A stretch of 64,000 bases of DNA, taken from assembly GCA_034521445.1 (NCBI GenBank), contig JAXHMM010000003.1, positions 310,001 to 374,000 of the forward strand. Direction: 5' to 3'. Within the stretch, counting starts at the first letter, position 1; the number at the start of each line of letters is the position of its first letter. Positions 1-64,000 of this stretch are shown here, piece by piece. The DNA comes from Balneolaceae bacterium. Its GTDB lineage: Bacteria > Bacteroidota > Rhodothermia > Balneolales > Balneolaceae. The notes beneath the pieces were generated by a model. That model saw nothing but the letters and a program-made list of their open reading frames with translations, ran no database searches and had not been told where the DNA came from. A program made the position numbers and the translations under genes.

Positions 1-38
1 CATACCCTCATTTTATTTTAACCAAGCAAAACCGATTC

Positions 39-1010
39 ATGTCCGACCGCGAAGCCAACGACGCAACGAATTCTCATCCCGATGAGCAGCCCGAAATCTC
101 CGGTACCGGCCTGGCTGGGGCCTCCGAAGGGGAGAAGGAGGTGTTGGAAAAATATCTCCTGCAATTTCTGAACCTGGAAAAACGATTTCCGCTTCTACCC
201 GGCATCGACAATACGGGCGCCATGGCCGGCCTTTTCGGACTGGAGGAGAGCGAGCTGGCCAAGCTGCGCGACCGCTACCGCCAGAACGCACGGGATGCCG
301 CCGTGGAACTGCTGGAGGAGGGAGAAGTCAACGAGTGGCTGGACGATCTGCCCTTCGGCGCCTCCGATACCATCGTGGCGCTGGGCGACTCCATGACGGA
401 CGATCTGCAGGGCTGGTTCGAGATTTTCAAGAACGTACTCGAGATTACCGTGCCTGGAGCCGACTTTACGTTCGTGAACGGGGGGGTCTCCTACAACACC
501 TCCACGGAGGCGGTGCAGCGGCTCAACCGCGACGTGCTGGACCAAGACCCGGACTGGGTATTGGTAGCCCTGGGCACCTTCGACATGCAGCGTCTGCACG
601 TGGCGCCCAACCGCACGCTGGTGCCCCTGGCCGATTACTGGGAAAACCTGAACACCATCGAAACGGTGGTAGAGGAGGTCACCGACAACCCCATCATCTG
701 GATCAGTCCCCCGCCGGTCATCACCGAAATGCTCCAGCAGATCCGGCTCTTCGATTTCGATCTCTTTGAGGAGGACCTGCAGCAGGCCCGCGAGGTGCTG
801 AACGGCAAGAAGGGCTATATCGTGGATCCGGCCGGCCGGCGCATGGGCGAGGACACCGAGCCCGACGCCTGGAACTACCTGAGTGACGGACTGCATCCCT
901 CTCTTTCGGGACACGTGGAGACCGTGCGTGAAGTGCTGAGACATCTCACCCAGGCCAAGGATCCCGAGGAGGGTTCCAGCCTGGAACCGCCCGAGGACTA
1001 CGAAGGCTAG
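39..1010 (+). CDS. SGNH/GDSL-family hydrolase
   Basis: The 323-residue protein carries the GDSL-type nucleophile block ALGDSMTDD (Ser about 118) and the C-terminal block DGLHPSLSGH (Asp 283, His 286) of SGNH esterases/lipases. A Gly-Asn-like block II (NGGVSYNTS) and a third block near LGTFDMQRL lie between them. No signal peptide is visible; the first 100 residues are acidic and probably helical, so it is likely cytoplasmic. The substrate cannot be told. The ATG at 39 is the first in frame. The stop codon overlaps that of the convergent gene on the other strand (shared CTAG). Confidence 0.8.
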   Translation: MSDREANDATNSHPDEQPEISGTGLAGASEGEKEVLEKYLLQFLNLEKRFPLLPGIDNTGAMAGLFGLEESELAKLRDRYRQNARDAAVELLEEGEVNEWLDDLPFGASDTIVALGDSMTDDLQGWFEIFKNVLEITVPGADFTFVNGGVSYNTSTEAVQRLNRDVLDQDPDWVLVALGTFDMQRLHVAPNRTLVPLADYWENLNTIETVVEEVTDNPIIWISPPPVITEMLQQIRLFDFDLFEEDLQQAREVLNGKKGYIVDPAGRRMGEDTEPDAWNYLSDGLHPSLSGHVETVREVLRHLTQAKDPEEGSSLEPPEDYEG

Positions 1011-1711
1011 AGGTTCACGTTCAGGTTGAGCAGGCCCAGGGCCGGCTGCAGCTCGGTGCGCGGGCCCACGGCGTCCGGCGAAACCGTGCGTACCAGGCCG
1101 GGGCTGAGCAGTCCAAGACTCCAGCTTCCGTCGCCACGGTACTGCAGGAGTCCCGAGGCCGTGCGTTCTCCTCCGCCGGCGCTTGCCGTAAAATCACCTG
1201 GCCCCTCGGCCAGCACAAAGGTGTCCACCAGTCCGAATCCGAAGCCCGTCCACGCGCCGATGCCCGCCCCGTATCGAAGCGACTCCAGTAAATCCTTTTG
1301 GGCCAGCAGGGCTACCGAGGAGGCGAGCACGCAGCCTGCGGCGGTCCCGTAGACGGTGTCCAATAAAACCAGGATGGTGCTGTTGGTCCCGTCGTTGAAA
1401 ATTCCCGACTTGTAGAAATAGTCGTCCCGGCCCATCCGAGTGATGTCATATATGCCCACCCCCAATCCGAACAGAATACCGCCGCCCAGTCCCACTCGCA
1501 GCGCCTCGTAGGAGGTGGTGTTCTGCATCGCCATGGTGGCGCCCCCCAGGGCCAGGCCGTTGACGGCCCCGTTAAGCACGTCGCCCCCCAATACCTCGAG
1601 GGTCTGGGCGCCTGCGGGTGCGCAGAGAGAAGAGACGAGCAGCACGACGGCGCAGAAGCGTTTCAGGGACGTGGCGGCAGGTTTCAGGAAATAGTTTTGC
1701 ATAGGGACCAT
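1007..1711 (-). CDS. exported glycine-rich hypothetical protein
   Basis: About 234 residues. The frame stays open further upstream, but the sensible start is the ATG at 1711 or 1702, because a Sec signal peptide (Lys/Arg, then AVVLLVSSLCAPAGAQ) follows directly. The mature part has small-residue hydrophobic stretches (GLALGGATMAM, GLGGGILFGLGVGIY, GAGIGAWTGFGFGLVD) that could be membrane-inserted or barrel strands, and it ends in an alternating NLNVNL. I do not recognise a family. An outer-membrane or periplasmic location is inferred. It is convergent with the SGNH gene and follows the SDR gene on the same strand. Confidence 0.6.
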   Translation of the reverse strand: MVPMQNYFLKPAATSLKRFCAVVLLVSSLCAPAGAQTLEVLGGDVLNGAVNGLALGGATMAMQNTTSYEALRVGLGGGILFGLGVGIYDITRMGRDDYFYKSGIFNDGTNSTILVLLDTVYGTAAGCVLASSVALLAQKDLLESLRYGAGIGAWTGFGFGLVDTFVLAEGPGDFTASAGGGERTASGLLQYRGDGSWSLGLLSPGLVRTVSPDAVGPRTELQPALGLLNLNVNL

Positions 1712-1793
1712 AACGCTGTTCGGCAGGTTTTGTTGGTTGTATACCGGCTGGGACCCCCGGCAGTTCCATGCGGTTCCAGGGCACCTCTCCAGC

Positions 1794-2486
1794 CTACCCC
1801 GGATCGCCCAGGGTGACCGGCAGGATCTGCCCGTTGTAGAAATTCGCCCCCTCCAGTCCGAATTCGGCCACGTACCTGCCCATCTGCCCGGCATCCACCG
1901 GGGCCTCGAAACCGGGAAAGGCTTCCTGCAGCATTTCTGTCTGTACGGCGCCCAGGCAGAGGGCGTTGCAGCGAATGCCGCGGCCGGAGAGTTCCGATGC
2001 CAGGCATTCCGAAAGGACGGCCAGGGCCCCCTTGGCTACGCTGTAGGCGGAGAGTCCGGGGAACTTGGCGCTGCCCTGGTAGCCTCCCATGCTGCTGATG
2101 TTCACGATATGGGACCCTTCCCCGAGATGGTCCAGCAGCTCGCGGGTCAGCCGCACCGCGGCAAAGAGGTTCACGTCCATGGCGTGGCGCCACTCCTTCA
2201 TGGAGAGTTCGTCGAAGGGCTTGTTGGCGAGGGTGCCTGCGTTGTTGACGAGCAGGTCAAGGGTTCCCCTTTCGGCCACCTCCTCGCCCAGGACCTTCAC
2301 GGCCTCGGGTACGGTGAGGTCGGCCGGGAAAGGGGTGATGTAATCGGGGAAATGCGAAGCCAGCTCCTTCAGGTCGGCTACCGTCCGAGCGACCGCAATG
2401 ACCTCCACCTCCCGGCGGGCGAGTTCCAGACTGGTTTCGTATCCAATTCCCCTGCTGGCTCCGGTGACAACGGCGGTTTTGGGCAT
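1794..2486 (-). CDS. short-chain dehydrogenase/reductase (SDR)
   Basis: A 230-residue classical SDR. It has the NAD(P)-binding TGASRGIG near residues 8-15, a NNAG motif, the catalytic Ser in NISSMGG and YSVAK as the active-site Tyr-Lys pair. After the nucleotide fold comes the usual PGxxxT-like loop (LGAVQTEML), which normally closes over the cofactor. Length is typical. The substrate is unknown; the nearest functional guess is a 3-oxoacyl reductase or sepiapterin-reductase-like enzyme. It is divergent from hisC, with about 200 bases between them. Confidence 0.85.
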   Translation of the reverse strand: MPKTAVVTGASRGIGYETSLELARREVEVIAVARTVADLKELASHFPDYITPFPADLTVPEAVKVLGEEVAERGTLDLLVNNAGTLANKPFDELSMKEWRHAMDVNLFAAVRLTRELLDHLGEGSHIVNISSMGGYQGSAKFPGLSAYSVAKGALAVLSECLASELSGRGIRCNALCLGAVQTEMLQEAFPGFEAPVDAGQMGRYVAEFGLEGANFYNGQILPVTLGDPG

Positions 2487-2572
2487 GGCGTCGGTGTTCT
2501 GAAATGATGGGTCTGCAGCTTTCTGAGTATAACCATCCTGCCCTCCATATAAAAAGTTTAATACCTATCTGC

Positions 2573-2604
2573 TTTGGTTTAAAGCACGAATTTGCCCATA
2601 TTTG
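2573..2604 (+). promoter_or_regulatory. putative Bacteroidota-type promoter for hisC
   Basis: TTTG at 2573-2576, a spacer of exactly 20 bases, then CATATTTG at 2597-2604. This fits the Bacteroidota sigma consensus TTTG-N20-TAnnTTTG with one mismatch. It would start a transcript near 2610, giving a leader of about 75 bases before the hisC ATG. Confidence 0.45.
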
Positions 2605-2682
2605 TGGCACCCTTACAACCGGAATACGGAAGCCGCGGGGCCTGACCGCTTCGCCCGAGGAACAGTACGAAAACCCCTGCAG

Positions 2683-3811
2683 ATGTCCCATTCGAACAGC
2701 CGCCCGCTGGTCCCCGAAAACATCCGAAACCTGAGTCCCTACGTTGCCGGCAAGACCATCGCGGAGGTCCGGGAAGCCTACCAGCCCGCCCGCATTTCAA
2801 AGCTCGCCTCCAACGAAAACCGGCTGGGATGCAGCGACCGCGTGGAGCCCGCCGTGCGCGAGGCGATGGAGGAGATACAGGACTACCCCGATCCCGCCTC
2901 CCTAGAGCTGCGGGCCATGCTGGCCGAACGCAACGACGTGGACACCGACAACGTGGTGGTGGCGGCCGGCTCCGAGAGCATTATATCCATCCTCTGCCGC
3001 ACTTTTTTCCTGGACCGCGAGGAGATTCTGACCGCCGAGGCCACCTTTGTAGGCATCTTCGTGCATGCGGGCATTCACGGCGTGAAGGTGCGCACGGTGC
3101 CCATGACCGACGACTACCGCTTCGACCTGCCTGCCCTTGCCGGGGCTGTGGGTTCCCCATACCAAGATGATCTACATCGCCAATCCCAACAACCCCACCG
3201 GCACCTATGTAAGCCGCGCGGAATTCCAGGCTTTCATGGAGCGGGTGCCCGAAGACGTGCTGGTGGTCATGGACGAGGCTTATTTCGAGTTCGCCCGCGA
3301 GGTGGAGGACTACCCCCACGCCCTTGACGCCGCCCATCCCAACGTACTGGTGCTGCGCACCTTCTCGAAGGCCTACGGGCTGGCGGGATTTCGCGTGGGC
3401 TACGCTATGGGACCCGATCGCATCGTCAGCCAGATGATGAAGACCAAGCTCACCTTCGAGCCCACGGCGCCGGCCCAGGCCGCCGCACGCGCGGCGCTGG
3501 GGGACGAGGAGTTCCTGGCGCGCAGCGTGGAGATGGCCCGGGAGAGCCGCGAGCGCCTCTACGCCTTTTTTGAGGAGGAGGGCGTACGCTACCTGCCCTC
3601 CATCTCCAACTCCGTGCAGATCCTGCTCGACGACGCCCGGCAGGCTGAGGCCCTGACGCAGGCCATGCTGGAGGAGGGTGTGATTTTACGCCGTACCGGC
3701 GCCTTCGGCCTGCCGGAGGGCATCCGCATCACTGTGGGCACCCCGGAAGAGATGGATCACCTGGAAAAGAGTTTCCGCAAGGTGTCGCAGTCCCTGGAGA
3801 TACGCCCGTAA
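2683..3811 (+). pseudogene. hisC: histidinol-phosphate aminotransferase, frameshifted
   Basis: A class I/II PLP aminotransferase of HisC type: NLSPYVAGK and the substrate-loop SKLASNEN near the N-terminus, IANPNNPTG in the middle, and the PLP-lysine block TFSKAYGLAGFRVGY. The two halves lie in different frames. The first is read to about 3150, the second from there on. Removing one base at the GGGTTCCCC run (about 3151-3158) restores AVGPHTKMIYIANPN, exactly as the family requires, and gives a normal protein of about 375 residues. It is either a real one-base insertion or a sequencing/assembly error. All other motifs are intact, which favours an error or a very recent mutation. The start is the ATG at 2683. 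Confidence 0.85.
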
Positions 3812-3838
3812 CCCAACCCAACGCATCTACCGCCTGCC

Positions 3839-5935
3839 ATGAGTGCAAACAACAGCCAGACCGAGACCGACATCCCCGCCGACATCGACTGGGAGCACCT
3901 AGTGCGCCTGTTCCTGATCTCCCGCGCCATGGACGACAAGGAGGAGAACGAGCTGGTGCCCGACAAGAAGGTGCTGTATCAGTTTTCGGCACGGGGACAC
4001 GAGCTGGGTCAGATGCTGCTGGGCTCGAGGCTGAAACATCCCCATGACGGGGCCAGCGCCTACTACCGCTCGCGTCCCCTCATGCTCTCCCTGGGACTGT
4101 CGGTGGAAGACGCCCTGGCGGGTCCCATGGCCAGGTCGGGTGGCTACAGCGACGGCCGCGACATCGGCGTGGTTTGCAACATGCCCGGCGACGGGGGACC
4201 CACCGTGCTGCCCATGGCGGGGGACGTAGGCTCGCAGTACACGCCGGCCATCGGCTGGGCGCAGGGCATCCGTTACCGACGCGACGTGTTGGGCGAGGAG
4301 GAGTGCGAGGGCGCCATCTCGGTGGTACTGGGCGGGGAGGGCTCGGTGGCCACCAATGGATTCTGGTCGGCCCTCACCATGGCCACCACCCTCGACCTGC
4401 CGGTGCTTTTCTACATCGAGGACAACGGCTACGGCATTTCGGTGCCGGGCGAGTTTCAGACGCCGGGCGGCAACATCGCCAATAACCTCTACTCCTTTAA
4501 AAACCTGCGCATCTTCGACGGCGACGGTACCGATCCCGGGGAGGCGGCCTCGCTGCTGGACGAGTCGGTCAGCTACGTCCGCGGGGGACGCGGACCCGCC
4601 CTGGTTCACCTCACCATGCCGAGGCTCAACGGCCACTCCTACCAGGACAACCAGGCCTACAAGGAGGAGGAACTGATCGAACGGGAACAGGAAAACGATC
4701 CCCTGGACAAGCTGAAAGCCTTTGTGGCGGACCGCGGCATCTCCCCGCAGAAGTGGGGCAGCCTCAGGAAAAAGGCCGGCGAGGAGGTGGAACGCGCGGC
4801 GGAGGCGGCCTGGAACCGCCCCGATCCCGACGCCACCCAAACCCGGCGGTACGTTTTTACCGAATACAATGACAACGGTAAGCCCGAGGTGCAGCAGGTG
4901 GGAGGGCTGCTGGCTGGGGGACACGATTTCCCGGAGAGCGGCACGGATCCCCGCCCCGAGAAACAGCGCATCAATATTGTGGAGGCCATCCGCCGCACCC
5001 TGGCCTACGAACTGGAAACCAATCCCAGGGTGATGGTCTTCGGGGAGGACGTGGGCGCCAAGGGCGGCGTGCATGCGGCCACCATGGGACTGCAGACCGC
5101 CTACGGGCAGGAGCGCGTATTCGACACCAGCCTCTCGGAGGAGGGCATCATCGGCCGGGCGGTGGGACTGGCCTACCAGGGCCTGATGCCGGTGGCCGAA
5201 ATACAGTTCCGCAAATACGCCGATCCGGCCACCGAGCAGCTCAACAACTGCGGCACCATCCGCTGGCGCACCGCCAACAAGTTCGCCGCTCCCATCGTGG
5301 TGCGTATGCCCGGGGGCTTCGCCAAATGCGGCGATCCCTGGCACAGCGTGACCAACGAGGCCTTCTTTACCCATGCGGTCGGATGGCAGGTGGCCTTTCC
5401 CTCCAATGCCCAGGACGCTGTGGGACTGCTCCGCAGCGCCATGCGAAGCAACGACCCCACGGTCTTTTTCGAGCACCGGAACCTGCTGGACGCCAAGTAC
5501 GCGCGCCGACCCTATCCGGGCGATCACTTTGTGGTGCCCTTCGGCAAGGCGAATCGCCTGCGGGAGGGCGGGGACATGACCGTCGTAACCTGGGGCGCCA
5601 TGTGCGAGCGCTGTGAGGAGGCCGTCGAGCAGACCGGCATAGATGCCGACGTGCTGGACCTGCGCACCCTCATGCCGTGGGACAAGGAGGCGGTGATGGC
5701 GTCGGTGGCACGTACCAACCGCTGCCTGATCGTACACGAAGACACCCGCACAGCCGGTTTCGGGGCCGAAATAGGGGCGGTCATCGCCCAGGAGGGCTTC
5801 AGGCTGCTGGACGCTCCCGTCGACCGCCTCACCATGCCCGACATCCCCGTTCCCCACAACGTGGATCTCATGAACTCGGTGCTCCCGGGCGTGGACGCCA
5901 TCGCAGCGCGCATGCAGAGCCTGATGGCCTTTTGA
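3839..5935 (+). CDS. 2-oxoacid (branched-chain type) dehydrogenase E1, alpha-beta fusion
   Basis: 698 residues. The N-terminal half is an E1-alpha, with the thiamine-diphosphate motif GGEGSVATNGFW and DNGYGISVP. The C-terminal half is an E1-beta: FGEDVGAKGGVHAAT, LSEEGIIGRAVGLA, and the transketolase C-domain near VVTWGAMCERCEEAV. Known fused E1 enzymes of Bacteroidota have this layout and feed a lipoyl-E2/E3 complex making acyl-CoA from 2-oxoacids, most often branched-chain ones. E2 and E3 are not next to it. The ATG at 3839 lies 27 bases after hisC, so co-transcription is possible. Confidence 0.85.
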   Translation: MSANNSQTETDIPADIDWEHLVRLFLISRAMDDKEENELVPDKKVLYQFSARGHELGQMLLGSRLKHPHDGASAYYRSRPLMLSLGLSVEDALAGPMARSGGYSDGRDIGVVCNMPGDGGPTVLPMAGDVGSQYTPAIGWAQGIRYRRDVLGEEECEGAISVVLGGEGSVATNGFWSALTMATTLDLPVLFYIEDNGYGISVPGEFQTPGGNIANNLYSFKNLRIFDGDGTDPGEAASLLDESVSYVRGGRGPALVHLTMPRLNGHSYQDNQAYKEEELIEREQENDPLDKLKAFVADRGISPQKWGSLRKKAGEEVERAAEAAWNRPDPDATQTRRYVFTEYNDNGKPEVQQVGGLLAGGHDFPESGTDPRPEKQRINIVEAIRRTLAYELETNPRVMVFGEDVGAKGGVHAATMGLQTAYGQERVFDTSLSEEGIIGRAVGLAYQGLMPVAEIQFRKYADPATEQLNNCGTIRWRTANKFAAPIVVRMPGGFAKCGDPWHSVTNEAFFTHAVGWQVAFPSNAQDAVGLLRSAMRSNDPTVFFEHRNLLDAKYARRPYPGDHFVVPFGKANRLREGGDMTVVTWGAMCERCEEAVEQTGIDADVLDLRTLMPWDKEAVMASVARTNRCLIVHEDTRTAGFGAEIGAVIAQEGFRLLDAPVDRLTMPDIPVPHNVDLMNSVLPGVDAIAARMQSLMAF

Positions 5936-6036
5936 GACGCTGGTTCTACTCGCAGACCGCCGCCATCGTTTCTATAGACTTGGCCATATCTTGGAGGATT
6001 GCCGATCACCGCGCGCCATCCATCCCCCTGAATTTC

Positions 6037-7875
6037 ATGAAACTGAGCACCAAGCTTTTACTCAGCTTTGGCTTCGTTACCCTTCTGCTGCTCAGCCTGG
6101 GTCTGGCATCCAAATACCTGAACGACCGCGCCCGCCAGCAACTCGTGGTGGAGAGCCGCTCGGCCGTGCAGGAGCTGGAACTGGCCAGCGAGATCGGCAT
6201 TGAGCTCTACCGCAGCATGGCCAACATTCAGTACTTCCTGGAGGAGCGCTACCGGCGCTCGCTCAGCGGGCAGGCCGGCGAAGATACGGTAACACTCGAC
6301 CGCTCGCGCCTCAATATCCGGGAATCCCTGGAAAGCATCCGCTCCAAGCTGGCGAACTACCGCTCCGCCGCAGGCTCTCCGGGGGAGAGGGCCGATTCCG
6401 CCGCCGCGGCTTCCCTGCAGACCCTGCGGACCATCTCCGATAAGATGACCATCTACACCTCGCTGGTGGAGCAGCTTATGGAGCTTACCTCCGATTCCTA
6501 CGAGGACGGCAAGGAGTTCTTCACCGTCACCATCGAGCCCTACTTCCGCAGCAACCTGCTGCCGCTCATCGTGGAGCTGCGCGCACAGACCAAAAACAGC
6601 ATGGACCGGCGCATCAGCGGACTCAATGCGCGGCTCGACGCCTCCAGCCAGTGGCTGCTCTACGGCACCGTGGCGGCCCTGCTGGCGGCAATGGGACTGG
6701 CCTGGATGCTCTACCGGTCGATCGCCTCCCCCGTAGCCCGCCTGGCCGAAGCCGCGCGGGAAGTAGGCAGGGGCAACCTGGACCGCCGCATCGAGGTGGG
6801 GAGCAGCGACGAAATCGGGCAGCTGGGACACACTTTCAACCGCATGGCGGAGAACCTGAGCCGCACGACGGTCTCCCGCAACTACATGGACGACATCATC
6901 GAGTCGATGGGCGACGCCCTCGTGGTCGCCGACCGGAGCGGGACCATCCAGCGTGTGAACGGGGCTGCCCTCAAAATGCTGGGGTACCAAAGTGAGGGGG
7001 AACTCTCCGGCAGGGACATTGGCATCCTGCTACCCGAGGGCGACGACGGAGGGGAGCTCTTCAAGCCGGAGGAGGGCTGCACCTTTGAAGCCTACGAAAC
7101 CCGCTTCCGGCGTACCGACGGGGGCACCCTTCCCGTTTCCGTTTCCAAGGGCTTCATGCACGACGCCGACGGGAAGATACAGGGCATGGTCTGCGTGGCG
7201 GGCGACATTACCGAACGCAAAAAGGCCAAGGACCAGATCGCGCGCTCGCTTCGGGAGAAGGAGGTGCTGCTGGCTGAAATCCACCACCGGGTCAAAAACA
7301 ACCTGGCCGTCATCTCGGGCCTGCTGCAGATGCAGATGTGGGAAACCGAAAGCCATTCCGCCCGGCAGGTTCTGATCGACAGCCAGTTGCGGGTGCAGTC
7401 CATCGCGCTGGTCCACGAAAAGCTCTACCAGTCCGACAGCCTCTCGCATGTGGCCTTCGACACCTACGCCCGGGAACTCGTGGAGGCTATTGGACAGACT
7501 TACATGAACGGGGAACGCGAAATAGAACTTCGTACCGATCTGGAACCGTTGGAGATGTCTATCAACCAGGCCATTCCCTGCGCACTGCTGCTGAACGAGC
7601 TGACCGTCAACTCTTACAAACACGCCTTCGGCGACCGTCCGAAGGGGAAGATCGAGGTTAAGGTGTACAGGGAGGAGGACGATATAGTGGTAGTGGTCCG
7701 TGACGATGGAAGGGGTCTGCCCGAGGATTTCAGCCTGGACCAGGCACAGTCGCTGGGCATGTCCCTGATGGACACCCTGGTGCAGCAGCTGCGAGGCGAG
7801 CTGGACGTATTCAACGACGGCGGGGCGGTATTCCGGGTTCACTTTCCCGCCGATGAGGTGCCGGAAGAGGAATAG
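6037..7875 (+). CDS. sensor histidine kinase (HAMP-PAS-HisKA_2-HATPase)
   Basis: The start is set at the ATG at 6037, where a transmembrane helix begins (LLLSFGFVTLLLLSLGLA); the frame is open further upstream over the E1 gene, but that is unlikely to be coding. Of 612 residues, about 30-205 form a periplasmic, largely helical sensor part. A second membrane helix (206-226), a HAMP linker, a PAS domain (about 283-400) and the phospho-acceptor block EIHHRVKNNLAVISGLL (His near 415) follow. The ATPase has NELTVNSYKHAF and DDGRGLPEDF. This HisKA_2 kinase type often works with stand-alone or anti-anti-sigma regulators. No response regulator lies next to it. The ligand is unknown. Confidence 0.88.
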   Translation: MKLSTKLLLSFGFVTLLLLSLGLASKYLNDRARQQLVVESRSAVQELELASEIGIELYRSMANIQYFLEERYRRSLSGQAGEDTVTLDRSRLNIRESLESIRSKLANYRSAAGSPGERADSAAAASLQTLRTISDKMTIYTSLVEQLMELTSDSYEDGKEFFTVTIEPYFRSNLLPLIVELRAQTKNSMDRRISGLNARLDASSQWLLYGTVAALLAAMGLAWMLYRSIASPVARLAEAAREVGRGNLDRRIEVGSSDEIGQLGHTFNRMAENLSRTTVSRNYMDDIIESMGDALVVADRSGTIQRVNGAALKMLGYQSEGELSGRDIGILLPEGDDGGELFKPEEGCTFEAYETRFRRTDGGTLPVSVSKGFMHDADGKIQGMVCVAGDITERKKAKDQIARSLREKEVLLAEIHHRVKNNLAVISGLLQMQMWETESHSARQVLIDSQLRVQSIALVHEKLYQSDSLSHVAFDTYARELVEAIGQTYMNGEREIELRTDLEPLEMSINQAIPCALLLNELTVNSYKHAFGDRPKGKIEVKVYREEDDIVVVVRDDGRGLPEDFSLDQAQSLGMSLMDTLVQQLRGELDVFNDGGAVFRVHFPADEVPEEE

Positions 7876-7896
7876 ACGAGTCCGATTCCGGTGGAT

Positions 7897-10800
7897 CTAC
7901 CAGCCGCCGGGCTGGGTGCAGCTGCACTGCAGCGCCCCGTGGGGACGCGTCAGGGCATGCCAGTCGAATCCGGCCGCCGTACCGTACCGCTCCCACCAGA
8001 AAGGCAGGCGCTGGCGGGTGCGTGTGCCCGTCTCGTTCATGGTGGCGGCGTCGTAGAGCCGCCCGTTGACCATGGTGTGGGTGACCCGCTCTGTGCTGCG
8101 GATGTTTTCCAGGGGATTGCCGTCCAGCACCACCAGATCGGCCAGCTTGCCCGCTTCGAGCGATCCCAGGTCGGCTTCCATGCCCAGGTAGCGTGCCCCG
8201 TTGAGGGTGGCCACCTGCAGCGCCTCCATCTCCGTCATGCCGCCCTGGTGCATCATCCAGAGCTCCCAGTGGGCGCCCAGTCCCTGGAGCTGACCATGTG
8301 CGCCCAGGTTCACGTTTACGCCGCGGCGCAGCAGATCTTTGGCTGCCGAGGCGCTGGCCATATGCCCGGCCTCGTACTCCTCCTGCGGAATCATGGTGCG
8401 GTGGCGCGAGCGGGGATCCACCACCGAGCGCGGGGTGAAGGTGAGCAGGCGCTCCTTCTCCCATACGTTCGTATTCTGATACCAGTAGTACTCCCCGCTG
8501 ACGCTGCCGTAGTTGACCACCAGCGTGGGCGTATAGCCGGTGCTGCTCTCTTCCCAGAGCGAGAGCACGTCCTCGTACAGCGGATAGACCGGCACGTTGT
8601 GTTCGATGCCGGTGTGCCCGTCCAGGATCATGCTCATGTTGTGGGTATAGGTGGAGCCGCCCTCGGGCATGACCATCATTTCCAGCTCGCGGGCCGCCTG
8701 GATCACCTGCTGGCGCTGGTTGCGTCGGGGCTGGTTGTAGCTCTTCACAGAAAAGGCACCGAAAGCTTTGGTGCGGCGAATGGCCGAGCGGGCGTCCTCC
8801 AGGCTGTTGATGACCGCTTTGAAGTCGCCGTCCGCCCCGTAGAGGATGGTTCCCGTGGAGAAGATGCGCGGGCCGGTCATCACCCCGGCGCGCACCATTT
8901 CGGAATGGGCGAAAACCATCTCGGTGTTGGCCGAGGGATCGTGCGCGGTGGTCACCCCGTAGGCCAGGTTGGCGAAGTACTCCCACTGCTGCTGCGGGCT
9001 CAGGCCCTCGCGGAAGCTGCCGATGTGGGCGTGCACGTCGATGATGCCCGGCATGACGGTGCGTCCGCCCACGTCTACGGTTTTCGTACCTGTGGGGATC
9101 TCCACCTGCCCGGCCGGTCCCACCGCCTCAATGCGGTTGCCGTTGACCAGCACGGTGCCGTTTTCGATGACCGAGCGCGCGGCGTCCATCGTAATGATGC
9201 GCGCGCCCGTCAGGGCGAGGCGTCCCGTAGGCTGGTCCGACGCCAGTTCAAGTCCGATGGCCGTGCCTTCGTTGGTGGCCAGCGGAAGGTCATCGGCTTG
9301 ACGCTCGCCGTTCAGGAAATCGAAGGCCTCCTGCAGTCCCGCCGAGTAGTAGCGGTCGCCCAGCGTCCATCGGAGCTCCTGTCCGTCGGACGTCCAGTGC
9401 AGGTTGATGCCGGCGTCTCCGGCCACCTGGGCCACCGGAATGGCCTGTGTGCCGGCATTCAGGTTAATCTGTGTGCCCGCCTGCGGCATGGGCGCGATAT
9501 AAACCTTGAAAAGCTCGTTGAAGGCGATCCACCGGTTGTCCGGGCTGGGAACAAAATGGTTGGCGTAGGTGGAGGTGAAGTGGGTGCGCTCGTCGTTTCC
9601 GCCAAGGTCCACCGACCGGTAGGCGTGGCTGAGACCGCCCCCCGCCTGGTAATAGATCCTGTCGCCTTCCGCGTTGAAGCGCGGATGGGAGCCGTTTTCG
9701 GTGACCAGGGTTTTCTCCCCGCCGCCGGCCGGCATGGTAAAGATTCCGGTCTCCACGGTGTGGGCGAAGCCCTGGTGGGTGTTGCCTCCCTCCAGGCGGA
9801 AGAGGATGGTCTGTCCGTCGGGCGCGTAGGAGGGATTGCGGTAGATGCCTTTGTCGGCGGTACGTTTTACGGGCGATGAGCCGGGACGGTCCAGGTCCAT
9901 CTCCCAGATGGCGCCCATATCGGAGTCGCTCCAGCTTACAAAGAGCAGACGGCTGCCGTCGGGTGAAAAGGAGGGCTCAAACTCCAGCAGGTCGCTTTCG
10001 GTCAGAGGTTCCGGGGTGCCGTCCGGGAGCTGCTTGATCCAGAGGCGCCCGGCCGCATGAAACACCAGGGTATTTCCGTCGGGGGAGGTCACCGCGTGGC
10101 GGATGGCTTTGGCGGTGAACGATTCCGGTGCGGGATTCTGCGTGAAACGGACGGCTTCGGCCACCCGGTGGCTGGCGGAGGCTTCGAACGGAATCACTTC
10201 GGCGTTGCCGGTCTCCACGTCGAGGCGGTTGATTTTGCCCTGCGCCCAGAAGACCAGCGACTCCCCGCCGGGGGTCCAGGCAAGATTGGTATAGGGACCG
10301 AAAATGGCCCAGGCCTCCTGCTGGTCCTTGCTGAGCCGGTCGTATACAGGCGTCTCGATGCCGGTCTCCATGTCACGCAGGTAGAGCACTGACTTCGTTC
10401 GCACGCGGCGCACGAAGGCCAGCGTGCTGCCGTCCGGCGACAGCGTGGGACTGATGGCGCCGCCGGGTCCCCCGGTCACCCGCTCGGTCTCCCCGCGCTC
10501 ACGGTCGTAGCGATTCACAGCGTAGATCTGGCTGTTGGGGTCCTTGTTGTACTGGAAGGTGCTGCCCGGCCAGACCGACTGGCTGTAGAAGACGTAGCGA
10601 CCGTCTGCCGACACGAAAGGCTGTCCCAGGTCCTGCTGATCGTTGGGACGCTCGACCAGCTGTATGCCCGAACCGCCCGCCTCGGCATGATACATCCAGA
10701 GCTCGCCGGCCCCCAGCGAGCGGGTGGAGGTGAAGTGCTTGCGCGCGATCAGGTATTCCCCGTCGGGCGTCCACACGGCGTTGTTCAGCAGACGAAAGCT

Positions 10801-11193
10801 CTCGTCGGTGACCTGCCGGGCCCCGCTGCCGTCGGCGTTCATCACCCAGATATTGTCGCCTCCTCCCGCGTCGCTGGTGAAGGAGATGCGGCGCCCGTCG
10901 GGCGAGAAGCGCGGCTGGATTTCGTAGGCGTGTCCCCCGCGCAGCAGGGTGGCCTCCCCGCCCTCCATGGGCATCACGTAGATGTCGCCCAGCAGGTCGA
11001 AGACGATGCGGCTGCCGTCCGGACTTACGTCCAGGTTCATCCAGGTGCCCTCCTCCACCGTATAGGAGACCTCTTGGTAAGGTCCGGGCGGTTCGGTGAC
11101 GTCCCAGTCCGGCGCATCGTCCTGGGCGGTGGCGAGGGGAGAGGTGAGCAGCAGGATGAGCAGTGTCAGGGGCAGAGCGGCGAATCGTGTCAT
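7897..11193 (-). CDS. exported TolB-like propeller/amidohydrolase fusion
   Basis: 1098 residues with a clear signal peptide (LTLLILLLTSPLATAQ). The first ~620 residues hold repeated SPDGxxI/L beta-propeller units (e.g. VSPDGSRIVFDLLGDIYV, FSPDGRRISFTSDAGGGD). From about 650 an amidohydrolase fold begins (ARIITMDAARSVIENGTVL). Its metal-binding IDVHAHIG lies near residue 720, with later His residues in EHNVPVYP and LGAHGQL and the closing ADLVVLDGNPLENI. Such periplasmic enzymes occur widely in Bacteroidota and probably hydrolyse peptides or cyclic amides, but the substrate is unknown. It is convergent with the kinase gene. Confidence 0.85.
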   Translation of the reverse strand: MTRFAALPLTLLILLLTSPLATAQDDAPDWDVTEPPGPYQEVSYTVEEGTWMNLDVSPDGSRIVFDLLGDIYVMPMEGGEATLLRGGHAYEIQPRFSPDGRRISFTSDAGGGDNIWVMNADGSGARQVTDESFRLLNNAVWTPDGEYLIARKHFTSTRSLGAGELWMYHAEAGGSGIQLVERPNDQQDLGQPFVSADGRYVFYSQSVWPGSTFQYNKDPNSQIYAVNRYDRERGETERVTGGPGGAISPTLSPDGSTLAFVRRVRTKSVLYLRDMETGIETPVYDRLSKDQQEAWAIFGPYTNLAWTPGGESLVFWAQGKINRLDVETGNAEVIPFEASASHRVAEAVRFTQNPAPESFTAKAIRHAVTSPDGNTLVFHAAGRLWIKQLPDGTPEPLTESDLLEFEPSFSPDGSRLLFVSWSDSDMGAIWEMDLDRPGSSPVKRTADKGIYRNPSYAPDGQTILFRLEGGNTHQGFAHTVETGIFTMPAGGGEKTLVTENGSHPRFNAEGDRIYYQAGGGLSHAYRSVDLGGNDERTHFTSTYANHFVPSPDNRWIAFNELFKVYIAPMPQAGTQINLNAGTQAIPVAQVAGDAGINLHWTSDGQELRWTLGDRYYSAGLQEAFDFLNGERQADDLPLATNEGTAIGLELASDQPTGRLALTGARIITMDAARSVIENGTVLVNGNRIEAVGPAGQVEIPTGTKTVDVGGRTVMPGIIDVHAHIGSFREGLSPQQQWEYFANLAYGVTTAHDPSANTEMVFAHSEMVRAGVMTGPRIFSTGTILYGADGDFKAVINSLEDARSAIRRTKAFGAFSVKSYNQPRRNQRQQVIQAARELEMMVMPEGGSTYTHNMSMILDGHTGIEHNVPVYPLYEDVLSLWEESSTGYTPTLVVNYGSVSGEYYWYQNTNVWEKERLLTFTPRSVVDPRSRHRTMIPQEEYEAGHMASASAAKDLLRRGVNVNLGAHGQLQGLGAHWELWMMHQGGMTEMEALQVATLNGARYLGMEADLGSLEAGKLADLVVLDGNPLENIRSTERVTHTMVNGRLYDAATMNETGTRTRQRLPFWWERYGTAAGFDWHALTRPHGALQCSCTQPGGW

Positions 11194-11380
11194 GGAACAG
11201 GGATTGGTTGGCAGTTCCGTCCAATGTACAAAACTTTCCGATTGGATGGTCTCCTTGCGCTCTTGCCACTGATCGATCTTTTTGTAGCGAGGCTAAAGTA
11301 AGGATTTGAGGGCGCCGGGTTTCCCAATTGACAGGGTGCGTGCCTATGGAGCCGGTAATTCTCCCAAGAAGTAAATAAAA

Positions 11381-11419
11381 TTGAATCAAATGTTCTGTCA
11401 TTGTATATTAATGACAGAA
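11381..11419 (+). promoter_or_regulatory. promoter with overlapping 27-bp palindromic operator for abiEi
   Basis: TTG at 11381, a 20-base spacer and TATATTAA at 11404-11411 look like a Bacteroidota promoter. A perfect inverted repeat with 10-base arms (TTCTGTCATT and AATGACAGAA, loop of seven) spans 11393-11419 and covers the -7 element, 13 bases before the antitoxin ATG. AbiEi antitoxins are known to repress their own operon by binding inverted repeats, so this is the likely operator. Confidence 0.6.
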
Positions 11420-11432
11420 AAAACGATTCAGC

Positions 11433-12023
11433 ATGGAAGAGATCACGAAGTACATATCAGAAAATGGGGGATATGCCCGGCTGACGGAGCTGCGTGAAGA
11501 GGGCTTTCAAACCCGTGACATATCAAAGCTTAACGAAGATGGCGTTCTGTACAAAGTAAAACCCGGACTCTATAAACTGAAGGACAGCCAGATCACTTCC
11601 GGTTATGTGGATGTAAGTAAAGCCATGCCTATGGGAGTCATCGCCCTGGTTTCGGCTCTCTCATATTACGATCTGACCACCTTTAACCCATCCGGCATTC
11701 ATGTCGCCATTCCTAATCATGAGAAGCCAAAGAAACTAAATTATCCGCCGGTTGAAGTCTATTATTTTCGTAAGAATCAGTATGAGTCTGGTATTGAAGA
11801 GATCTCCGTACAGGGGCATACCGTCCGCATGTATAGCATGGAAAAGACGGTATGCGATATGTTTCGATATCGTAATAAGCTGGGTGAGGACCTGGCGCTG
11901 GAGGGGCTTAGGGAGTACCTGGAGCTGCCGGGAGCCAATCTGAAAATTCTTATGGAATATATGAATTCGTGCAGGGTCAGGACCATCATGGAGCCTTATG
12001 TAAAAGCGATGGTATCCGGATGA
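11433..12023 (+). CDS. abiEi: AbiEi-type antitoxin / transcriptional regulator (type IV TA)
   Basis: A 196-residue protein with an N-terminal winged helix (ARLTELREEGFQTRDISKL, YKVKPGLYKL) and the AbiEi antitoxin core (MPMGVIALVSALSYYDLTT, ...HVAIPN, EKTVCDMFRYRNKLGEDLA). The family neutralises the AbiEii nucleotidyltransferase toxin without direct binding and represses the operon. Codon use and base composition are more AT-rich than the neighbours, pointing to transfer. The stop overlaps the toxin ATG (ATGA at 12020), but the toxin is lost (next entry), leaving an orphan antitoxin. Confidence 0.85.
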   Translation: MEEITKYISENGGYARLTELREEGFQTRDISKLNEDGVLYKVKPGLYKLKDSQITSGYVDVSKAMPMGVIALVSALSYYDLTTFNPSGIHVAIPNHEKPKKLNYPPVEVYYFRKNQYESGIEEISVQGHTVRMYSMEKTVCDMFRYRNKLGEDLALEGLREYLELPGANLKILMEYMNSCRVRTIMEPYVKAMVSG

Positions 12024-12178
12024 AAAAAAATCTTGCCCGATCGGTAAAGGATCGACTTCAGATCGATATTGGCAATTGCATGATCAAATCGATACACTGG
12101 ACCCGTGGAGCTGGAATATCCGACCATTCTGGATTTCTCCAGTCCCCAAATATTAGCCTATTCTTCCCGTCTTGCGTT
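12020..12178 (+). pseudogene. remnant of AbiEii-type toxin gene (5' end only)
   Basis: An ATG overlapping the antitoxin stop opens MKKNLARSVKDRLQ, the usual first residues of AbiEii/AbiGii nucleotidyltransferase toxins. After about 14 codons the similarity stops. The frame then runs through unrelated DNA and into the antisense of the enoyl-CoA hydratase gene. None of the nucleotidyltransferase motifs (GGTxxR/K...DxD) follow. I read this as a deletion that removed nearly the whole toxin. Confidence 0.6.
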
Positions 12179-12940
12179 CTATTTCTTCCTGAACTCCTCG
12201 ATAAAGTCCCGCGTGTAGTCCGACAGTACCAGGCGCCCGCTGATCTCAGCGCGCTGCTCCAGCAGGGAGTCCCAGTGGTCGGTGCCCTTCCAGAACACCG
12301 TCTTCAGCTCCTTCATGGCCTCGGGACTGTATTCGGCCAGTCGCCCGGCCAGGTCCGCGGTCTCACGGTCCAGCTCCTCGTGGCTGTTGCACACCTTGTT
12401 GAAGAGGCCTTTTTCACGGGCCCATTCGGCCGTGTACCAGCTGCCGGCGTCCACCGACAAGGCGCTGAAGGCGGAGGGGCCCACCCTGCGCTGCACGGCC
12501 GGTCCCACCACGAAGGGACCGATGCCCAGGGCGAGCTCGCTCAGCTTGACCGAGGCGGACTCATGCGCCAGGGTGTAGTCGCCTGCCGAGGCCACGCCCA
12601 CGCCGCCGCCTACCGTCTTGCCCTGTACACGGACGACAATGAGCTTGGGACACTTGCGCATGGCGTTGAGCACCAGGGCGAAGCCCATGAAAAAATGCTT
12701 GCCCTCCTCGTAGTCGGAGATGGCCATGAGCTCGTCGAAGGAAGCTCCCGCGCAGAAGGCCCCGTCACCCCTGCTGCGCAGCACGACTACGCGAACCTCG
12801 TTGTTGAGGCCGGCTTCGGTGATGTTGTCGGACAGTTCCCGCAGCATCTTCCCGGGCAGGGAGTTGCCTTTGGGATGGTGAAAAGTGATGGTGGCGATGT
12901 TGTCGGCGATCTCGGTGGCGATGCTTCCGTTTTCAGGCAT
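12179..12940 (-). CDS. enoyl-CoA hydratase/isomerase family, last gene of the paa cluster
   Basis: A 253-residue crotonase-fold protein. It has the CoA-binding block FCAGASFDELM, the oxyanion-hole region QGKTVGGGVGVASAGDYTL and a glutamate-containing stretch around LALGIGPFVVGPAVQRRVG. It ends the minus-strand paa cluster, 66 bases after paaZ. By position it could fill the PaaF step, hydration of 2,3-dehydroadipyl-CoA, but the sequence is divergent and resembles methylglutaconyl-CoA hydratase-like members. I therefore leave the symbol open. Confidence 0.75.
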   Translation of the reverse strand: MPENGSIATEIADNIATITFHHPKGNSLPGKMLRELSDNITEAGLNNEVRVVVLRSRGDGAFCAGASFDELMAISDYEEGKHFFMGFALVLNAMRKCPKLIVVRVQGKTVGGGVGVASAGDYTLAHESASVKLSELALGIGPFVVGPAVQRRVGPSAFSALSVDAGSWYTAEWAREKGLFNKVCNSHEELDRETADLAGRLAEYSPEAMKELKTVFWKGTDHWDSLLEQRAEISGRLVLSDYTRDFIEEFRKK

Positions 12941-13006
12941 TGCTGAAGGCGTTTGATTCGAGTGTTGCGGTTTGGGAGGAGGGAGGCGGCGCGGCCGGTG
13001 GCGAGC

Positions 13007-15058
13007 CTACTCCTCTTCGTCGGTGAAAATATCAATATCGAGGGTCTCCCTGCGTTTGACCAGCGTCAGGATGGTGTAATCGGCCACCATTTCCTCCTCC
13101 TGGTTGGTGACCTCCACGTCCCAGTAGACCACCCCGAAGGGGTACTTGTCCTGCTCGCGCTTCTGGCGCACCTTCTTGTGCTTGAGGATCAGCTTGGCCT
13201 GGATGGTGTCGCCGGGCTTGACCGGCGCCAGGAAACGCAGGTTCTCCAGCCCGTAGTTCAGCAGCACGGGTCCGGGCCTGGGATCCACGAACATGCCGGC
13301 CGCCGCCGAGAGCACAAAGTAGCCGTGGGCCACCCGCTCTTCGAAGAGGGAGTCTTTGGCGGCGATCTCGTCGAAATGCGCGTAGAAATGGTCTCCGCTC
13401 ACCGCGCCGAAGTTCACAATATCGGCCTCGGTGACGGTGCGCCGGTGGGTGGTGAGCGACTCGCCGGTCTCCAGCTCCTCGAAGTATTTCCGGAAGGGGT
13501 GTTTGTCAGACTCCCGGGTTTCGGCCCCCTTGATGTACTGTCCGGTGACGTTCATCAGGGTGGTGGGCGAGCCCTGCAGGGCCACCCGCTGCATGTAGTG
13601 CAGCACGGCGCGCGAGCCCCCCAGCTCCTCCCCGCCGCCCGCGCGGCCGGGTCCCCCGTGCACCAGCGAGGCGATGGGCGAGCCGTGTCCGGTGGATTCC
13701 TCCGCGCTGTCGCGGTTGATCACCATGAAGCGGCCGTGGTAGGGGGCGCATCCCATGGTAACCTCACGGGCCACCTCGTCGTCGGCCGTAAAGAGCGAGC
13801 CCACCAGGGAGCCGTCTGCCTTGTTGGCCAGCGCGATGGCCTCCTCCGTGCTTTCGTAGGGCATCACGGTGGTCATGGGACCGAAGGCCTCCAGGGTGTG
13901 GATCTGGTCAACCTGCATGGGCTGGTGGCAGAGCAGTACGCGGGAACCGGCGAAGGCGCCTTCATGAGCACCGTTGCCGTAGACCGTATCGGTCACCTCG
14001 GTCAGCTTCTGCATCTGCTCCTCGAAGCGCTCGGCCTGGAGAGTGCTGGCCAGGGGACCCATTTTCGTCTCTTTATCGGTCGGGTCGCCTACGGTGGCCT
14101 GCTCGAGGCGCTCTTTCAGCGCTTCGACGACTTCCTCCACGCGCCCGGCCGGCACGATGGTGCGGCGGATGGCGGTGCACTTCTGTCCCGTCTTGACGGT
14201 CATCTCCTGGGCAACCTCGCGGATAAAGTAATCGAATTCGGGCATATCCGGCGTCACGTCCGGACCCAGGATGGAACAGTTCAGCGAATCGGCCTCCAGG
14301 TTGAAGCGCACGCTGTTGGCCACGATGTTGGGATGGGCTTTCAGCTTTTTCCCGGTTTCGGCAGAGCCGGTGAAGGCCACCACGTCCTGCGAGTTGAGGT
14401 GGTCGAGCAGGTCGCCCGGCTTGTCCGCCGCGATAAACTGCACGGCGCCCTCCGGCAGGTAGCCCGAGGCCAGGATGTCGCGGAAGACCTCGCAGGCCAG
14501 GTAGGATCCGACGGGGGAGGGTTTCACGATCACCGGCATTCCCGCGATAATGGCCGGCGCCATCTTCTCCAGCATGCCCCAGACGGGGAAGTTAAAGGCG
14601 TTGATGTGCACGGCCACCCCGCGGCGCGGCACGCAGACGTGCTGCCCGACGAAGGTTCCTTCACGCGAGAGGCGCTCCTGGGAGCCCTCCACGTGCCAGG
14701 GCTTGTCCGACAGTTCCCTGCGCGACTTGCTGGAGATGCCGAAGGCCGTCAGGATGCCCCCCTCGATGTCGATCCAGGAGTCGCGGCGCGTGGCCCCGGT
14801 GTGGGAGGAGACCTCGTAGTACTTCTCCTTGCGCTCCAGCAGGTACTTGGCCATGAACTTGATGCGGAAGGCGCGGTCGTGGATGGAGAGATTGCGCAGA
14901 TTGGGTCCCCCGACCCCGCGGGCGTACTCGCACATCCCCTTGTAGTCCAGGTCCGCCTCCACGAGCGTGGCCACCGGATCGCCGGAGACGGCGCTGGCGA
15001 GATCCCGCTCGGTTCCCTTGTCTATCCACTGGCCTTGGGCGTAGCTTTGTACCTTCAT
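13007..15058 (-). CDS. paaZ: PaaZ: oxepin-CoA hydrolase / semialdehyde dehydrogenase
   Basis: 683 residues from the ATG at 15058 (MKVQSYAQGQWIDKG), matching the usual PaaZ size; the open frame upstream overlaps paaY and is not used. The aldehyde dehydrogenase domain fills about 1-520, with FNLEADSLN (Glu near 256) and TGQKCTAIRR (Cys near 295). The MaoC-like hydratase follows (about 530-683: FGAVSGDHFYAHFDE, RVAHGYFVLSAAAG). The bifunctional enzyme opens the oxepin-CoA ring and oxidises the resulting semialdehyde in aerobic phenylacetate breakdown. Both active sites look intact. It lies 23 bases downstream of paaY. Confidence 0.93.
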   Translation of the reverse strand: MKVQSYAQGQWIDKGTERDLASAVSGDPVATLVEADLDYKGMCEYARGVGGPNLRNLSIHDRAFRIKFMAKYLLERKEKYYEVSSHTGATRRDSWIDIEGGILTAFGISSKSRRELSDKPWHVEGSQERLSREGTFVGQHVCVPRRGVAVHINAFNFPVWGMLEKMAPAIIAGMPVIVKPSPVGSYLACEVFRDILASGYLPEGAVQFIAADKPGDLLDHLNSQDVVAFTGSAETGKKLKAHPNIVANSVRFNLEADSLNCSILGPDVTPDMPEFDYFIREVAQEMTVKTGQKCTAIRRTIVPAGRVEEVVEALKERLEQATVGDPTDKETKMGPLASTLQAERFEEQMQKLTEVTDTVYGNGAHEGAFAGSRVLLCHQPMQVDQIHTLEAFGPMTTVMPYESTEEAIALANKADGSLVGSLFTADDEVAREVTMGCAPYHGRFMVINRDSAEESTGHGSPIASLVHGGPGRAGGGEELGGSRAVLHYMQRVALQGSPTTLMNVTGQYIKGAETRESDKHPFRKYFEELETGESLTTHRRTVTEADIVNFGAVSGDHFYAHFDEIAAKDSLFEERVAHGYFVLSAAAGMFVDPRPGPVLLNYGLENLRFLAPVKPGDTIQAKLILKHKKVRQKREQDKYPFGVVYWDVEVTNQEEEMVADYTILTLVKRRETLDIDIFTDEEE

Positions 15059-15080
15059 AACGGATCTGCTAGAATGTGGT

Positions 15081-15677
15081 TTATTTCTTTCGATTTCCCC
15101 AGGTCTCGTAGTCGGCGGACCGATCGGGGCGTTCGTCCGGTTCCTCGCGCAGGGGCTTGCATTCGCGGAGGCTGCCGTGGAGCTGGCCGGGCAGTTTTCG
15201 GTAGAGGGCGGTACCATCCGACTTCCAGCGGATCATCTCGTCGCTCACCTCCCTGACAATCTCCGCCGGGTTGCCGACCAGCAGGCTGCGGGATGGAATA
15301 TCCATGCCTTCCCTCACAAAAGAAAGGGCGCCCACGATCGATTCTGCGCCCAGCGTTACGCGGTCCATGACTACGGCGTTCATGCCCACCAGGCAGTTGC
15401 GTCCTATATGCGCCCCGTGTATGACCGCACCGTGTCCTATATGCGCATGCTCTTCCAACACGACGGTCACACCGGGGAACATGTGGATGGTGCAGTTCTC
15501 CTGCACGTTGCAGCCGTCGGCAATTTCTATCCTTCCCCAGTCGCCCCGGATGGCGGCGCCGGGGGCGATGTAAACGTCCCGGCCGATGACCACGTCGCCG
15601 GTGACGGCAGCCTGCGGATGCACGAAGGCGCTCTCGTGGACCACCGGGCGGTATCCCTCAAATTCATAAATGGCCAT
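15081..15677 (-). CDS. paaY: PaaY: hexapeptide-repeat thioesterase
   Basis: 198 residues forming a left-handed beta-helix of isoleucine-patch repeats. The metal-binding His residues of the gamma-carbonic-anhydrase/PaaY fold are at IHMFPG and HIGHGAVIHGAHIG. PaaY hydrolyses dead-end CoA thioesters such as 2-hydroxycyclohepta-1,4,6-triene-1-formyl-CoA formed when the Paa pathway misfires. The C-terminus has a charged tail (DERPDRSADYETWG). It lies between paaJ and paaZ on the same strand. Confidence 0.88.
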   Translation of the reverse strand: MAIYEFEGYRPVVHESAFVHPQAAVTGDVVIGRDVYIAPGAAIRGDWGRIEIADGCNVQENCTIHMFPGVTVVLEEHAHIGHGAVIHGAHIGRNCLVGMNAVVMDRVTLGAESIVGALSFVREGMDIPSRSLLVGNPAEIVREVSDEMIRWKSDGTALYRKLPGQLHGSLRECKPLREEPDERPDRSADYETWGNRKK

Positions 15678-15719
15678 GAATGCTCACTTTTGGTTTGGCT
15701 TACCGCGCACGGCTTTCGG

Positions 15720-16922
<1,203 letters not shown>

Positions 16923-16982
16923 AAGTCTACTGACGTTTTAGAGTTCTATGACTACGTTAGACGTCTAGGACGTCTTGTAGTC
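16923..16982. repeat. GACnT-unit intergenic array upstream of paaJ
   Basis: Units AAGTC, GACGT, GAGTT, GACTA, GACGT and GACGT start at 16923, 16932, 16941, 16950, 16960 and 16969, a period of 9-10 bases, and TAGTC closes the run. A palindrome TAGACGTCTA lies at 16958-16967. The array abuts the paaJ ATG and resembles three other arrays in this window. Confidence 0.6.
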
Positions 16983-16994
16983 TCGCGGATTCAA

Positions 16995-17420
16995 TCATCT
17001 TGGGAAATGGTGGTCCTGCGTCCGGAAGACGGTGCCCCGGAAGAGGGCCACCTTGCGGTCCTCCTGGTTGGTCACCGTGATTTCGTAGACGGCTATGCGC
17101 CGGCCCAGGCTCAGCTCGGTGGCCTCGGCCGTCAGGCGGTCGCCTTCGTTAACCCGGCGCACGTAGGAGATGTTATTCTCCAGGGCCACGGCCACCCGTC
17201 CGTAGCTGTTGGAGGCGAAGGCGAGGGCACTGTCGGCCAGCGAAAAGGTGACGCCCCCGTGGGTGACCCCGAAGCCGTTGGTCATGGTTTCGGTAACCGT
17301 CATTTCCAGCACCGAGCGCCCGGGGGCTATTTCCGCCACCTCGATCTCCAGCCAGCGGCTGAAGGCGTCGTCGTCCATCATCTTGCGGACGACCTTTTCG
17401 GCGAGTTCCTGTGGATCCAT
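16995..17420 (-). CDS. paaI: PaaI-type hotdog thioesterase
   Basis: 141 residues from the ATG at 17420 (MDPQELAEKV). The frame is open further up over paaH but not plausibly coding. The hotdog signature is clear: NGFGVTHGGVTFSLADSA, with the Asp expected in PaaI-class thioesterases, and the helix SYVRRVNEGDRLTAEA. PaaI removes CoA from stalled ring-hydroxylated intermediates and spares CoA. It lies 35 bases after paaH. Confidence 0.88.
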   Translation of the reverse strand: MDPQELAEKVVRKMMDDDAFSRWLEIEVAEIAPGRSVLEMTVTETMTNGFGVTHGGVTFSLADSALAFASNSYGRVAVALENNISYVRRVNEGDRLTAEATELSLGRRIAVYEITVTNQEDRKVALFRGTVFRTQDHHFPR

Positions 17421-17455
17421 AAGGGTGGTGTTTGGCGTCTCCGGCCTGCGGCGGG

Positions 17456-18622
17456 TCAGCCGTAAAAATTCTCTTCGTTGCGCACCTTGCGTTTGAGCAG
17501 GGGATTGGGGCGGTAGCGGTCCTCGCGGTACTCCACCTGCAGGGCGGTGAGGCGGTCGAGCACCTCCTTCAGGCCGATCTCGTCGGCCCACTTCAGCAGG
17601 CCCTTGGGATAGTTCACCCCCTTGGTCATGGCCAGGTCCACGTCTGCCACCGTGGCCACGTTCATGAACACCGCGTCGGCCGCCTCGTTGATGAGCATGG
17701 CCAGAATGCGGTCGACGATGGCCTGGCCCAGCTTCTCGTTCTTTTCCGGTTCCGGATTGTCGGCGTCCTCTCCGTACTCATAAAAACCCTTGCCTGACTT
17801 CTTGCCCAGGTAGCCGGCCTCCACCATGCGTTTCTGCGTGAAGGAGGGCTTGAAGCGGGGATCGTAGAAAAAGGCTTCGAAGACGGTCTCGGTTACCTTG
17901 TAGTTCACATCGTGGCCTATGAAGTCCATCAGCTCGAAGGGTCCCATGCGGAAGCCGCCGATCTCCTTCATGGCCCAGTCAATGGTGGGGGCGTCGGCCA
18001 CGCCCTCCTCCAGCAGGCGCAGCGCCTCCCCGTAAAAGGGGCGGGCTACCCGGTTCACGATAAAGCCGGGAGTGTCTTTGGCGCGGACGGTGGTCTTTTC
18101 CCATCCGTCGATGAGCGCGCGGGCCTCCGTGACCGTTTCCTCATCGGTGGAGATGCCCGGTACGATCTCCACCAGCGGCATGAGCGGTGCGGGGTTGAAA
18201 AAGTGGATGCCCAGGAATCGATGCGGCTTCTTGAGGGCCGAGGAGATGGCGGCTATCGACAGGGAGGAGGTGTTGGTGGCCAGGATGGCGTCACGGGGGA
18301 CGATCCCCTCCAGGCGGCGGAAGACATCCTTTTTGACTTCCAGGTCCTCCACCACCGCCTCAATGGCCAACCCGCAGTCGCCAAAGCCGGTCAGGTCTTC
18401 CGTAAAGGTGATGCGGTCCATGATGCCGTCCACTTCTTCCTGGCTCATGCGCTCCTTCTCTACCTGCCGCTGCAGGATGCTGCGCAGGGACTCCTCGGAG
18501 GACTCCAGCTGCTCGGTGTAGGCGTCGTAGAGCAGCACCCTGTGCCCGAAGGTGGAGGCCACCTGGGCGATGCCCGTTCCCATGGTTCCCGCTCCGACGA
18601 CGCCGACCGTTCGTTTGCTCAT
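17456..18622 (-). CDS. paaH: 3-hydroxyacyl-CoA dehydrogenase (PaaH)
   Basis: 388 residues with the Rossmann signature GVVGAGTMGTGIAQV at the N-terminus, an HFFNPAPLMPLVE block and the 3HCDH C-terminal domain (GFIVNRVARPFYGEALRL). A second, shorter C-domain copy (AMLINEAADAVFMNVA, VNYPKGLLKWADE) follows. It oxidises 3-hydroxyadipyl-CoA to 3-oxoadipyl-CoA. It is shorter than the E. coli enzyme (about 475) but complete for the core fold. A VapBC pair on the opposite strand separates it from paaG. Confidence 0.9.
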   Translation of the reverse strand: MSKRTVGVVGAGTMGTGIAQVASTFGHRVLLYDAYTEQLESSEESLRSILQRQVEKERMSQEEVDGIMDRITFTEDLTGFGDCGLAIEAVVEDLEVKKDVFRRLEGIVPRDAILATNTSSLSIAAISSALKKPHRFLGIHFFNPAPLMPLVEIVPGISTDEETVTEARALIDGWEKTTVRAKDTPGFIVNRVARPFYGEALRLLEEGVADAPTIDWAMKEIGGFRMGPFELMDFIGHDVNYKVTETVFEAFFYDPRFKPSFTQKRMVEAGYLGKKSGKGFYEYGEDADNPEPEKNEKLGQAIVDRILAMLINEAADAVFMNVATVADVDLAMTKGVNYPKGLLKWADEIGLKEVLDRLTALQVEYREDRYRPNPLLKRKVRNEENFYG

Positions 18623-18718
18623 GCCTGTAGGTATTGCGTTGGAAATTCAGCATCTGAAAATAACGATTTCAGATCTAAAGCCAATTAAAGGGCATGTGAA
18701 CCTGTAACTTTGGCTTTG

Positions 18719-18756
18719 CCTGTGAGGGATTTTATGGCTATCATTATGATATCACA
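18719..18756. promoter_or_regulatory. possible vapB operator region
   Basis: The ends CTGTGA and TCACAG form a six-base inverted repeat around a central ATCATTATGAT palindrome (18740-18750), just upstream of the antitoxin start at 18776. RHH antitoxins bind such palindromes to autorepress; the assignment is positional only. Confidence 0.3.
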
Positions 18757-18775
18757 GAAACCAATTCCTTTGACC

Positions 18776-19015
18776 ATGGCAAAAGACGTGCTGATTCGGA
18801 ATATTGATGAAGAAATTCTCGAAAAGCTTAAGAAAATCGCAGATACCAACAACCGGTCCCTGCAACAGGAGTTGAAACTCTTGCTTGAACGGCATGCGGG
18901 TCCGGATATTGAAGAGGTGCGGCGAATGGCGCGCGAGTCTATTGAAAAGTATAAAGCAGAGGGGCGGAAATTTCCAGACAGCACGAAGGATATTCGTGAG
19001 GACCGGGAGCGATGA
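18776..19015 (+). CDS. VapB/FitA-like ribbon-helix-helix antitoxin
   Basis: 79 residues from the ATG at 18776 (MAKDVLIRNIDEEILEKLKK); an in-frame start 66 bases earlier would add a tail not expected of the family. The N-terminal strand and two helices are a ribbon-helix-helix of FitA type (NRSLQQELKLLLERHA), followed by a charged toxin-binding tail. Stop and toxin start overlap (ATGA at 19012). The pair is AT-rich and read against the paa genes around it, so it was probably inserted. Confidence 0.75.
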   Translation: MAKDVLIRNIDEEILEKLKKIADTNNRSLQQELKLLLERHAGPDIEEVRRMARESIEKYKAEGRKFPDSTKDIREDRER

Positions 19016-19428
19016 ATGATGTCGTGATCGATGCCTCCGTGGCCTTGAAATGGTTTCTGAAGGAGGAGGGAACGGAGGAAGCGCTTCGCATTCTTGATGA
19101 GCTGACCTCATTCATAGCGCCTGACTTGATATTCCGGGAAATGCATGCGGTTCTCACCAAAAGGGTAAGAATGAATTACCTGGATCTCGATGAGGCGATT
19201 GCCATAAACGAAACGGATGCGGGCAGACTGCCGTGCAAGCATCCCTTACGTATACGGATTGATGCATTTGCATTCGAACTGGCAAGTACCATACCTATTA
19301 CGTTGTATGATGCCTGCTATCTGGCGCTTGCCATCGAGTTCGGCACCCTCTTATATACCAGTGATCGTAAATTGGTAAATGGCTTGAAGAATACCCCTTT
19401 CGAATCGGTCTCCCGTCTTATACGGTGA
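19012..19428 (+). CDS. VapC-like PIN-domain toxin
   Basis: 138 residues with the PIN-domain acidic quartet in order: VVIDASVALKWF (Asp), FREMHAVLTKR (Glu), TLYDACYLALA (Asp) and TSDRKLV (Asp). PIN toxins are Mg-dependent ribonucleases. It overlaps its antitoxin by four bases. The gene ends four bases from the convergent paaG stop, so the insertion sits very tightly between paaG and paaH. Confidence 0.8.
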   Translation: MNDVVIDASVALKWFLKEEGTEEALRILDELTSFIAPDLIFREMHAVLTKRVRMNYLDLDEAIAINETDAGRLPCKHPLRIRIDAFAFELASTIPITLYDACYLALAIEFGTLLYTSDRKLVNGLKNTPFESVSRLIR

Positions 19429-19432
19429 GTTC

Positions 19433-20224
19433 TTACCGCCCCGTGTACTCCGGCTTCCGCTTCTCCAGGAAAGCCTGCACGCCCTCCTTGTAGTCGTGTG
19501 TCTCGCCCGCCTCGCTCTGCAGCTCGGCCTCCAGCTCCAGGTGCTCGTCCAGCGTCTGACCGAAGGAGCGGTTGACGGCGCGTTTGTAGAGCCCGAATCC
19601 GCGGGTGGGCAGGGAGGCTAGCTTGGCAGAGGTGGCCTTCGCCTCCTCCATCAGCTTGTCCGGCTCTACGGCCCGGTAGGCCAGTCCCATCTCCACGGCC
19701 CGGCCGGCGGAGATCTTTTCGTCCAGCATGTAGAGCATGTTGGCGCGCTGCAGGCCCACCAGCCGCGGCAGCAGGAAGGTCCCCCCGCTGTCGGGGATGA
19801 GCCCGATCTTGCTGAAGGACTGCACGAAGGAGGCTTCGGAGGAGGCGAATACGATGTCGCAGGCGAAGGCCATGTTGGCGCCCGCCCCGGCCGCCGTGCC
19901 GTTCACCGCGCAGACCACGGGCTTTTCCAGGTGGCGGATGCCCCGGATGACCGGGTTGTAGCTCTCCCGGACGGTCTGGGCCAGCTCGTAGTTAGGCTCC
20001 TCCTTTTCACGCTCTACCACCTCGGGCAGGTCCTGTCCGGCGCAGAAGGCGCGCCCGCTGCCCGTCAGAAGCATGCAGCGTATGTCATCCTCCTCGGCGG
20101 CGCGCTTCAGGGCCTCCTGCAGCTCGGCCGACATAGGTGCGATAAAGGCGTTTAACTTGTCGGGGCGGTCCAGCGTGACGGTGAGCACGCCGCCGCTGAG
20201 GTCGGTCCGGATGTATTGGGCCAT
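19433..20224 (-). CDS. paaG: PaaG: 1,2-epoxyphenylacetyl-CoA isomerase
   Basis: A 263-residue crotonase-fold enzyme. It has FCAGQDLPEVVERE, NGTAAGAGANMAFACDIV (oxyanion hole) and FSKIGLIPDSGGTFLLPRL, the Asp-bearing loop typical of PaaG. PaaG converts ring-1,2-epoxyphenylacetyl-CoA to oxepin-CoA and also isomerises later intermediates. It lies about 100 bases after paaD on the same strand. Confidence 0.9.
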   Translation of the reverse strand: MAQYIRTDLSGGVLTVTLDRPDKLNAFIAPMSAELQEALKRAAEEDDIRCMLLTGSGRAFCAGQDLPEVVEREKEEPNYELAQTVRESYNPVIRGIRHLEKPVVCAVNGTAAGAGANMAFACDIVFASSEASFVQSFSKIGLIPDSGGTFLLPRLVGLQRANMLYMLDEKISAGRAVEMGLAYRAVEPDKLMEEAKATSAKLASLPTRGFGLYKRAVNRSFGQTLDEHLELEAELQSEAGETHDYKEGVQAFLEKRKPEYTGR

Positions 20225-20323
20225 GGCGGGGAAGTTTTGGTTAAATGCGAAGTTGGTTCAGCCTTCAGACTGACTGGAAAATAGTTGCTGGGCGGGAGGG
20301 GTACAAAGGGAAGGAGGCCGCTG

Positions 20324-20833
20324 TCAGATGCACTTGAAGTGCTCAAAGGGTTCATCGCAGTCGCGGCAGTAATACTGCGCCTTGCAGGCCGTGGAGCCGA
20401 ATTCGCTCTGCAGCTCCGTCTCCAGGGAGTCGCAGTAGGGGCAGGGTACCACCTTGGAGTTTTTGAGGCTCTCCAGGAAATCGTCGTCAGGGGATGTCTT
20501 GCCCGGCGGGGCGATGCCGTACTCCTTGAGCTTGCGCTGAGCCTCCTCGGTCATCCAGTCGGTGGTCCAGGTCTCCTTGAAATCCTTGACCACCTCGAAA
20601 TCATCCAGGCCTTCTCCGGCAAGTTTCTTCTGCACTTCCTGCTCGATGGCCACCATGGCGGGGCAGCCGGAGTAGGTGGGGGTGATGCGGATCGTGACGT
20701 GGCCGTCCTTGATCTCAACGCCCCGGGCGATGCCCATCTCCACAATGTTGAGCACGGGGATCTCGGGATCGTGAACCTCCCGCAGGAAGTCCCATATCTG
20801 CTCTCTGGAGTATGTGGCGGTCGTAGCGCTCAT
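20324..20833 (-). CDS. paaD: PaaD: epoxidase-associated MIP18/DUF59 protein
   Basis: 169 residues from the ATG at 20833. The MIP18-like domain opens with WDFLREVHDPEIPVLNIVEM and carries TYSGCPAM. A C-terminal zinc-ribbon follows (CPYCDS ... YYCRDCDEPFEHFKC). PaaD is needed for maturation of the phenylacetyl-CoA epoxidase, probably for iron or Fe-S handling. It is separated from paaC by a minus-strand NYN gene and a plus-strand membrane gene, a break in the usual paaABCD order. Confidence 0.9.
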   Translation of the reverse strand: MSATTATYSREQIWDFLREVHDPEIPVLNIVEMGIARGVEIKDGHVTIRITPTYSGCPAMVAIEQEVQKKLAGEGLDDFEVVKDFKETWTTDWMTEEAQRKLKEYGIAPPGKTSPDDDFLESLKNSKVVPCPYCDSLETELQSEFGSTACKAQYYCRDCDEPFEHFKCI

Positions 20834-21042
20834 GGGTTTGTTTAAACGGATCTTGGGCTGAGATCGTGCCTGTCGGCATGCCGGCCCCGGCCGTTTCGTG
20901 CCGCAAAGTCCTTCAGTCCAGCCCGGCAGCCCGTTCAAAATAACAAATACCGGGGAGACCCCTACATGGAAGGTTTCCCGCAGTCTGTTATATTGTTGAC
21001 GGAGTATAACAGGGGACGCAAACAAAATATGTGAGGGATACC

Positions 21043-21537
21043 ATGATATCTTCCGGCAATTTCTGGCGTACGGTTATTTCAGGTCTCATCGCCACCTTTG
21101 TCATGACCATGATCGCCTTTCTGCAGGGCGGGGTGGGGCTGCCTGTAATTGACGTGGGACACTTTCTGACCCAGACCTTCAACCACGTGCACGAGGGCAA
21201 TCCCTACTCGCTGCTAATGGGTAATACGGCCTACTATGGTTTCGGGATCATTCTGGCGCTGATATGGGTGGCCTTCCTGCAGCAGCGCACGCCCGGCGGT
21301 TGGGCCTTGCAGGGCGTGATATACGGGGTGCTCATCTCCCTGCTCTCCGCCCTGGTGGTATCGCCCCTGGTCTCCCTGGCGGGCGGCGACTCCTTCGGCA
21401 TTCTCTACCTGGACACCTGGGTGCCCGGGCTGGTGCTCCTGGCGGGACTGCTCATGCACCTGGGTTACGGCCTTTCCCTGATGATCTGCCTGAAGGTGGC
21501 CGGGGTGGAGGGGGTGGATTCTGAAAGCCGCTCATAA
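21043..21537 (+). CDS. hypothetical four-helix membrane protein
   Basis: About 164 residues from the ATG at 21043, which has GAGGG seven bases upstream; a GTG 12 bases earlier is the alternative. Four hydrophobic stretches are visible: TVISGLIATFVMTMIAFL, YYGFGIILALIWVAFL, VIYGVLISLLSALVVSPL and LVLLAGLLMHLGYGLSLM. The layout resembles small DUF6789-like membrane proteins, but I cannot assign a function. It is GC-rich like the host, reads opposite to the paa genes and ends six bases into the convergent NYN gene. Confidence 0.65.
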   Translation: MISSGNFWRTVISGLIATFVMTMIAFLQGGVGLPVIDVGHFLTQTFNHVHEGNPYSLLMGNTAYYGFGIILALIWVAFLQQRTPGGWALQGVIYGVLISLLSALVVSPLVSLAGGDSFGILYLDTWVPGLVLLAGLLMHLGYGLSLMICLKVAGVEGVDSESRS

Positions 21538-22128
21538 CAGAATATCGCAATGTTCCTTCAGTTGCAGTTTGATTCTCTTTTCACCCATGGTGTATAAATA
21601 GACGAGTATTCCTTCCCTGCGAGCGAATTTCATGGGTGATATGAAATCGCTGTCACCGGTCACCAGAACTATCTGATCTATTGTTCTATTGCTGGACATC
21701 CAAGCAATATCCAATCCAATTTTCATATCCACCGATTTCTGTTTGAAATCAGGTGCAGGAGGTTTGTCGGTTCCGAAGGGGGATAATTTCCAACCGTCAA
21801 AAGATAGGTCACCCAGTCTTAAAGCTAACCTGGGAAAGACTCTGAGATCATTGTGAAATTGAGTGACGGCTTTAAATAGGGGCGTATTCGAATAGTTTAT
21901 CTTCTTTCCGGAAGGATCGGTTACCGTATGTCCATATGGCCTGCAGTCATAATAGAATGTTCGAAATAGAGTGCTTGAGGTGTGGCTGTTGGCTTCATGG
22001 ATTCTCCGCATCAAATCCTCCAGGAATGGATGCATATCTTTGATGCCAGGAGGAGCTCCTTTGTTCAATACTTTAAAGCGGTGAACGAAAAAACCACCAT
22101 CTATTAGGACGGCAATCTTACTCTTCAT
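21532..22128 (-). CDS. NYN-domain (LabA/DUF88-like) putative ribonuclease
   Basis: 198 residues from the ATG at 22128 (MKSKIAVLIDGGFF). NYN-type acidic motifs are visible: IDGGFF at the start, FYYDCRPYG, VDMKIGLDIAW and the closing LVTGDSDFISPMKFAR. This is a PIN-like fold found in metal-dependent RNases and in some defence loci. The gene is AT-rich compared with the flanking paa genes, suggesting transfer. No partner with a clear defence role is adjacent. It splits paaC from paaD. Confidence 0.7.
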   Translation of the reverse strand: MKSKIAVLIDGGFFVHRFKVLNKGAPPGIKDMHPFLEDLMRRIHEANSHTSSTLFRTFYYDCRPYGHTVTDPSGKKINYSNTPLFKAVTQFHNDLRVFPRLALRLGDLSFDGWKLSPFGTDKPPAPDFKQKSVDMKIGLDIAWMSSNRTIDQIVLVTGDSDFISPMKFARREGILVYLYTMGEKRIKLQLKEHCDILL

Positions 22129-22374
22129 TTTCTCTCTTGATAAAAAAACCGCCGCAACCTGCATGGACAGATCACGGCGGCAATTTTTAATGCCGGCCTA
22201 CCGGCTATGCGGATTAAATGTTACTAAATCTAGTCAATCCATTCCTATTATCAAAGGTCATGAGGTTTTTTTACTAACAAAATTAATCATATCAAGGTAT
22301 TAGGGTGCTATAAAGATCGTGAGGCTCGAACCAACCTTCTTCGGAGACTACAGGTCAGGTCCTGCTATATCTCC
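22129..22374. other. AT-rich spacer between NYN gene and paaC
   Basis: No gene is visible. Two short inverted repeats occur: CCGCCG/CGGCGG around 22150-22182 and GCCGG-CCTA-CCGGC around 22192-22206. On the minus strand the part near 22325-22335 reads GGTTCGAGCC like a T-arm, but no cloverleaf forms around it. The composition suggests it came with the NYN gene. Confidence 0.4.
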
Positions 22375-23157
22375 CTACTCCCAGTCGGCGTCGGGATAGG
22401 AGCGGCGCAGGTGCTGCATTTCGGCCAGCAGGGGTCCCAGGTGTTCGGTGTGACGTCCCCGGCGTCCCCCTTCGGCCATGTACTGATCGGGGTCGGGATG
22501 TTCCAGGGTGGCCTCCTCCAGCACGCCTGAAACGATTTCCTCCCAGCGCTCCTTCAGCGCCGCGGGTTCTACTGCCAGGTTCTCCCCGGCCAGCAGCTCC
22601 TCTACCTCGTCCCCGGCAAAAAGCTCGCCCGTGTAGGTCCACAGCTCGTCGAAGGCCTCCTGCACGCGGCGGTGGCTCTCTTCGGTGCCGTCACCCAGCC
22701 GCAGCACCCATTCGCGGCTGTGCCGCAGGTGGTATTTAATCTCCTTGAAATGTTTGTCGGCCATCCCGGCGAACTGCTCGTCCTCCGCCTCCCGCAGCCC
22801 GTCATAGAGCAGGTAGCTCCAGGCGCTGAACAGAAACTGCCGCGCCATGGTGAATCCGAAATCTCCCCGAGGCAGCTCCACCATCTTGAGGTTAACGTAG
22901 TCCACGTCGTTGCGGAAATAGACGATGTCGTCTTTGCCACGCCCCTCGCCCTCCAGCTCCGCGGCGTACTCGTACAGGTGGGAGGCGTGTCCGATGCAGT
23001 CCAGGGCAATATTGGCCAGGGCGATGTCCTCCTCCAGGATGGGACCGTGCCCGCACCACTCCGATAACCGGTGGCCCAGGATCAGCCGGTCGTCCGCCAG
23101 CCGCAGCAGGTAGGTGAAGAGGGCTTCTTCCCGCGTCAGGGTTTCGGCAGTGCTCAT
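22375..23157 (-). CDS. paaC: PaaC: structural subunit of phenylacetyl-CoA epoxidase
   Basis: A 260-residue ferritin-like helical protein: FTYLLRLADDRLILGHRLSEW at the start, then DIALANIALDCIGHA, FLFSAWSYLLYDGL and KEIKYHLRHSREWVLRLGDGT. PaaC is the catalytically inactive partner of PaaA in the PaaABC(E) monooxygenase. Its start overlaps the paaB stop by four bases, so the subunits are translationally coupled. Confidence 0.93.
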   Translation of the reverse strand: MSTAETLTREEALFTYLLRLADDRLILGHRLSEWCGHGPILEEDIALANIALDCIGHASHLYEYAAELEGEGRGKDDIVYFRNDVDYVNLKMVELPRGDFGFTMARQFLFSAWSYLLYDGLREAEDEQFAGMADKHFKEIKYHLRHSREWVLRLGDGTEESHRRVQEAFDELWTYTGELFAGDEVEELLAGENLAVEPAALKERWEEIVSGVLEEATLEHPDPDQYMAEGGRRGRHTEHLGPLLAEMQHLRRSYPDADWE

Positions 23158-23468
23158 GATCGTTTCTTTACGGCTCGGGGTACGTTGTAGAACTGCGGGT
23201 GGCGGTAGGGCTTGTCGTTGGCCGGGTCGAAGAAGGGGCCCTCGTCCTCCGGGCTTGAGGCGGTAATCTGCTCGGAGGGTACCACCCAGATGTTGACGCC
23301 CTCGTTGCGCCGCGCGTAGACGTCCCGCGCATTCTGCAGGGCCATTTCGGCGTCAGGGGCGTGCAGGCTCCCGGCATGCTCGTGCGGCTTGCCGTTGCCG
23401 GGCTGGGTAAATACTTCCCAGAGGGGCCATTGGGTGTCTTCGGGGGAGGTTCCGTTGTCTTCGCTCAT
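23154..23468 (-). CDS. paaB: PaaB: phenylacetyl-CoA epoxidase small subunit
   Basis: 104 residues with the family blocks [40 protein letters not shown] and GVNIWVVPS. PaaB bridges PaaAC heterodimers in the epoxidase. It overlaps paaA by four bases upstream and paaC by four bases downstream. Confidence 0.95.
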
Positions 23469-24409
23469 GATGCTTTCTCCTTGCGCAGGCGCTGTTTTCG
23501 GGCGTATTCATCGGCGGCCTCGCGCACCCAGCGGCCGTTTTCGTTGGCCTGGCGGCGCGACTTCATTCGCTCGCGGTTCATGGGGCCGTTGCCGCGGACC
23601 ACATTCCAGAACTCCTCCCAGTCAATCTCGCCGAACTCCCAGTGGCCGGTCTCCTCGTTGTATTCCAGGTCGGGATCGGGTATTTCAATTTCCACGGCGC
23701 GGGCCTCCGCGACGCTCCGGTCCACAAAACTCTGGCGCAGTTCGTCGTTGGTTTTGGACTTCACGCCCCATTTGATCAGTTCCGCGCTGTTGGGGGAGTC
23801 GTCGTCGTGGGGACCGAACATCATCAGCGTGGGCCACCACCAGCGGTTCACCGCATCCTGGATCATCTCCTGCTGTTCGGGCGTGCCGCCGGCCATGGTA
23901 GCCACCATCTCGTAGCCCTGCTTCTTGTGAAAACTTTCCTCCTTGCAGATGCGGATCATGGCGCGCGAGTAGGGTCCGTAGGAGCTGCGGGCCAGCATGG
24001 TCTGGTTGATGATGGCGGCGCCGTCCACCAGCCAGCCGATCACGGCGATGTCAGCCCAGGAGAGGGTGGGGTAGTTGAAAATGCTGGAATACTTGGCCTT
24101 GCCGGTGAGCAGCTGGTCCACCATCTCATCACGGCTGATGCCCAGCGTTTCGGTGGCGCTGTAAAGGTAGAGTCCGTGGCCCGCCTCGTCCTGCACCTTG
24201 GAGAGCAGCACCAGCTTGCGCTTGAGGGAGGGGGCGCGGGTAATCCAGTTGCCCTCGGGCAGCATGCCTACAATTTCCGAGTGCGCGTGCTGCGACATCA
24301 TCCGGATCAGCTGCTGCCGGTAGCGGTCCGGCATGGCATCCTTGGGTTCGATTTTTTCGCCGTTGTCGATGCGCTCCTGGAACGCCTCGTTGAGCTTGTC
24401 TTGGTCCAT
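23465..24409 (-). CDS. paaA: PaaA: catalytic subunit of phenylacetyl-CoA epoxidase
   Basis: 314 residues with diiron-carboxylate motifs: [19 protein letters not shown] and [19 protein letters not shown]. PaaA epoxidises the ring of phenylacetyl-CoA using O2 and electrons from PaaE. It is the first gene of the minus-strand cluster, divergent from the hpd gene. The C-terminal tail is rich in Arg/Lys. PaaE is not found in this window. Confidence 0.95.
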
Positions 24410-24439
24410 GGCTGGGCGGTTGGTTTCAATTCCAGTCTC

Positions 24440-24470
24440 TTAACATAGAGAGGGCGGGCAAAATTCACAA
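24440..24470 (-). promoter_or_regulatory. putative paa operon promoter
   Basis: On the minus strand TTG (24470-24468), 20 bases of spacer and TATGTTAA (24447-24440) give a weak Bacteroidota-type promoter. It ends about 30 bases before the paaA ATG. Confidence 0.35.
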
Positions 24471-24527
24471 GTCCGGACCTCGGCACGAGTAAACCCGGGC
24501 CTCAACTGCCTTCAGGCCAAATTGGAA

Positions 24528-24587
24528 TTTGAAGCGTTAGGGGCAGGGCGCTATATTGCCAAAAAGAAGGTTTGAATTTACAAATTC
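24528..24587 (+). promoter_or_regulatory. putative hpd-hmgA promoter and palindromic operator
   Basis: TTTG (24528-24531), a 20-base spacer and TATATTGC (24552-24559) match the Bacteroidota consensus well. A perfect palindrome GAATTT-AC-AAATTC lies just downstream (24574-24587), between the expected start of transcription and the hpd ATG at 24602. It could bind a regulator; the regulator is unknown. Confidence 0.45.
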
Positions 24588-24601
24588 GCGAGGGTTTCCC
24601 T

Positions 24602-25747
24602 ATGAAAAAAGACGCCAACGAGACCGCCACCCTTGACCGCCCGGTGGAAGAGGAATTTGACGACCACCTGGGGCTGCAGGACGTAGATTACGTGGAGATG
24701 TGGGTAGGCAACGCCAAGCAGTCCGCCCATTTCTTCCAGTCGGTCTTCGGTTTCCAGCTCAGCGGGTACAGCGGACTGGAAACGGGGGTGCGGGACCGCG
24801 TCTCTTACTACCTCGAGCAGGGCAACATCCGCCTGGTGCTCACAGGGGCGCTCCGCTCCGATTCTCCCATCGCCTCCCACGTGGCGCGCCACGGCGACGG
24901 GGTACGCGACATCGCCATGCACGTGGAGGACGTGGACCGCGCCTACCGCGAGTCGGTGAAACGCGGGGCCGAAAGCGTGCAGGAGCCCCACGACATGGAG
25001 GACGAACACGGCACCCTCCGACGGGCCGCCATCGGCACCTACGGCGACACCATTCACTCCCTCATCAGCCGGCGGGATTACGACGGCGTCTTCATGCCCG
25101 GCTTCAAGGCCAAAGAGCCCCTGTATGACGTAGATCCCTGCGGGGTGCAGTTCGTCGACCACTGCGTGGGCAACGTGCAGCTGGGCAAGATGAACGAATG
25201 GGTGGACTTCTACCGCGACGTGATGGGCTTCACCCAGTATATACACTTCGACGACAAGGACATCTCCACGGAGTACTCCGCTCTCATGTCGAAGGTGATG
25301 GCAGGAGGACGGGGCATGATCAAGTTTCCCATCAATGAACCCGCCGAGGGCAAGAAAAAATCGCAGATCGAGGAGTACCTCGATTTCTACGAGGGACCCG
25401 GCGTGCAGCATATCGCCCTGCTGACCGGCGACATTATCGAGACGGTCTCCGTTCTGAAGGAGCGGGGTCTTGAGTTTCTCTCCATTCCCACCACCTACTA
25501 CGAGGCTTTGGAGGAACGCGTCGGCAGCATCGAGGAGCCGGTGGACAAACTGGCCGAGCTGGGCATTCTGGTAGACCGCGACGACGAGGGCTACCTGCTG
25601 CAGATCTTCACCAAGCCCATCGTCGACCGCCCCACCCTCTTTTTCGAGATTATCCAGCGCAAGGGTGCCCGCGGCTTCGGCAAGGGCAACTTCAAGGCGC
25701 TCTTCGAGGCCATCGAGCGTGAGCAGGAATCGCGCGGAAACCTATAA
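24602..25747 (+). CDS. hppD: 4-hydroxyphenylpyruvate dioxygenase
   Basis: 381 residues from the ATG at 24602. It has two vicinal-oxygen-chelate halves: [18 protein letters not shown] opens the first and [16 protein letters not shown] the second. The Fe(II) ligands are visible as His in FVDHCVG (about 186), His in [10 protein letters not shown] (about 268) and Glu in [18 protein letters not shown] (about 348), a C-terminal block diagnostic of HPPD. It turns 4-hydroxyphenylpyruvate into homogentisate in tyrosine breakdown. It is followed 15 bases on by hmgA. Confidence 0.95.
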
Positions 25748-25762
25748 ACCACGAGGACACCC

Positions 25763-26917
25763 ATGATTTACCATCAGCTCGGCGACATCCCGCACAAGCG
25801 CCACACGCAATTCCGACGCCCCGACGGCGAACTCTACCAGGAGCACCTCTTCGGCGCGGAGGGCTTCCACGGCTCCTCCTCGCTGATGTACCACCACAAC
25901 CCGCCCACCCGCGTGAGCAAGGTGGAGAAGGGCAGGGAGGTCGGGATCAATAAGTGGGAGGAGGAGATGTTTCGCCACCACCACCTGCGCACCGCCGACG
26001 TGGAAGAGGGGGGCGACCCCGTCATGGGACGCAAGGTGCTGCTCTTCAACAACGACATCCAGATCGGCGTGGTGCGTCCCACCGAGCCCATGGACTACTT
26101 CTACAAGAACGGAGAGCACGACGAGCTGCTCTTCATCCACGAGGGCGAGGGCCACGTGCAGACCATGTTCGGCCGGCTGGAGTTCGGCTGGGGCGACTAT
26201 ATCTTTATTCCGCGGGGCACCATCTACCAGGTGCACTTCGAGACCGAGACAAACCGCATGCTGACGGTGGACTCCACCGGTCCCATCGAGATTCCCGACC
26301 GCTACCTGTCGGACCTGGGTCAGTTCATGGAGAACAGTCCCTTCTGCGAGCGTGATATCCGCCGGCCCGAGGGACCCGTGTTCATTAACGAGGAGGGGGA
26401 CTTCGAGGTGCGCATCAAAAAGCAGGGGCGCTATACCTCCTACTGGTACGAGCACCACCCCTTCGACGTGGTGGGCTGGGACGGCTACCTCTACCCGTGG
26501 ATCTTCAATATCCGGGACTTTGAGCCCATTACGGGACGCGTCCACCAGCCCCCGCCCGTGCACCAGACTTTCAAGGGCACCAACTATGTGGTCTGCTCCT
26601 TCTGCCCGCGCAAGTTCGACTACCATCCCAAAAGTATTCCGGCTCCCTACGCCCACTCGAATGTGGACTCCGACGAGGTGCTCTACTACGTGGAGGGCGA
26701 TTTCATGAGCCGCAAGGGCGTGGAGGAGGCCAGCATCACCCACCACCCGGGCGGCATTCCCCACGGGCCGCACCCGGGCAAGTACGAGGGCAGCATCGGC
26801 AAGGAGGCCACCGACGAGTACGCTGTGATGATCGACACCTTCAAGCCGCTCTATCTTACCGACGAGGCCAAAAAGCTGGACGACGACAGCTATCCCTACA
26901 GCTGGCAGGAGGAGTAG
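25763..26917 (+). CDS. hmgA: homogentisate 1,2-dioxygenase
   Basis: A 384-residue cupin-like dioxygenase, somewhat shorter than the classical ~435-residue enzyme. The start YHQLGDIPHKRHTQF and the metal-site region APYAHSNVDSDEVLYYVEG / THHPGGIPHGPHPGKYEG, with its conserved His and Glu, are characteristic. It opens the homogentisate ring to maleylacetoacetate. It forms an operon with hppD; the maleylacetoacetate isomerase is not seen nearby. Confidence 0.93.
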   Translation: MIYHQLGDIPHKRHTQFRRPDGELYQEHLFGAEGFHGSSSLMYHHNPPTRVSKVEKGREVGINKWEEEMFRHHHLRTADVEEGGDPVMGRKVLLFNNDIQIGVVRPTEPMDYFYKNGEHDELLFIHEGEGHVQTMFGRLEFGWGDYIFIPRGTIYQVHFETETNRMLTVDSTGPIEIPDRYLSDLGQFMENSPFCERDIRRPEGPVFINEEGDFEVRIKKQGRYTSYWYEHHPFDVVGWDGYLYPWIFNIRDFEPITGRVHQPPPVHQTFKGTNYVVCSFCPRKFDYHPKSIPAPYAHSNVDSDEVLYYVEGDFMSRKGVEEASITHHPGGIPHGPHPGKYEGSIGKEATDEYAVMIDTFKPLYLTDEAKKLDDDSYPYSWQEE

Positions 26918-26923
26918 GAGCCA

Positions 26924-27733
26924 TTATCCGTTGCCGTCGCCGCGCACCTTTCCGGTCATGGGCACGAAGCGTACGGGGATGACGCTTTTCTCGTGTATTT
27001 CACCCTCTTCGGACTTGGACACCTTGATCAGCATCTGTATGCCGCCCTCCCTGCCCATAGGCATCACCAGGATGCCGCCCGGGCTCAATTGCTCCAGCAG
27101 GGGTTGCGGGATCTCGGGCGCCGCGGCGGTGATGATGATCTTGTCGAAGGGCGCGTGCTCCTCCCAGCCGGCGTAGCCGTCGCCGATGCGCGTCTCGATG
27201 GTGGTATAGCCCAGCCGGTCGAAGCGCTCGCGCGCCTGCCTCCCCAGCTCTTCCACAATTTCAATGCTGTAGACAAAGGGCGTAATCTCCGAGAGCACCG
27301 CGGCCTGGTAGCCGCTTCCGGTGCCGATTTCCAGCACCTTGTCGGATGCCTGCAGCTCCAGAAGCTGGGTCATATACGCCACAATGTAGGGCTGGGAGAT
27401 GGTCTGGCCTTCTTCGATGGGCAGGGCGGTGTTGCGGTAGGCCAGGGGACGCTGTCCCTCGGCCATGAAAAGATGCCGCGGCACCTGGCGCATGGCCTCC
27501 AGCACCGTGGGATCGCTAATGCCCTCTCCTTCGATGCCGGTGCGCACCAGCTGCAGGCGCTCGTCGCTGCGCGCTGAAAAGCGCGGTTTGGTCCACCTCA
27601 CCGTGTCCTGTCCGGCCACCGCTGTATCGATAACGGTGGAGTCGGCCGCGGCTTGCTGTGCACATACGGGCGCGGCCTGCCCGGCCATGAGCAGCAGGAG
27701 GGCGGCCAGTATGGGGGCAAGGATGTTCTTCAT
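26924..27733 (-). CDS. pcm: protein-L-isoaspartate O-methyltransferase, exported form
   Basis: 269 residues. The PIMT core is clear: VPRHLFMAEGQRPLAYRNTA, ALPIEEGQTISQPYIVAYM, the SAM-binding EIGTGSGYQAAVLSE and PGGILVMPMG. Unusually, a signal peptide precedes it (ILAALLLLMAGQAAPVCAQ), so the enzyme is predicted to be outside the cytoplasm, where SAM is not normally available. It is convergent with hmgA, with six bases between the stops. Confidence 0.88.
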   Translation of the reverse strand: MKNILAPILAALLLLMAGQAAPVCAQQAAADSTVIDTAVAGQDTVRWTKPRFSARSDERLQLVRTGIEGEGISDPTVLEAMRQVPRHLFMAEGQRPLAYRNTALPIEEGQTISQPYIVAYMTQLLELQASDKVLEIGTGSGYQAAVLSEITPFVYSIEIVEELGRQARERFDRLGYTTIETRIGDGYAGWEEHAPFDKIIITAAAPEIPQPLLEQLSPGGILVMPMGREGGIQMLIKVSKSEEGEIHEKSVIPVRFVPMTGKVRGDGNG

Positions 27734-27805
27734 GGCTGTCTGTCAAAACACGCCTGCCTGCCCTGCCATTCGCCCCGTTTGCCTTTTCAACAGTGAAAAA
27801 GTAAC

Positions 27806-29506
27806 ATGGTTTTCAGCACCGAACCTTTCAAATCAAGACATTTTATGGAGCTGCATGAGCTGAAGGAGAAAATCGCCCACGCCCGCAGCCTGGACGAGGA
27901 GCTGTCCCCGCTGCCTTTCGACGACATCCCCGGTCTGCTGCAGGCCCGGCGCGACTCCGGCGATCCCTACCTGGTCTATATCGACGAGGAGGACAACCGC
28001 ACCGAACTCAGCTACGCCGATTTCTGCGGGCTGGTCTTTGACACCGCCCGCTTCCTGCAGGGGAGGGGACTGGAAAAGGGCGACCGCATCGCCACGGTCT
28101 CCCACAATCACTGGCATACTGTGGTACATTATTTCGCCGCATGGCTTTTGGGCCTGGTGGTGGTGCCGGTGAATCTGGGTGAAGACAACGATCGCATCGC
28201 CTACATCCTGCGCAACGGCAAGGTGGAGCTGGCCTTCATCCGCATCGACTACCGCGACCGGCTCGCGGCCATTCTGCAAAACTACGATGGACTCAAGCAC
28301 ATCGAGACGGTAATCTGCGAGGACACCGTGGAGAACTTCACGCGGTCCGAAGGGGAGGGTGCGGAGCTGCGGCCGGCCGGCGAGCTCGGCGAGTCGGAGG
28401 CCCTCATCGTCTTTACCTCCGGCACCACGGGAGCGCCCAAGGGCGTGGTGCTCAGCCAGCGCAACCTGCTGGAGGACGCCCGCTCCATCGCCGGCTGGCA
28501 CGGCATCGACGAAGGGGCGCGTATGATGTGCGTGCTGCCCATCCATCATGTGAACGGCACGGTGGTGACCATGATCACCCCTTTCTACGCGGGCGGCTCC
28601 ACCGTGCTCAACCAGCGCTTCCGTGTGAGCCGGTTTTTCCCCATCGCAGAAGAGGAGGGGGTGCACGTTGCCAGCATGGTGCCTACCCTGCTGCAGTATC
28701 TCAACAGCTGGTATGAGGAACACGAACGCCCCGAATGTCCCGATTTCCGCCACGTCATCTGCGGAGCGGGTCCCCTCACCGTCAAGGTGGCCCGCACCTT
28801 CGAGGAGAGGCTGGACCTGCCCATCATCCACGGCTACGGCCTCTCGGAGACCACCTGCTATTCCTGTTTCGTGCCGGCCGGGCTGCCGGAGGAGGAGCAC
28901 GCGCGCTGGATGCGCGACTACGGCTACCCCAGCATCGGGGTGCCCGTACCGGCCAACGAAATGGCCATCCACGACGAGGAGGGCAACGCCCTGGGCGAGG
29001 AGGAGCGCGGGGAGATTGTGATCCGCGGGGTGAATGTCATGATGGGCTACTACAACAACCGCGAAGCCAACGAGGAGACCTTCCGGCACGGCTGGTTCCG
29101 CAGCGGGGACGAGGGCTTCTATGTCCGCGACGATCAGGGCCGCCCCTATTTTTTCATCACGGGCCGCCTGAAGGAGCTTATCATCCGGGGCGGGGTGAAC
29201 CTGGCGCCCCTGGAGATCGACGAGGTGATCAACCGCGTGCCCGGGGTGGATTCGGGTATTGCCGTGGGCTTCGAGAACGAGTGGTACGGGGAGGAGGTGG
29301 GCGCCTACGTGAAGAGGGAGGAGGATTCCGATATCACCGAAGAGGAGGTCATCGCCTTCTGCCGGGAGCGGCTGCCTTTTGCCAAGACCCCCAAGGCGGT
29401 GGTATTCGGCGAGCAGATCCCGGTCACCTCCACCGGAAAGTACCAGCGGCGCAAGGTCACCCACCATTTTGAGGCGTGGAAAGAGGTGCAGTTCCGGGAA
29501 GAATAG
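27806..29506 (+). CDS. AMP-dependent acyl-CoA synthetase/ligase
   Basis: 566 residues from ATG 27806, or 553 from ATG 27845; neither has a Shine-Dalgarno site. The ANL signatures are intact: VFTSGTTGAPKGVVLSQ, HGYGLSETTCYSC, WFRSGDEGFYV, GRLKELIIRGG and the C-terminal Lys in TSTGKYQRRKV. The acid activated is unknown. Its place beside paa/hmg genes allows an aromatic acid such as phenylacetate, but it is not of the PaaK family. Confidence 0.82.
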   Translation: MVFSTEPFKSRHFMELHELKEKIAHARSLDEELSPLPFDDIPGLLQARRDSGDPYLVYIDEEDNRTELSYADFCGLVFDTARFLQGRGLEKGDRIATVSHNHWHTVVHYFAAWLLGLVVVPVNLGEDNDRIAYILRNGKVELAFIRIDYRDRLAAILQNYDGLKHIETVICEDTVENFTRSEGEGAELRPAGELGESEALIVFTSGTTGAPKGVVLSQRNLLEDARSIAGWHGIDEGARMMCVLPIHHVNGTVVTMITPFYAGGSTVLNQRFRVSRFFPIAEEEGVHVASMVPTLLQYLNSWYEEHERPECPDFRHVICGAGPLTVKVARTFEERLDLPIIHGYGLSETTCYSCFVPAGLPEEEHARWMRDYGYPSIGVPVPANEMAIHDEEGNALGEEERGEIVIRGVNVMMGYYNNREANEETFRHGWFRSGDEGFYVRDDQGRPYFFITGRLKELIIRGGVNLAPLEIDEVINRVPGVDSGIAVGFENEWYGEEVGAYVKREEDSDITEEEVIAFCRERLPFAKTPKAVVFGEQIPVTSTGKYQRRKVTHHFEAWKEVQFREE

Positions 29507-29511
29507 GCATT

Positions 29512-29551
29512 GCGCCGCCGTTGAACCGGACCTGGACCCGCCGGGCGGCGC
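29512..29551. terminator. possible hairpin after the acyl-CoA ligase gene
   Basis: GCGCCGCC (29512-29519) pairs perfectly with GGCGGCGC (29544-29551) just after the stop at 29506. The loop is 24 bases and no T-run follows, so a terminator role is uncertain. Confidence 0.3.
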
Positions 29552-29653
29552 CATCCCCGGTAAGGTCATTCTTCGCATACGCTCTTGCGCCCTTGTACGT
29601 TTTTAACTAAGCTACAGGAAAGAAAGCCCCACGAGCACATACGGAGGAGAGGC

Positions 29654-30376
29654 ATGAACGGCACCCCTGCACTCAGCCTGGACCTCTTCACGCAGGTCCG
29701 GTCCGATTTCGAAAAGCGGCAGTATCGCGTACTGGCCGCCCTCAAGGAGATCGCCGAAGACTACCGGCGCAATCGTATCTATCCGCATCTGGCCCACCTG
29801 GCGGAGCTTCATGGCACGCTCGAGGACATCCGCACGCGCCTGGCCGACCTGCGCAGCAAGTTCCCCAAGCGCATCAAGAAGATCGACTTCGTGAACCGCG
29901 AGATCGAACATGAGATTGTTTTCGTGGACGGCTCGGACATCGCCAAGGTGGAGGAGCTGATCGCGTGGGCACTGCCCCTGATCAAGGCACGCATCGAAGA
30001 GGGCAAGACCATTTACGAGTACGTGGACGAGGAGATCCGCATCAGCGAGGTGGGGATCGTGCCCAGCTATCGCGACGAGGGCTATTTTTTCGTGCCCGAT
30101 AACGAGGAGGCCAGGCTGGTGCTCTTCCAGTACGAAATCTCCATTTTCCACAGCGCGATGGATCGCTACCGCTCCCTAAAAACCCGTTTCCTGAAGGAGG
30201 TGGAGCAGGACCGCGTGCTGCATTCGCCCAATTCCATCAAGCTGGAACTGATCCGCGAGCGGCGCGAGCTGCCCAACCCGGCCACCTACGAATTCCAGAC
30301 CGACCTGCAGTTTCCATTTCGGGAGACCATCTTTCCGGTGGTCAAGCGCAAGCTGCTCCGCCAGCTCAGCGCCTAG
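29654..30376 (+). CDS. conserved hypothetical protein
   Basis: 240 residues from the ATG at 29654, chosen because a strong GGAGGAG site lies just upstream; the frame is open a further 69 bases up. There is no signal peptide or membrane helix. The first 110 residues are charged and helical (EKRQYRVLAALKEIAEDYRR, TRLADLRSKFPKRIKKID). A mixed domain follows with VPSYRDEGYFFVPDN and FQYEISIFHSAMDRYRSLK. I do not recognise the family. It follows the ligase gene by about 150 bases. Confidence 0.65.
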   Translation: MNGTPALSLDLFTQVRSDFEKRQYRVLAALKEIAEDYRRNRIYPHLAHLAELHGTLEDIRTRLADLRSKFPKRIKKIDFVNREIEHEIVFVDGSDIAKVEELIAWALPLIKARIEEGKTIYEYVDEEIRISEVGIVPSYRDEGYFFVPDNEEARLVLFQYEISIFHSAMDRYRSLKTRFLKEVEQDRVLHSPNSIKLELIRERRELPNPATYEFQTDLQFPFRETIFPVVKRKLLRQLSA

Positions 30377-30422
30377 CCGTATGCGTATCCTCAACGCCCG
30401 GCATTTGCTGCAGGCCTTGCGG

Positions 30423-30866
30423 TTATTCCTCGCGCCGTTTTACCACCGCCAGGGTGCAGCGCGCGACGCAGACCAGCCGGTCCTCCCCGTCACGGATCTT
30501 GATTTCCCAGACCTGGGTCTGGCGTCCAATATGCAGGGGACGGGCCGTGCCCTCCACCTGCTGCCCACTGCGGGCCGGACGAAGGTGGTTGGCGTTGATC
30601 TCCACGCCCACGGCCGACTGGGTCTCCGGGTCAACCTGCAGCCAGGCGCCTACGGAGGCGAGAGTTTCCGCCAGTGCTACGGAGGCACCGCCGTGCAGCA
30701 GGCCGAAGGGTTGAACGGTGCGCCCGTCCACGGGCATGACGGCGCGGACTTCGTCTTTGGCGAAGGAGGTGAACCGGATGCCGATGGCCTCCCCCATGGT
30801 GTCGCCGGTACGCGCCAGCAGCAGCTTCACCTGCTCGCGAACTTCTTCATCGATATAAATATCCAT
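30423..30866 (-). CDS. hotdog-fold acyl-CoA thioesterase
   Basis: A 147-residue PaaI/MenI-like thioesterase with GLLHGGASVALAETLAS (catalytic Glu), GVEINANHLRPARSGQQVEG and VWEIKIRDGEDRLVCVARCT. The family hydrolyses aromatic or fatty acyl-CoA such as 1,4-dihydroxy-2-naphthoyl-CoA. It is divergent from the fadD-like gene; the 222-base gap between them is filled mostly by the GACTT/AAGTC repeat array. Confidence 0.83.
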   Translation of the reverse strand: MDIYIDEEVREQVKLLLARTGDTMGEAIGIRFTSFAKDEVRAVMPVDGRTVQPFGLLHGGASVALAETLASVGAWLQVDPETQSAVGVEINANHLRPARSGQQVEGTARPLHIGRQTQVWEIKIRDGEDRLVCVARCTLAVVKRREE

Positions 30867-30876
30867 TACGTCTACA

Positions 30877-31021
30877 AAGTCTCTTCAAGTCTATAAAGTC
30901 TAATAAGTCTATAAAGTCACAAAGTCTGATAAGTTTCAAAGTCAGCAAGTCACGCCATATATGCAACGACCTCCAACTTCAAGACTTTATGACTTATTAG
31001 ACTTTACGACTTATAAGACTT
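30877..31021. repeat. two back-to-back GACTT/AAGTC arrays
   Basis: Nine AAGTC-like units start at 30877, 30887, 30896, 30905, 30914, 30922, 30931, 30939 and 30947. Five GACTT units start at 30983, 30991, 31000, 31008 and 31017, on an alternating 8/9-base period. The two halves are reverse complements of each other over most of their length. Each half reads GACTT towards its own divergent gene (thioesterase to the left, acyl-CoA ligase to the right). Confidence 0.75.
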
Positions 31022-31088
31022 TGATAAGTTTAACATTCGTTTAAATTAGTAGCAGAGGCGCCATTACCTGCAAATAACCTTCATTGCC

Positions 31089-32885
31089 ATGGGATATGAA
31101 CCGACGACTCTTACTGATCTGATTGCCGGAGGCATCGAAAACAATGTGGCCGGCGTGCTGGTAGCCACCAAGCGAAACGGGGAGTGGGTGGAGACCTCCC
31201 CGGAGGAATTTCGGCGCAAGGTGCGCCACCTGGCCCTGGGGCTCCACGAGCTGGGCGTGGGGCAGGGTGACCGTGTCAGCCTGCATGCGGAGAACTCGGC
31301 CGAATGGCTCATATGTGACCAGGCCATCCTCGCCCTGGGAGCTGCCAACGTACCTATCTACACCACACAGCCGGGCGACCAGATCAAGTACATCCTGGAA
31401 AATGCCGAGGCCAAGGTGCATATCGTCTCCAACGACGAGCTCTTTGCGGATACCAAGCCCCTCATGAAGAGTATAGGGACGGTGGAGGCGGTCATCTCCA
31501 TCCAGGAATCCTCCCACCAGAAACTGCTCACCTTCGAGTCGGTGCTCGAGCGAGGGAAGCGGCGCGACCGCGAAGAGCCGGAACTCTATGACGAGATGAT
31601 TGCCCGCATCAAGCCCGACGACCTGGCCACCCTCATCTACACCTCGGGCACGACGGGCGACCCCAAAGGCGTGATGCTCTCCCACAACAACATCGCCTCC
31701 AACCTGCAGGCTTCCATGGAGCGCATCCCCTTCGAGGCCAACCCCAAACCCCATGAGCGCATGCTCTCCTACCTGCCGCTCTCCCACGTCTTCGAGCGGC
31801 TTATCTCCTATATGTACCTCTACATGGGCTACCCGGTTTATTACATTGAGGATGTGAACGAGATTCGCGACGACCTGGCCCACGTACAGCCCAAGTTTGT
31901 GGCCACCGTGCCGCGGCTGCTGGAGAAGATCCACACCGGCGTCAAGGTGAAGGGACAGGAGTTCAGCGGGATCAAGAAGCAGCTCTACTACTGGGCGCTG
32001 AACCGCGCGGAGAACTACGATCCCGAAAATCCGCCCAGCGGACTGGACGGACTCAAGCATAAGCTGGCCGACAAGCTGGTCTACTCTCAGATCCGCGAGA
32101 TGTTCGGCGAGAACATGCTGGGCTTCATCAGCGGGGGCGCCGCCCTCTCGCCCAGTATCTTCAGCTTTATCAATGCGCTGGGACTTTATTGCGGGCAGGG
32201 CTATGGACTGACGGAGTCGTCGCCGGTGATTTCGGTGACCGACGTGGACCACATGCGCATCGGAAGCTCCGGCACGCCCCTCTCCAACGTGGAGGTGAAG
32301 ATCGCCGACGACGGGGAGATCCTGGCGCGCGGACCCAATATCATGCAGGGTTATTTCCGCAATCCTGAACGCACCGAGGAGACGGTCACCGACGACGGCT
32401 GGCTGATGACCGGCGACGTGGGCAAGCTGGAGGACGGATACCTCTATATCACCGACCGCAAGAAGTCGGTTTTCAAGCTCTCCACCGGCAAGTTCATCGC
32501 CCCGCAGACCGTGGAGAACAAGCTGGTGAACAGCGGCTTTATCGATCAGTCGGTGGTCATCGGCTATCAGCGTAAGTTCTGCTCGGCCCTTATCGTACCG
32601 AATTACGAGAACGTGGCGCGGCGCCTCGGGCAAAGGGGACACGAGCTGCAGCAGCCGCGCTCGAAGGACCCCAAGGTGCGCGAACTCATTCAGCAGGAGG
32701 TGGACAAGGTGAACCGCGAGCTCAGTCCCTGGGAAACCGTCAAGAAATTCGTACTGCTGGAGGAGCCGCTCACCATCGAGGACGGGGAGCTTACGCCCAC
32801 CCTCAAGGTGAAGCGGCCCGTCATCAACGAACGTTATGCCACCGAGATCGATTCCATATACAAAGACGAGCAAGAGGAGGAATAA
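31089..32885 (+). CDS. fadD: long-chain fatty-acid--CoA ligase (AMP-forming)
   Basis: 598 residues with all ANL motifs: LIYTSGTTGDPKGVMLSHNN, SYLPLSHVFERLI, GYGLTESSPVISVTD, WLMTGDVGKLEDGYLYITD and RKKSVFKLSTGKFIAPQ. This is the eukaryote-like long-chain ACSL subgroup common in Bacteroidota. It activates fatty acids for the beta-oxidation enzymes encoded directly downstream; fadN starts 17 bases after its stop. Confidence 0.9.
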   Translation: MGYEPTTLTDLIAGGIENNVAGVLVATKRNGEWVETSPEEFRRKVRHLALGLHELGVGQGDRVSLHAENSAEWLICDQAILALGAANVPIYTTQPGDQIKYILENAEAKVHIVSNDELFADTKPLMKSIGTVEAVISIQESSHQKLLTFESVLERGKRRDREEPELYDEMIARIKPDDLATLIYTSGTTGDPKGVMLSHNNIASNLQASMERIPFEANPKPHERMLSYLPLSHVFERLISYMYLYMGYPVYYIEDVNEIRDDLAHVQPKFVATVPRLLEKIHTGVKVKGQEFSGIKKQLYYWALNRAENYDPENPPSGLDGLKHKLADKLVYSQIREMFGENMLGFISGGAALSPSIFSFINALGLYCGQGYGLTESSPVISVTDVDHMRIGSSGTPLSNVEVKIADDGEILARGPNIMQGYFRNPERTEETVTDDGWLMTGDVGKLEDGYLYITDRKKSVFKLSTGKFIAPQTVENKLVNSGFIDQSVVIGYQRKFCSALIVPNYENVARRLGQRGHELQQPRSKDPKVRELIQQEVDKVNRELSPWETVKKFVLLEEPLTIEDGELTPTLKVKRPVINERYATEIDSIYKDEQEEE

Positions 32886-32901
32886 AAAAAACACGCGCTG
32901 C

Positions 32902-35274
32902 ATGCCAGACAAGAGCAATTCCATTCAGAAGGTCGTAGTACTCGGATCGGGAACCATGGGCAGCCAGATTGCCGCCCACTGCGTCAACGCAGGCCTGCAG
33001 GTCACCTTATTGGACCTGAAGGAGGAGGGCGACCGGCCCAGCCGCCGCGCCGAGGAGAACATCGAAAAACTCACCGAAAGCAGCCCGGCTCCGCTGGCGC
33101 TGCCGGAGCTTGCAAGCCGCATTACCCCGGGCAATTTCGAGGATCATCTTGACGGGGCCCTGGCGGAGGCCGACTGGATCTGCGAGGCCATCATCGAGAA
33201 GATGGATGTGAAGCGGCAGATGATGGCGCGCATCCAGAAGCACCGGCGTCCCGGCAGCATCGTCAGTTCCAACACCTCCGGGCTGCCCATTGCGGAGATC
33301 GGCTCCGAATGCTCCGACGAGCTGCAGGCGCACTTTCTGGGCACCCATTTTTTCAATCCGCCGCGTTACATGAAGCTCCTGGAGCTCATCCCCACCGGGC
33401 AGACCGACCCGGAGGTGACGGCGCGCATGAAGCGCTTCTGCGAACGCACCCTGGGGAAAGGCGTGGTGGTGTGCCGCGATACGCCCAATTTTATCGCCAA
33501 CCGCATCGGCATCTTCTCCATGGCCAGCGTGATGCCCCGGTTCTTTGACGGGGACTTCCGCGCCGAGGAGATCGACTATCTTCTGGGCACCCTCACCGGC
33601 TATTCCAAGGCGGCTATTTTCCGCACGGCCGACATGTCTGGACTGGACGTGATAAGCCACGTCTGCGAGAACCTCTACCCGGCCGTACCGGACGACGAAC
33701 GACGGGAGGTCTTCAAGCTTCCCGAAGCCTTCGGGCGCATGGTTGAAGAGGGCCATATGGGCAACAAGGCCGGCAAGGGCTTCTACAAAAAAGTACGCAC
33801 CGACGGCGGCAAGGAGTACCGGGTCGTCGATCCGGACACGCTGGACTACGAATCTCAGACCGATCCGCAATTTAAGGAAGCCGACCAGGCCCGCAAGAAG
33901 GCCTCCTCGGCGGCCGAGCGCCTGCGCCTGCTGGTAAGCGAAGAGGGCAGGGTGGGGGATTTCCTCTGGGAGACCCAGGCGGACCAGATGCTCTACGCCG
34001 CGCGGCGCATGCCGGAGATCGCCGATTCGCCCGCCGACATCGACCGCGCCATGAAGTGGGGCTTCAACTGGGAGCTGGGTCCCTTCGAAAGGTGGGACGC
34101 CATCGGGGTTCGCGAGGCCGCCGAACGCATGGAAAAGGATGGACGCGAGGTGCCCGATAGCATCACCCGCATGCTCGACATCGGACGCGAGACCTTCTAC
34201 GACCGCAAGGAGGGCACCGTCTGGAACCTGGCCATCGGGGAGGCAGAACCGTTGCAGCCGCCTGCCGAAGGCTCCCTGCGCGTGGCCGACCTTCGACGGG
34301 AAGGCCGCGCGGTGTGGGAGGACGAGCACGCCGCACTCTATGACATGGGTGAGGGCATCGCCCTCTTCGAGTTCCGCACGCGCAAGCAGACGCTTGGATT
34401 TGGATTGATTCAGGCCCTGCAGAAGGCCTGCGATACGGTGCGGGAAGCTTTTGACGGGCTGGTCATTGGACACGACGGTGACAACTTCACCTACGGGGCC
34501 AACCTGATGGAGGCTGCACAGGCCTGGAAGTCGGGCGAGAAGGAGCGCGTCCGCGAGGCGGCCCGGCGCTTCCAGGAGACCGCTGTGGGACTGCGTTACC
34601 AACCCTTTCCGGTGGTGGCGGCGCCCTTCGGTCGCACCCTGGGCGGGGGTGTGGAGTTTATCCTTCATGCCGACCGCATCGTGGCCCACCACGAGCTCTA
34701 CGCGGGCATGGTGGAGGCGGGCGTGGGACTGCTTCCCGCCGGGGGCGGCACCAAGGAGATGCTGCGCCGCACCATGGAGCGGGTTCTTGAGGACGAGCAG
34801 ACCGACCCGCTGCCCTACATCCGCGAAATTTTCAAAACCCTGGGCATGGCCAAGGTCTCCGACAGCGCCGCCAAAGCGCGCGAGATGGGCTTCCTGCATG
34901 ATGCCGATACGATGGTTATGAACCGCGACCTTCTGCTGATCCAGGCCCGCGCCGAAGCCCGTCGCCTGGCCGACCGCGGTTACCGTCCCCCGGCCCCGCC
35001 GAAGATCCCCGTGCAGGGGCGCAAGGGACTGGCAAGTCTCAAACTGATGCTCTACATGATGCATGAAGGGGGTTGGATCACCGACTATGACCGGGTGGTG
35101 GGTGAGAAGATTGCAGAGGTGCTGAGCGGGGGAGACCTGAGCGAACCGCAGGAGGTACCCGAGCAGTACCTGCTCCGCCTGGAGCGGGAGGCCTTCATGG
35201 AACTGCTGGAGGATGAACGTACCATGGCCCGCATTGAGCACATGCTGGAAACGGGCAAGCCCCTTCGAAACTAA
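32902..35274 (+). CDS. fadN: FadN-type 3-hydroxyacyl-CoA dehydrogenase/enoyl-CoA hydratase
   Basis: 790 residues from the ATG at 32902. The dehydrogenase comes first (VVVLGSGTMGSQIAAHCVNA, HFFNPPRYMKLLELIP, NFIANRIGIFSMA). A second 3HCDH C-domain and then a crotonase domain follow (PFPVVAAPFGRTLGGGVEFI, ...VGLLPAGGGTKEM). This order, reversed from E. coli FadB, is that of FadN. The enzyme performs the two middle steps of beta-oxidation. It forms an operon with fadD and fadA. Confidence 0.92.
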   Translation: MPDKSNSIQKVVVLGSGTMGSQIAAHCVNAGLQVTLLDLKEEGDRPSRRAEENIEKLTESSPAPLALPELASRITPGNFEDHLDGALAEADWICEAIIEKMDVKRQMMARIQKHRRPGSIVSSNTSGLPIAEIGSECSDELQAHFLGTHFFNPPRYMKLLELIPTGQTDPEVTARMKRFCERTLGKGVVVCRDTPNFIANRIGIFSMASVMPRFFDGDFRAEEIDYLLGTLTGYSKAAIFRTADMSGLDVISHVCENLYPAVPDDERREVFKLPEAFGRMVEEGHMGNKAGKGFYKKVRTDGGKEYRVVDPDTLDYESQTDPQFKEADQARKKASSAAERLRLLVSEEGRVGDFLWETQADQMLYAARRMPEIADSPADIDRAMKWGFNWELGPFERWDAIGVREAAERMEKDGREVPDSITRMLDIGRETFYDRKEGTVWNLAIGEAEPLQPPAEGSLRVADLRREGRAVWEDEHAALYDMGEGIALFEFRTRKQTLGFGLIQALQKACDTVREAFDGLVIGHDGDNFTYGANLMEAAQAWKSGEKERVREAARRFQETAVGLRYQPFPVVAAPFGRTLGGGVEFILHADRIVAHHELYAGMVEAGVGLLPAGGGTKEMLRRTMERVLEDEQTDPLPYIREIFKTLGMAKVSDSAAKAREMGFLHDADTMVMNRDLLLIQARAEARRLADRGYRPPAPPKIPVQGRKGLASLKLMLYMMHEGGWITDYDRVVGEKIAEVLSGGDLSEPQEVPEQYLLRLEREAFMELLEDERTMARIEHMLETGKPLRN

Positions 35275-35318
35275 GACTTTAAGATCTTCTGACTTTCTAG
35301 ACTTTTAGACTTATTCCC
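35275..35318. repeat. GACTT array between fadN and fadA
   Basis: GACTT units start at 35275, 35291, 35300 and 35308, with a degenerate GATCTT at 35283, giving a period of 8-9 bases. The first unit begins right after the fadN stop codon and the last ends six bases before the fadA ATG, so the array is the whole intergenic spacer. Confidence 0.7.
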
Positions 35319-36506
35319 ATGAAAGAAGCTGTTATTGTTGCCGCCGCGCGAACGCCCACGGGAAAAGCCAACAAGGGATCGCTGCGTTTTGTGCACCCCG
35401 ACAGGCTCGGGGCATTGGTAATAAAGTCCCTGCTGCAGCGGGTGCCTTCCCTCCAGCCCGAGGATGTGGACGATGTGCTCCTGGGTTGCGCCTTCCCGGA
35501 AGCCTCCCAGGGACTCAACATGGCCCGGCAGTGTGCCTTGTTTGGGGGACTTCCGCCCTCTGTGCCGGCTGCTACCGTAAACCGCTTCTGCTCATCAGGG
35601 CTGCAAACCATCGCCCAGGCCGCCGAGCGCATTCAGGCCGGCGCCGCCCATGTAATCATCGCCGGCGGGGTGGAATCCATGTCGAAGGTGCCCATGGGGG
35701 GACATGTGGTGGAGCCTGATCCCGATCTGGTGGAAAACTACCCGGAGATCTACATCAGCATGGGTCTTACGGCCGAAAATGTGGCTGAGAAGTACGGGGT
35801 GGGCAGGGAGGACCAGGACGCTTTCGCCTACCGCAGTCACCGTCGTGCCATCGAAGCGTGGGACGAGGGCCGTTTTGAGGAACAGATCGTACCGGTGAAG
35901 GTAAGCGAAAAAGGCGTCACCGCGGGCGGCGAGACAGAGGAGCACAGCTATACCTTTGATACCGACGAGGGGCCGCGCCGCGATACCTCTCCCGAGATCC
36001 TGGCCAAACTGAGCCCGGCCTTCAAGCAGGGTGGGACCGTAACCGCGGGCAACACCTCCCAGATGAACGACGCCGCTGCGGCCGTGGTGGTGATGAGCCG
36101 TGAAAAGGCCGAGGAGCTGGAACTGCAGCCCATGGCCCGCTACCGGGGATTTGCCGTGGCGGGCGTGCCCCCCGAGATCATGGGTATCGGTCCGGTGGAG
36201 GCTGTTCCGAAGGTATTGAAACAGGCCGGCATGGAGCTGGGCGACATCGACCTGGTCGAACTCAACGAGGCCTTCGCCTCGCAGTCGCTGGCCGTGATTC
36301 GCGAGCTGGGCATGGACGAGGATATCGTCAACGTCAACGGCGGTGCCATTGCGATGGGACACCCTCTCGGATGCACAGGCGCCAAGCTTACCACGCAGAT
36401 TCTCTACGAGATGAAACGCCGCGGATCGGAGCTGGGCATGGTGACCATGTGCGTGGGAGGAGGCATGGGCGCCGCCGGCATCTTCGAAAACCTTGAAGGA
36501 TTTTAA
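35319..36506 (+). CDS. fadA: acetyl-CoA acyltransferase (3-ketoacyl-CoA thiolase)
   Basis: A 395-residue thiolase with [18 protein letters not shown] (active Cys), [15 protein letters not shown] and the C-terminal Cys in [14 protein letters not shown]. It performs the last step of beta-oxidation. It is the last gene of fadD-fadN-fadA. Beyond it the composition drops sharply into the AT-rich decayed island. Confidence 0.93.
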
Positions 36507-36582
36507 TCTATATCCTACATGTATTCTGAACGTTTTTAATTAATCTCTCTTCCTGCTTAACATTTTGGACCAAAAAGCTATT

Positions 36583-37729
36583 TTAATTTGCGGTCAAGGC
36601 CATAATTCGCACTGTAGGTGCGCGGAGACCGTTAGAGCAGTCGGCAAAATAAATTTTATTTTGGTCATCAATATGTAGGGGAACTAGTCGAATACGATTA
36701 TTATCATTATAAAATAGTATATCCAAATCATCGAGAGATAATGTCGATAGCAAATCTCCATTAGTTGAAAAAATGTCCAGATAGGTTTCAAATGCCCTGT
36801 TATTTACTCTTCTATAGAAATGAAGTAAGTATGTTTCGTTGCCAATAAGTCCTACACTACTGTATACATTTTATACATACTTACCCGCGAACCATTAATA
36901 GCTACCAAACCTGGAACGGCATTATCACTAGCTGAGATATTTTGATTTGGATTCAGGAATCGAATCGGCTCATGAAGCCATCTTCCAATGGTAAAAGTAG
37001 AGTCATTTGTTGAAGAAATATTTACAGATGCAATTTTTCCTGTGAAACTTCGTGTACAACAGCGATAATTATTGTTCCCATACTTTGTTGACCAGTAAGA
37101 AGGTGATGAAGCTAGTGTTAAGTTGGCCGACATGGTAACATCGGGGTGCATGATTGTCTTGATAGGATTGATATATCCACCAAGAATATTACTGAAAGTC
37201 GTATCAACTATACTGAGGAGCTTAATTTGATTATTGTCGTAATACTTGTCACTAGTATTGCAAAAAGGCCATTGGTTGACGCATGAATTGATAGTGGTAA
37301 TGTAGATTCTCCTGTTCTAAACTTTGATTTCGCAGGAAGACTGTATGTCCTGATCTCATCCAGGTTTTGATTATATCTGGTTACTCTGTAACTAAGCCGA
37401 TCTAGGACAAAAATGTTGTCATTATGATCTATGGTTAAGTGTGTTACATCAAGAACCCTGGACCTCGGCCCCTACGCCCGATTGATGTGATATAATCACC
37501 GTTTTGAGAGAAGACTTTAATCGAATTTTGGCTCCCGTCAGAAATATATATACGTAATCTACTATCTGTAGCAATAGCTTTAGGTCCCCCCAACAAATAT
37601 TCAACTGAATCACTTTGATTTTCCGAATTGTTCCATAATCGAACAATTGAAAGTCTTGAGCACTTGAGACTGTCGGTAAACTAATGACCGTAATAAGAAA
37701 TAATGTAGATATTTTAATAGTGCATTCAT
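36583..37729 (-). pseudogene. decayed 6-bladed beta-propeller protein gene
   Basis: Starting at ATG 37729, pieces of one protein can be followed through at least four frame changes: a signal peptide (ISLPTVSSAQDFQLFD), then GGPKAIATDSRLRIYISD, KVFSQNGDYITSIGRRGRGP, IDHNDNIFVLDRLSYRVTRY and, near the end, DDQNKIYFADCSNG. The breaks fall near 37680, 37620, 37450, 37200 and 36855, and the reading ends at a stop at 36583. The repeats with FVLDR and RGRGPG are those of Bacteroidota 6-bladed beta-propeller (NHL-like) exported proteins. The whole is AT-rich. It cannot give a full protein as it stands. Confidence 0.65.
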
Positions 37730-37737
37730 AGCAATTG

Positions 37738-38048
37738 TTATTGGCATCTCCCTCTTATTTCAATAAGAGGGAGATGCCATTTAAAAATTGTCAAGCAGAT
37801 ATCACTTCCAATTGGTGCATCCGAACCACATGGTGTTCCCCATCCTACACACCCTTGGGGTGTACCATAATATTCTGGATACAGTGTACATTCGGTCATG
37901 CCATATGGCTGTCCACCATCATTACATGCTTCTATAGACCCGCAATGCTTGCAATTCAGGGTCAAAAAACAGTCGCACTTACTTCGCTTACCGCGAAGAA
38001 GGCCCCACTACCTACAAAAAAACATAAGGCAGCTAATAATCTTATTTC
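37738..38048 (-). pseudogene. decayed Cys-rich small secreted peptide gene
   Basis: A hydrophobic leader (LLAALCFFVGSGAFFAVSEV) and a Cys-rich tail are in different frames, joined by a shift near 37968. The tail runs LNCKHCGSIEACNDGGQ, then TECTLYPEYYGTPQGC and TPCGSD, with eight Cys in all. No start codon remains in the leader frame. The plan (short leader, small-residue cleavage zone, Cys-rich tail) recalls NVEALA-like peptides of Bacteroidota, but the motif itself is not present. It ends nine bases before the propeller gene and lies after the thioredoxin-like gene on the same strand. Confidence 0.5.
37742..37779. terminator. perfect 17-bp hairpin between peptide and propeller genes
   Basis: GGCATCTCCCTCTTAT (37743-37758), a loop of four (TTCA) and the exact complement at 37763-37778; one more pair extends the stem to 17. 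No T-run follows on either strand. It overlaps the last codons of the Cys-rich peptide frame. An intercistronic hairpin here could lower read-through or protect the upstream message. Confidence 0.55.
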
Positions 38049-38085
38049 TCAGAATGTGTTGATTTTATTACTTGTTCGTTATGGT

Positions 38086-38638
38086 TTAATGCGAAGGTAA
38101 AGCACCCGCTTTTTTTCTTCCACTCTGCGTTATTTCCCCAGAGGGGAGGAAGATTCTAAAAATCAAATCTCCATTTTTATTAAATAAAATGAGCTCATTT
38201 AAAGCTAGCTCAGAATTGAATGTCAAAAATTCATCAATAAACTCATTGTCAGGTGATATGCCAACTACTTTATCAAAAGGAAGGTCTGTAATCTTGGCAA
38301 GGTGGTCGGCAACGTATTTCTCTTCGTTGTGTAGTATCCCAATACTGGATATTTCAATTCCTCTAAAACTTTCTCCGTCATCCATCAATTCCAAATAGTC
38401 ATTAACTTCAGCATAGCAATTGCCACAATTTTTTGTATAAATGAAAAAAACAGCTCGAAAGGATAGTTCAGTGTATTGATAATTCAGGTATTTGTTTTTA
38501 AGTGTTTCAAATGTATTAACTTGATAATCTGTGCTGTAATGAATTGTGTTGTCCTGAGCTGAGATTGCATAGTTCTTTATCCCTAAGATGATTACACTGT
38601 TCCCATAGGACCAGGAAAAGAATGGATAGATTTTTCAT
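38086..38638 (-). pseudogene. decayed thioredoxin-fold protein gene
   Basis: ATG at 38638 opens a signal-like MKNLSILFLV, then the frame changes near 38612 and again at a T-run near 38445. Joined, the frames give FFIYTKNCGNCYAEVNDYLE, with a CxxC motif in thioredoxin-fold context. After it come GIEISSIGILHNEEKY, FDKVVGISPDNEFIDEFLTF and NELILFNKNGDLIFRIFLPSG, the expected later strands of a TlpA/thioredoxin-like domain. It is AT-rich and heads the broken three-gene series. Confidence 0.55.
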
Positions 38639-38734
38639 AGTACTTGGTAGTGTTAATAGAGAAATATGTATTTAGTAAAAAAATTGTATTCCACGAGCTT
38701 TTCAAGAAACCTACATAATTATACTACTTGGGCA

Positions 38735-39592
38735 ATGTTCACAGACAACACACTGAAAGGGAAAGTCATCTTTATCACAGGAGGCGGCAGCGGACTGGGC
38801 CTGCAGATGGCCCACACCTTCGCCTCGCTGGGCGCCCACATCGCCATCTGCGGGCGCACCGAATCCAAGCTGGAAAAAGCCGCCGAGCAGATTGACGATG
38901 CCGGACCCGGGCAGGTGCGTTACTACACGGCCGACGTGCGCGATTACGAGCGCATAGGAGAGGTGACCCGGGGCATCGTGGAGGAATTCGGGCAGATGGA
39001 TGGGCTGGTCAACAATGCGGCGGGCAATTTCCTGAGCGCCTCGGAAGACCTCACACCGGGCGGATTCAAGGCGGTGGTGGACATCGTGCTGCACGGTTCC
39101 TTCAACTGTACTCACCATTTTGGCAATTATTTGATCGAGGAGGAGCGGCCCGGCAATATTCTCAATATCGTGACCACCTATGCCGAGGGCACCGGTTCGG
39201 CTTTTGTGCTGCCCTCCGCCTGCGGCAAGGCGGGCGTGATGGCCATGACCCGGTCGCTGGCCTACGAATGGGCCACCTACGGCATACGGCTGAATGCCAT
39301 CGCCCCGGGGCCTTTTCCCACCGAAGGGGCCTGGACAAGGCTGGTGCCGGATCCCGATTTTGAAAGCAAATTTCTGAGTCGCATCCCGGCCGGGCGGTAT
39401 GGCGACCCGGAGGAGCTGGCCAACCTGGCCGCCTTCCTGATGTCGGACATGGCGGAGTATATCACGGGCGAGTGCGTGGTTATCGACGGGGGCGAACGCC
39501 TCGGGGCGGGCCAGTTCAATTTTATTGACGGGATGGCGCCCCGCGAGAAACTGAAGGAGTTCTTCCGTTCGATGAAGCCTGACCAGGAATAG
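38735..39592 (+). CDS. SDR oxidoreductase, 2,4-dienoyl-CoA reductase-like
   Basis: 285 residues from the ATG at 38735 (MFTDNTLKGKVIFITGGGSG); the frame is open 69 bases further into the AT-rich island. The cofactor motif TGGGSGLGL, NNAAGNFLS and the long DIVLHGSFNCTHHFGNYLI block are those of 2,4-dienoyl-CoA reductases (DECR/PDCR type). In this group the usual YxxxK is replaced, and here too the region is SACGKAGVMAM. It would help in oxidising unsaturated fatty acids, matching the nearby fad operon. Confidence 0.85.
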   Translation: MFTDNTLKGKVIFITGGGSGLGLQMAHTFASLGAHIAICGRTESKLEKAAEQIDDAGPGQVRYYTADVRDYERIGEVTRGIVEEFGQMDGLVNNAAGNFLSASEDLTPGGFKAVVDIVLHGSFNCTHHFGNYLIEEERPGNILNIVTTYAEGTGSAFVLPSACGKAGVMAMTRSLAYEWATYGIRLNAIAPGPFPTEGAWTRLVPDPDFESKFLSRIPAGRYGDPEELANLAAFLMSDMAEYITGECVVIDGGERLGAGQFNFIDGMAPREKLKEFFRSMKPDQE

Positions 39593-39619
39593 AATGCGGG
39601 CGTACGGAGGGGGATGGGA

Positions 39620-39775
39620 CTAGCCTATCAGCATGGCCAGACTCAGGATCACGAAGATGAGCGTCAGGTAGAATGCCTGCACCTGCGAAGAGGGACGCTT
39701 CAGGTGCATGAGCTGTTTGAAGACGAAGTGATTCAGTCCCAGCTTGTAGTACGGATCAAATAGATTGTCTTTCAT
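39620..39775 (-). CDS. small single-helix membrane protein (51 aa)
   Basis: A 51-codon frame from ATG 39775 to TAG 39620. The N-terminal half is polar and aromatic (MKDNLFDPYYKLGLNHFVFK). The C-terminal half is one membrane helix (FYLTLIFVILSLAMLIG) reaching the stop, with a basic patch HLKRP before it. Tail-anchored topology is inferred. Nothing else explains this 0.45-kb gap. The function is unknown. Confidence 0.5.
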   Translation of the reverse strand: MKDNLFDPYYKLGLNHFVFKQLMHLKRPSSQVQAFYLTLIFVILSLAMLIG

Positions 39776-39901
39776 GTCGATACCTCACTGCGGTTTTGCT
39801 TCCGGCAGTATGGGGGCCTGTTATTCTAATTTTGCGAGTTATTGACCGGGGGGCGCCCCTTCCTGGTCTTCTACTAATGCATGTTACGGCGTTAATATTG
39901 T

Positions 39902-40025
39902 ATTTGTTAACAATTTCTTAACATCTAAGATCTCAGGTTCAAGAAATTCAGTTATTTAGGATATGCCTGACAAGACCTTTGCGGGACCCGTTATTCACAT
40001 CCCATGTTAAGAAATTGTTAAGAAA
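39902..40025. repeat. MITE-like element with inverted ends
   Basis: TTTGTTAACAATTTCTTAAC... (39903-39924) and its near-exact reverse complement (40004-40025) match in 21 of 22 positions, including a perfect 16-base core. They enclose 79 bases without a gene. TTGT occurs directly outside both ends (39898-39901, 40026-40029), a possible target duplication. It lies just past the 3' end of the Gfo/Idh gene. Confidence 0.5.
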
Positions 40026-40042
40026 TTGTGCGCGCAGAGGGG

Positions 40043-40888
40043 TCAGCGCAGGCGCTTGCGTATGCGGTCGACCAGTTTGGCGAGCTTCATCAGGTCGTAG
40101 CCGTTGTAGATGGTGGGGCGGCGAAGCTGGATGGCTTTAAGGAAGTGAGATACGGAGAGTTCGGCCGCACGGGTGGCGTCGAAGGAGCGCTTGTCGAAGA
40201 AGAGGTGGCCTCCCTCGTTCTCCTTGCCCAGGCGCACCGACTGGTTGTCCACATCGCATTCTGCCAGGCAGGTAAAGTCGGAAGCAAAACGGGTGTGGCG
40301 CGGAAGGGAGGAGCAGGTGGTGATGAAGATGTTGGAGGTGGCCCCGCTGTCGAAACGAAGCGACAACTGTACGGCGTGCTGGGCCTCCCCGCCCAGGTTA
40401 ACCTCGTTGATGTCTAGGTGGTGTACCGTTCCCCGAATCCATTTGAGGCAGAAGGCCAGCTCGTCAATCCATAAAAACTCCGGATCGGTCTCCGTTTCCA
40501 TGAACTGCGTGTGGCCCATTTCCCTGATCACCTGGATGAACTTGGGACTTTCGATGGATTGCATCATCCACTGCGAAGCGGGCGCTATGCTGGGCCAGTG
40601 GGAGAACTGGAGCAGTACGTTGGCCTCCTCGGCTGCGTGGTAAACCTTTTCAACGGCTGCCGTGTCGGTGGGCAGCCTGGAGATGAGAAAGGTGTGGTAG
40701 CCTATCTTGATGGCTTCCAGGAGGCGCTCCATCTGCGACTCGCTCTCGTCCAGCAGCAGGCAGGCGTCCACCTCGCCTGCATTTTTTAGGAGGGGGGTGA
40801 TTACCACTTCGCCGACCGACTTGTGGTGTCGAAGATGCTCTTCCCAGGCGGCGGCTCGCTCGGCGGGGCCGATAATTCCTACTTTCAT
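40043..40888 (-). CDS. Gfo/Idh/MocA-like oxidoreductase
   Basis: 281 residues. The N-terminus is a Rossmann strand-turn (MKVGIIGPAERAAAWEEHLR), though the glycine motif is altered from GxGxxG to GPAERA. Later features fit the family: LEAIKIGYHTFLISRLP, LQFSHWPSIAPASQWM and VHHLDINEVNLGGEAQHAV. The family EKP motif is not evident (ISRLP instead), so it may be a non-catalytic or divergent member. The substrate is unknown. Confidence 0.7.
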   Translation of the reverse strand: MKVGIIGPAERAAAWEEHLRHHKSVGEVVITPLLKNAGEVDACLLLDESESQMERLLEAIKIGYHTFLISRLPTDTAAVEKVYHAAEEANVLLQFSHWPSIAPASQWMMQSIESPKFIQVIREMGHTQFMETETDPEFLWIDELAFCLKWIRGTVHHLDINEVNLGGEAQHAVQLSLRFDSGATSNIFITTCSSLPRHTRFASDFTCLAECDVDNQSVRLGKENEGGHLFFDKRSFDATRAAELSVSHFLKAIQLRRPTIYNGYDLMKLAKLVDRIRKRLR

Positions 40889-40965
40889 GGACCGGGTCCC
40901 ATAGGTTCAGTCTTGAAGTGGAATATATCAGATTCCCGATAGAATACAGAATGGGGGAGGGGGTC

Positions 40966-41148
40966 TTAGTCGGGCATGACCAGGGCGAGGATGAAATAGA
41001 GCAATACCGGGCTTCCCCAGCCCAGGAAGGTGAAGATCACAAAGATGATCCGTACGATGGTAGGATCCCATCCCAGGTACTCGGCGATGCCGCCGCAGAC
41101 CCCGGCGATCATTCGGTCAGTTGTTGATTTTTTCAGTCTTGCTCCCAT
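40966..41148 (-). CDS. PspC-domain membrane protein
   Basis: A 60-residue stand-alone PspC domain: LKKSTTDRMIAGVCGGIAEY, then LGWDPTIVRIIFVIFTFLG and SPVLLYFILALVMPD. PspC proteins sense or relay envelope stress. Here it is the bare domain without extra modules, about 70 bases downstream of the phosphatidylcholine synthase gene. Confidence 0.9.
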   Translation of the reverse strand: MGARLKKSTTDRMIAGVCGGIAEYLGWDPTIVRIIFVIFTFLGWGSPVLLYFILALVMPD

Positions 41149-41217
41149 GGGAATGGTCCGTAAGGGTTCGGATGATACAGTTTGATGGTAATGGTACGCA
41201 GCTTGCAGGCCATTGTT

Positions 41218-41865
41218 TCACTCCCCTCTCGCGTTCAGATACAGGGAGAGGCCGAAGTAGTAAAAGGGAAACAGAAACGAGCTGTAAACCAGCCATACGG
41301 GCGCGCTGTCGAGCAGGATCACCAGGGCCAGAAGCTGGGCAAAGTAGATACCCCCCAGGGCCAGTGTGAGGGTCTGCAGATGGGGCGTGCGGGTGGGATA
41401 GACGAAACGCACCGGAAGGAGGGTGACTACAGCGAATATCAGCAGTACCCCCGCGCAGATCTCTGGGGGCAGTTCAAGCAGGTAGAGATAGAGTACCACG
41501 ATGTTCCAATAGGAGGGAAATCCAGTGAAGAAATGGTCCTCCGATTTGGCATCGGCATGGGAGAACTGCAGGGCGCTGGTCAGCGTGCAGCCCAGTACCA
41601 CCCAGGCGGGAACCTGCACCACGGCATAGGCCCAGAAAAGTGGCGCTAGGGTCCATGTCACGAAATCGACAATGTTCTCCAGCAGATCGCCGCGGATAAG
41701 GGGGGCGTGACGGGATACGTTTATCCGCCGGGCCATCGTGCCATCCACGGAGTCGATGAACACCGCCGCGGCGAGAACCCAGAGCGCCTCCTGGAAATAG
41801 CCGTCCAGGGTCAGGATGACGGCCCATAGTCCCAGTGCTGCGCCCGATGCGGTGAGCACGTGCAC
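41218..41865 (-). CDS. pcs: phosphatidylcholine synthase (CDP-alcohol phosphatidyltransferase)
   Basis: 215 residues, multi-pass. The CDP-alcohol motif is present as DSVDGTMARR followed by GDLLENIVDFVT. Family blocks specific to bacterial Pcs are also seen: HVLTASGAALG at the start, FFTGFPSYWNIVVLYLYLL and LLPVRFVYPTRTPHLQTL. Pcs joins choline directly to CDP-diacylglycerol. The only usual start is a GTG at 41865. However, the Pcs-like reading continues upstream (RFAAYG), with no ATG, GTG or TTG before a stop at about 41930, so the N-terminus is uncertain. Confidence 0.82.
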   Translation of the reverse strand: MHVLTASGAALGLWAVILTLDGYFQEALWVLAAAVFIDSVDGTMARRINVSRHAPLIRGDLLENIVDFVTWTLAPLFWAYAVVQVPAWVVLGCTLTSALQFSHADAKSEDHFFTGFPSYWNIVVLYLYLLELPPEICAGVLLIFAVVTLLPVRFVYPTRTPHLQTLTLALGGIYFAQLLALVILLDSAPVWLVYSSFLFPFYYFGLSLYLNARGE

Positions 41866-41929
41866 TCCATATGCTGCAAAACGTGATCCGATAGCTGGTC
41901 CGTTGATTAAATCGAGCGAAACACGAAGT

Positions 41930-41968
41930 CAATAAAATAAAAAAAGCGGAACCTGTGAAGGCCCGCTT
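41930..41968 (-). terminator. rho-independent terminator after the M56/TonB gene
   Basis: On the minus strand AAGCGG (41968-41963) pairs with CCGCTT (41949-41944), followed directly by a T-rich run (TTTTTATTTTATT). It lies 27 bases beyond the stop at 41995. Confidence 0.7.
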
Positions 41969-41994
41969 CAGGTAAAAGATTGAAAAAGCCCGAG

Positions 41995-44241
41995 TCAGCG
42001 CTCAATTCGAATATCCCGCCGCAAAGTCCGGTAGCCTACCAGGTCGACACGAAGGGTATAGCTGCCGGGCTCCAGGTTGGAGATGTCAAACGTGCCGTCC
42101 TCCCCCGTAGCTGTGGCGCGGTCCAGATCGAGGATCATCACATTGGCCATGGGCACACGATTGCCCGTCCGCGCGTCTATCAGCATGCCGCTCACGCGTC
42201 CGCTATCCGTATCGAGTTCCTGAAGTTCCAGCTTGGGGGCGCCGGAATCGGCCATATTCTGTCGCTCTAGCCACCGTATGGAGGAGCGGCTGTCCCCGGC
42301 GCGGTCCAGGTTCAGGTCGGTTACGTCCGATAGGTCAATGACCCTTGAGTTCTGTTCCATGCCCTCCCCGTCGGGGCGTACGGGCGGAGGCGGTGGCTGT
42401 CGTCCGCTGCCGTCCTCCACCGGACCGGTTTGAAGCCGGAAGATAATGGGCAGGGAGAACTGCACGCGCACAGCTTCGCCGCGCTGCCGGCCTGGTCGGA
42501 AGCGCGCGTGCTCTTGTATGCCCTCTACGGCTGCTTCGTCAAGCAAGGGGTGGACGCTTCGAACGACCCGAGGTTCCTCCACGCGCCCCTGTCTGTTAAC
42601 GATAAATTGAATGACCACCTGTCCTTCGATGCTAGCGCGGCGCGCCGTTTCGGGGTAGTCTACACTCGACTGAAGCTCCGCCAGGCCACCTATGAGCTGG
42701 GGCTCCTCTTCCACGGCCACAAAATATTCATTTTGCTGTGACGGGGCGCCCGGCGGGGGAGGGGAGACGGAAGATCCCCCCAGCCGGTTTAGGTTGGCCT
42801 CGCGGTAACGGCGGAAGGCTTCCCAGTTGGGATAGAAGCCCGAGTGCATGACGGGACGGCCGTTCGACTCGCCCGCTTTGAATTCGAGGTCGTGACGTAC
42901 GTAGAGGGAGACTTCATCGCGGTCGGCGATAGGCCGCTGCGAGCGCACCACCACCTCCAGTCCGCTGCGGCTGATGGAGAGGGTATTGCCGCTGATGCGT
43001 CCCGCCTCCTCCGACTGCGGGAATTCGCGGCCGGAAAAGATGAAGGTGCCGTAGCGTCCCAACGTCAGCGCCCCCACGCCGTCGACCGGACCCGATATGC
43101 GGGGGGTGTCGGCGCTGTCGCCGGATGCAGAAATCACCGTAGCCCCGTTTACATCGATGGAGGGATTATCGAGGACGATTTCACCCTCCATCGGCTGTTC
43201 ATTTGTAGAATTGGAACGCTGCAGGTCGGTGCAGGCCATGATGCCGGTCACGAAGAGGGCGGTGACCATAGTGAGCAGGAGGCTGGATCGCAGGGGCGCG
43301 TTGGAGCGATTGTAGGCTTGCATCACTTCGATGCGCCTCTTGAGGGTGTTGGGTTCCACCGACATGCTCACATTGGGCAGGTGCTGGAAAACCGGGCGGG
43401 GCGCCAGCTCCAGCAGCAGTTCTGCGTACTTGCGGCGAGAGATGGATGAGTAGGAGAGCACCTCACGGTCGCAGGAGATCTCGCGGTACTCGCGTACTTC
43501 CCGGTGCAGCCTGTGTACCATGGGATGAAACCAGAAGAGGGCTTCGGCCAGCAGCAATAGCACATTCAGCGCGTAATCACTGTGCTTGATGTGCGTGAGC
43601 TCATGCCGGATGGACATATTTCTCTTTTCCCGCTGGTGTCGCAGGTAGGAGGGAAGCACGATGACCGGTCGCAGGGATCCGAAGGTGAAGGGCACCTCGG
43701 TTTCCTCCGAATAGGCCAGGCGCACGCGCCGTACATCCCGGAGCTCGTCGATCTTGGGTGTAAACTGCGTGGAGAGGGGCCGGGAGTCCAGGGAACGGGC
43801 GAACTGCCGCAGCCCGAACAGGTTGAGTCCAAGCAGCACTACCTGCCGGATGGAGACGATCAGGATGCCGGCCATCACGAGGCCGATCCAGACCATGGGT
43901 TCGCCCCATTCTACCCCCAGGGATGGGGCGGAGGCAGCCGGTTCTACGGCTGGCAGGGAAATGGGGCTCTGAATGACAATGAACTTCGCACTCAGTTCGC
44001 TCTGTGCGGCCTGCATCACCTCCTGCATCCAGGAAGTGCCGAAGGATGCCGCCAGTCCGATGGGAAGGGCCAGCAGCAGGGCGGCCCTCCCGTGGTACTG
44101 GTAGGCGATGTTAGACTGGTTACGAAGCCTCAGGAGGGCATAGACGAGGAGGGCGAGGCCGCTCCACAACGCCACGGGAAGCCAGTAGGCACTCAGGCTG
44201 GTGGCCCCGAGGTCACTCAGAAAACCTGCAATTTCCCACAT
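41995..44241 (-). CDS. BlaR1-like M56 peptidase with TonB and carboxypeptidase-regulatory domains
   Basis: 748 residues. Three N-terminal membrane helices (YWLPVALWSGLALLVYALL, AALLLALPIGLAASF, VWIGLVMAGILIVSI) surround an M56 zinc-protease domain with HELTHIKHSD (His near 213) and EYREISCDREVL. Another helix (SLLLTMVTALFVTGIM) leads to an extracytoplasmic part. That part has a TonB C-terminal domain (about 500-600: YPETARRASIEGQVVIQFIV) and a CarboxypepD-regulatory-like beta-domain (GMLIDARTGNRVPMANVMIL). Such sensors cleave a BlaI-like repressor. The repressor gene ends two bases upstream, so the two form an operon. Confidence 0.88.
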   Translation of the reverse strand: MWEIAGFLSDLGATSLSAYWLPVALWSGLALLVYALLRLRNQSNIAYQYHGRAALLLALPIGLAASFGTSWMQEVMQAAQSELSAKFIVIQSPISLPAVEPAASAPSLGVEWGEPMVWIGLVMAGILIVSIRQVVLLGLNLFGLRQFARSLDSRPLSTQFTPKIDELRDVRRVRLAYSEETEVPFTFGSLRPVIVLPSYLRHQREKRNMSIRHELTHIKHSDYALNVLLLLAEALFWFHPMVHRLHREVREYREISCDREVLSYSSISRRKYAELLLELAPRPVFQHLPNVSMSVEPNTLKRRIEVMQAYNRSNAPLRSSLLLTMVTALFVTGIMACTDLQRSNSTNEQPMEGEIVLDNPSIDVNGATVISASGDSADTPRISGPVDGVGALTLGRYGTFIFSGREFPQSEEAGRISGNTLSISRSGLEVVVRSQRPIADRDEVSLYVRHDLEFKAGESNGRPVMHSGFYPNWEAFRRYREANLNRLGGSSVSPPPPGAPSQQNEYFVAVEEEPQLIGGLAELQSSVDYPETARRASIEGQVVIQFIVNRQGRVEEPRVVRSVHPLLDEAAVEGIQEHARFRPGRQRGEAVRVQFSLPIIFRLQTGPVEDGSGRQPPPPPVRPDGEGMEQNSRVIDLSDVTDLNLDRAGDSRSSIRWLERQNMADSGAPKLELQELDTDSGRVSGMLIDARTGNRVPMANVMILDLDRATATGEDGTFDISNLEPGSYTLRVDLVGYRTLRRDIRIER

Positions 44242-44243
44242 GG

Positions 44244-44621
44244 TCAGTCATCCATACTGTCGATCATTTTTTTGATCTCCTCGCGGTCTTTGTCTGTGAG
44301 GCTTTCGCCTTTCACCAGTGTCTGGACCAGTTCCTTGGGAGAACCCTTGAATACCTTGGTCATGATGTCATTGACCAGGCTGAAGCGGACCGACTCGGGC
44401 TCCACGGCGGGGCTGTACACGTAAGTGACCCCGTCCTTGCGGTATTTGAGATAGCCCTTGTCCGCCAGGTTCTTCATTACGGTCATGATGGTGGTGTAGG
44501 CGACTTCTCGGTCTTCCAGGACACGTTTCTGTACCTGTTTGACGGTCGCTTCCCCGAAATTCCACACATGATGTAAAACTTCCATTTCTGTTTCGCCGAA
44601 AGGTGTAAGTGATTTTTTCAT
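44244..44621 (-). CDS. BlaI/MecI/CopY-family repressor
   Basis: A 125-residue winged-helix repressor: LTPFGETEMEVLHHVWNFGE, TVKQVQKRVLEDREVAYTTI (recognition helix), MTVMKNLADKGYLKYRKDG and a C-terminal dimerisation part (LVKGESLTDKDREEIKKMI). It is expected to repress its own operon until the M56 partner triggers its cleavage. No beta-lactamase or other obvious target is adjacent. Confidence 0.92.
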   Translation of the reverse strand: MKKSLTPFGETEMEVLHHVWNFGEATVKQVQKRVLEDREVAYTTIMTVMKNLADKGYLKYRKDGVTYVYSPAVEPESVRFSLVNDIMTKVFKGSPKELVQTLVKGESLTDKDREEIKKMIDSMDD

Positions 44622-44651
44622 AACTACTCCGTGATTTTTAGGTGTGCACCT

Positions 44652-44692
44652 TAATACTAAAATATTCGTACAGTATTAAAATGCAAGTATTA
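44652..44692. promoter_or_regulatory. BlaI-type operator over the repressor promoter
   Basis: TAATACT (44652-44658) and AGTATTA (44672-44678) form a perfect inverted repeat, and a second AGTATTA lies at 44686-44692. On the minus strand TTG-N19-TATTTTAG overlaps the site, about 30-70 bases before the repressor ATG. BlaI-type proteins bind TACT/AGTA-like dyads, so self-repression is likely. Confidence 0.5.
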
Positions 44693-44945
44693 TTTTTGAT
44701 TGGGGTTATTCAGGTAATATCCCCGTCCAGCTCTTCGGCCAGGCGCAGATCGACTCCCGCGGTCCCGTCTCCGGGACCATGACACCGACATTGTATTTAG
44801 CTGCATGGAATGTCCTACCTTGGAACTTCAGCAGTACCAAAGCTATTTCACAAGTGACTCCCGGTTAAGCCGGAAGGGTGTTTGGGGACCTGTGCGTGAT
44901 CAATTCATTACCTTGACAATAATATTAAGCTAACCGTTCCGATAA
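44693..44945. other. non-coding gap before the photolyase gene
   Basis: No convincing gene. A short minus-strand frame ending near 44710 (reading GVDLRLAEELDGDIT before its stop) looks like the last piece of a lost gene but cannot be assigned. TTTG at about 44880 and TACCTTGA near 44911 are a poor promoter pair for the photolyase gene. Confidence 0.3.
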
Positions 44946-46433
44946 ATGCCTGGGAGCGAAACTTTTATGCAGAAAAGACTCTTTACGCGCAACCAGAGGC
45001 CGGTGGATCGCGACGGAGATTTCGTGCTCTACTGGATGACCATCCAGCGGCGCATGCACTTCAATTATGCCCTGCAGCGGGCGGTGGAGGAGGCCAACCG
45101 GCTCGGCAAGCCCCTGCTGATCCTGGAGAGCCTGGTATGCGACTACCCCTGGGCCTGCGACCGCTTTCACGCCTTCCTGCTGGAGGGGATGGCCGAACAC
45201 GAACGGTTCTGTGCCGAACGGGGCGTATCCTATTACCCGTGGACCGCACGGGAGCCGGGCGCCCAGGAGGGCATGGTGCAGGAGTTGGCCCGCAGTGCCT
45301 GCTGCGTAGTGGCCGATGAATTCCCGGTGTATATCATCCGCGATTTCAACGAATCCATCCCGCAGGAGCTGCCGGTGCGCTACGAGTCGGTGGACAGCAA
45401 CGGTATCCTGCCTCTTTCGCTTACCGACAAGGCGCCCTACAACGCCTACCACTTCCGCAAGATCGTGCAGCGGGAGTTCCTTGATCACTATACGTCGCCT
45501 CCACTCCGCAACCCGCTCGATGCGTTGCGGGATCGGTCGGCCATTACGCTGCGGAGATCCTTCCGGGAGCGATGGCCCCGGGCGGGGGATAGCCTGCGCG
45601 ACCGTGATGCCTTCATGGCTTCACTGCCCATCGACCACGATATTCCGCCCCTTGACATCAAGGGTACCCGTCAGGCGGCCCTGGGCAAGCTGGGGCAGTT
45701 CGTCTCCCACGGCCTGCTGCAGTACGACGAGAAGCACAACCAGCCTGATGCTCGCGCCAACAGCGGACTGAGTCCCTGGCTGCACTTTGGCAAGATATCC
45801 TCCCACGAAATCGTGGAGACAGTGCTGGAGTACCAGCCGGAGGGATGGGACCTCGACCGCCTCACCTACAACAAGGGATCCACGGGAGACTTCTGGAACG
45901 GGGACCCCAACATCGACGGTTTTCTGGACGAGCTGATCACCTGGCGGGAGGTGGGTTTCCACTACGCACACCACGAGCCGGATTACGACCAATACGAGAC
46001 GCTGCCCGACTGGGCACTGAAAACCCTCGAAAAACACCGCAGCGACCCGCGCGAGTGGATCTACGGGCTGGAGGAGCTGGCGGCGGCGCAGACGCATGAC
46101 GAGATATGGAACGCCGCGCAAACACAACTCCGCCGCGAGGGCGTCATCCACAACTACCTGCGCATGCTCTGGGGCAAAAAGGTGATCCAGTGGACGCCTG
46201 ATCCCGAGGTGGCGCTGGCCTACCTCATCGATCTCAACAACCGCTACGCCATCGACGGGCGGGATCCCAACAGCTACTCAGGCATCTTCTGGTGCTTCGG
46301 GCGCTTCGACCGCGCCTGGCAGGAGCGGCCCATCTTCGGCAAGGTGCGTTACATGACCTCCGAGAGCACCCGGCGCAAACTGAAGCTGGACCGCTATCTG
46401 GAGCGGTATGGTCCCGGGCAGTCGCTGCTTTAA
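44946..46433 (+). CDS. phrB: class II CPD photolyase (deoxyribodipyrimidine photo-lyase)
   Basis: 495 residues from ATG 44946 (ATG 44967 is an alternative). The class II features are clear: VLYWMTIQRRMHFNYALQRA at the start, then ANSGLSPWLHFGKISSHEIV and ELITWREVGFHYAHHEPDYD. The FAD-site region follows with HDEIWNAAQTQLRREGVIHN, YLRMLWGKKVIQW and IDGRDPNSYSGIFWCFGRFD. It repairs cyclobutane pyrimidine dimers using blue light. It stands alone between the BlaI operon and pnp. Confidence 0.94.
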   Translation: MPGSETFMQKRLFTRNQRPVDRDGDFVLYWMTIQRRMHFNYALQRAVEEANRLGKPLLILESLVCDYPWACDRFHAFLLEGMAEHERFCAERGVSYYPWTAREPGAQEGMVQELARSACCVVADEFPVYIIRDFNESIPQELPVRYESVDSNGILPLSLTDKAPYNAYHFRKIVQREFLDHYTSPPLRNPLDALRDRSAITLRRSFRERWPRAGDSLRDRDAFMASLPIDHDIPPLDIKGTRQAALGKLGQFVSHGLLQYDEKHNQPDARANSGLSPWLHFGKISSHEIVETVLEYQPEGWDLDRLTYNKGSTGDFWNGDPNIDGFLDELITWREVGFHYAHHEPDYDQYETLPDWALKTLEKHRSDPREWIYGLEELAAAQTHDEIWNAAQTQLRREGVIHNYLRMLWGKKVIQWTPDPEVALAYLIDLNNRYAIDGRDPNSYSGIFWCFGRFDRAWQERPIFGKVRYMTSESTRRKLKLDRYLERYGPGQSLL

Positions 46434-46475
46434 GGAAGGTTCTGGCCCGGAGGTAAAGGCTATCGGGCGTTCTGC

Positions 46476-47321
46476 TTAGAGATCCCGGATCAGCTGCGTC
46501 ACCAACCGCGCGAAATCCTCGCGGCGCGCGCCTGCAGCTTCTTTCACCTCCTCGTGGTTCAGACGGGCGCCGCTGACTACCCCGCTGGCCATGTTGCTGA
46601 TTAGGGAGACTGCCACGGCGGGCAGCCCCAGGCGGGCGGCCTCGGCCAGTTCGGGGGCGGTGGACATGCCCACGGCGTCGCCACCCATCTCCCGGAAGGC
46701 ACGGATTTCGGCCTTGGTCTCGTAGTTGGGACCGGTCACGTAGAGGTAGGTGCCGAGGTGGACCGGCAGCTCCAGGTCCCGGGCCATCCCGTAGGCCTTT
46801 TCGGCGAATGGGTAGAGGTTGTAGCGGAAGGGGCGCGCGGAGGTGGGGTGCACGAGGTGATTGGGACGCAGGATATCCCCCACCACCATCAGGTCGCCCA
46901 CCCGGTAGGAGGTGTTGATGGCCCCGGCGGCATTGGAGATGATCAGCTTCTGGCAGCCGAGGGCGGCGGCCAGGGCGACCGGCAGGACGGTGCGCGCGAA
47001 GGAGTGTCCCTCGTAACGGTGAAAGCGTCCCCCGAAGGCCAGCACGCGTTGCCCCTCCACCGTGCCGGAAAACAGCTCCCCGGCGTGGCCTGCCACCGAA
47101 GTGCGCGGGAAGCCGGGAAGCTCGCCGTAGGAGATGGCGGTGGCATTTTCCAGTCGACCGGCAAAGTCGCCCAGCCCAGAGCCCAGGATCACCGCCGCGC
47201 GGTAGGGTCCCCCAACGTCCCGGCGCTCCAGCGCCTTCACCGTCTCATTCAGGGATGGGGGCGGGGTGCGGTCGGCGCCGTTCCCGTCAGCGGCGCGAAG
47301 AATGTCAGTCGAGGGGCTCAA
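46476..47321 (-). CDS. punA: purine nucleoside phosphorylase
   Basis: 281 residues with the trimeric PNP signatures: VILGSGLGDFAGRLE, GRFHRYEGHSFARTV, IISNAAGAINTSYRVGD, YVTGPNYETKAEIRAFREMG and SNMASGVVSGARLNHEEV. It cleaves purine nucleosides with phosphate. The first ~25 residues are a polar extension; the start ATG overlaps the end of the MBL hydrolase gene by 17 bases, suggesting coupled translation. Confidence 0.92.
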   Translation of the reverse strand: MSPSTDILRAADGNGADRTPPPSLNETVKALERRDVGGPYRAAVILGSGLGDFAGRLENATAISYGELPGFPRTSVAGHAGELFSGTVEGQRVLAFGGRFHRYEGHSFARTVLPVALAAALGCQKLIISNAAGAINTSYRVGDLMVVGDILRPNHLVHPTSARPFRYNLYPFAEKAYGMARDLELPVHLGTYLYVTGPNYETKAEIRAFREMGGDAVGMSTAPELAEAARLGLPAVAVSLISNMASGVVSGARLNHEEVKEAAGARREDFARLVTQLIRDL

Positions 47322-48108
47322 TGGTGTATCCCTTTTGTTCGTCGTAGTCGGTCAGCCGGAAGAGGGGGTGGAAGCTGTCGTGATATCCCATAACGATGTA
47401 TTCCTCTTCCCAGGCCCTGCGCACCAGCTCGGCGCGAACGGTGCTGCTGAGGTCGGGGTCGAAGTCGTACTTGGCGGCGTACTTTCGATTCACCGCTCCG
47501 CGGGTGGCCAGTACGTCACCGGCCATCATATACTTCTGGTCACCGGATTCCGGCTCGAAATAGAGCACCTGGGAAAATTCGGTGTGTCCCCCGCAATGCC
47601 TTGCGCGCACGCCCGGCAGGGGCTCCTCTTCCGTCTCCAGGAAATGCAGGTCTGCTTTGGCGTCCAGGAAATGCACGAACTCGGTCTTTTCGGGGTCGTA
47701 GTACTCCTCCAGTCCCATCACCTTTTCCCAGCCGCGGCGGCTCACCCAGATGCGCGCCTCGGGGAAGGTGAGCTGCCAGTATCCCTCCCCGCGCCCGGCC
47801 AGTCCCCCGATGTGGTCGTAGTGCAGGTGGGAGGCAAAGACGTCGGTGATGTCCAATTCGGTGAGGCCCGTTTTCTCCAGGTTGGCCTTGATGATGTCGG
47901 TGGAGGTCCCCTCCCCGAAGCCGCCGATGCCGGTGTCGAAAAGCAGGATGCGGTTCTCGTCGGGATGCGGCAGCAGGAAAGGGTTGAGAGAGATTTTCAG
48001 GGCGCCCTTTGCCGGATCCTCGTCGCGGGCAATGCGGTGGAACTTCTTGTCCAGTCCCACGGAAAAGGTGCCTTCGTAAAGGGGAGAGACGGTAGGTGCG
48101 TTGTACAA
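47305..48108 (-). CDS. MBL-fold metallo-hydrolase
   Basis: 267 residues with the metallo-beta-lactamase metal motif FASHLHYDHIGGLAGRG, later HCGGHTEFSQVLYFE, and MMAGDVLATRGAVN providing the bridging Asp. The strand ILLFDTGIGGFGEG precedes the motif as in lactonase or quinolone-hydrolase-like members. The substrate is unknown. It forms an operon with punA. Confidence 0.82.
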   Translation of the reverse strand: MYNAPTVSPLYEGTFSVGLDKKFHRIARDEDPAKGALKISLNPFLLPHPDENRILLFDTGIGGFGEGTSTDIIKANLEKTGLTELDITDVFASHLHYDHIGGLAGRGEGYWQLTFPEARIWVSRRGWEKVMGLEEYYDPEKTEFVHFLDAKADLHFLETEEEPLPGVRARHCGGHTEFSQVLYFEPESGDQKYMMAGDVLATRGAVNRKYAAKYDFDPDLSSTVRAELVRRAWEEEYIVMGYHDSFHPLFRLTDYDEQKGYTIEPLD

Positions 48109-48167
48109 AAGTGGACGATCCTGGGGATTGCGGTTGGTGCGTGCGCGGCCGCACGGCCGGGAATGCT

Positions 48168-48193
48168 AAACGGCTGCGGCGGGGCGGCCGTTT
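48168..48193 (-). terminator. possible terminator hairpin after phoH
   Basis: AAACGGC (48168-48174) and GCCGTTT (48187-48193) form a seven-base stem just after the phoH stop at 48199. Only three T residues follow on the minus strand, so strength is uncertain. Confidence 0.35.
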
Positions 48194-48198
48194 CGGAC

Positions 48199-49152
48199 CT
48201 ACCGTTTTTTATCCTCGTCAAACTTCTCGTAGGCCGAGATGATCTGGCGCACCAGCTTGTGGCGCACCACGTCGTTCTGGTCGAGGTAGACAAAGGAGAT
48301 GCCCTCGATCTCCTGCAGGATGTGCTGGATGGAGATCAGGCCAGACTGCTTCTTGCGCGGCAGGTCGGTCTGGGTGACGTCCCCGGTGATGATGGCCCGG
48401 CTGTTGAAGCCGATGCGCGTCAGGAACATCTTCATCTGCATGTTGGTGGCGTTCTGCGCCTCGTCGAGAATCACAAAGGCGTTGTTCAGGGTGCGTCCCC
48501 GCATGTAGGCCAGGGGAGCGATCTCGATGGTGCCCTTGGCCAGGTGCAGTTCCAGGCGGTCGTACTCGATGAAATCTTCCAGCGCATCGTAGAGGGGACG
48601 CAGGTAGGGGTCGATCTTCTCGCGCAGGTCGCCCGGCAGGAAGCCCAGGGTCTCGCCGGCCTCCACCGCGGGCCTGGCCAGCACAATTTTCTTCACCTTG
48701 CGCTCTTTCAGGGCGCGCACGGCCAGGGCGACGGAGGTGTAGGTCTTGCCGGTGCCCGCCGGACCGATGGCGAAAACGATGTCGTTGGATACTGTGGCGT
48801 CTACGATGCGTTTCTGGCCGGGCGTCTTGGCCTTGATCTCCTCCCCGTCGTAGGTATGGAGAATAAAATCGCCGTCCACATGCGCATCGCGCAGGGGATT
48901 AGGCTGGGGGCGGGTGGAGGGGGCGTCGCGCTCATCTTTATGGATGGCAAGTACGGTCTCCACGTCCTCTGCGGTCAGGTCGCCGTTGCGCCCGGCCATG
49001 CGGATAAGCTCCTCCACGATGGCGCGCAGCTCGCGGCGGTCCTTCATGGGACCGCTGAGCTTGATGCTGCTTCCGCGCGCGGTGATCCGGGTGTCGGGGT
49101 AGGCAGCGTCAAGGGCGGCGAGGTGCTCGTCCTGGAAACCCAGGATCAGCAC
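48199..49152 (-). CDS. phoH: PhoH-family ATPase
   Basis: 317 residues from the GTG at 49152. Walker A is FAIGPAGTGKTYTSVALA and Walker B FVILDEAQNATNMQMKMFLT; RPAVEAGETLGFLPGDL and GDVTQTDLP complete the fold. PhoH-like proteins are cytoplasmic NTPases linked to RNA metabolism. The GTG start loses a stretch expected at the N-terminus. In the same frame TIQIEDVEPV precedes it, and a GGAGGA site lies six bases before an ATC codon at 49209. Translation may therefore begin there. Confidence 0.88.
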   Translation of the reverse strand: MLILGFQDEHLAALDAAYPDTRITARGSSIKLSGPMKDRRELRAIVEELIRMAGRNGDLTAEDVETVLAIHKDERDAPSTRPQPNPLRDAHVDGDFILHTYDGEEIKAKTPGQKRIVDATVSNDIVFAIGPAGTGKTYTSVALAVRALKERKVKKIVLARPAVEAGETLGFLPGDLREKIDPYLRPLYDALEDFIEYDRLELHLAKGTIEIAPLAYMRGRTLNNAFVILDEAQNATNMQMKMFLTRIGFNSRAIITGDVTQTDLPRKKQSGLISIQHILQEIEGISFVYLDQNDVVRHKLVRQIISAYEKFDEDKKR

Positions 49153-49312
49153 CGGCTCGACATCTTCGATCTGTATGGTTTCTTCTCCGATGGTTTGCTG
49201 CTGTGCGATGGGCGTTCCTCCGCTTGTTTGGTGGCAATGAAGGGAAAGATAAGGAATTCAGGGCTTTTCCTACAGCCTACGGGTCTCCTCTTTGCGCTCC
49301 CGCGGAAGGTGC

Positions 49313-50017
49313 TCAGGCCCAGTTGGCCGTACCAGCGCGGGCCTTCTTGGTCAGTTCGGAGATGCGGGCAGGGATATTGTCGGCCTTGAAAACGCTGCTG
49401 CCGGCCACCAGCACATCGGCCCCGGCGCCGACTACCCGCTCGATGTTATCCAGTCCCACACCGCCGTCCACCTCGATCAGGAAGGAGTGGTTGCCCTCCC
49501 GGCGCAGCCTGTGCACCTGCTGTAGGCGACGGTAGGTGGCCTCGATGAAATTCTGTCCACCGAAACCAGGATTCACGCTCATTACCAGAACCAGGTCTAC
49601 CTCCTCCAGCACCGGCTCGATCACGGAAACAGGCGTGGCGGGATTAAGGGCCACCCCCGCATGTACGCCGTACTGTTTGATCTTCTGCAGTGAGCGATGC
49701 AGATGGGGGCAGGTTTCCTGGTGCACGGTTATCTGGTCGGCCCCGGCCTCTACGAAAGCCTCGGTGTAGTCGTCGGGATTCTCGATCATGAGGTGCACGT
49801 CAAGGAAGGACGCATCTGCCGCATGTGCGTCGGCGGCCCGTCCAGCGGCCTCCACGATGTCGGGTCCGTAACTGATATTCGGCACGAAGTGCCCGTCCAT
49901 GATGTCGCAGTGGATCCAGTGCACACCGGCCTCCATGCAGGTGCCGATCTCCTCACCCAGCCGGGTGTAGTCGGCAGCCAGGATGGAGGGGGCGAGAATG
50001 GGAAGGTCGAATTCCAT
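49313..50017 (-). CDS. rpe: ribulose-phosphate 3-epimerase
   Basis: A 234-residue TIM barrel with LAPSILAADYTRLGEEI, HCDIMDGHFVPNISYGPDIV (metal His/Asp), DVHLMIENPDDY, VMSVNPGFGGQNFIEATYRR and LIEVDGGVGLDNI. All metal ligands and the phosphate loop are in place. It interconverts ribulose 5-phosphate and xylulose 5-phosphate. It follows the PASTA gene by 29 bases on the same strand. Confidence 0.95.
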   Translation of the reverse strand: MEFDLPILAPSILAADYTRLGEEIGTCMEAGVHWIHCDIMDGHFVPNISYGPDIVEAAGRAADAHAADASFLDVHLMIENPDDYTEAFVEAGADQITVHQETCPHLHRSLQKIKQYGVHAGVALNPATPVSVIEPVLEEVDLVLVMSVNPGFGGQNFIEATYRRLQQVHRLRREGNHSFLIEVDGGVGLDNIERVVGAGADVLVAGSSVFKADNIPARISELTKKARAGTANWA

Positions 50018-50046
50018 GGATTGCGGTTTGTGGTTGGGGATCAGCT

Positions 50047-50910
50047 TTAGAGTCGCCTGCTGTCGCCGGTGCGCACGTCGCCGGTGCGGATACGGTCCGT
50101 GCCCGTGCTGTCGGGCGGGGGCACGTAGGTGGTGTCGATCACGCCGCCCTCCTGTTCCTCGATCATGTCAGGCTGCTCGGAGACGATGAGCACAAGCGTT
50201 TCACCTTCAACGATCTGTTCCTGACGAGGCGTGTAGTCGAGAATGGTATTGGGAGGCTGGGCGTCGGAGGGCTGGAAGCGAAGCTCGGCACGGAGGCCAA
50301 CCTCCCGCAGCTTCTGCTGCGCCTCGGTGATCTTGAGTCCCACGATATCGGGGACGGTCACCATCTTCTGGCCCAGTCCGTCGCTGACGGTCAGGTCCAC
50401 CACCATGCCCTTGGGCACGGTGTCACCGGGCGCCACCGACTGCCGTAGTACACTGCTCTTGAAGCGTGAGGACTCGAAACTGACCGCGCCCACCTGCAGT
50501 CCGTAGTTCTGGAGCTGGATGCGGGCGTTGCGCAGGGAGAGGTTGACCACCTCGGGGACCACCACGGTGGGCGTGGTGACGGTGTTCACGGTCAGGTAGA
50601 TCTTGCGGCGGGGCTTGACGATTTCGGCGGCTGCGGGGGTCTGGTCGATAACGTAGTTGGCGGGAAAGGCGGTATTGGAGCGACGGTCCGACACCTCGTT
50701 GCGCAGCCCGTAGGAGGTAAGCAGCGCCTGCGCCTCCTCCAGGGCAAGATGGCTCACGTCGGGCACGGTGACCCCCTCGTCGTAGTTGGTCAGGGCCGGC
50801 ATGATCCAGAAGTCGAGGACCACCAGAAGCACAGCGAGTCCCCCGAGGGCCGAGGCGGCCGTGATCCAAAGTTTTCGGCTTTTCAGCAGTGCGGTCAGAC
50901 GCTCTTTCAT
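50047..50910 (-). CDS. membrane-anchored PASTA-domain protein
   Basis: 287 residues. A short cytoplasmic tail with Lys/Arg is followed by one membrane helix (WITAASALGGLAVLLVVLDF). Three PASTA domains come next: VTVPDVSHLALEEAQALLTS, VVVPEVVNLSLRNARIQLQN and VTVPDIVGLKITEAQQKLRE. The tail is Pro/Thr/Arg-rich. PASTA repeats usually bind cell-wall muropeptides as part of kinases or penicillin-binding proteins. Here there is no kinase domain, a form common in Bacteroidota. Confidence 0.9.
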   Translation of the reverse strand: MKERLTALLKSRKLWITAASALGGLAVLLVVLDFWIMPALTNYDEGVTVPDVSHLALEEAQALLTSYGLRNEVSDRRSNTAFPANYVIDQTPAAAEIVKPRRKIYLTVNTVTTPTVVVPEVVNLSLRNARIQLQNYGLQVGAVSFESSRFKSSVLRQSVAPGDTVPKGMVVDLTVSDGLGQKMVTVPDIVGLKITEAQQKLREVGLRAELRFQPSDAQPPNTILDYTPRQEQIVEGETLVLIVSEQPDMIEEQEGGVIDTTYVPPPDSTGTDRIRTGDVRTGDSRRL

Positions 50911-50958
50911 GGAACAGATTATAAGGTTCTGCGGGATGAAAGTTCCCGGTAGTCACAT

Positions 50959-50983
50959 TTTGCGAAAGAGATCCTTTCGCAAA
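50959..50983. terminator. perfect 10-bp hairpin after porV
   Basis: TTTGCGAAAG (50959-50968), loop AGATC, CTTTCGCAAA (50974-50983). It lies between the porV stop (51030) and the PASTA start (50910). No T-run follows, but the stem is exact, so it may end or stabilise the porV transcript. Confidence 0.45.
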
Positions 50984-51029
50984 GAGGATTGCATGATAGA
51001 GAATGGCGAAAGTCTGCCCATCGTCTGGA

Positions 51030-52136
51030 CTACATGTTCAGCAGCAGGCTGAAGCGCATGGTGTTGGCCAGCGGGTGCTCTTCCTCGAGGGTGTGGATGT
51101 AGCTGAAGTCCACCCCGAAAAACTTGTAGCGCAGGCCTGCGCCCATGGTGAAGAACTGCCGGTCGCCGTTGTTGGGATCCTCGTAGTAGTAGCCGCCGCG
51201 CACGGCAAAGAGCTCGTTGTACCAGTACTCCAGTCCTGCCGCATACATGAATTGCTGGAAAGTGTTCAGCGTGGCTGTGCCCTGGCCGGTTTCGCGGGTG
51301 TAGGTACCCCAGGAGCTGACCAGCGCCTCGAACATGCCGTGGGCCTCGCCGTTGTCGTCCACGCGGGCCAGCACCTTGGAGATGTCGTTGGAAAAGGTAA
51401 GGGTGTTGATGCCCTCCTGGTCAAGCTCGGTGGTCAGCGCCCATCCTATACGGAAAGTGGTGGGCAGCGGGTCCTTCTCGGCATTTTCGGTGTAATTGAG
51501 GCCCGAGCCTAAATTGGAGATGTTCAGCCCGAGGTTTACGTTGGCCTGGTTCCCGAAGAAGGCGAAGGCCGGCGACCGGTACATGGTCGCAAGATCCACG
51601 CCGATGCTGGACCCGGGGTCCACCTGCTGGGAGTTGACGGTGGTGCCGCTGGCCAGGCTGCTGTAGATAAAACGCACGCCCGTGCCTACGGCCCAATTGG
51701 CGTTTAGCTGGGTGCCTATCGAGAGTCCGCCTGCAAATTCGTAGCTGTTGAAGCGGCCGAGATTGTTGCCCCCGGCGTCGGTGTTGATCTGCTCGCCCAG
51801 GTTAAGGTAGGTAATGTGCGCGCCCAGGGTGGTGGAGCCGCCCAGGTAGGTCTTGCCCACCAAGTAATCGTAAAAGAGGTCGGCATTGAACTTGGGCAGC
51901 CATTCTGAGTGGGTGATGCTCACCTGGCTTCCGCGCTGGAAGCCCAGTCCGGCGGGGTTCCAGAAGACCGCCGAGGCGTTGTCGGCGATGGCCACGCCGG
52001 TGTTGCCCATGCCTGCGGCCCGGGAATCAGGCTCGATCTGCAGAAAGGGGACGGAGGTAATTCCCACCTGGGCCGAGAGGCTGAGGGGGAGGGCAATAAG
52101 TACCAGTGAGAGCGTGAAAAGGAATTTCCGTATCAT
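51030..52136 (-). CDS. porV: PorV/PorQ-family outer-membrane protein
   Basis: 368 residues with a signal peptide (FLFTLSLVLIALPLSLSAQ). The opening FLQIEPDSRAAGMGNTGVAI and NASAVFWNPAGLGFQRGSQV is the FadL-like signature of PorV. Alternating strands follow, ending MRFSLLLNM as barrel proteins do. PorV is the shuttle of the type IX secretion system that delivers cargo to the attachment complex. Other Por/Gld components are not in this window, so a type IX role is inferred from family alone. Confidence 0.85.
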   Translation of the reverse strand: MIRKFLFTLSLVLIALPLSLSAQVGITSVPFLQIEPDSRAAGMGNTGVAIADNASAVFWNPAGLGFQRGSQVSITHSEWLPKFNADLFYDYLVGKTYLGGSTTLGAHITYLNLGEQINTDAGGNNLGRFNSYEFAGGLSIGTQLNANWAVGTGVRFIYSSLASGTTVNSQQVDPGSSIGVDLATMYRSPAFAFFGNQANVNLGLNISNLGSGLNYTENAEKDPLPTTFRIGWALTTELDQEGINTLTFSNDISKVLARVDDNGEAHGMFEALVSSWGTYTRETGQGTATLNTFQQFMYAAGLEYWYNELFAVRGGYYYEDPNNGDRQFFTMGAGLRYKFFGVDFSYIHTLEEEHPLANTMRFSLLLNM

Positions 52137-52194
52137 AATGAGCTAGTTATTCTCCTGTGTCACCTGCGCGCTGCTGCTGTCAAAAACGTGCTGT

Positions 52195-52262
52195 CCAGCA
52201 TTTGGTAAAATGTCAACAATTAGTGCATGTAATGCAACTAATTTTAACATTCCTAATGCTGG
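52195..52262. repeat. large imperfect inverted repeat upstream of porV
   Basis: CCAGCATT (52195-52202) pairs with AATGCTGG (52255-52262). Inside lie AATGT/ACATT and ATTAGT/ACTAAT pairs and a central GCAT-GTA-ATGC. Folded, nearly the whole 68 bases form one long hairpin between the thiolase stop and the porV start. It may be a terminator region, a structured leader or a small mobile repeat. Confidence 0.45.
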
Positions 52263-52327
52263 GAATCAGCTGCAGAGCCCTCCCCTTGGGAGGAATAACG
52301 CAAGGAAAGGCTCTTACGTATATGATT

Positions 52328-53506
52328 CTAGAGCATTTCCACGACCATGGCCGAGGCGCCGCCCCCTCCGTTGCAGATGCCGGCGCAGCCCAGTCCGCGG
52401 CCGGTCCGTCGCAGCGCGTGCAGCAGGGTCACCACGATGCGCGCGCCCGAACATCCGATGGGGTGCCCGATGCTGACGGCGCCGCCGTGGATGTTCACCA
52501 TTTCGGGGTCCAGCTCCAGGATGTCGTTGTTGGCCAGGGAGACCACCGAAAAGGCTTCGTTGACCTCGAAAAGACCTATGTCCTCCTTGGATACGCCGGC
52601 GCGCTTCAATGCGATGGGAATGGCGTCGGCCGGGGCAGTTGTGAACCACTCGGGGGCCTTGGCGGCGCTGGCGTGGCTGCGGATCCGGGCCAGGGGCTTT
52701 ATGCCGAGTTCTTTGGCCCTTTCAGCGCTCATAAGCAGCACGGCCGCGGCCCCGTCGTTGATACTTGAGGCGTTGGCGGCGGTGACGGTGCCCTCCTTGT
52801 CGAAGACCGGGCGGAGCTGGGGAATCTTGTCGAAGTTGACCTTCTTGAGCTCCTCGTCCATGGTCACCTTGGTGACGTTGCCCTTGCGGTCGGTTACTTT
52901 CACCTCCACAATCTCGTCGTCAAACCAGCCCTCCTCGTGAGCCTTGATGGCCCGTTTGTAGGAGGTGACTGCAAACTCGTCCTGCCGCTCGCGGCTGATG
53001 CCGCATTCCCTGGCGCAGATTTCGGCGGCGTTGCCCATGTGGAAATCATTGTAGACGTCCCACAGCCCATCCTTGATGATGCCGTCCTGCACCGAACTGT
53101 GACCCAGTTTGGAGCCGAAGCGGTGCTTGGGCAGGTAATAGGGCACGTTGCTCATGCTCTCCATGCCGCCGGCCGCAATGATATCGGCCTGTCCCAGCTG
53201 AATCTGGTCGGCGGCTACCATAATGGCCTTCATGCCCGATGCGCACACCTTGTTGACGGTAGTGGCGGGGGTCTTTTCGGTGAGGCCGGCCTTCATGGCC
53301 ACCTGGCGGGCCGGGGCCTGGCCTATACCCGCGGTAAGCACGTTGCCGAAGACCAGCTCCTGCACCTCCTTGGGGTCCAGGCCCGATTTCTTGAGGGTCT
53401 CCAGCACGGTCATGGAGCCCAGCTCGGGAGCGCTGAAAGAGGCCAGCGAGCCGTTAAAGGATCCGATAGGCGTACGCTTCGCTTCTACAATAACTACATT
53501 TTTCAT
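52328..53506 (-). CDS. acetyl-CoA C-acetyltransferase (thiolase)
   Basis: A 392-residue thiolase of biosynthetic/acetoacetyl type: VNKVCASGMKAIMVAADQI (active Cys), ...ASSINDGAAAVLLMSAERA, SIGHPIGCSGARIVVTLLHA and GICNGGGGASAMVVEML. It condenses or cleaves acetoacetyl-CoA. It is the third thiolase of the window, and like the others is directly preceded by a GACTT repeat array. Confidence 0.93.
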   Translation of the reverse strand: MKNVVIVEAKRTPIGSFNGSLASFSAPELGSMTVLETLKKSGLDPKEVQELVFGNVLTAGIGQAPARQVAMKAGLTEKTPATTVNKVCASGMKAIMVAADQIQLGQADIIAAGGMESMSNVPYYLPKHRFGSKLGHSSVQDGIIKDGLWDVYNDFHMGNAAEICARECGISRERQDEFAVTSYKRAIKAHEEGWFDDEIVEVKVTDRKGNVTKVTMDEELKKVNFDKIPQLRPVFDKEGTVTAANASSINDGAAAVLLMSAERAKELGIKPLARIRSHASAAKAPEWFTTAPADAIPIALKRAGVSKEDIGLFEVNEAFSVVSLANNDILELDPEMVNIHGGAVSIGHPIGCSGARIVVTLLHALRRTGRGLGCAGICNGGGGASAMVVEML

Positions 53507-53551
53507 AACAACCGACTTCTAGACTTTCTGACTTTCCGACTTATTAGACTC
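53507..53551. repeat. GACTT array upstream of the third thiolase gene
   Basis: GACTT units start at 53514, 53522, 53530 and 53538, with GACTC at 53547, a period of 8-9 bases. The last unit overlaps the stop codon of the upstream cystathionine gamma-synthase gene, so the array has grown into coding sequence. On the coding strand of the thiolase the unit reads AAGTC. Confidence 0.7.
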
Positions 53552-54686
53552 GAAAACTTTGATCCAAATCTTCAATTAGGTCATAAATGTCTTCAATACC
53601 CACCGAGAGGCGGATGAGCGAATCTTTCAGTCCGATCTTCTCGCGTACCTCCCTGGGGATGGAGGCGTGGGTCATGGAGGCCGGGTGGCAGACCAGCGAC
53701 TCCACGCCGCCGAGCGATTCAGCCAGGGTGAAGATGCGGGTACGGCTCATGAAATCCTTGGCGGCCTGCGCCGAGTCGTCCTTCAGCGTGAAGGAGACCA
53801 TGGCGCCGAAGTCGCTCATCTGTTTTTTGGCGATTTCGTGCTGGCCGTGGGATTCCAGCCCGGGATAGATCACGCCTCCCACCTTATCGTGCCCGTCCAG
53901 GAATTCGGCGATGGCCCGGGCGTTGGCCACCGAACGTTCAACACGAAGGGCCAGCGTTTTAATTCCCCGCAGGGTGAGGTAGCAGTCCATGGGTCCCGGC
54001 ACCGCGCCGGTGGTCTTCACCTGGAAACGCAGCTTTTCGATGAGCTCCTCGTCGGAGGTGGCCACGGCGCCCCCGATGGCGTCGGAGTGTCCGCCGAGGT
54101 ACTTGGTGGTGGAGTGCAGCACCATGTCGGCGCCCAGGTCCAGTGGCTGCTGCAGCACAGGGGAGGCGAAGGTGTTGTCGACCAGCGACACGATATCGTG
54201 CTCGCGGGCGAAGTCGGTCAGCGCCTCGATGTCCACCACCCTGAGCAGTGGATTGGTGGGCGTTTCGATCCAGATCATTTTGGTCTCAGGCCGGCGCGCC
54301 TTCCGCACCGCCTCCATGTCGGTCATGTTCACGAAGCTGAAATCCACGTCAAAGGGCTCGAATACCTGCGTGAACAGGCGGTAGCTTCCCCCGTAGAGAT
54401 CGTCGGAGGCGATGACGTGGTCGCCGCTTCGAAGCATCTTGATCACGGCGTCCATGGAAGCGCACCCGCTGGCAAAGCAGGCGCAGTATTCGGCGTTCTC
54501 CAGTCCGGCGATGAGGCGTTCCAGGGCGCTCCGTGTGGGATTGCTCACCCGCGCGTACTCGTGGCCCTTGTGCACGCCCGGCGCCTCCTGGGCGTAGGTG
54601 GAGGTCTGAAAGATGGGAGGCATGACGGCGCCGCTGGTCTCCTCGGGATGTTGACCGGCGTGAATGGTCTTGGTGTTGAACTTCAT
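53544..54686 (-). CDS. cystathionine gamma-synthase/lyase (trans-sulfuration PLP enzyme)
   Basis: A 380-residue Cys/Met-metabolism PLP enzyme with YARVSNPTRSALERLIAGLE, ETPTNPLLRVVDIEAL, the PLP lysine in LHSTTKYLGGHSDAIGGAV and SLGGVESLVCHPASMTHASI. It acts in Met/Cys interconversion; synthase and lyase cannot be separated by eye. Its C-terminal residues and stop are encoded within the repeat array shared with the thiolase leader. Confidence 0.9.
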   Translation of the reverse strand: MKFNTKTIHAGQHPEETSGAVMPPIFQTSTYAQEAPGVHKGHEYARVSNPTRSALERLIAGLENAEYCACFASGCASMDAVIKMLRSGDHVIASDDLYGGSYRLFTQVFEPFDVDFSFVNMTDMEAVRKARRPETKMIWIETPTNPLLRVVDIEALTDFAREHDIVSLVDNTFASPVLQQPLDLGADMVLHSTTKYLGGHSDAIGGAVATSDEELIEKLRFQVKTTGAVPGPMDCYLTLRGIKTLALRVERSVANARAIAEFLDGHDKVGGVIYPGLESHGQHEIAKKQMSDFGAMVSFTLKDDSAQAAKDFMSRTRIFTLAESLGGVESLVCHPASMTHASIPREVREKIGLKDSLIRLSVGIEDIYDLIEDLDQSFRV

Positions 54687-54698
54687 AAAAAGATAGCC

Positions 54699-55928
54699 TT
54701 AGCGGTTGGAATTGTCGTCCCCGCGAAGCTCGCGGGCCTGCTCCTCCATGCCCAGCCAGGTATAGACGGAGATAAGCCTGCGCGTATATTCGTCCTCTCC
54801 CTCTTCCTCCCGTTCTGCCAGGAAGACCAGGTGGGGGAGGGAAGCCTTCAGGTACCGGGTGATCCATCCCTGAAGCATCTCGCGCGGTGCACCGGGGAGG
54901 CCGGCGTGGTCGCGGTAGAGCAGGGAGACGTTCTGGCAGAGGTGGGCGAACTGCCGGTGCAGGTTATCGTCCTCCGGCCGTTCCTCCAGAAGATTGTTAT
55001 AGAGGCCCTCCGCGCGTCGGAAAAGCGAGTCAGCCGCTCGGTAATCGGCTTCCTCAAGGGGCGGCTCCCCGACCCCTTCAATGCGGGCGCGACCTGCAAA
55101 CCATAATTCAGTGCCAAGGGAGAGGGCGTAGGAGAGGTTGCCGGGCCGGCTGTCGGCCAGCTCCTGCAGCAGGGGGATGGCCTCGTCGTGCCTGCCGGCC
55201 TGGATGTAGGCGTTGGCCAGACCGTGGATCATGTTGCGGCTGCCCGAGTCAGCGGCCCCGGCATCACGGTAGACCGCGATGGCCTCGTTGTAGTTTTCCT
55301 GCTCAAAATGCAGGAAGGCAAGCTGTTCCATGAGGTCTGCCGGCAACGGCGTGATGCGCCCGCGTGCCTCCTCCAGGGTAGCGATAGCCTCCGATGGCTG
55401 GTCGTTGCGGTAGTGAGTCTGTGCCTTCAGCCGGTAGGAGGAGAGGCTGTCGGGAATGATGGTGATGGCGTTTCGGAAATGGGCCACGGCCCGTTCGGGG
55501 TCGGCGGTCCCGCGGCTGGAGTCGGCCCCACTGTATTGAAGTCCGCTGTTGTGCTCGTTGCTCCAGGCAACCTTCAGCAATTCGTCCGAATGCTCAGCGG
55601 TCTGTCCGTCCTCCCCGTCGTCCGGCCGACGCCGGGCCTCCAACAGGGCTTGCCGCATCTGGCGATAGAGGGGCTGACGGGGCGCGGGCTCGCTGAGGTT
55701 GCGGGCCCGTTCCTGCAGGAGTTCTCCCTTGCGGTAGAAGGTGAGGGCGTCCGCCTCCCCGTTTTCAATCATTCGGTTGAGGTCGGCCAGCTCCCGGGCG
55801 GGGTCGTCCCTACGGGGTTCAGCGGTGGAGCTTTCCGAACCGCCGGTGAGATCCTGGAGGGTACTGCAGCCAATAAGAAGCCCGAATGCCAGCACGAGGC
55901 ATGACATCCGGGCAAAGGGATAATTCAT
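54699..55928 (-). CDS. TPR-repeat lipoprotein
   Basis: 409 residues with a lipoprotein signal ending in the lipobox LIGC (CLVLAFGLLIGCSTLQ). Several TPR-like helical pairs follow (SLSSYRLKAQTHYRNDQPSE, AFLHFEQENYNEAIAVYRD, HGLANAYIQAGRHDEAIPLL). It is likely a periplasmic or outer-membrane-attached scaffold. The start may be ATG 55928 or the Met seven codons later. It forms an operon with the next TPR lipoprotein upstream. Confidence 0.82.
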   Translation of the reverse strand: MNYPFARMSCLVLAFGLLIGCSTLQDLTGGSESSTAEPRRDDPARELADLNRMIENGEADALTFYRKGELLQERARNLSEPAPRQPLYRQMRQALLEARRRPDDGEDGQTAEHSDELLKVAWSNEHNSGLQYSGADSSRGTADPERAVAHFRNAITIIPDSLSSYRLKAQTHYRNDQPSEAIATLEEARGRITPLPADLMEQLAFLHFEQENYNEAIAVYRDAGAADSGSRNMIHGLANAYIQAGRHDEAIPLLQELADSRPGNLSYALSLGTELWFAGRARIEGVGEPPLEEADYRAADSLFRRAEGLYNNLLEERPEDDNLHRQFAHLCQNVSLLYRDHAGLPGAPREMLQGWITRYLKASLPHLVFLAEREEEGEDEYTRRLISVYTWLGMEEQARELRGDDNSNR

Positions 55929-55970
55929 AGGGGATGAACGTGCGTGCTTCCGCTTGCGCGGGTGGTTCGT

Positions 55971-57317
55971 TTAGTTTCCGCCTCCGCCGTTACCGCCCAG
56001 TCCGGCCTTTTCGGCGGCCTGCTGGGCTTCCTCGTCCATACCCAGGTTGATATAGATGTTGTAGAGGGCTTTCCAGGCATCGATATTGTCGGGCTCGATC
56101 TGCACCACCTGTTCGTAGTTTTCCATGGCCTGGGTAAGCAGTTCATCAGCCCGCTTGTCCAACCGGGCGGCCTCCTCATTGTCTTCGGTCAGGTTGCGCT
56201 GGTCGAAGACCGTAAGTCCCCAGTTCTGGTAGATGATGCCAAGGTAGTCGTAGGCCTGGGCGTTCTGGGGCTGGTTGTTGGTGACCGTCTCCAGCTGCTC
56301 GATGGCCTGTTCGCTGCGGGTTACCAGTTCTTCACGCAGCTGGTCGTTCTCCTCCTTGATTTCGGCAATCTGCTGGTTGGCCTCCTCCTGGGGTATCTCG
56401 CCGGTGCGCGCCTGTTGCTCTATGTTGTAGATCTCCTCGACATTGGCGTCCAGGGAGTCGCTATAGGCAAGCGCGGCCTGGTAGATCTGTGCGCCCAGGG
56501 CTATGCGGTACTGCATGTTGTCAGGGTCATCCTCCACCAGGTCGCGGACCATGTTGATGGCCTGCTGCGACTGCCCGCTCTGCATATAGAGATCGGCCAG
56601 CACCTGGCGTATCTGTGTGGATTCGGGGAACTGCTGTTGGCCTCTTTCCAGGGCGGCGATGGCCCGTTCAGTCTCGTTGGCCTGATACAGGTACTGACCA
56701 AGCTGTGCATAATCGGTGGTGTCGGCCTCCCAGTACGAACTGTTAATTACTTTTTCCTGGATTTCCGCAGCTCGTGTGAAATTGCTCTGAGTAGCGTAAA
56801 TCTGCGACATCACATCCCAGGAGAGCATGCTGTCCGGCCAGACCGTCGTGGCATTCTGCAGGTGGGAAATGGCCATTTCATAGGGATTCTCGGTCACATT
56901 CATCAGGCTGTCTTCGGTGACATATGCGATGGCCTGATTATGCTCGGTGCGCCATACGGCGTTTTTAACGAAATCGACACGACTCATCTCGTCAGGTACA
57001 TCGTCGGGATTTTCGAGCTGGGAAGCCACTTCGCGTGCTTTCTCAAAGCTCTCGTTCATGCGTTCGTAGTAACTCTGACGTTCATCGGCCGGATATTCAT
57101 CGGCCAGATTGCCGAGAGCCACGGCTTTGTAATAATACCCGAGTGGGTCCTGGGGATATTCTTCGATCGCTTGTTTCGCAGATTCCAGGGCGGCTTGGTA
57201 GTTTTGGCCTTCGATCGCAGACTGCGCGTCGTCTGCGAGAGGGTTGGAGCCGCCGCAACCGGCCACAAAACCGATAACAAAGGCGATCAGTAGAAGTGAT
57301 ACACTGTTCTTGAACAT
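55971..57317 (-). CDS. TPR-repeat lipoprotein
   Basis: 448 residues from ATG 57317. The signal peptide LLLIAFVIGFVAGCGGSNPL holds a lipobox (VAGC). TPR units cover most of the protein (AQSAIEGQNYQAALESAKQA, YDYLGIIYQNWGLTVFD, ALYNIYINLGMDEEAQQAAE), and a helical stretch rich in Gln/Glu lies in the middle (PQEEANQQIAEIKEENDQLR). The C-terminus is Gly/Asn-rich. It is 42 bases upstream of the second TPR lipoprotein; together they may form an envelope complex. Confidence 0.82.
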   Translation of the reverse strand: MFKNSVSLLLIAFVIGFVAGCGGSNPLADDAQSAIEGQNYQAALESAKQAIEEYPQDPLGYYYKAVALGNLADEYPADERQSYYERMNESFEKAREVASQLENPDDVPDEMSRVDFVKNAVWRTEHNQAIAYVTEDSLMNVTENPYEMAISHLQNATTVWPDSMLSWDVMSQIYATQSNFTRAAEIQEKVINSSYWEADTTDYAQLGQYLYQANETERAIAALERGQQQFPESTQIRQVLADLYMQSGQSQQAINMVRDLVEDDPDNMQYRIALGAQIYQAALAYSDSLDANVEEIYNIEQQARTGEIPQEEANQQIAEIKEENDQLREELVTRSEQAIEQLETVTNNQPQNAQAYDYLGIIYQNWGLTVFDQRNLTEDNEEAARLDKRADELLTQAMENYEQVVQIEPDNIDAWKALYNIYINLGMDEEAQQAAEKAGLGGNGGGGN

Positions 57318-57486
57318 AGGTGCTATTCCTGTAGAATTCACGGTTACGTATCCATTTGGGAGACCTGAAAGTAACCATAAGATGGACTTTCCGCAATAGC
57401 GGGCGACTCCTTCGCCGAAGCTGCGCGGTCAGCCGGGCAGGGGAGGCGCGCACCCTTCCCGCGGGGCGGGGGAGGAGACAAAGGCT

Positions 57487-57518
57487 TCTGCATTCCGGCG
57501 GCGGGTTGCTTATATTGC
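57487..57518 (+). promoter_or_regulatory. putative promoter of the hydrolase-ridA operon
   Basis: TCTG (57487-57490), a 20-base spacer and TATATTGC (57511-57518) match the Bacteroidota pattern with one mismatch in each box. The leader to the ATG at 57552 would be about 30 bases. Confidence 0.4.
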
Positions 57519-57551
57519 ATCACCGTATTACCGACGTGCAAACAGGGCATT

Positions 57552-58376
57552 ATGTTCAGCAACACCCGCTTTCCCGTCCATGAGGACGACGGTTACACCT
57601 ACCTGGATTTATTCCCCTCCGACGGGGAGCCCAGGCAGACTCTGCTGTTCCTCCACGGCATGTTCGGGGGACTCAGTAACTTTGACGCCCTGGCGGCCCA
57701 TATGAGGGAATCGGACTGCCGCATCGTGGTGCCCCGCATTCCCCTTTACAGTCGCTCGCGCGCCGACCTGACCATTCCACAGCTGGCCGGCTGGGTGCTG
57801 GGATTCATGGACCACCTATCGCTGACAGCGCCCATGGTGCTGGGCAACTCTATGGGAGGCCACATCGCCCTGGAGCTGGCGCGCCGCTGCCCCGGCCGCG
57901 CGGAAGCCTTGGTGCTGACCGGCAGTTCCGGTCTGATGGAGGAGGAGTTCGGCACCACTTTTCCCAAGCGCAGTAACCGCGAATACATTCGGCGGCAGGC
58001 CTCCCTCACCTTTTACGAAGACCTGGTTGACGAGCGCATGATTGACGAAATCCAGGAAGTGGTGCTCGATGCCCGCAAGATGGTGCGCCTGCTTTCGCTG
58101 GCGCGGGAGACCCGCAACTACCATATGGAGAAGATGCTGCCCGACATTCCACACCGTACCCTGCTGGTCTGGGGGAGGCAGGACCGTATCACACCCCCCG
58201 AGGTGGGGGAGAGCTTCGCGCGTCTGATGCCTGCAGCCGAACTCCGCTGGATCAACCGCTGCGGGCACGCACCCATGATGGAGCGACCCGCAGAGTTCGC
58301 CCGTCACCTGGAAGACTTTCTAATCCAAACCGTACAAACCGAATCCACCCATGAAGAAGATTATTCACACATCTGA
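57552..58376 (+). CDS. alpha/beta-hydrolase fold protein
   Basis: 274 residues with LLFLHGMFGGLSNFDALAAH (oxyanion HG), the nucleophile elbow VLGNSMGGHIALELARR (GNSMGG), TLLVWGRQDRITPPEVGESF (Asp) and WINRCGHAPMMERPAEFARH (His), so a full catalytic triad. The substrate is unknown. Its last 26 bases overlap the ridA start. Confidence 0.87.
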   Translation: MFSNTRFPVHEDDGYTYLDLFPSDGEPRQTLLFLHGMFGGLSNFDALAAHMRESDCRIVVPRIPLYSRSRADLTIPQLAGWVLGFMDHLSLTAPMVLGNSMGGHIALELARRCPGRAEALVLTGSSGLMEEEFGTTFPKRSNREYIRRQASLTFYEDLVDERMIDEIQEVVLDARKMVRLLSLARETRNYHMEKMLPDIPHRTLLVWGRQDRITPPEVGESFARLMPAAELRWINRCGHAPMMERPAEFARHLEDFLIQTVQTESTHEEDYSHI

Positions 58377-58728
58377 GGCACCGCAGGCTATTGGACCCTA
58401 CAGCCAGGCGGTGGCGTATGACGGCATCCTTTATTGCTCCGGACAGATCGGCCTGGTGCCCGGCACCGGCGAGTTCGCCGGCGAAGACGTGGAAAGCCAG
58501 GCGCGGCAGGTCATGAAGAACCTGAAGGCCGTGCTGGAGGAGGCCGGTTCCGGTTTCGACCAGGTGATCAAGTGCAGTATCTTTCTGGCCGACATGGACG
58601 ATTTTGCGACGGTCAACGAGATTTACGGCGGCTATTTCGGCGAGAATCCCCCCGCCCGCGAGACGGTGGCCGTGAAGACCCTCCCCAAAAACTGCCGGGT
58701 GGAAATCGGCTGCATCGCACATCTCTGA
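58351..58728 (+). CDS. ridA: RidA-family enamine/imine deaminase
   Basis: 125 residues with APQAIGPYSQAVAYDGILYC, SGQIGLVPGTGEFAG, KCSIFLADMDDFATVNEIYG and PARETVAVKTLPKNCRVEIG, which supply the Arg and Glu of the RidA active site. RidA removes reactive 2-aminoacrylate made by PLP enzymes. It overlaps the hydrolase gene, so the two are translated together. Confidence 0.94.
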   Translation: MKKIIHTSEAPQAIGPYSQAVAYDGILYCSGQIGLVPGTGEFAGEDVESQARQVMKNLKAVLEEAGSGFDQVIKCSIFLADMDDFATVNEIYGGYFGENPPARETVAVKTLPKNCRVEIGCIAHL

Positions 58729-58816
58729 TACCCTGCATGCCGGACGAAGCATGTCGGGTGACCGGTTTGCGGCCGACAGGGCCGTTTTGCGACCGACGGG
58801 GCCGTGTCATTCTGCC

Positions 58817-61063
58817 TTAGCGCGCCTCACCGCCAAGGCGAAACGTCTGTGTGGCGCTGTTGCCCACACGGTCCCACGCCTCTACGCGGACGGTCATCTC
58901 GGCGGAGGGCGTGAAGCGGGGCAGGTAGTAGACCAGCCGGTCGTCTTCGGGCTCATATTCGGCGATACCGCGCACCCCGTTGACCTCCATGACGGTGCGG
59001 CGGTGGTCGATGCCTGAAAGGGAGTCCTCCGCCTGTACGGTAACGATCCACTGCCCGTCCGGTCTGCGCGCCAGGTGCGGCGAATGGAGACGGGGTTCGG
59101 TGCGGTCCTCCAGCAGCAGAAAGGTGCCCGTCTGCTCCGCCTCCGAAACCAGGTAGCCCTTCTGCATCTCTCCCGGCAGGTAGTCCAGGCGGTCGCGCCC
59201 CTCTTCAAGACGGTAGAGCGCGTAACGGTCGCCCGGAACGCGCGAGGCCGGCAAATGCAGGGTGTAGCTCCCGTTCACGGGCATGCCCGCCGGCAGCACG
59301 TCCAGGCGCAGGGTGTCGCCCTCGCTGGATCCAGCGCGCAGGTAAAGCCCGGCCGAGAGGGTATCGTGGAAGGCGCCGGCGGGAAAGCGCGCAAAGATCT
59401 GTCGTTGCTCCCTGTTGCGCACTTCAGACTGCGCTACGGACTGCATATCGCCGCGGCTTCCGGTCTCGCCTGGACCCATCCTCTCCGCCGTTCGGGCGTC
59501 GATGCCCGGGGAGAGGGTCTCCACCTGCCAGCGCGCCGTGCGCAGGGGAGGGTGGCCTGCGCTCAGCAGGGCCGGCCGGGAGGGTACCACCCGCCGGAGC
59601 GTCCATCCCTCCTCCATATGTTCCCTCATATAGACGGACGCACCACTGCCGCGAAGGTCCAGCAGCACCTCGCCCGTGCCGGAAGGCAGAGTGCCCGGCG
59701 AGGCCAGGCCCACGGTCAGCCCCCTCCACTCCTCCCGGGGAATGGCCACCCAGTCGGCCTCCCAGCGCCACGCCGCCGGATCGGCTTTGGCCGCACTGGC
59801 CCCCTCTGCCTCCGCAATCCCGATCTCCTCCACTATGTCCAGGCTCAGCTGTGCCGTGCTGCGATTCCCATAGAAGTCCTCCGCCTCGATGCGTACCTCG
59901 TGGCGCCCGGGCTCCAGGCGGAGGCGTCCCCCGGCCGATCCCCGGCTGGTATAAAAGGGGAGGGTGTTGCCGTCGGCGATCCAGAGGCGCTGATAGCCCC
60001 GGCCGGTGGACTGCAGCAGGGGATAGACCCGGTCGATGAACATCTGTCCGGTCTGGTCGTAGGCGAAACTGTCCACTTTCGCATGAAAACGCAGTTCCCC
60101 GTCCACCCACATGCGCAGCTGGTGCACGGCGTAGGCGTTGTAGACGTCGTTGGATTGGTCGTAGACGTCCACCGCCAGGCCGATTTCCCCGGAGGCCCGC
60201 ACCGTGCCCATGCGGAAGGTCCCGCTGTCCCGCCAGGCGCGCCGGGTGACGGTGCGGTGCGCGCCCTCCACGGTGGAGGCCATGGTGAGCGGCTCCACCG
60301 CAAGTCCCGAAAAGGCGGGCGCGATGGTATCCTCCACACGGAGGTTGGTCAGCAGCGGGTTGAAGGGGCGATCGGAGGGAGTGCGCAGCTCGAAGTGCAG
60401 GTGGGGAGGACCGATGCCCGATGCGCCGCTGAGTCCAACTGTCTCTCCCTGCTCGATGCGGATCTGCAGGGAGTCGAGGGTGCGATCCAGTTCAAAGGCG
60501 TAGTCGTCGGCGATGCGCAGCGAGTCGGCCAGCCGCTGGATGGGTTCGGCAAAGGCCATCAGGTGGGCGTAGAGGGAGAGGGAGCCGTCGTCGTGACGCA
60601 GGTAGACCACCTTGCCGTATCCCCTGGGACCGATGGCGATGCGGTGGAGGGTGCCCGACCGGGTGGCGTAGACTTCGAAGCCGCGCTGCCCCCAGGTCTT
60701 GATGTCCAGCGCCGCGTGAAAGTGGGCGGAGCGGGTCTCACCAAAGGTGGAGCTCAGCTTGCGGCTGGCCTCGGTGGGCCAGAGGTACTCCGCCCGCAGC
60801 CAGGAAGGGGCGAGGGAGTCGCTCTCGGTCGTGGCATGGGCGGGTTCATGTCCTGCAGCGCTTGCGGCGACGGAGTCCGCACGTTCGCCGCCGCTTGCGA
60901 TGACGTCCTGGGCGCGGGCCTCCCCGGCGGGGAGCAGGAACTGTGCCGGCAGCAGGAGGCAGAAGGCCAGGACGGTGCCCGGTATCACCCGTGCCAGAAA
61001 TCGAAAGGATCTTGACGTCCGGCCCGGGAGGCGCGTGAAACGGTATGGGCGATGCCGGCTCAC
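58817..61063 (-). CDS. M23-family metallopeptidase with beta-sandwich C-terminus
   Basis: 748 residues. An Arg-rich start and a long signal (VIPGTVLAFCLLLPAQFLLP) lead to a LytM domain near residues 90-240, with SSTFGETRSAHFHAALDI (zinc His/Asp), SLYAHL and GPPHLHFELRTP. About 500 residues of beta-sandwich-like modules follow (VYDQSNDVYNAYAVHQLRMW, RLRLEPGRHEVRIEAEDFYG). It probably cuts peptidoglycan cross-bridges or acts as an envelope factor. Its start overlaps the end of the FAH-family gene by four bases. Confidence 0.83.
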   Translation of the reverse strand: MSRHRPYRFTRLPGRTSRSFRFLARVIPGTVLAFCLLLPAQFLLPAGEARAQDVIASGGERADSVAASAAGHEPAHATTESDSLAPSWLRAEYLWPTEASRKLSSTFGETRSAHFHAALDIKTWGQRGFEVYATRSGTLHRIAIGPRGYGKVVYLRHDDGSLSLYAHLMAFAEPIQRLADSLRIADDYAFELDRTLDSLQIRIEQGETVGLSGASGIGPPHLHFELRTPSDRPFNPLLTNLRVEDTIAPAFSGLAVEPLTMASTVEGAHRTVTRRAWRDSGTFRMGTVRASGEIGLAVDVYDQSNDVYNAYAVHQLRMWVDGELRFHAKVDSFAYDQTGQMFIDRVYPLLQSTGRGYQRLWIADGNTLPFYTSRGSAGGRLRLEPGRHEVRIEAEDFYGNRSTAQLSLDIVEEIGIAEAEGASAAKADPAAWRWEADWVAIPREEWRGLTVGLASPGTLPSGTGEVLLDLRGSGASVYMREHMEEGWTLRRVVPSRPALLSAGHPPLRTARWQVETLSPGIDARTAERMGPGETGSRGDMQSVAQSEVRNREQRQIFARFPAGAFHDTLSAGLYLRAGSSEGDTLRLDVLPAGMPVNGSYTLHLPASRVPGDRYALYRLEEGRDRLDYLPGEMQKGYLVSEAEQTGTFLLLEDRTEPRLHSPHLARRPDGQWIVTVQAEDSLSGIDHRRTVMEVNGVRGIAEYEPEDDRLVYYLPRFTPSAEMTVRVEAWDRVGNSATQTFRLGGEAR

Positions 61064-61803
61064 GGGCTTTCCCGGCGGGCGGTCACGGCCACGCGGCTTC
61101 GTCCCCCTTCCAGTTCGGCCACGATACGGTCGCCCTCCTCCAGGGGTGAGACCCCCTTGGGCGTCCCCGTAAAGACCAGGTCGCCGGGCATCAGGGTGAA
61201 AATGGAGGAGAGGTAGGCGATCAGCCGGGCCACGGGGAAGAGCATGAGGGAGGTGGAGTCCTCCTGCCGGGTTTGCCCGTTCACGGTCAGGCTAAGCTGC
61301 AGTTTTTGGGGATCGGGGACCTCCTCCGAAGGCACGAAGCTGCCCAGGGGGGCAAAGGTGTCGTAGCCCTTGGCCACCGTCCACGGGTGACCCTTCTCCT
61401 TGGCCTGCTGCTGCAGGTCGCGCGCCGTGACATCGATGCCCACGGCATAGCCTGCCACCGCGCGCAGGGCCTCGTGCTCCGGCACGTTTTTCCAACCGGA
61501 CGCGCCGGTATTCGCGCCGGCCTTCGGACTGGCAGCCCAACCGGCAGCCCCGCTCCCCTCCGCCTTAGCTATGGCCGCCACCAGCTCCACTTCGTGGTGG
61601 ACCTCGCGGCTGGCTGCCGGCAACACGACTTCGCCCCCGTCGCCGATCAGGCTGCTGCGCGGCTTGAGAAAGACCAGGGGACGGTCGGGGACTTCATTCT
61701 GCAGTTCACGGGCGTGTTCGGCGTAGTTGCGGCCGATGCAGTAGATGGAGCCCGGGGCGAGGCCGTCGAGATTGGGGAGTTGCAGCATGCTCATGCGAAG
61801 CAA
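61060..61803 (-). CDS. fumarylacetoacetate hydrolase (FAH) family protein
   Basis: 247 residues: IYCIGRNYAEHARELQNEVP, PLVFLKPRSSLIGDGG, REVHHEVELVAAIAKAEG (metal Glu pair), GIDVTARDLQQQAKEKGHPW, AKGYDTFAPLGSFV and PGDLVFTGTPKGVSPLEEGD, all typical of the short FAH/acylpyruvase group. An unusual Ala/Gly-rich insert of about 25 residues (GAAGWAASPKAGANTGASG) follows the metal-binding block. It could hydrolyse fumarylacetoacetate from the homogentisate route 35 kb away, or oxaloacetate/acylpyruvates. Confidence 0.85.
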   Translation of the reverse strand: MLRMSMLQLPNLDGLAPGSIYCIGRNYAEHARELQNEVPDRPLVFLKPRSSLIGDGGEVVLPAASREVHHEVELVAAIAKAEGSGAAGWAASPKAGANTGASGWKNVPEHEALRAVAGYAVGIDVTARDLQQQAKEKGHPWTVAKGYDTFAPLGSFVPSEEVPDPQKLQLSLTVNGQTRQEDSTSLMLFPVARLIAYLSSIFTLMPGDLVFTGTPKGVSPLEEGDRIVAELEGGRSRVAVTARRESP

Positions 61804-61805
61804 TA

Positions 61806-61845
61806 TAAAAAATAAAAAGCTGTCCGCCGGTGAGCGAACAGCTTT
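61806..61845 (-). terminator. rho-independent terminator after rpmA
   Basis: On the minus strand AAAGCTGT (61845-61838) pairs perfectly with ACAGCTTT (61823-61816), followed by TTATTTTTTATA. It lies 56 bases after the rpmA stop and ends the rplU-rpmA transcript just before the FAH gene. Confidence 0.75.
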
Positions 61846-61900
61846 CTGATACTAATGCCGGAGTGTATTTCCTGCGGCCCGTCGCCGGGCTGCGGCGCGG

Positions 61901-62158
61901 TCAGCCCTGGGGCTCCACGCTTACGTACTTGCGTCCCCCGGAGCGTACACGGAACATGACCTGCCCGTCCGCCTTGGCGAAGAGCGTATCGTCCTTGCCG
62001 CGGCCTACATTTTCGCCGGGGTGAAACTTGGTGCCGCGCTGGCGCACGATGATGTTGCCGGCGCGAACTACTTCGCCGCCATACTTCTTGACGCCGAGGC
62101 GTTTTGAGATGGAGTCGCGTCCGTTCTTTGTAGAACCTTGACCTTTCTTATGTGCCAT
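61901..62158 (-). CDS. rpmA: 50S ribosomal protein bL27
   Basis: 85 residues: [40 protein letters not shown] and [20 protein letters not shown], a complete bL27. It begins directly with AHKKG and has no cleavable N-terminal extension. It lies 21 bases downstream of rplU, the universal order. Confidence 0.97.
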
Positions 62159-62179
62159 GGTGTAGAGGGGTTTAGAAAA

Positions 62180-62806
62180 TTACTCTTCCTGCTTGCTTTC
62201 CCACGCCCGCTGCACGGTGACGCGGTCTTCGTCCCCGGGTACGAAACCTTCCAGTTCCTCCAGGGGAGTGTTTCGAATGTGGTCGATGGCCTCCTTGGCG
62301 TTCATATCGGTGGAAACCTTTGTGGGGGCCTCGCCGCCGGACTTGGCGTCAGCCTTCGGTTTCGACTTGGATTCAGACTTGGCTTCGGACTTCGCCTTGG
62401 CCTTCGATTCCGCGGCCTCCTTGCCGGAAGCGCTGTCCGTTTTGGCCTTCTCGTCCTTTTTCGTGGACTTGGCGCTCTTTTTGGCGCCGCCGGAGGAGGA
62501 GATGTCGGTGATTTCGAGGCGGGACATGGTCTGGCGGTGGCCCGTCCTCTTCTGGTAGCCCTTGCGGCGTTTTTTCTTGAAGACGATCAGCTTGTCGGCC
62601 TTTACGTTGTCCACCAGGTCCGCCGTCACGCTGGCGCCCTCGATCACAGGCTTGCCCACGATCACGCCGCCGTTGTCATCCTTGATCAGCATGACCCGGT
62701 CAAAGTTAAGGGTGATGCCGGCTTCGTCGCTCTGTTTGTCTACAAAAATGACATCGCCTTCGGAAACCCGGTACTGATGTCCTCCAATTTCAACTACTGC
62801 GTACAT
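62180..62806 (-). CDS. rplU: 50S ribosomal protein bL21 with long C-terminal extension
   Basis: 208 residues from ATG 62806. The first ~103 are a normal bL21 (MYAVVEIGGHQYRVSEGDVI, KADKLIVFKKKRRKGYQKRT, GHRQTMSRLEITDI). The rest is an added tail: a low-complexity Lys/Ala/Ser stretch (about 105-160) and a small, acidic, probably folded end (EAIDHIRNTPLEELEGFVPG). The normal protein is half this size. The tail has no function that I recognise. Confidence 0.95.
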   Translation of the reverse strand: MYAVVEIGGHQYRVSEGDVIFVDKQSDEAGITLNFDRVMLIKDDNGGVIVGKPVIEGASVTADLVDNVKADKLIVFKKKRRKGYQKRTGHRQTMSRLEITDISSSGGAKKSAKSTKKDEKAKTDSASGKEAAESKAKAKSEAKSESKSKPKADAKSGGEAPTKVSTDMNAKEAIDHIRNTPLEELEGFVPGDEDRVTVQRAWESKQEE

Positions 62807-62875
62807 CTGAACTCTTTTTGCTTTTACGGGTGAAAATGCCTTGTTCGGTGTCGTTTCCTGCCTCCGTTCCCTATC

Positions 62876-62897
62876 GGCCGCCGGTATTCGGCCGGCC
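62876..62897 (-). promoter_or_regulatory. stable hairpin in the rplU leader
   Basis: On the minus strand GGCCG, a bulged G, CCG, loop AATAC, CGG and CGGCC fold into an eight-pair GC hairpin about 70 bases before the rplU ATG. TATATTCG around 62935 is a possible -7 box upstream. An autoregulatory leader is possible; nothing proves it. Confidence 0.3.
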
Positions 62898-63025
62898 TGC
62901 GAAACGGCATTATTACAGACTCCGAATATAAGCGTTATCCGGCCTAAATGAAAGAGGAATTGCACCCCGCATGAAGTGAAGGGTATGGGAAATAGTAAAG
63001 TTGTATCGTGTTTGCACAGGAAGCT

Positions 63026-63057
63026 TTTGGCTACAATTTCAGGTTGATGTATATTTG
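63026..63057 (+). promoter_or_regulatory. consensus Bacteroidota promoter of the DUF433 module
   Basis: TTTG (63026-63029), exactly 20 bases, then TATATTTG (63050-63057): a perfect fit to TTTG-N20-TAnnTTTG. The expected transcription start falls on or next to the ATG at 63062, so the message would be nearly leaderless. Confidence 0.6.
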
Positions 63058-63061
63058 ATAC

Positions 63062-63286
63062 ATGGATTACTCCAAATACATAACTATTGAAGCCGACAAA
63101 CGAGGTGGCAAACCCTGCATCAGGGGTATGCGAATCACTGTTTATGATATTTTGGATTATCTGGCTTCAGGTATGTCCGAGGAAGAAATTCTGGATGATT
63201 TTCCGGAATTAACGACAAACGATATTAAGGCCACATTGGCATTTGCTGCTGACCGGGAACGAAAGTTGACCGAGTATACTGATTGA
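63062..63286 (+). CDS. DUF433-family antitoxin
   Basis: A 74-residue DUF433 protein (winged-helix-like): YITIEADKRGGKPCIRGMRI, YDILDYLASGMSEEEILDDF and TTNDIKATLAFAADRERKL. DUF433 proteins are paired with DUF5615 PIN-like toxins as VapBC45-type modules. The gene is AT-rich compared with its ribosomal-protein neighbour. The stop overlaps the toxin start. Confidence 0.85.
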   Translation: MDYSKYITIEADKRGGKPCIRGMRITVYDILDYLASGMSEEEILDDFPELTTNDIKATLAFAADRERKLTEYTD

Positions 63287-63618
63287 AACTCTTGTTCGAT
63301 CAAAATCTGTCTTACCGTTTGGTGAATTTGCTGGAAGATCTATTTCCAGATTCGTTACATGTTTATCAAGTTGATCTGCAGGAGGCTAGCGATTCTGCAA
63401 TTTGGGAATATGCCAGGGAAAAAGGCTACACCATAATATCGAAAGATATCGATTTTCATCAACGGAGCTTTCTATATGGATCACCTCCTAAAGTGATTTG
63501 GGTAACCTCCGGAAATTCCAGTACCAGCGAAATACACCACCTTATTCGTTCCAATAGCGATAAGATACAGAAGTTCTCACGTGACAGCAGCGGCACGTTT
63601 CTGATCATCGGTAAATAG
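63283..63618 (+). CDS. DUF5615 PIN-like toxin
   Basis: 111 residues from a TTG start at 63283, overlapping the antitoxin stop (TTGA). Typical family blocks: KLLFDQNLSYRLVNLLEDLF (Asp), VDLQEASDSAIWEYAREKGY (Asp/Glu), TIISKDIDFHQRSFLYGSPP (Asp pair) and VIWVTSGN. The acidic residues of the PIN-like nuclease are kept. Confidence 0.85.
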   Translation: MKLLFDQNLSYRLVNLLEDLFPDSLHVYQVDLQEASDSAIWEYAREKGYTIISKDIDFHQRSFLYGSPPKVIWVTSGNSSTSEIHHLIRSNSDKIQKFSRDSSGTFLIIGK

Positions 63619-63747
63619 GCAACCGCTGAAGTTCTCCTCAACTAGAAACTGCCCGCTAAAGGCTCTATATTCCTGATTCCCCGTCAGGGGAGCCGGGTCG
63701 CAGCACTTCGGCCCTGCGAGCAATCTAACCCACATTCCACACCGCCC

Positions 63748-63960
63748 ATGTCCCAGGAGAAGAAACTGCCCGACCTGCACACCCAGGCCTTCATGTTCAA
63801 GAACACCAAGCGTTTCCAGCACGACGGGGGACGCGCCTGGATCAAGGATTCCCAGCTTTATGAGGCGCGCAGGGATGCCAACGGCCGTCTCAACACCATC
63901 TCCTCGGAGAAGGATTCCGAGCGGGTGGAACAGGCCGAAGACCATAACCCCGGATTCTAG
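63748..63960 (+). CDS. small hypothetical protein
   Basis: A 70-residue, highly polar protein (MSQEKKLPDLHTQAFMFKNT, RRDANGRLNTISSEKDSERV) without signal or membrane helix. It is probably cytoplasmic. I recognise no family. Codon use and GC match the host. It is three bases upstream of the next, truncated gene and probably co-transcribed. Confidence 0.6.
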   Translation: MSQEKKLPDLHTQAFMFKNTKRFQHDGGRAWIKDSQLYEARRDANGRLNTISSEKDSERVEQAEDHNPGF

Positions 63961-63963
63961 TCC

Positions 63964-64000
63964 ATGAGAAATCTCAAAGTCCTTGCGACGCTGATGGTCA
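63964..64000 (+). CDS. start of a gene cut by the window edge
   Basis: ATG at 63964 opens MRNLKVLATLMV, which looks like the start of a signal peptide or membrane helix (a basic residue, then hydrophobic residues). Only 12 codons are inside the window, so no product can be named. Confidence 0.4.
   Translation, partial: MRNLKVLATLMV

Follow-up and report, generated by a model that had tools for sequence, protein, structure and literature searches.

The sequence analyzed (the window) is a 64,000-nt stretch of contig JAXHMM010000003.1 from a Balneolaceae bacterium. A divergent spacer in the window separates a thioesterase gene on the minus strand (30423-30866) from a gene with a fadD-type start codon at 31089 and holds two runs of the pentamer GACTT, which point away from each other. 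The minus-strand arm (30877..30951) has eight exact cores, all written AAGTC on the plus strand, and its 3' end lies 11 nt from the thioesterase start codon; it is followed by a 31-nt center (30952..30982) and then by the plus-strand arm (30983..31021), which has five exact cores and ends 68 nt upstream of the fadD-type start codon. Another plus-strand array, with four exact cores and one double step (35275..35312), takes up the greater part of the 44-nt spacer between the stop codon of a fadB-type gene (35272-35274) and the start of a fadA-type thiolase gene (35319). A further four exact cores (53514..53542, plus strand, so that the coding strand reads AAGTC) occupy the spacer between the stop codon of a cystathionine gamma-synthase-type gene (53544-54686, minus strand) and an acetyl-CoA C-acetyltransferase-type thiolase gene (minus strand, start at 53506). 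Steps between cores in these arrays are 8 to 10 bases, with a few double steps. NCBIfam named a thioesterase, a FadD-type ligase, a FadB-type dehydrogenase, and PcaF-, FadA-, and acetyl-CoA C-acetyltransferase-type thiolases at the window sites, in agreement with the genes given in the initial annotation (a thioesterase, a fatty-acyl-CoA ligase, and three thiolases).

That annotation, made from the window alone, had claimed four GACTT sites, with arrays before all three thiolase genes and none noticed elsewhere. Three sites were found again (30877-31021, with its two arms, 35275-35312, and 53514-53542), but the fourth (16923..16982, minus strand), before the PcaF-type thiolase gene, is a GAC-rich spacer with 8-9-base spacing in which a single exact GACTT core stands among GACGT- and GACTA-like units; it is not an array of this family, and arrays precede two of the three thiolase genes. 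When the 5-mers of the window were ranked by triples at steps of 6-11 bases, GACTT/AAGTC came first (6 and 4; at most 2 for the others), and no further arrays were found there. Other repeats in the window include the 11-base ATTTCTTAACA, present in two copies at 39902-39923, whose exact reverse complement, TGTTAAGAAAT, is repeated slightly more than twice about 80 nt further on at 40005-40029, so that the two direct repeats are inverted relative to each other, and a 20-base tandem repeat, CCGTTTTGCGACCGACAGGG (2.2 copies), at 58762-58805. A 12/36-base tandem repeat at 62338-62410 contains GACTT at 12-base steps and overlaps long open reading frames (ORFs); with a period that is a multiple of three, it is probably coding and unrelated to the arrays.

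Beyond the window the claim of absence failed: GACTT-N3-4-GACTT-N3-4-GACTT had 413 exact matches in the assembly (3.2 Mb, 18 contigs), and the reversed-pattern control had 0. About 1.17 Mb was read in stretches, of which 874 kb was contiguous sequence unselected for arrays and the remainder was picked around known arrays; gene calling relied on a home-made codon model in place of a standard caller, which leaves some starts uncertain. The unselected 874 kb contained 38 arrays with 285 cores, and none was found in any of five 874-kb draws from a first-order Markov null. Scaled by triples, the genome would hold about 91 arrays and, scaled by length, about 139 (overall, an estimated 90 to 140); the genome-wide search proposed in the initial annotation thus points to roughly a hundred arrays, beside genes of all kinds. 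The 1.17 Mb contained 74 arrays; one of them, a long, coding-like repeat on contig C2, was excluded from most later counts. This repeat (C2:33062-33327; 5062-5327 of locus L245) has 22 GACTT cores in a 24-base higher-order period, lies off called gene boundaries, and is probably coding.

The 3' end of the GACTT strand faced a stop codon in 46 of the 74 arrays and a start codon in 21 and was distant from either in 7, with a median distance to the gene boundary of 0 nt. The stop codon was touched or overlapped by 34 of the 46 stop-side arrays. Among 36 single arms, the 3' side was the one closer to a gene in 30 (median, 3.5 nt on the 3' side versus 37 nt on the 5' side; P = 2e-4). Arrays occurred in convergent, tandem, and divergent spacers, and 35 of the 38 arrays in the 874 kb had at most half of their length in called coding sequence. 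Two-arm sites in the unselected sample were present in 5 of 59 convergent spacers versus 3 of 380 other spacers (odds ratio, 11.6; P = 0.0015); single arms in the same sample showed no convergent enrichment. At one gene end (C3:428325-428385, locus L019), GGAAGAGTGCTGAAAGACTC and its complement flank TTTC as a perfect inverted repeat of 20 bases, directly before a single GACTT arm. Tandem (stop/start) spacers held arrays in both orientations (14 and 13), and no single RNA-level role therefore fits all sites. A leader controlling translation, which the initial annotation had offered as one of three ideas, did not hold up as a general role, given these nearly equal orientations and the many arrays that end at a stop codon. 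Shine-Dalgarno-like 4-mers occurred before starts at no more than the random rate (0.168 versus 0.175), and an array in the ribosome-binding region thus displaces no Shine-Dalgarno site.

Genes downstream of arrays are mostly housekeeping genes. Of 33 such genes, 5 were acyl-CoA genes (4 of them the window's own, the other an acyl-CoA dehydrogenase gene at one further genome site), 17 had other named functions, 7 had no NCBIfam match, and 4 were unscanned; the named ones include NuoB, RibF, Fmt, GatC, HPr, HPRT, ApsK, NuoJ, S18, Upp, PdhA, MtnA, RNase HII, RsmD, and SucC. The initial annotation had also proposed that the arrays bind a regulator of CoA-thioester catabolism, and the window itself invites this reading, as its sites adjoin two thiolase genes, a thioesterase gene, and an acyl-CoA ligase gene, to which the dehydrogenase site can be added. 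We consider such a regulator very improbable, however, in view of the small acyl-CoA share of the downstream genes, the position of most arrays at stop codons, and an array density in the window close to that of the genome as a whole, where 854 kb had 36 arrays at 29 sites. Arrays stand upstream of all kinds of genes, an outcome that the annotation had itself named as contrary to its proposal. An acyl-CoA regulon operator was rejected on the genome-wide survey and the neighbor functions, the sites being neither confined to nor enriched at acyl-CoA genes.

Within arrays, the core was far more constant than what lies between cores. Steps in the first sample were mostly 8 nt (159) or 9 nt (42), and steps of 7 or 10 nt were rare; a middle unit flanked by exact cores was itself GACTT in 186 of 192 cases (98 of 102 in the first sample). 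The spacers of 3 to 4 nt were spread over the bases at their positions, the first being mainly a pyrimidine, and adjacent spacers were identical in 16 of 181 lag-1 comparisons versus 14.6 after within-array shuffling (P = 0.38). Slippage of simple units was rejected because adjacent spacers were no more alike than shuffled ones. Scored for arrays, intergenic spacers were nearly two-valued, with a strong array or none, and intermediates of the kind expected of half-decayed arrays were rare. The GC content of the spacers between cores was 0.53 in the 5' half of the arrays versus 0.23 in the 3' half (P = 8e-6) and so drops toward the gene, near which ATTA, TAA, and TATA were frequent. Opposite arms pointed outward, as (AAGTC)n-center-(GACTT)n, in all 18 pairs of this genome. 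Across 22 genomes that had been picked for carrying arrays, and which therefore measure polarity and not prevalence, the outward pair pattern had 192 matches in 12 genomes (48 in this genome and 89 in a Nitrospirae genome; overlapping matches counted), and the inward pattern of identical form had 1 match in 1 genome. A general purine/pyrimidine skew of spacers, considered as a source of this polarity, was absent from array-free spacers and was rejected.

Outward arms are also predicted to fold. If they formed long rods at the ends of convergent transcripts, richer in GC at the apex and in T along the outer arms of either strand, the two-arm sites could be bidirectional terminators or 3'-end hairpins, and all 18 indeed folded far below their dinucleotide shuffles (z = -5.4 to -11.2; mean, -7.5). 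The outward polarity is terminator-like (A-rich before, T-rich after), and the excess of two-arm sites in convergent spacers is consistent with this reading. However, spacers of facing arms did not covary beyond chance, which leaves the cores as the main source of pairing; arms swapped between sites folded equally well or better, and shuffling spacers within arms weakened folding only slightly (z = -2.0). Neither the spacer shuffle nor the partner swap supported a selected hairpin, and the stem showed no compensatory change. Furthermore, 36 arms stand alone, with no partner opposite them within 120 nt; some arrays precede an ordinary hairpin and T-run (for example, at site 273459); the divergent window site gave no terminator-like match; and most sites read in the Nitrospirae genome were in tandem spacers. 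Rfam 15 gave no match above the gathering score in the window. The terminator reading covers the polarity, the GC-richer center, and the convergent pair excess but not the single arms, the start-side arrays, or the absent covariation, and we regard it as unlikely.

The GACTT triple was absent from 55 of 58 relatives (same family or order, other genera), with one match each in the other 3; among 395 sampled genomes of the phylum it was absent from 342, and the next highest count was 92. The spacer between the fadB-type and thiolase genes, compared across relatives along the lines that the initial annotation had suggested, was unrelated in sequence; in some relatives it was plain and short, and in others it contained repeats of its own (GAGTA-like, TGTCGGA, CGGAT-, or TACT-like). 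In 100 kb from each of eight relatives, varied repeats occurred at low frequency, some as paired arms, and its single dominant core sets this genome apart from those eight. Paired arms with other cores were purine-left in 5 cases to 1, a sample too small to rely on. One relative (G007, L220-L224) had dense GGCAGAA/TTCTGCC, GTACTAG, and GAATTAAG repeats; about 16 of its spacers per 100 kb bore repeats, more than in any other relative read. An exact 4-unit, 8-nt GACTT array occurred in scattered bacteria among the matches listed (one genome per species), in which spacers were uniform in many cases and mixed in Mucilaginibacter, Chitinophagaceae, Nitrospirae, and some others. Whole-genome counts of the triple were 179 in Nitrospirae RIFCSPLOWO2_02_FULL_62_14, 167 in Mucilaginibacter RYN_326, 164 in a Bacteroidetes metagenome-assembled genome (MAG), 151 in a Planctomycetota MAG, 122 in a Saprospiraceae MAG, and 85 in Flavobacterium caeni; viral contigs had the pattern at 14 loci, mostly with uniform spacers. 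The reversed control (TTCAG every 8-9 nt) was frequent in three genomes (G441, 94 matches; G158, 17; G178, 21), each of which appears to use its own repeat core.

These comparisons bear on the main rival to a functional element, a passive, lineage-specific repeat with arrays that are young or re-made. The arrays would then be a functionless mutational product of fold-back or misaligned replication in intergenic DNA, with one core per lineage, stopping at coding sequence. This is quite possible: the orthologous spacer or other thiolase starts in some relatives hold different short repeats, some of them outward pairs; arrays here reach into ORF ends and fill spacers, covering the stop codons of both partners; neighbor genes have no functional bias; and GACTT arrays in many other genomes have uniform, slippage-like spacers. 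Against it, the core in this genome is nearly invariant, adjacent spacers are unrelated, half-decayed arrays are rare, and no mutational process obviously accounts for the outward-only polarity (192 to 1). The third idea of the initial annotation, a fast-evolving spacer repeat, thus fits the relatives, most of which lack the core and some of which carry other repeats in the spacer, but not the fixed core and the fixed outward polarity.

We tentatively favor, as having close to an even chance, the reading that the arrays are a genome-wide gene-boundary repeat element with a putatively recognized core, and not the regulon of a pathway. Selection on a recognized core would account for its near invariance among unrelated spacers, and some factor probably does recognize it. 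In each arm the GACTT cores recur every 8-9 nt up to a 3' end that is rich in AT and lies at a start or stop codon, and two arms sharing a spacer always point outward. Selection would keep the core because a cellular factor recognizes GACTT as DNA or nascent RNA, and each array would offer that factor many cores in a row. The putative action would be at gene boundaries generally, to insulate, to pack the chromosome, or in a 3'-end or termination role. This selection is deduced from a single genome and not from orthologous spacers, as the relatives include no second genome of the genus, and a core free of selection could look conserved if the arrays were all young and born with mixed spacers. 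In the one family searched, PF01402 (ribbon-helix-helix), this genome had two members, one of them short and antitoxin-like, and neither was a convincing candidate for the core-recognizing protein; 9 of 18 sampled relatives had members as well.

A broader proposal, which we think rather improbable, is that such arrays form a class of gene-boundary elements across phyla, in which each lineage has its own short core, GACTT in this case, in outward arrays at gene ends, read by a dedicated nucleic-acid-binding system that moves or re-evolves between phyla. If this were true, the gene boundaries of each carrier would be punctuated throughout its genome. Slippage is the usual explanation for short intergenic repeat families, but it leaves unexplained the invariant core among unrelated spacers, the outward polarity across several phyla, and the pinning to gene ends; these features raise the question of what reads or writes such arrays. 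The window also illustrates that an apparent pathway motif in one stretch of DNA can belong to a genome-wide element.

Arrays of short boxes are known as targets of small proteins. The 8-bp boxes of MetJ form a ribbon-helix-helix operator array, and parH of TP228 is a ribbon-helix-helix centromere array bound by ParG (PMC7308502). Such arrays resemble the GACTT arrays in lining up short boxes separated by AT-rich spacers, and they are coated by a small protein; however, they occupy one or a few sites per replicon, whereas GACTT arrays number about a hundred, at gene ends. Repetitive extragenic palindromic (REP) sequences are dispersed, extragenic, and palindromic (PMC3733652); they are palindromes of 20 to 40 bp with a tag at one end, whereas GACTT arrays are built on a 5-nt core and about half lack a facing arm. 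The long simple sequence and heptanucleotide repeats of prokaryotes are exact tandem copies ascribed to slippage (PMC4679880); like the GACTT arrays they are lineage specific, short, and often in spacers, but neighboring spacers in the GACTT arrays are unrelated rather than identical. The closest described kind is the intergenic TAACTGA-type repeat, of which we read the GACTT arrays as a variant. TAACTGA heptamers form intergenic direct repeats in Beggiatoaceae, Cyanobacteria, and some Bacteroidetes (MacGregor 2015, PMC4679880); their function is unknown, and translation control has been proposed (PMC4679880). In the BOGUAY genome they are mostly forward and directly before start codons, and the main genome of that study has one indirect repeat beside 169 direct sets (PMC4679880). 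Both kinds are short, mostly intergenic direct-repeat arrays, often near start codons, patchy across phyla and absent from some close relatives, with neighbor genes that show no functional pattern. They differ in that TAACTGA is an exact 7-mer, whereas the GACTT arrays combine a 5-nt core and variable spacers of 3-4 nt in steps of 8-9 nt, face a stop codon in 46 and a start codon in 21 of 74 cases, and have paired arms that always point outward and a gradient in spacer composition.
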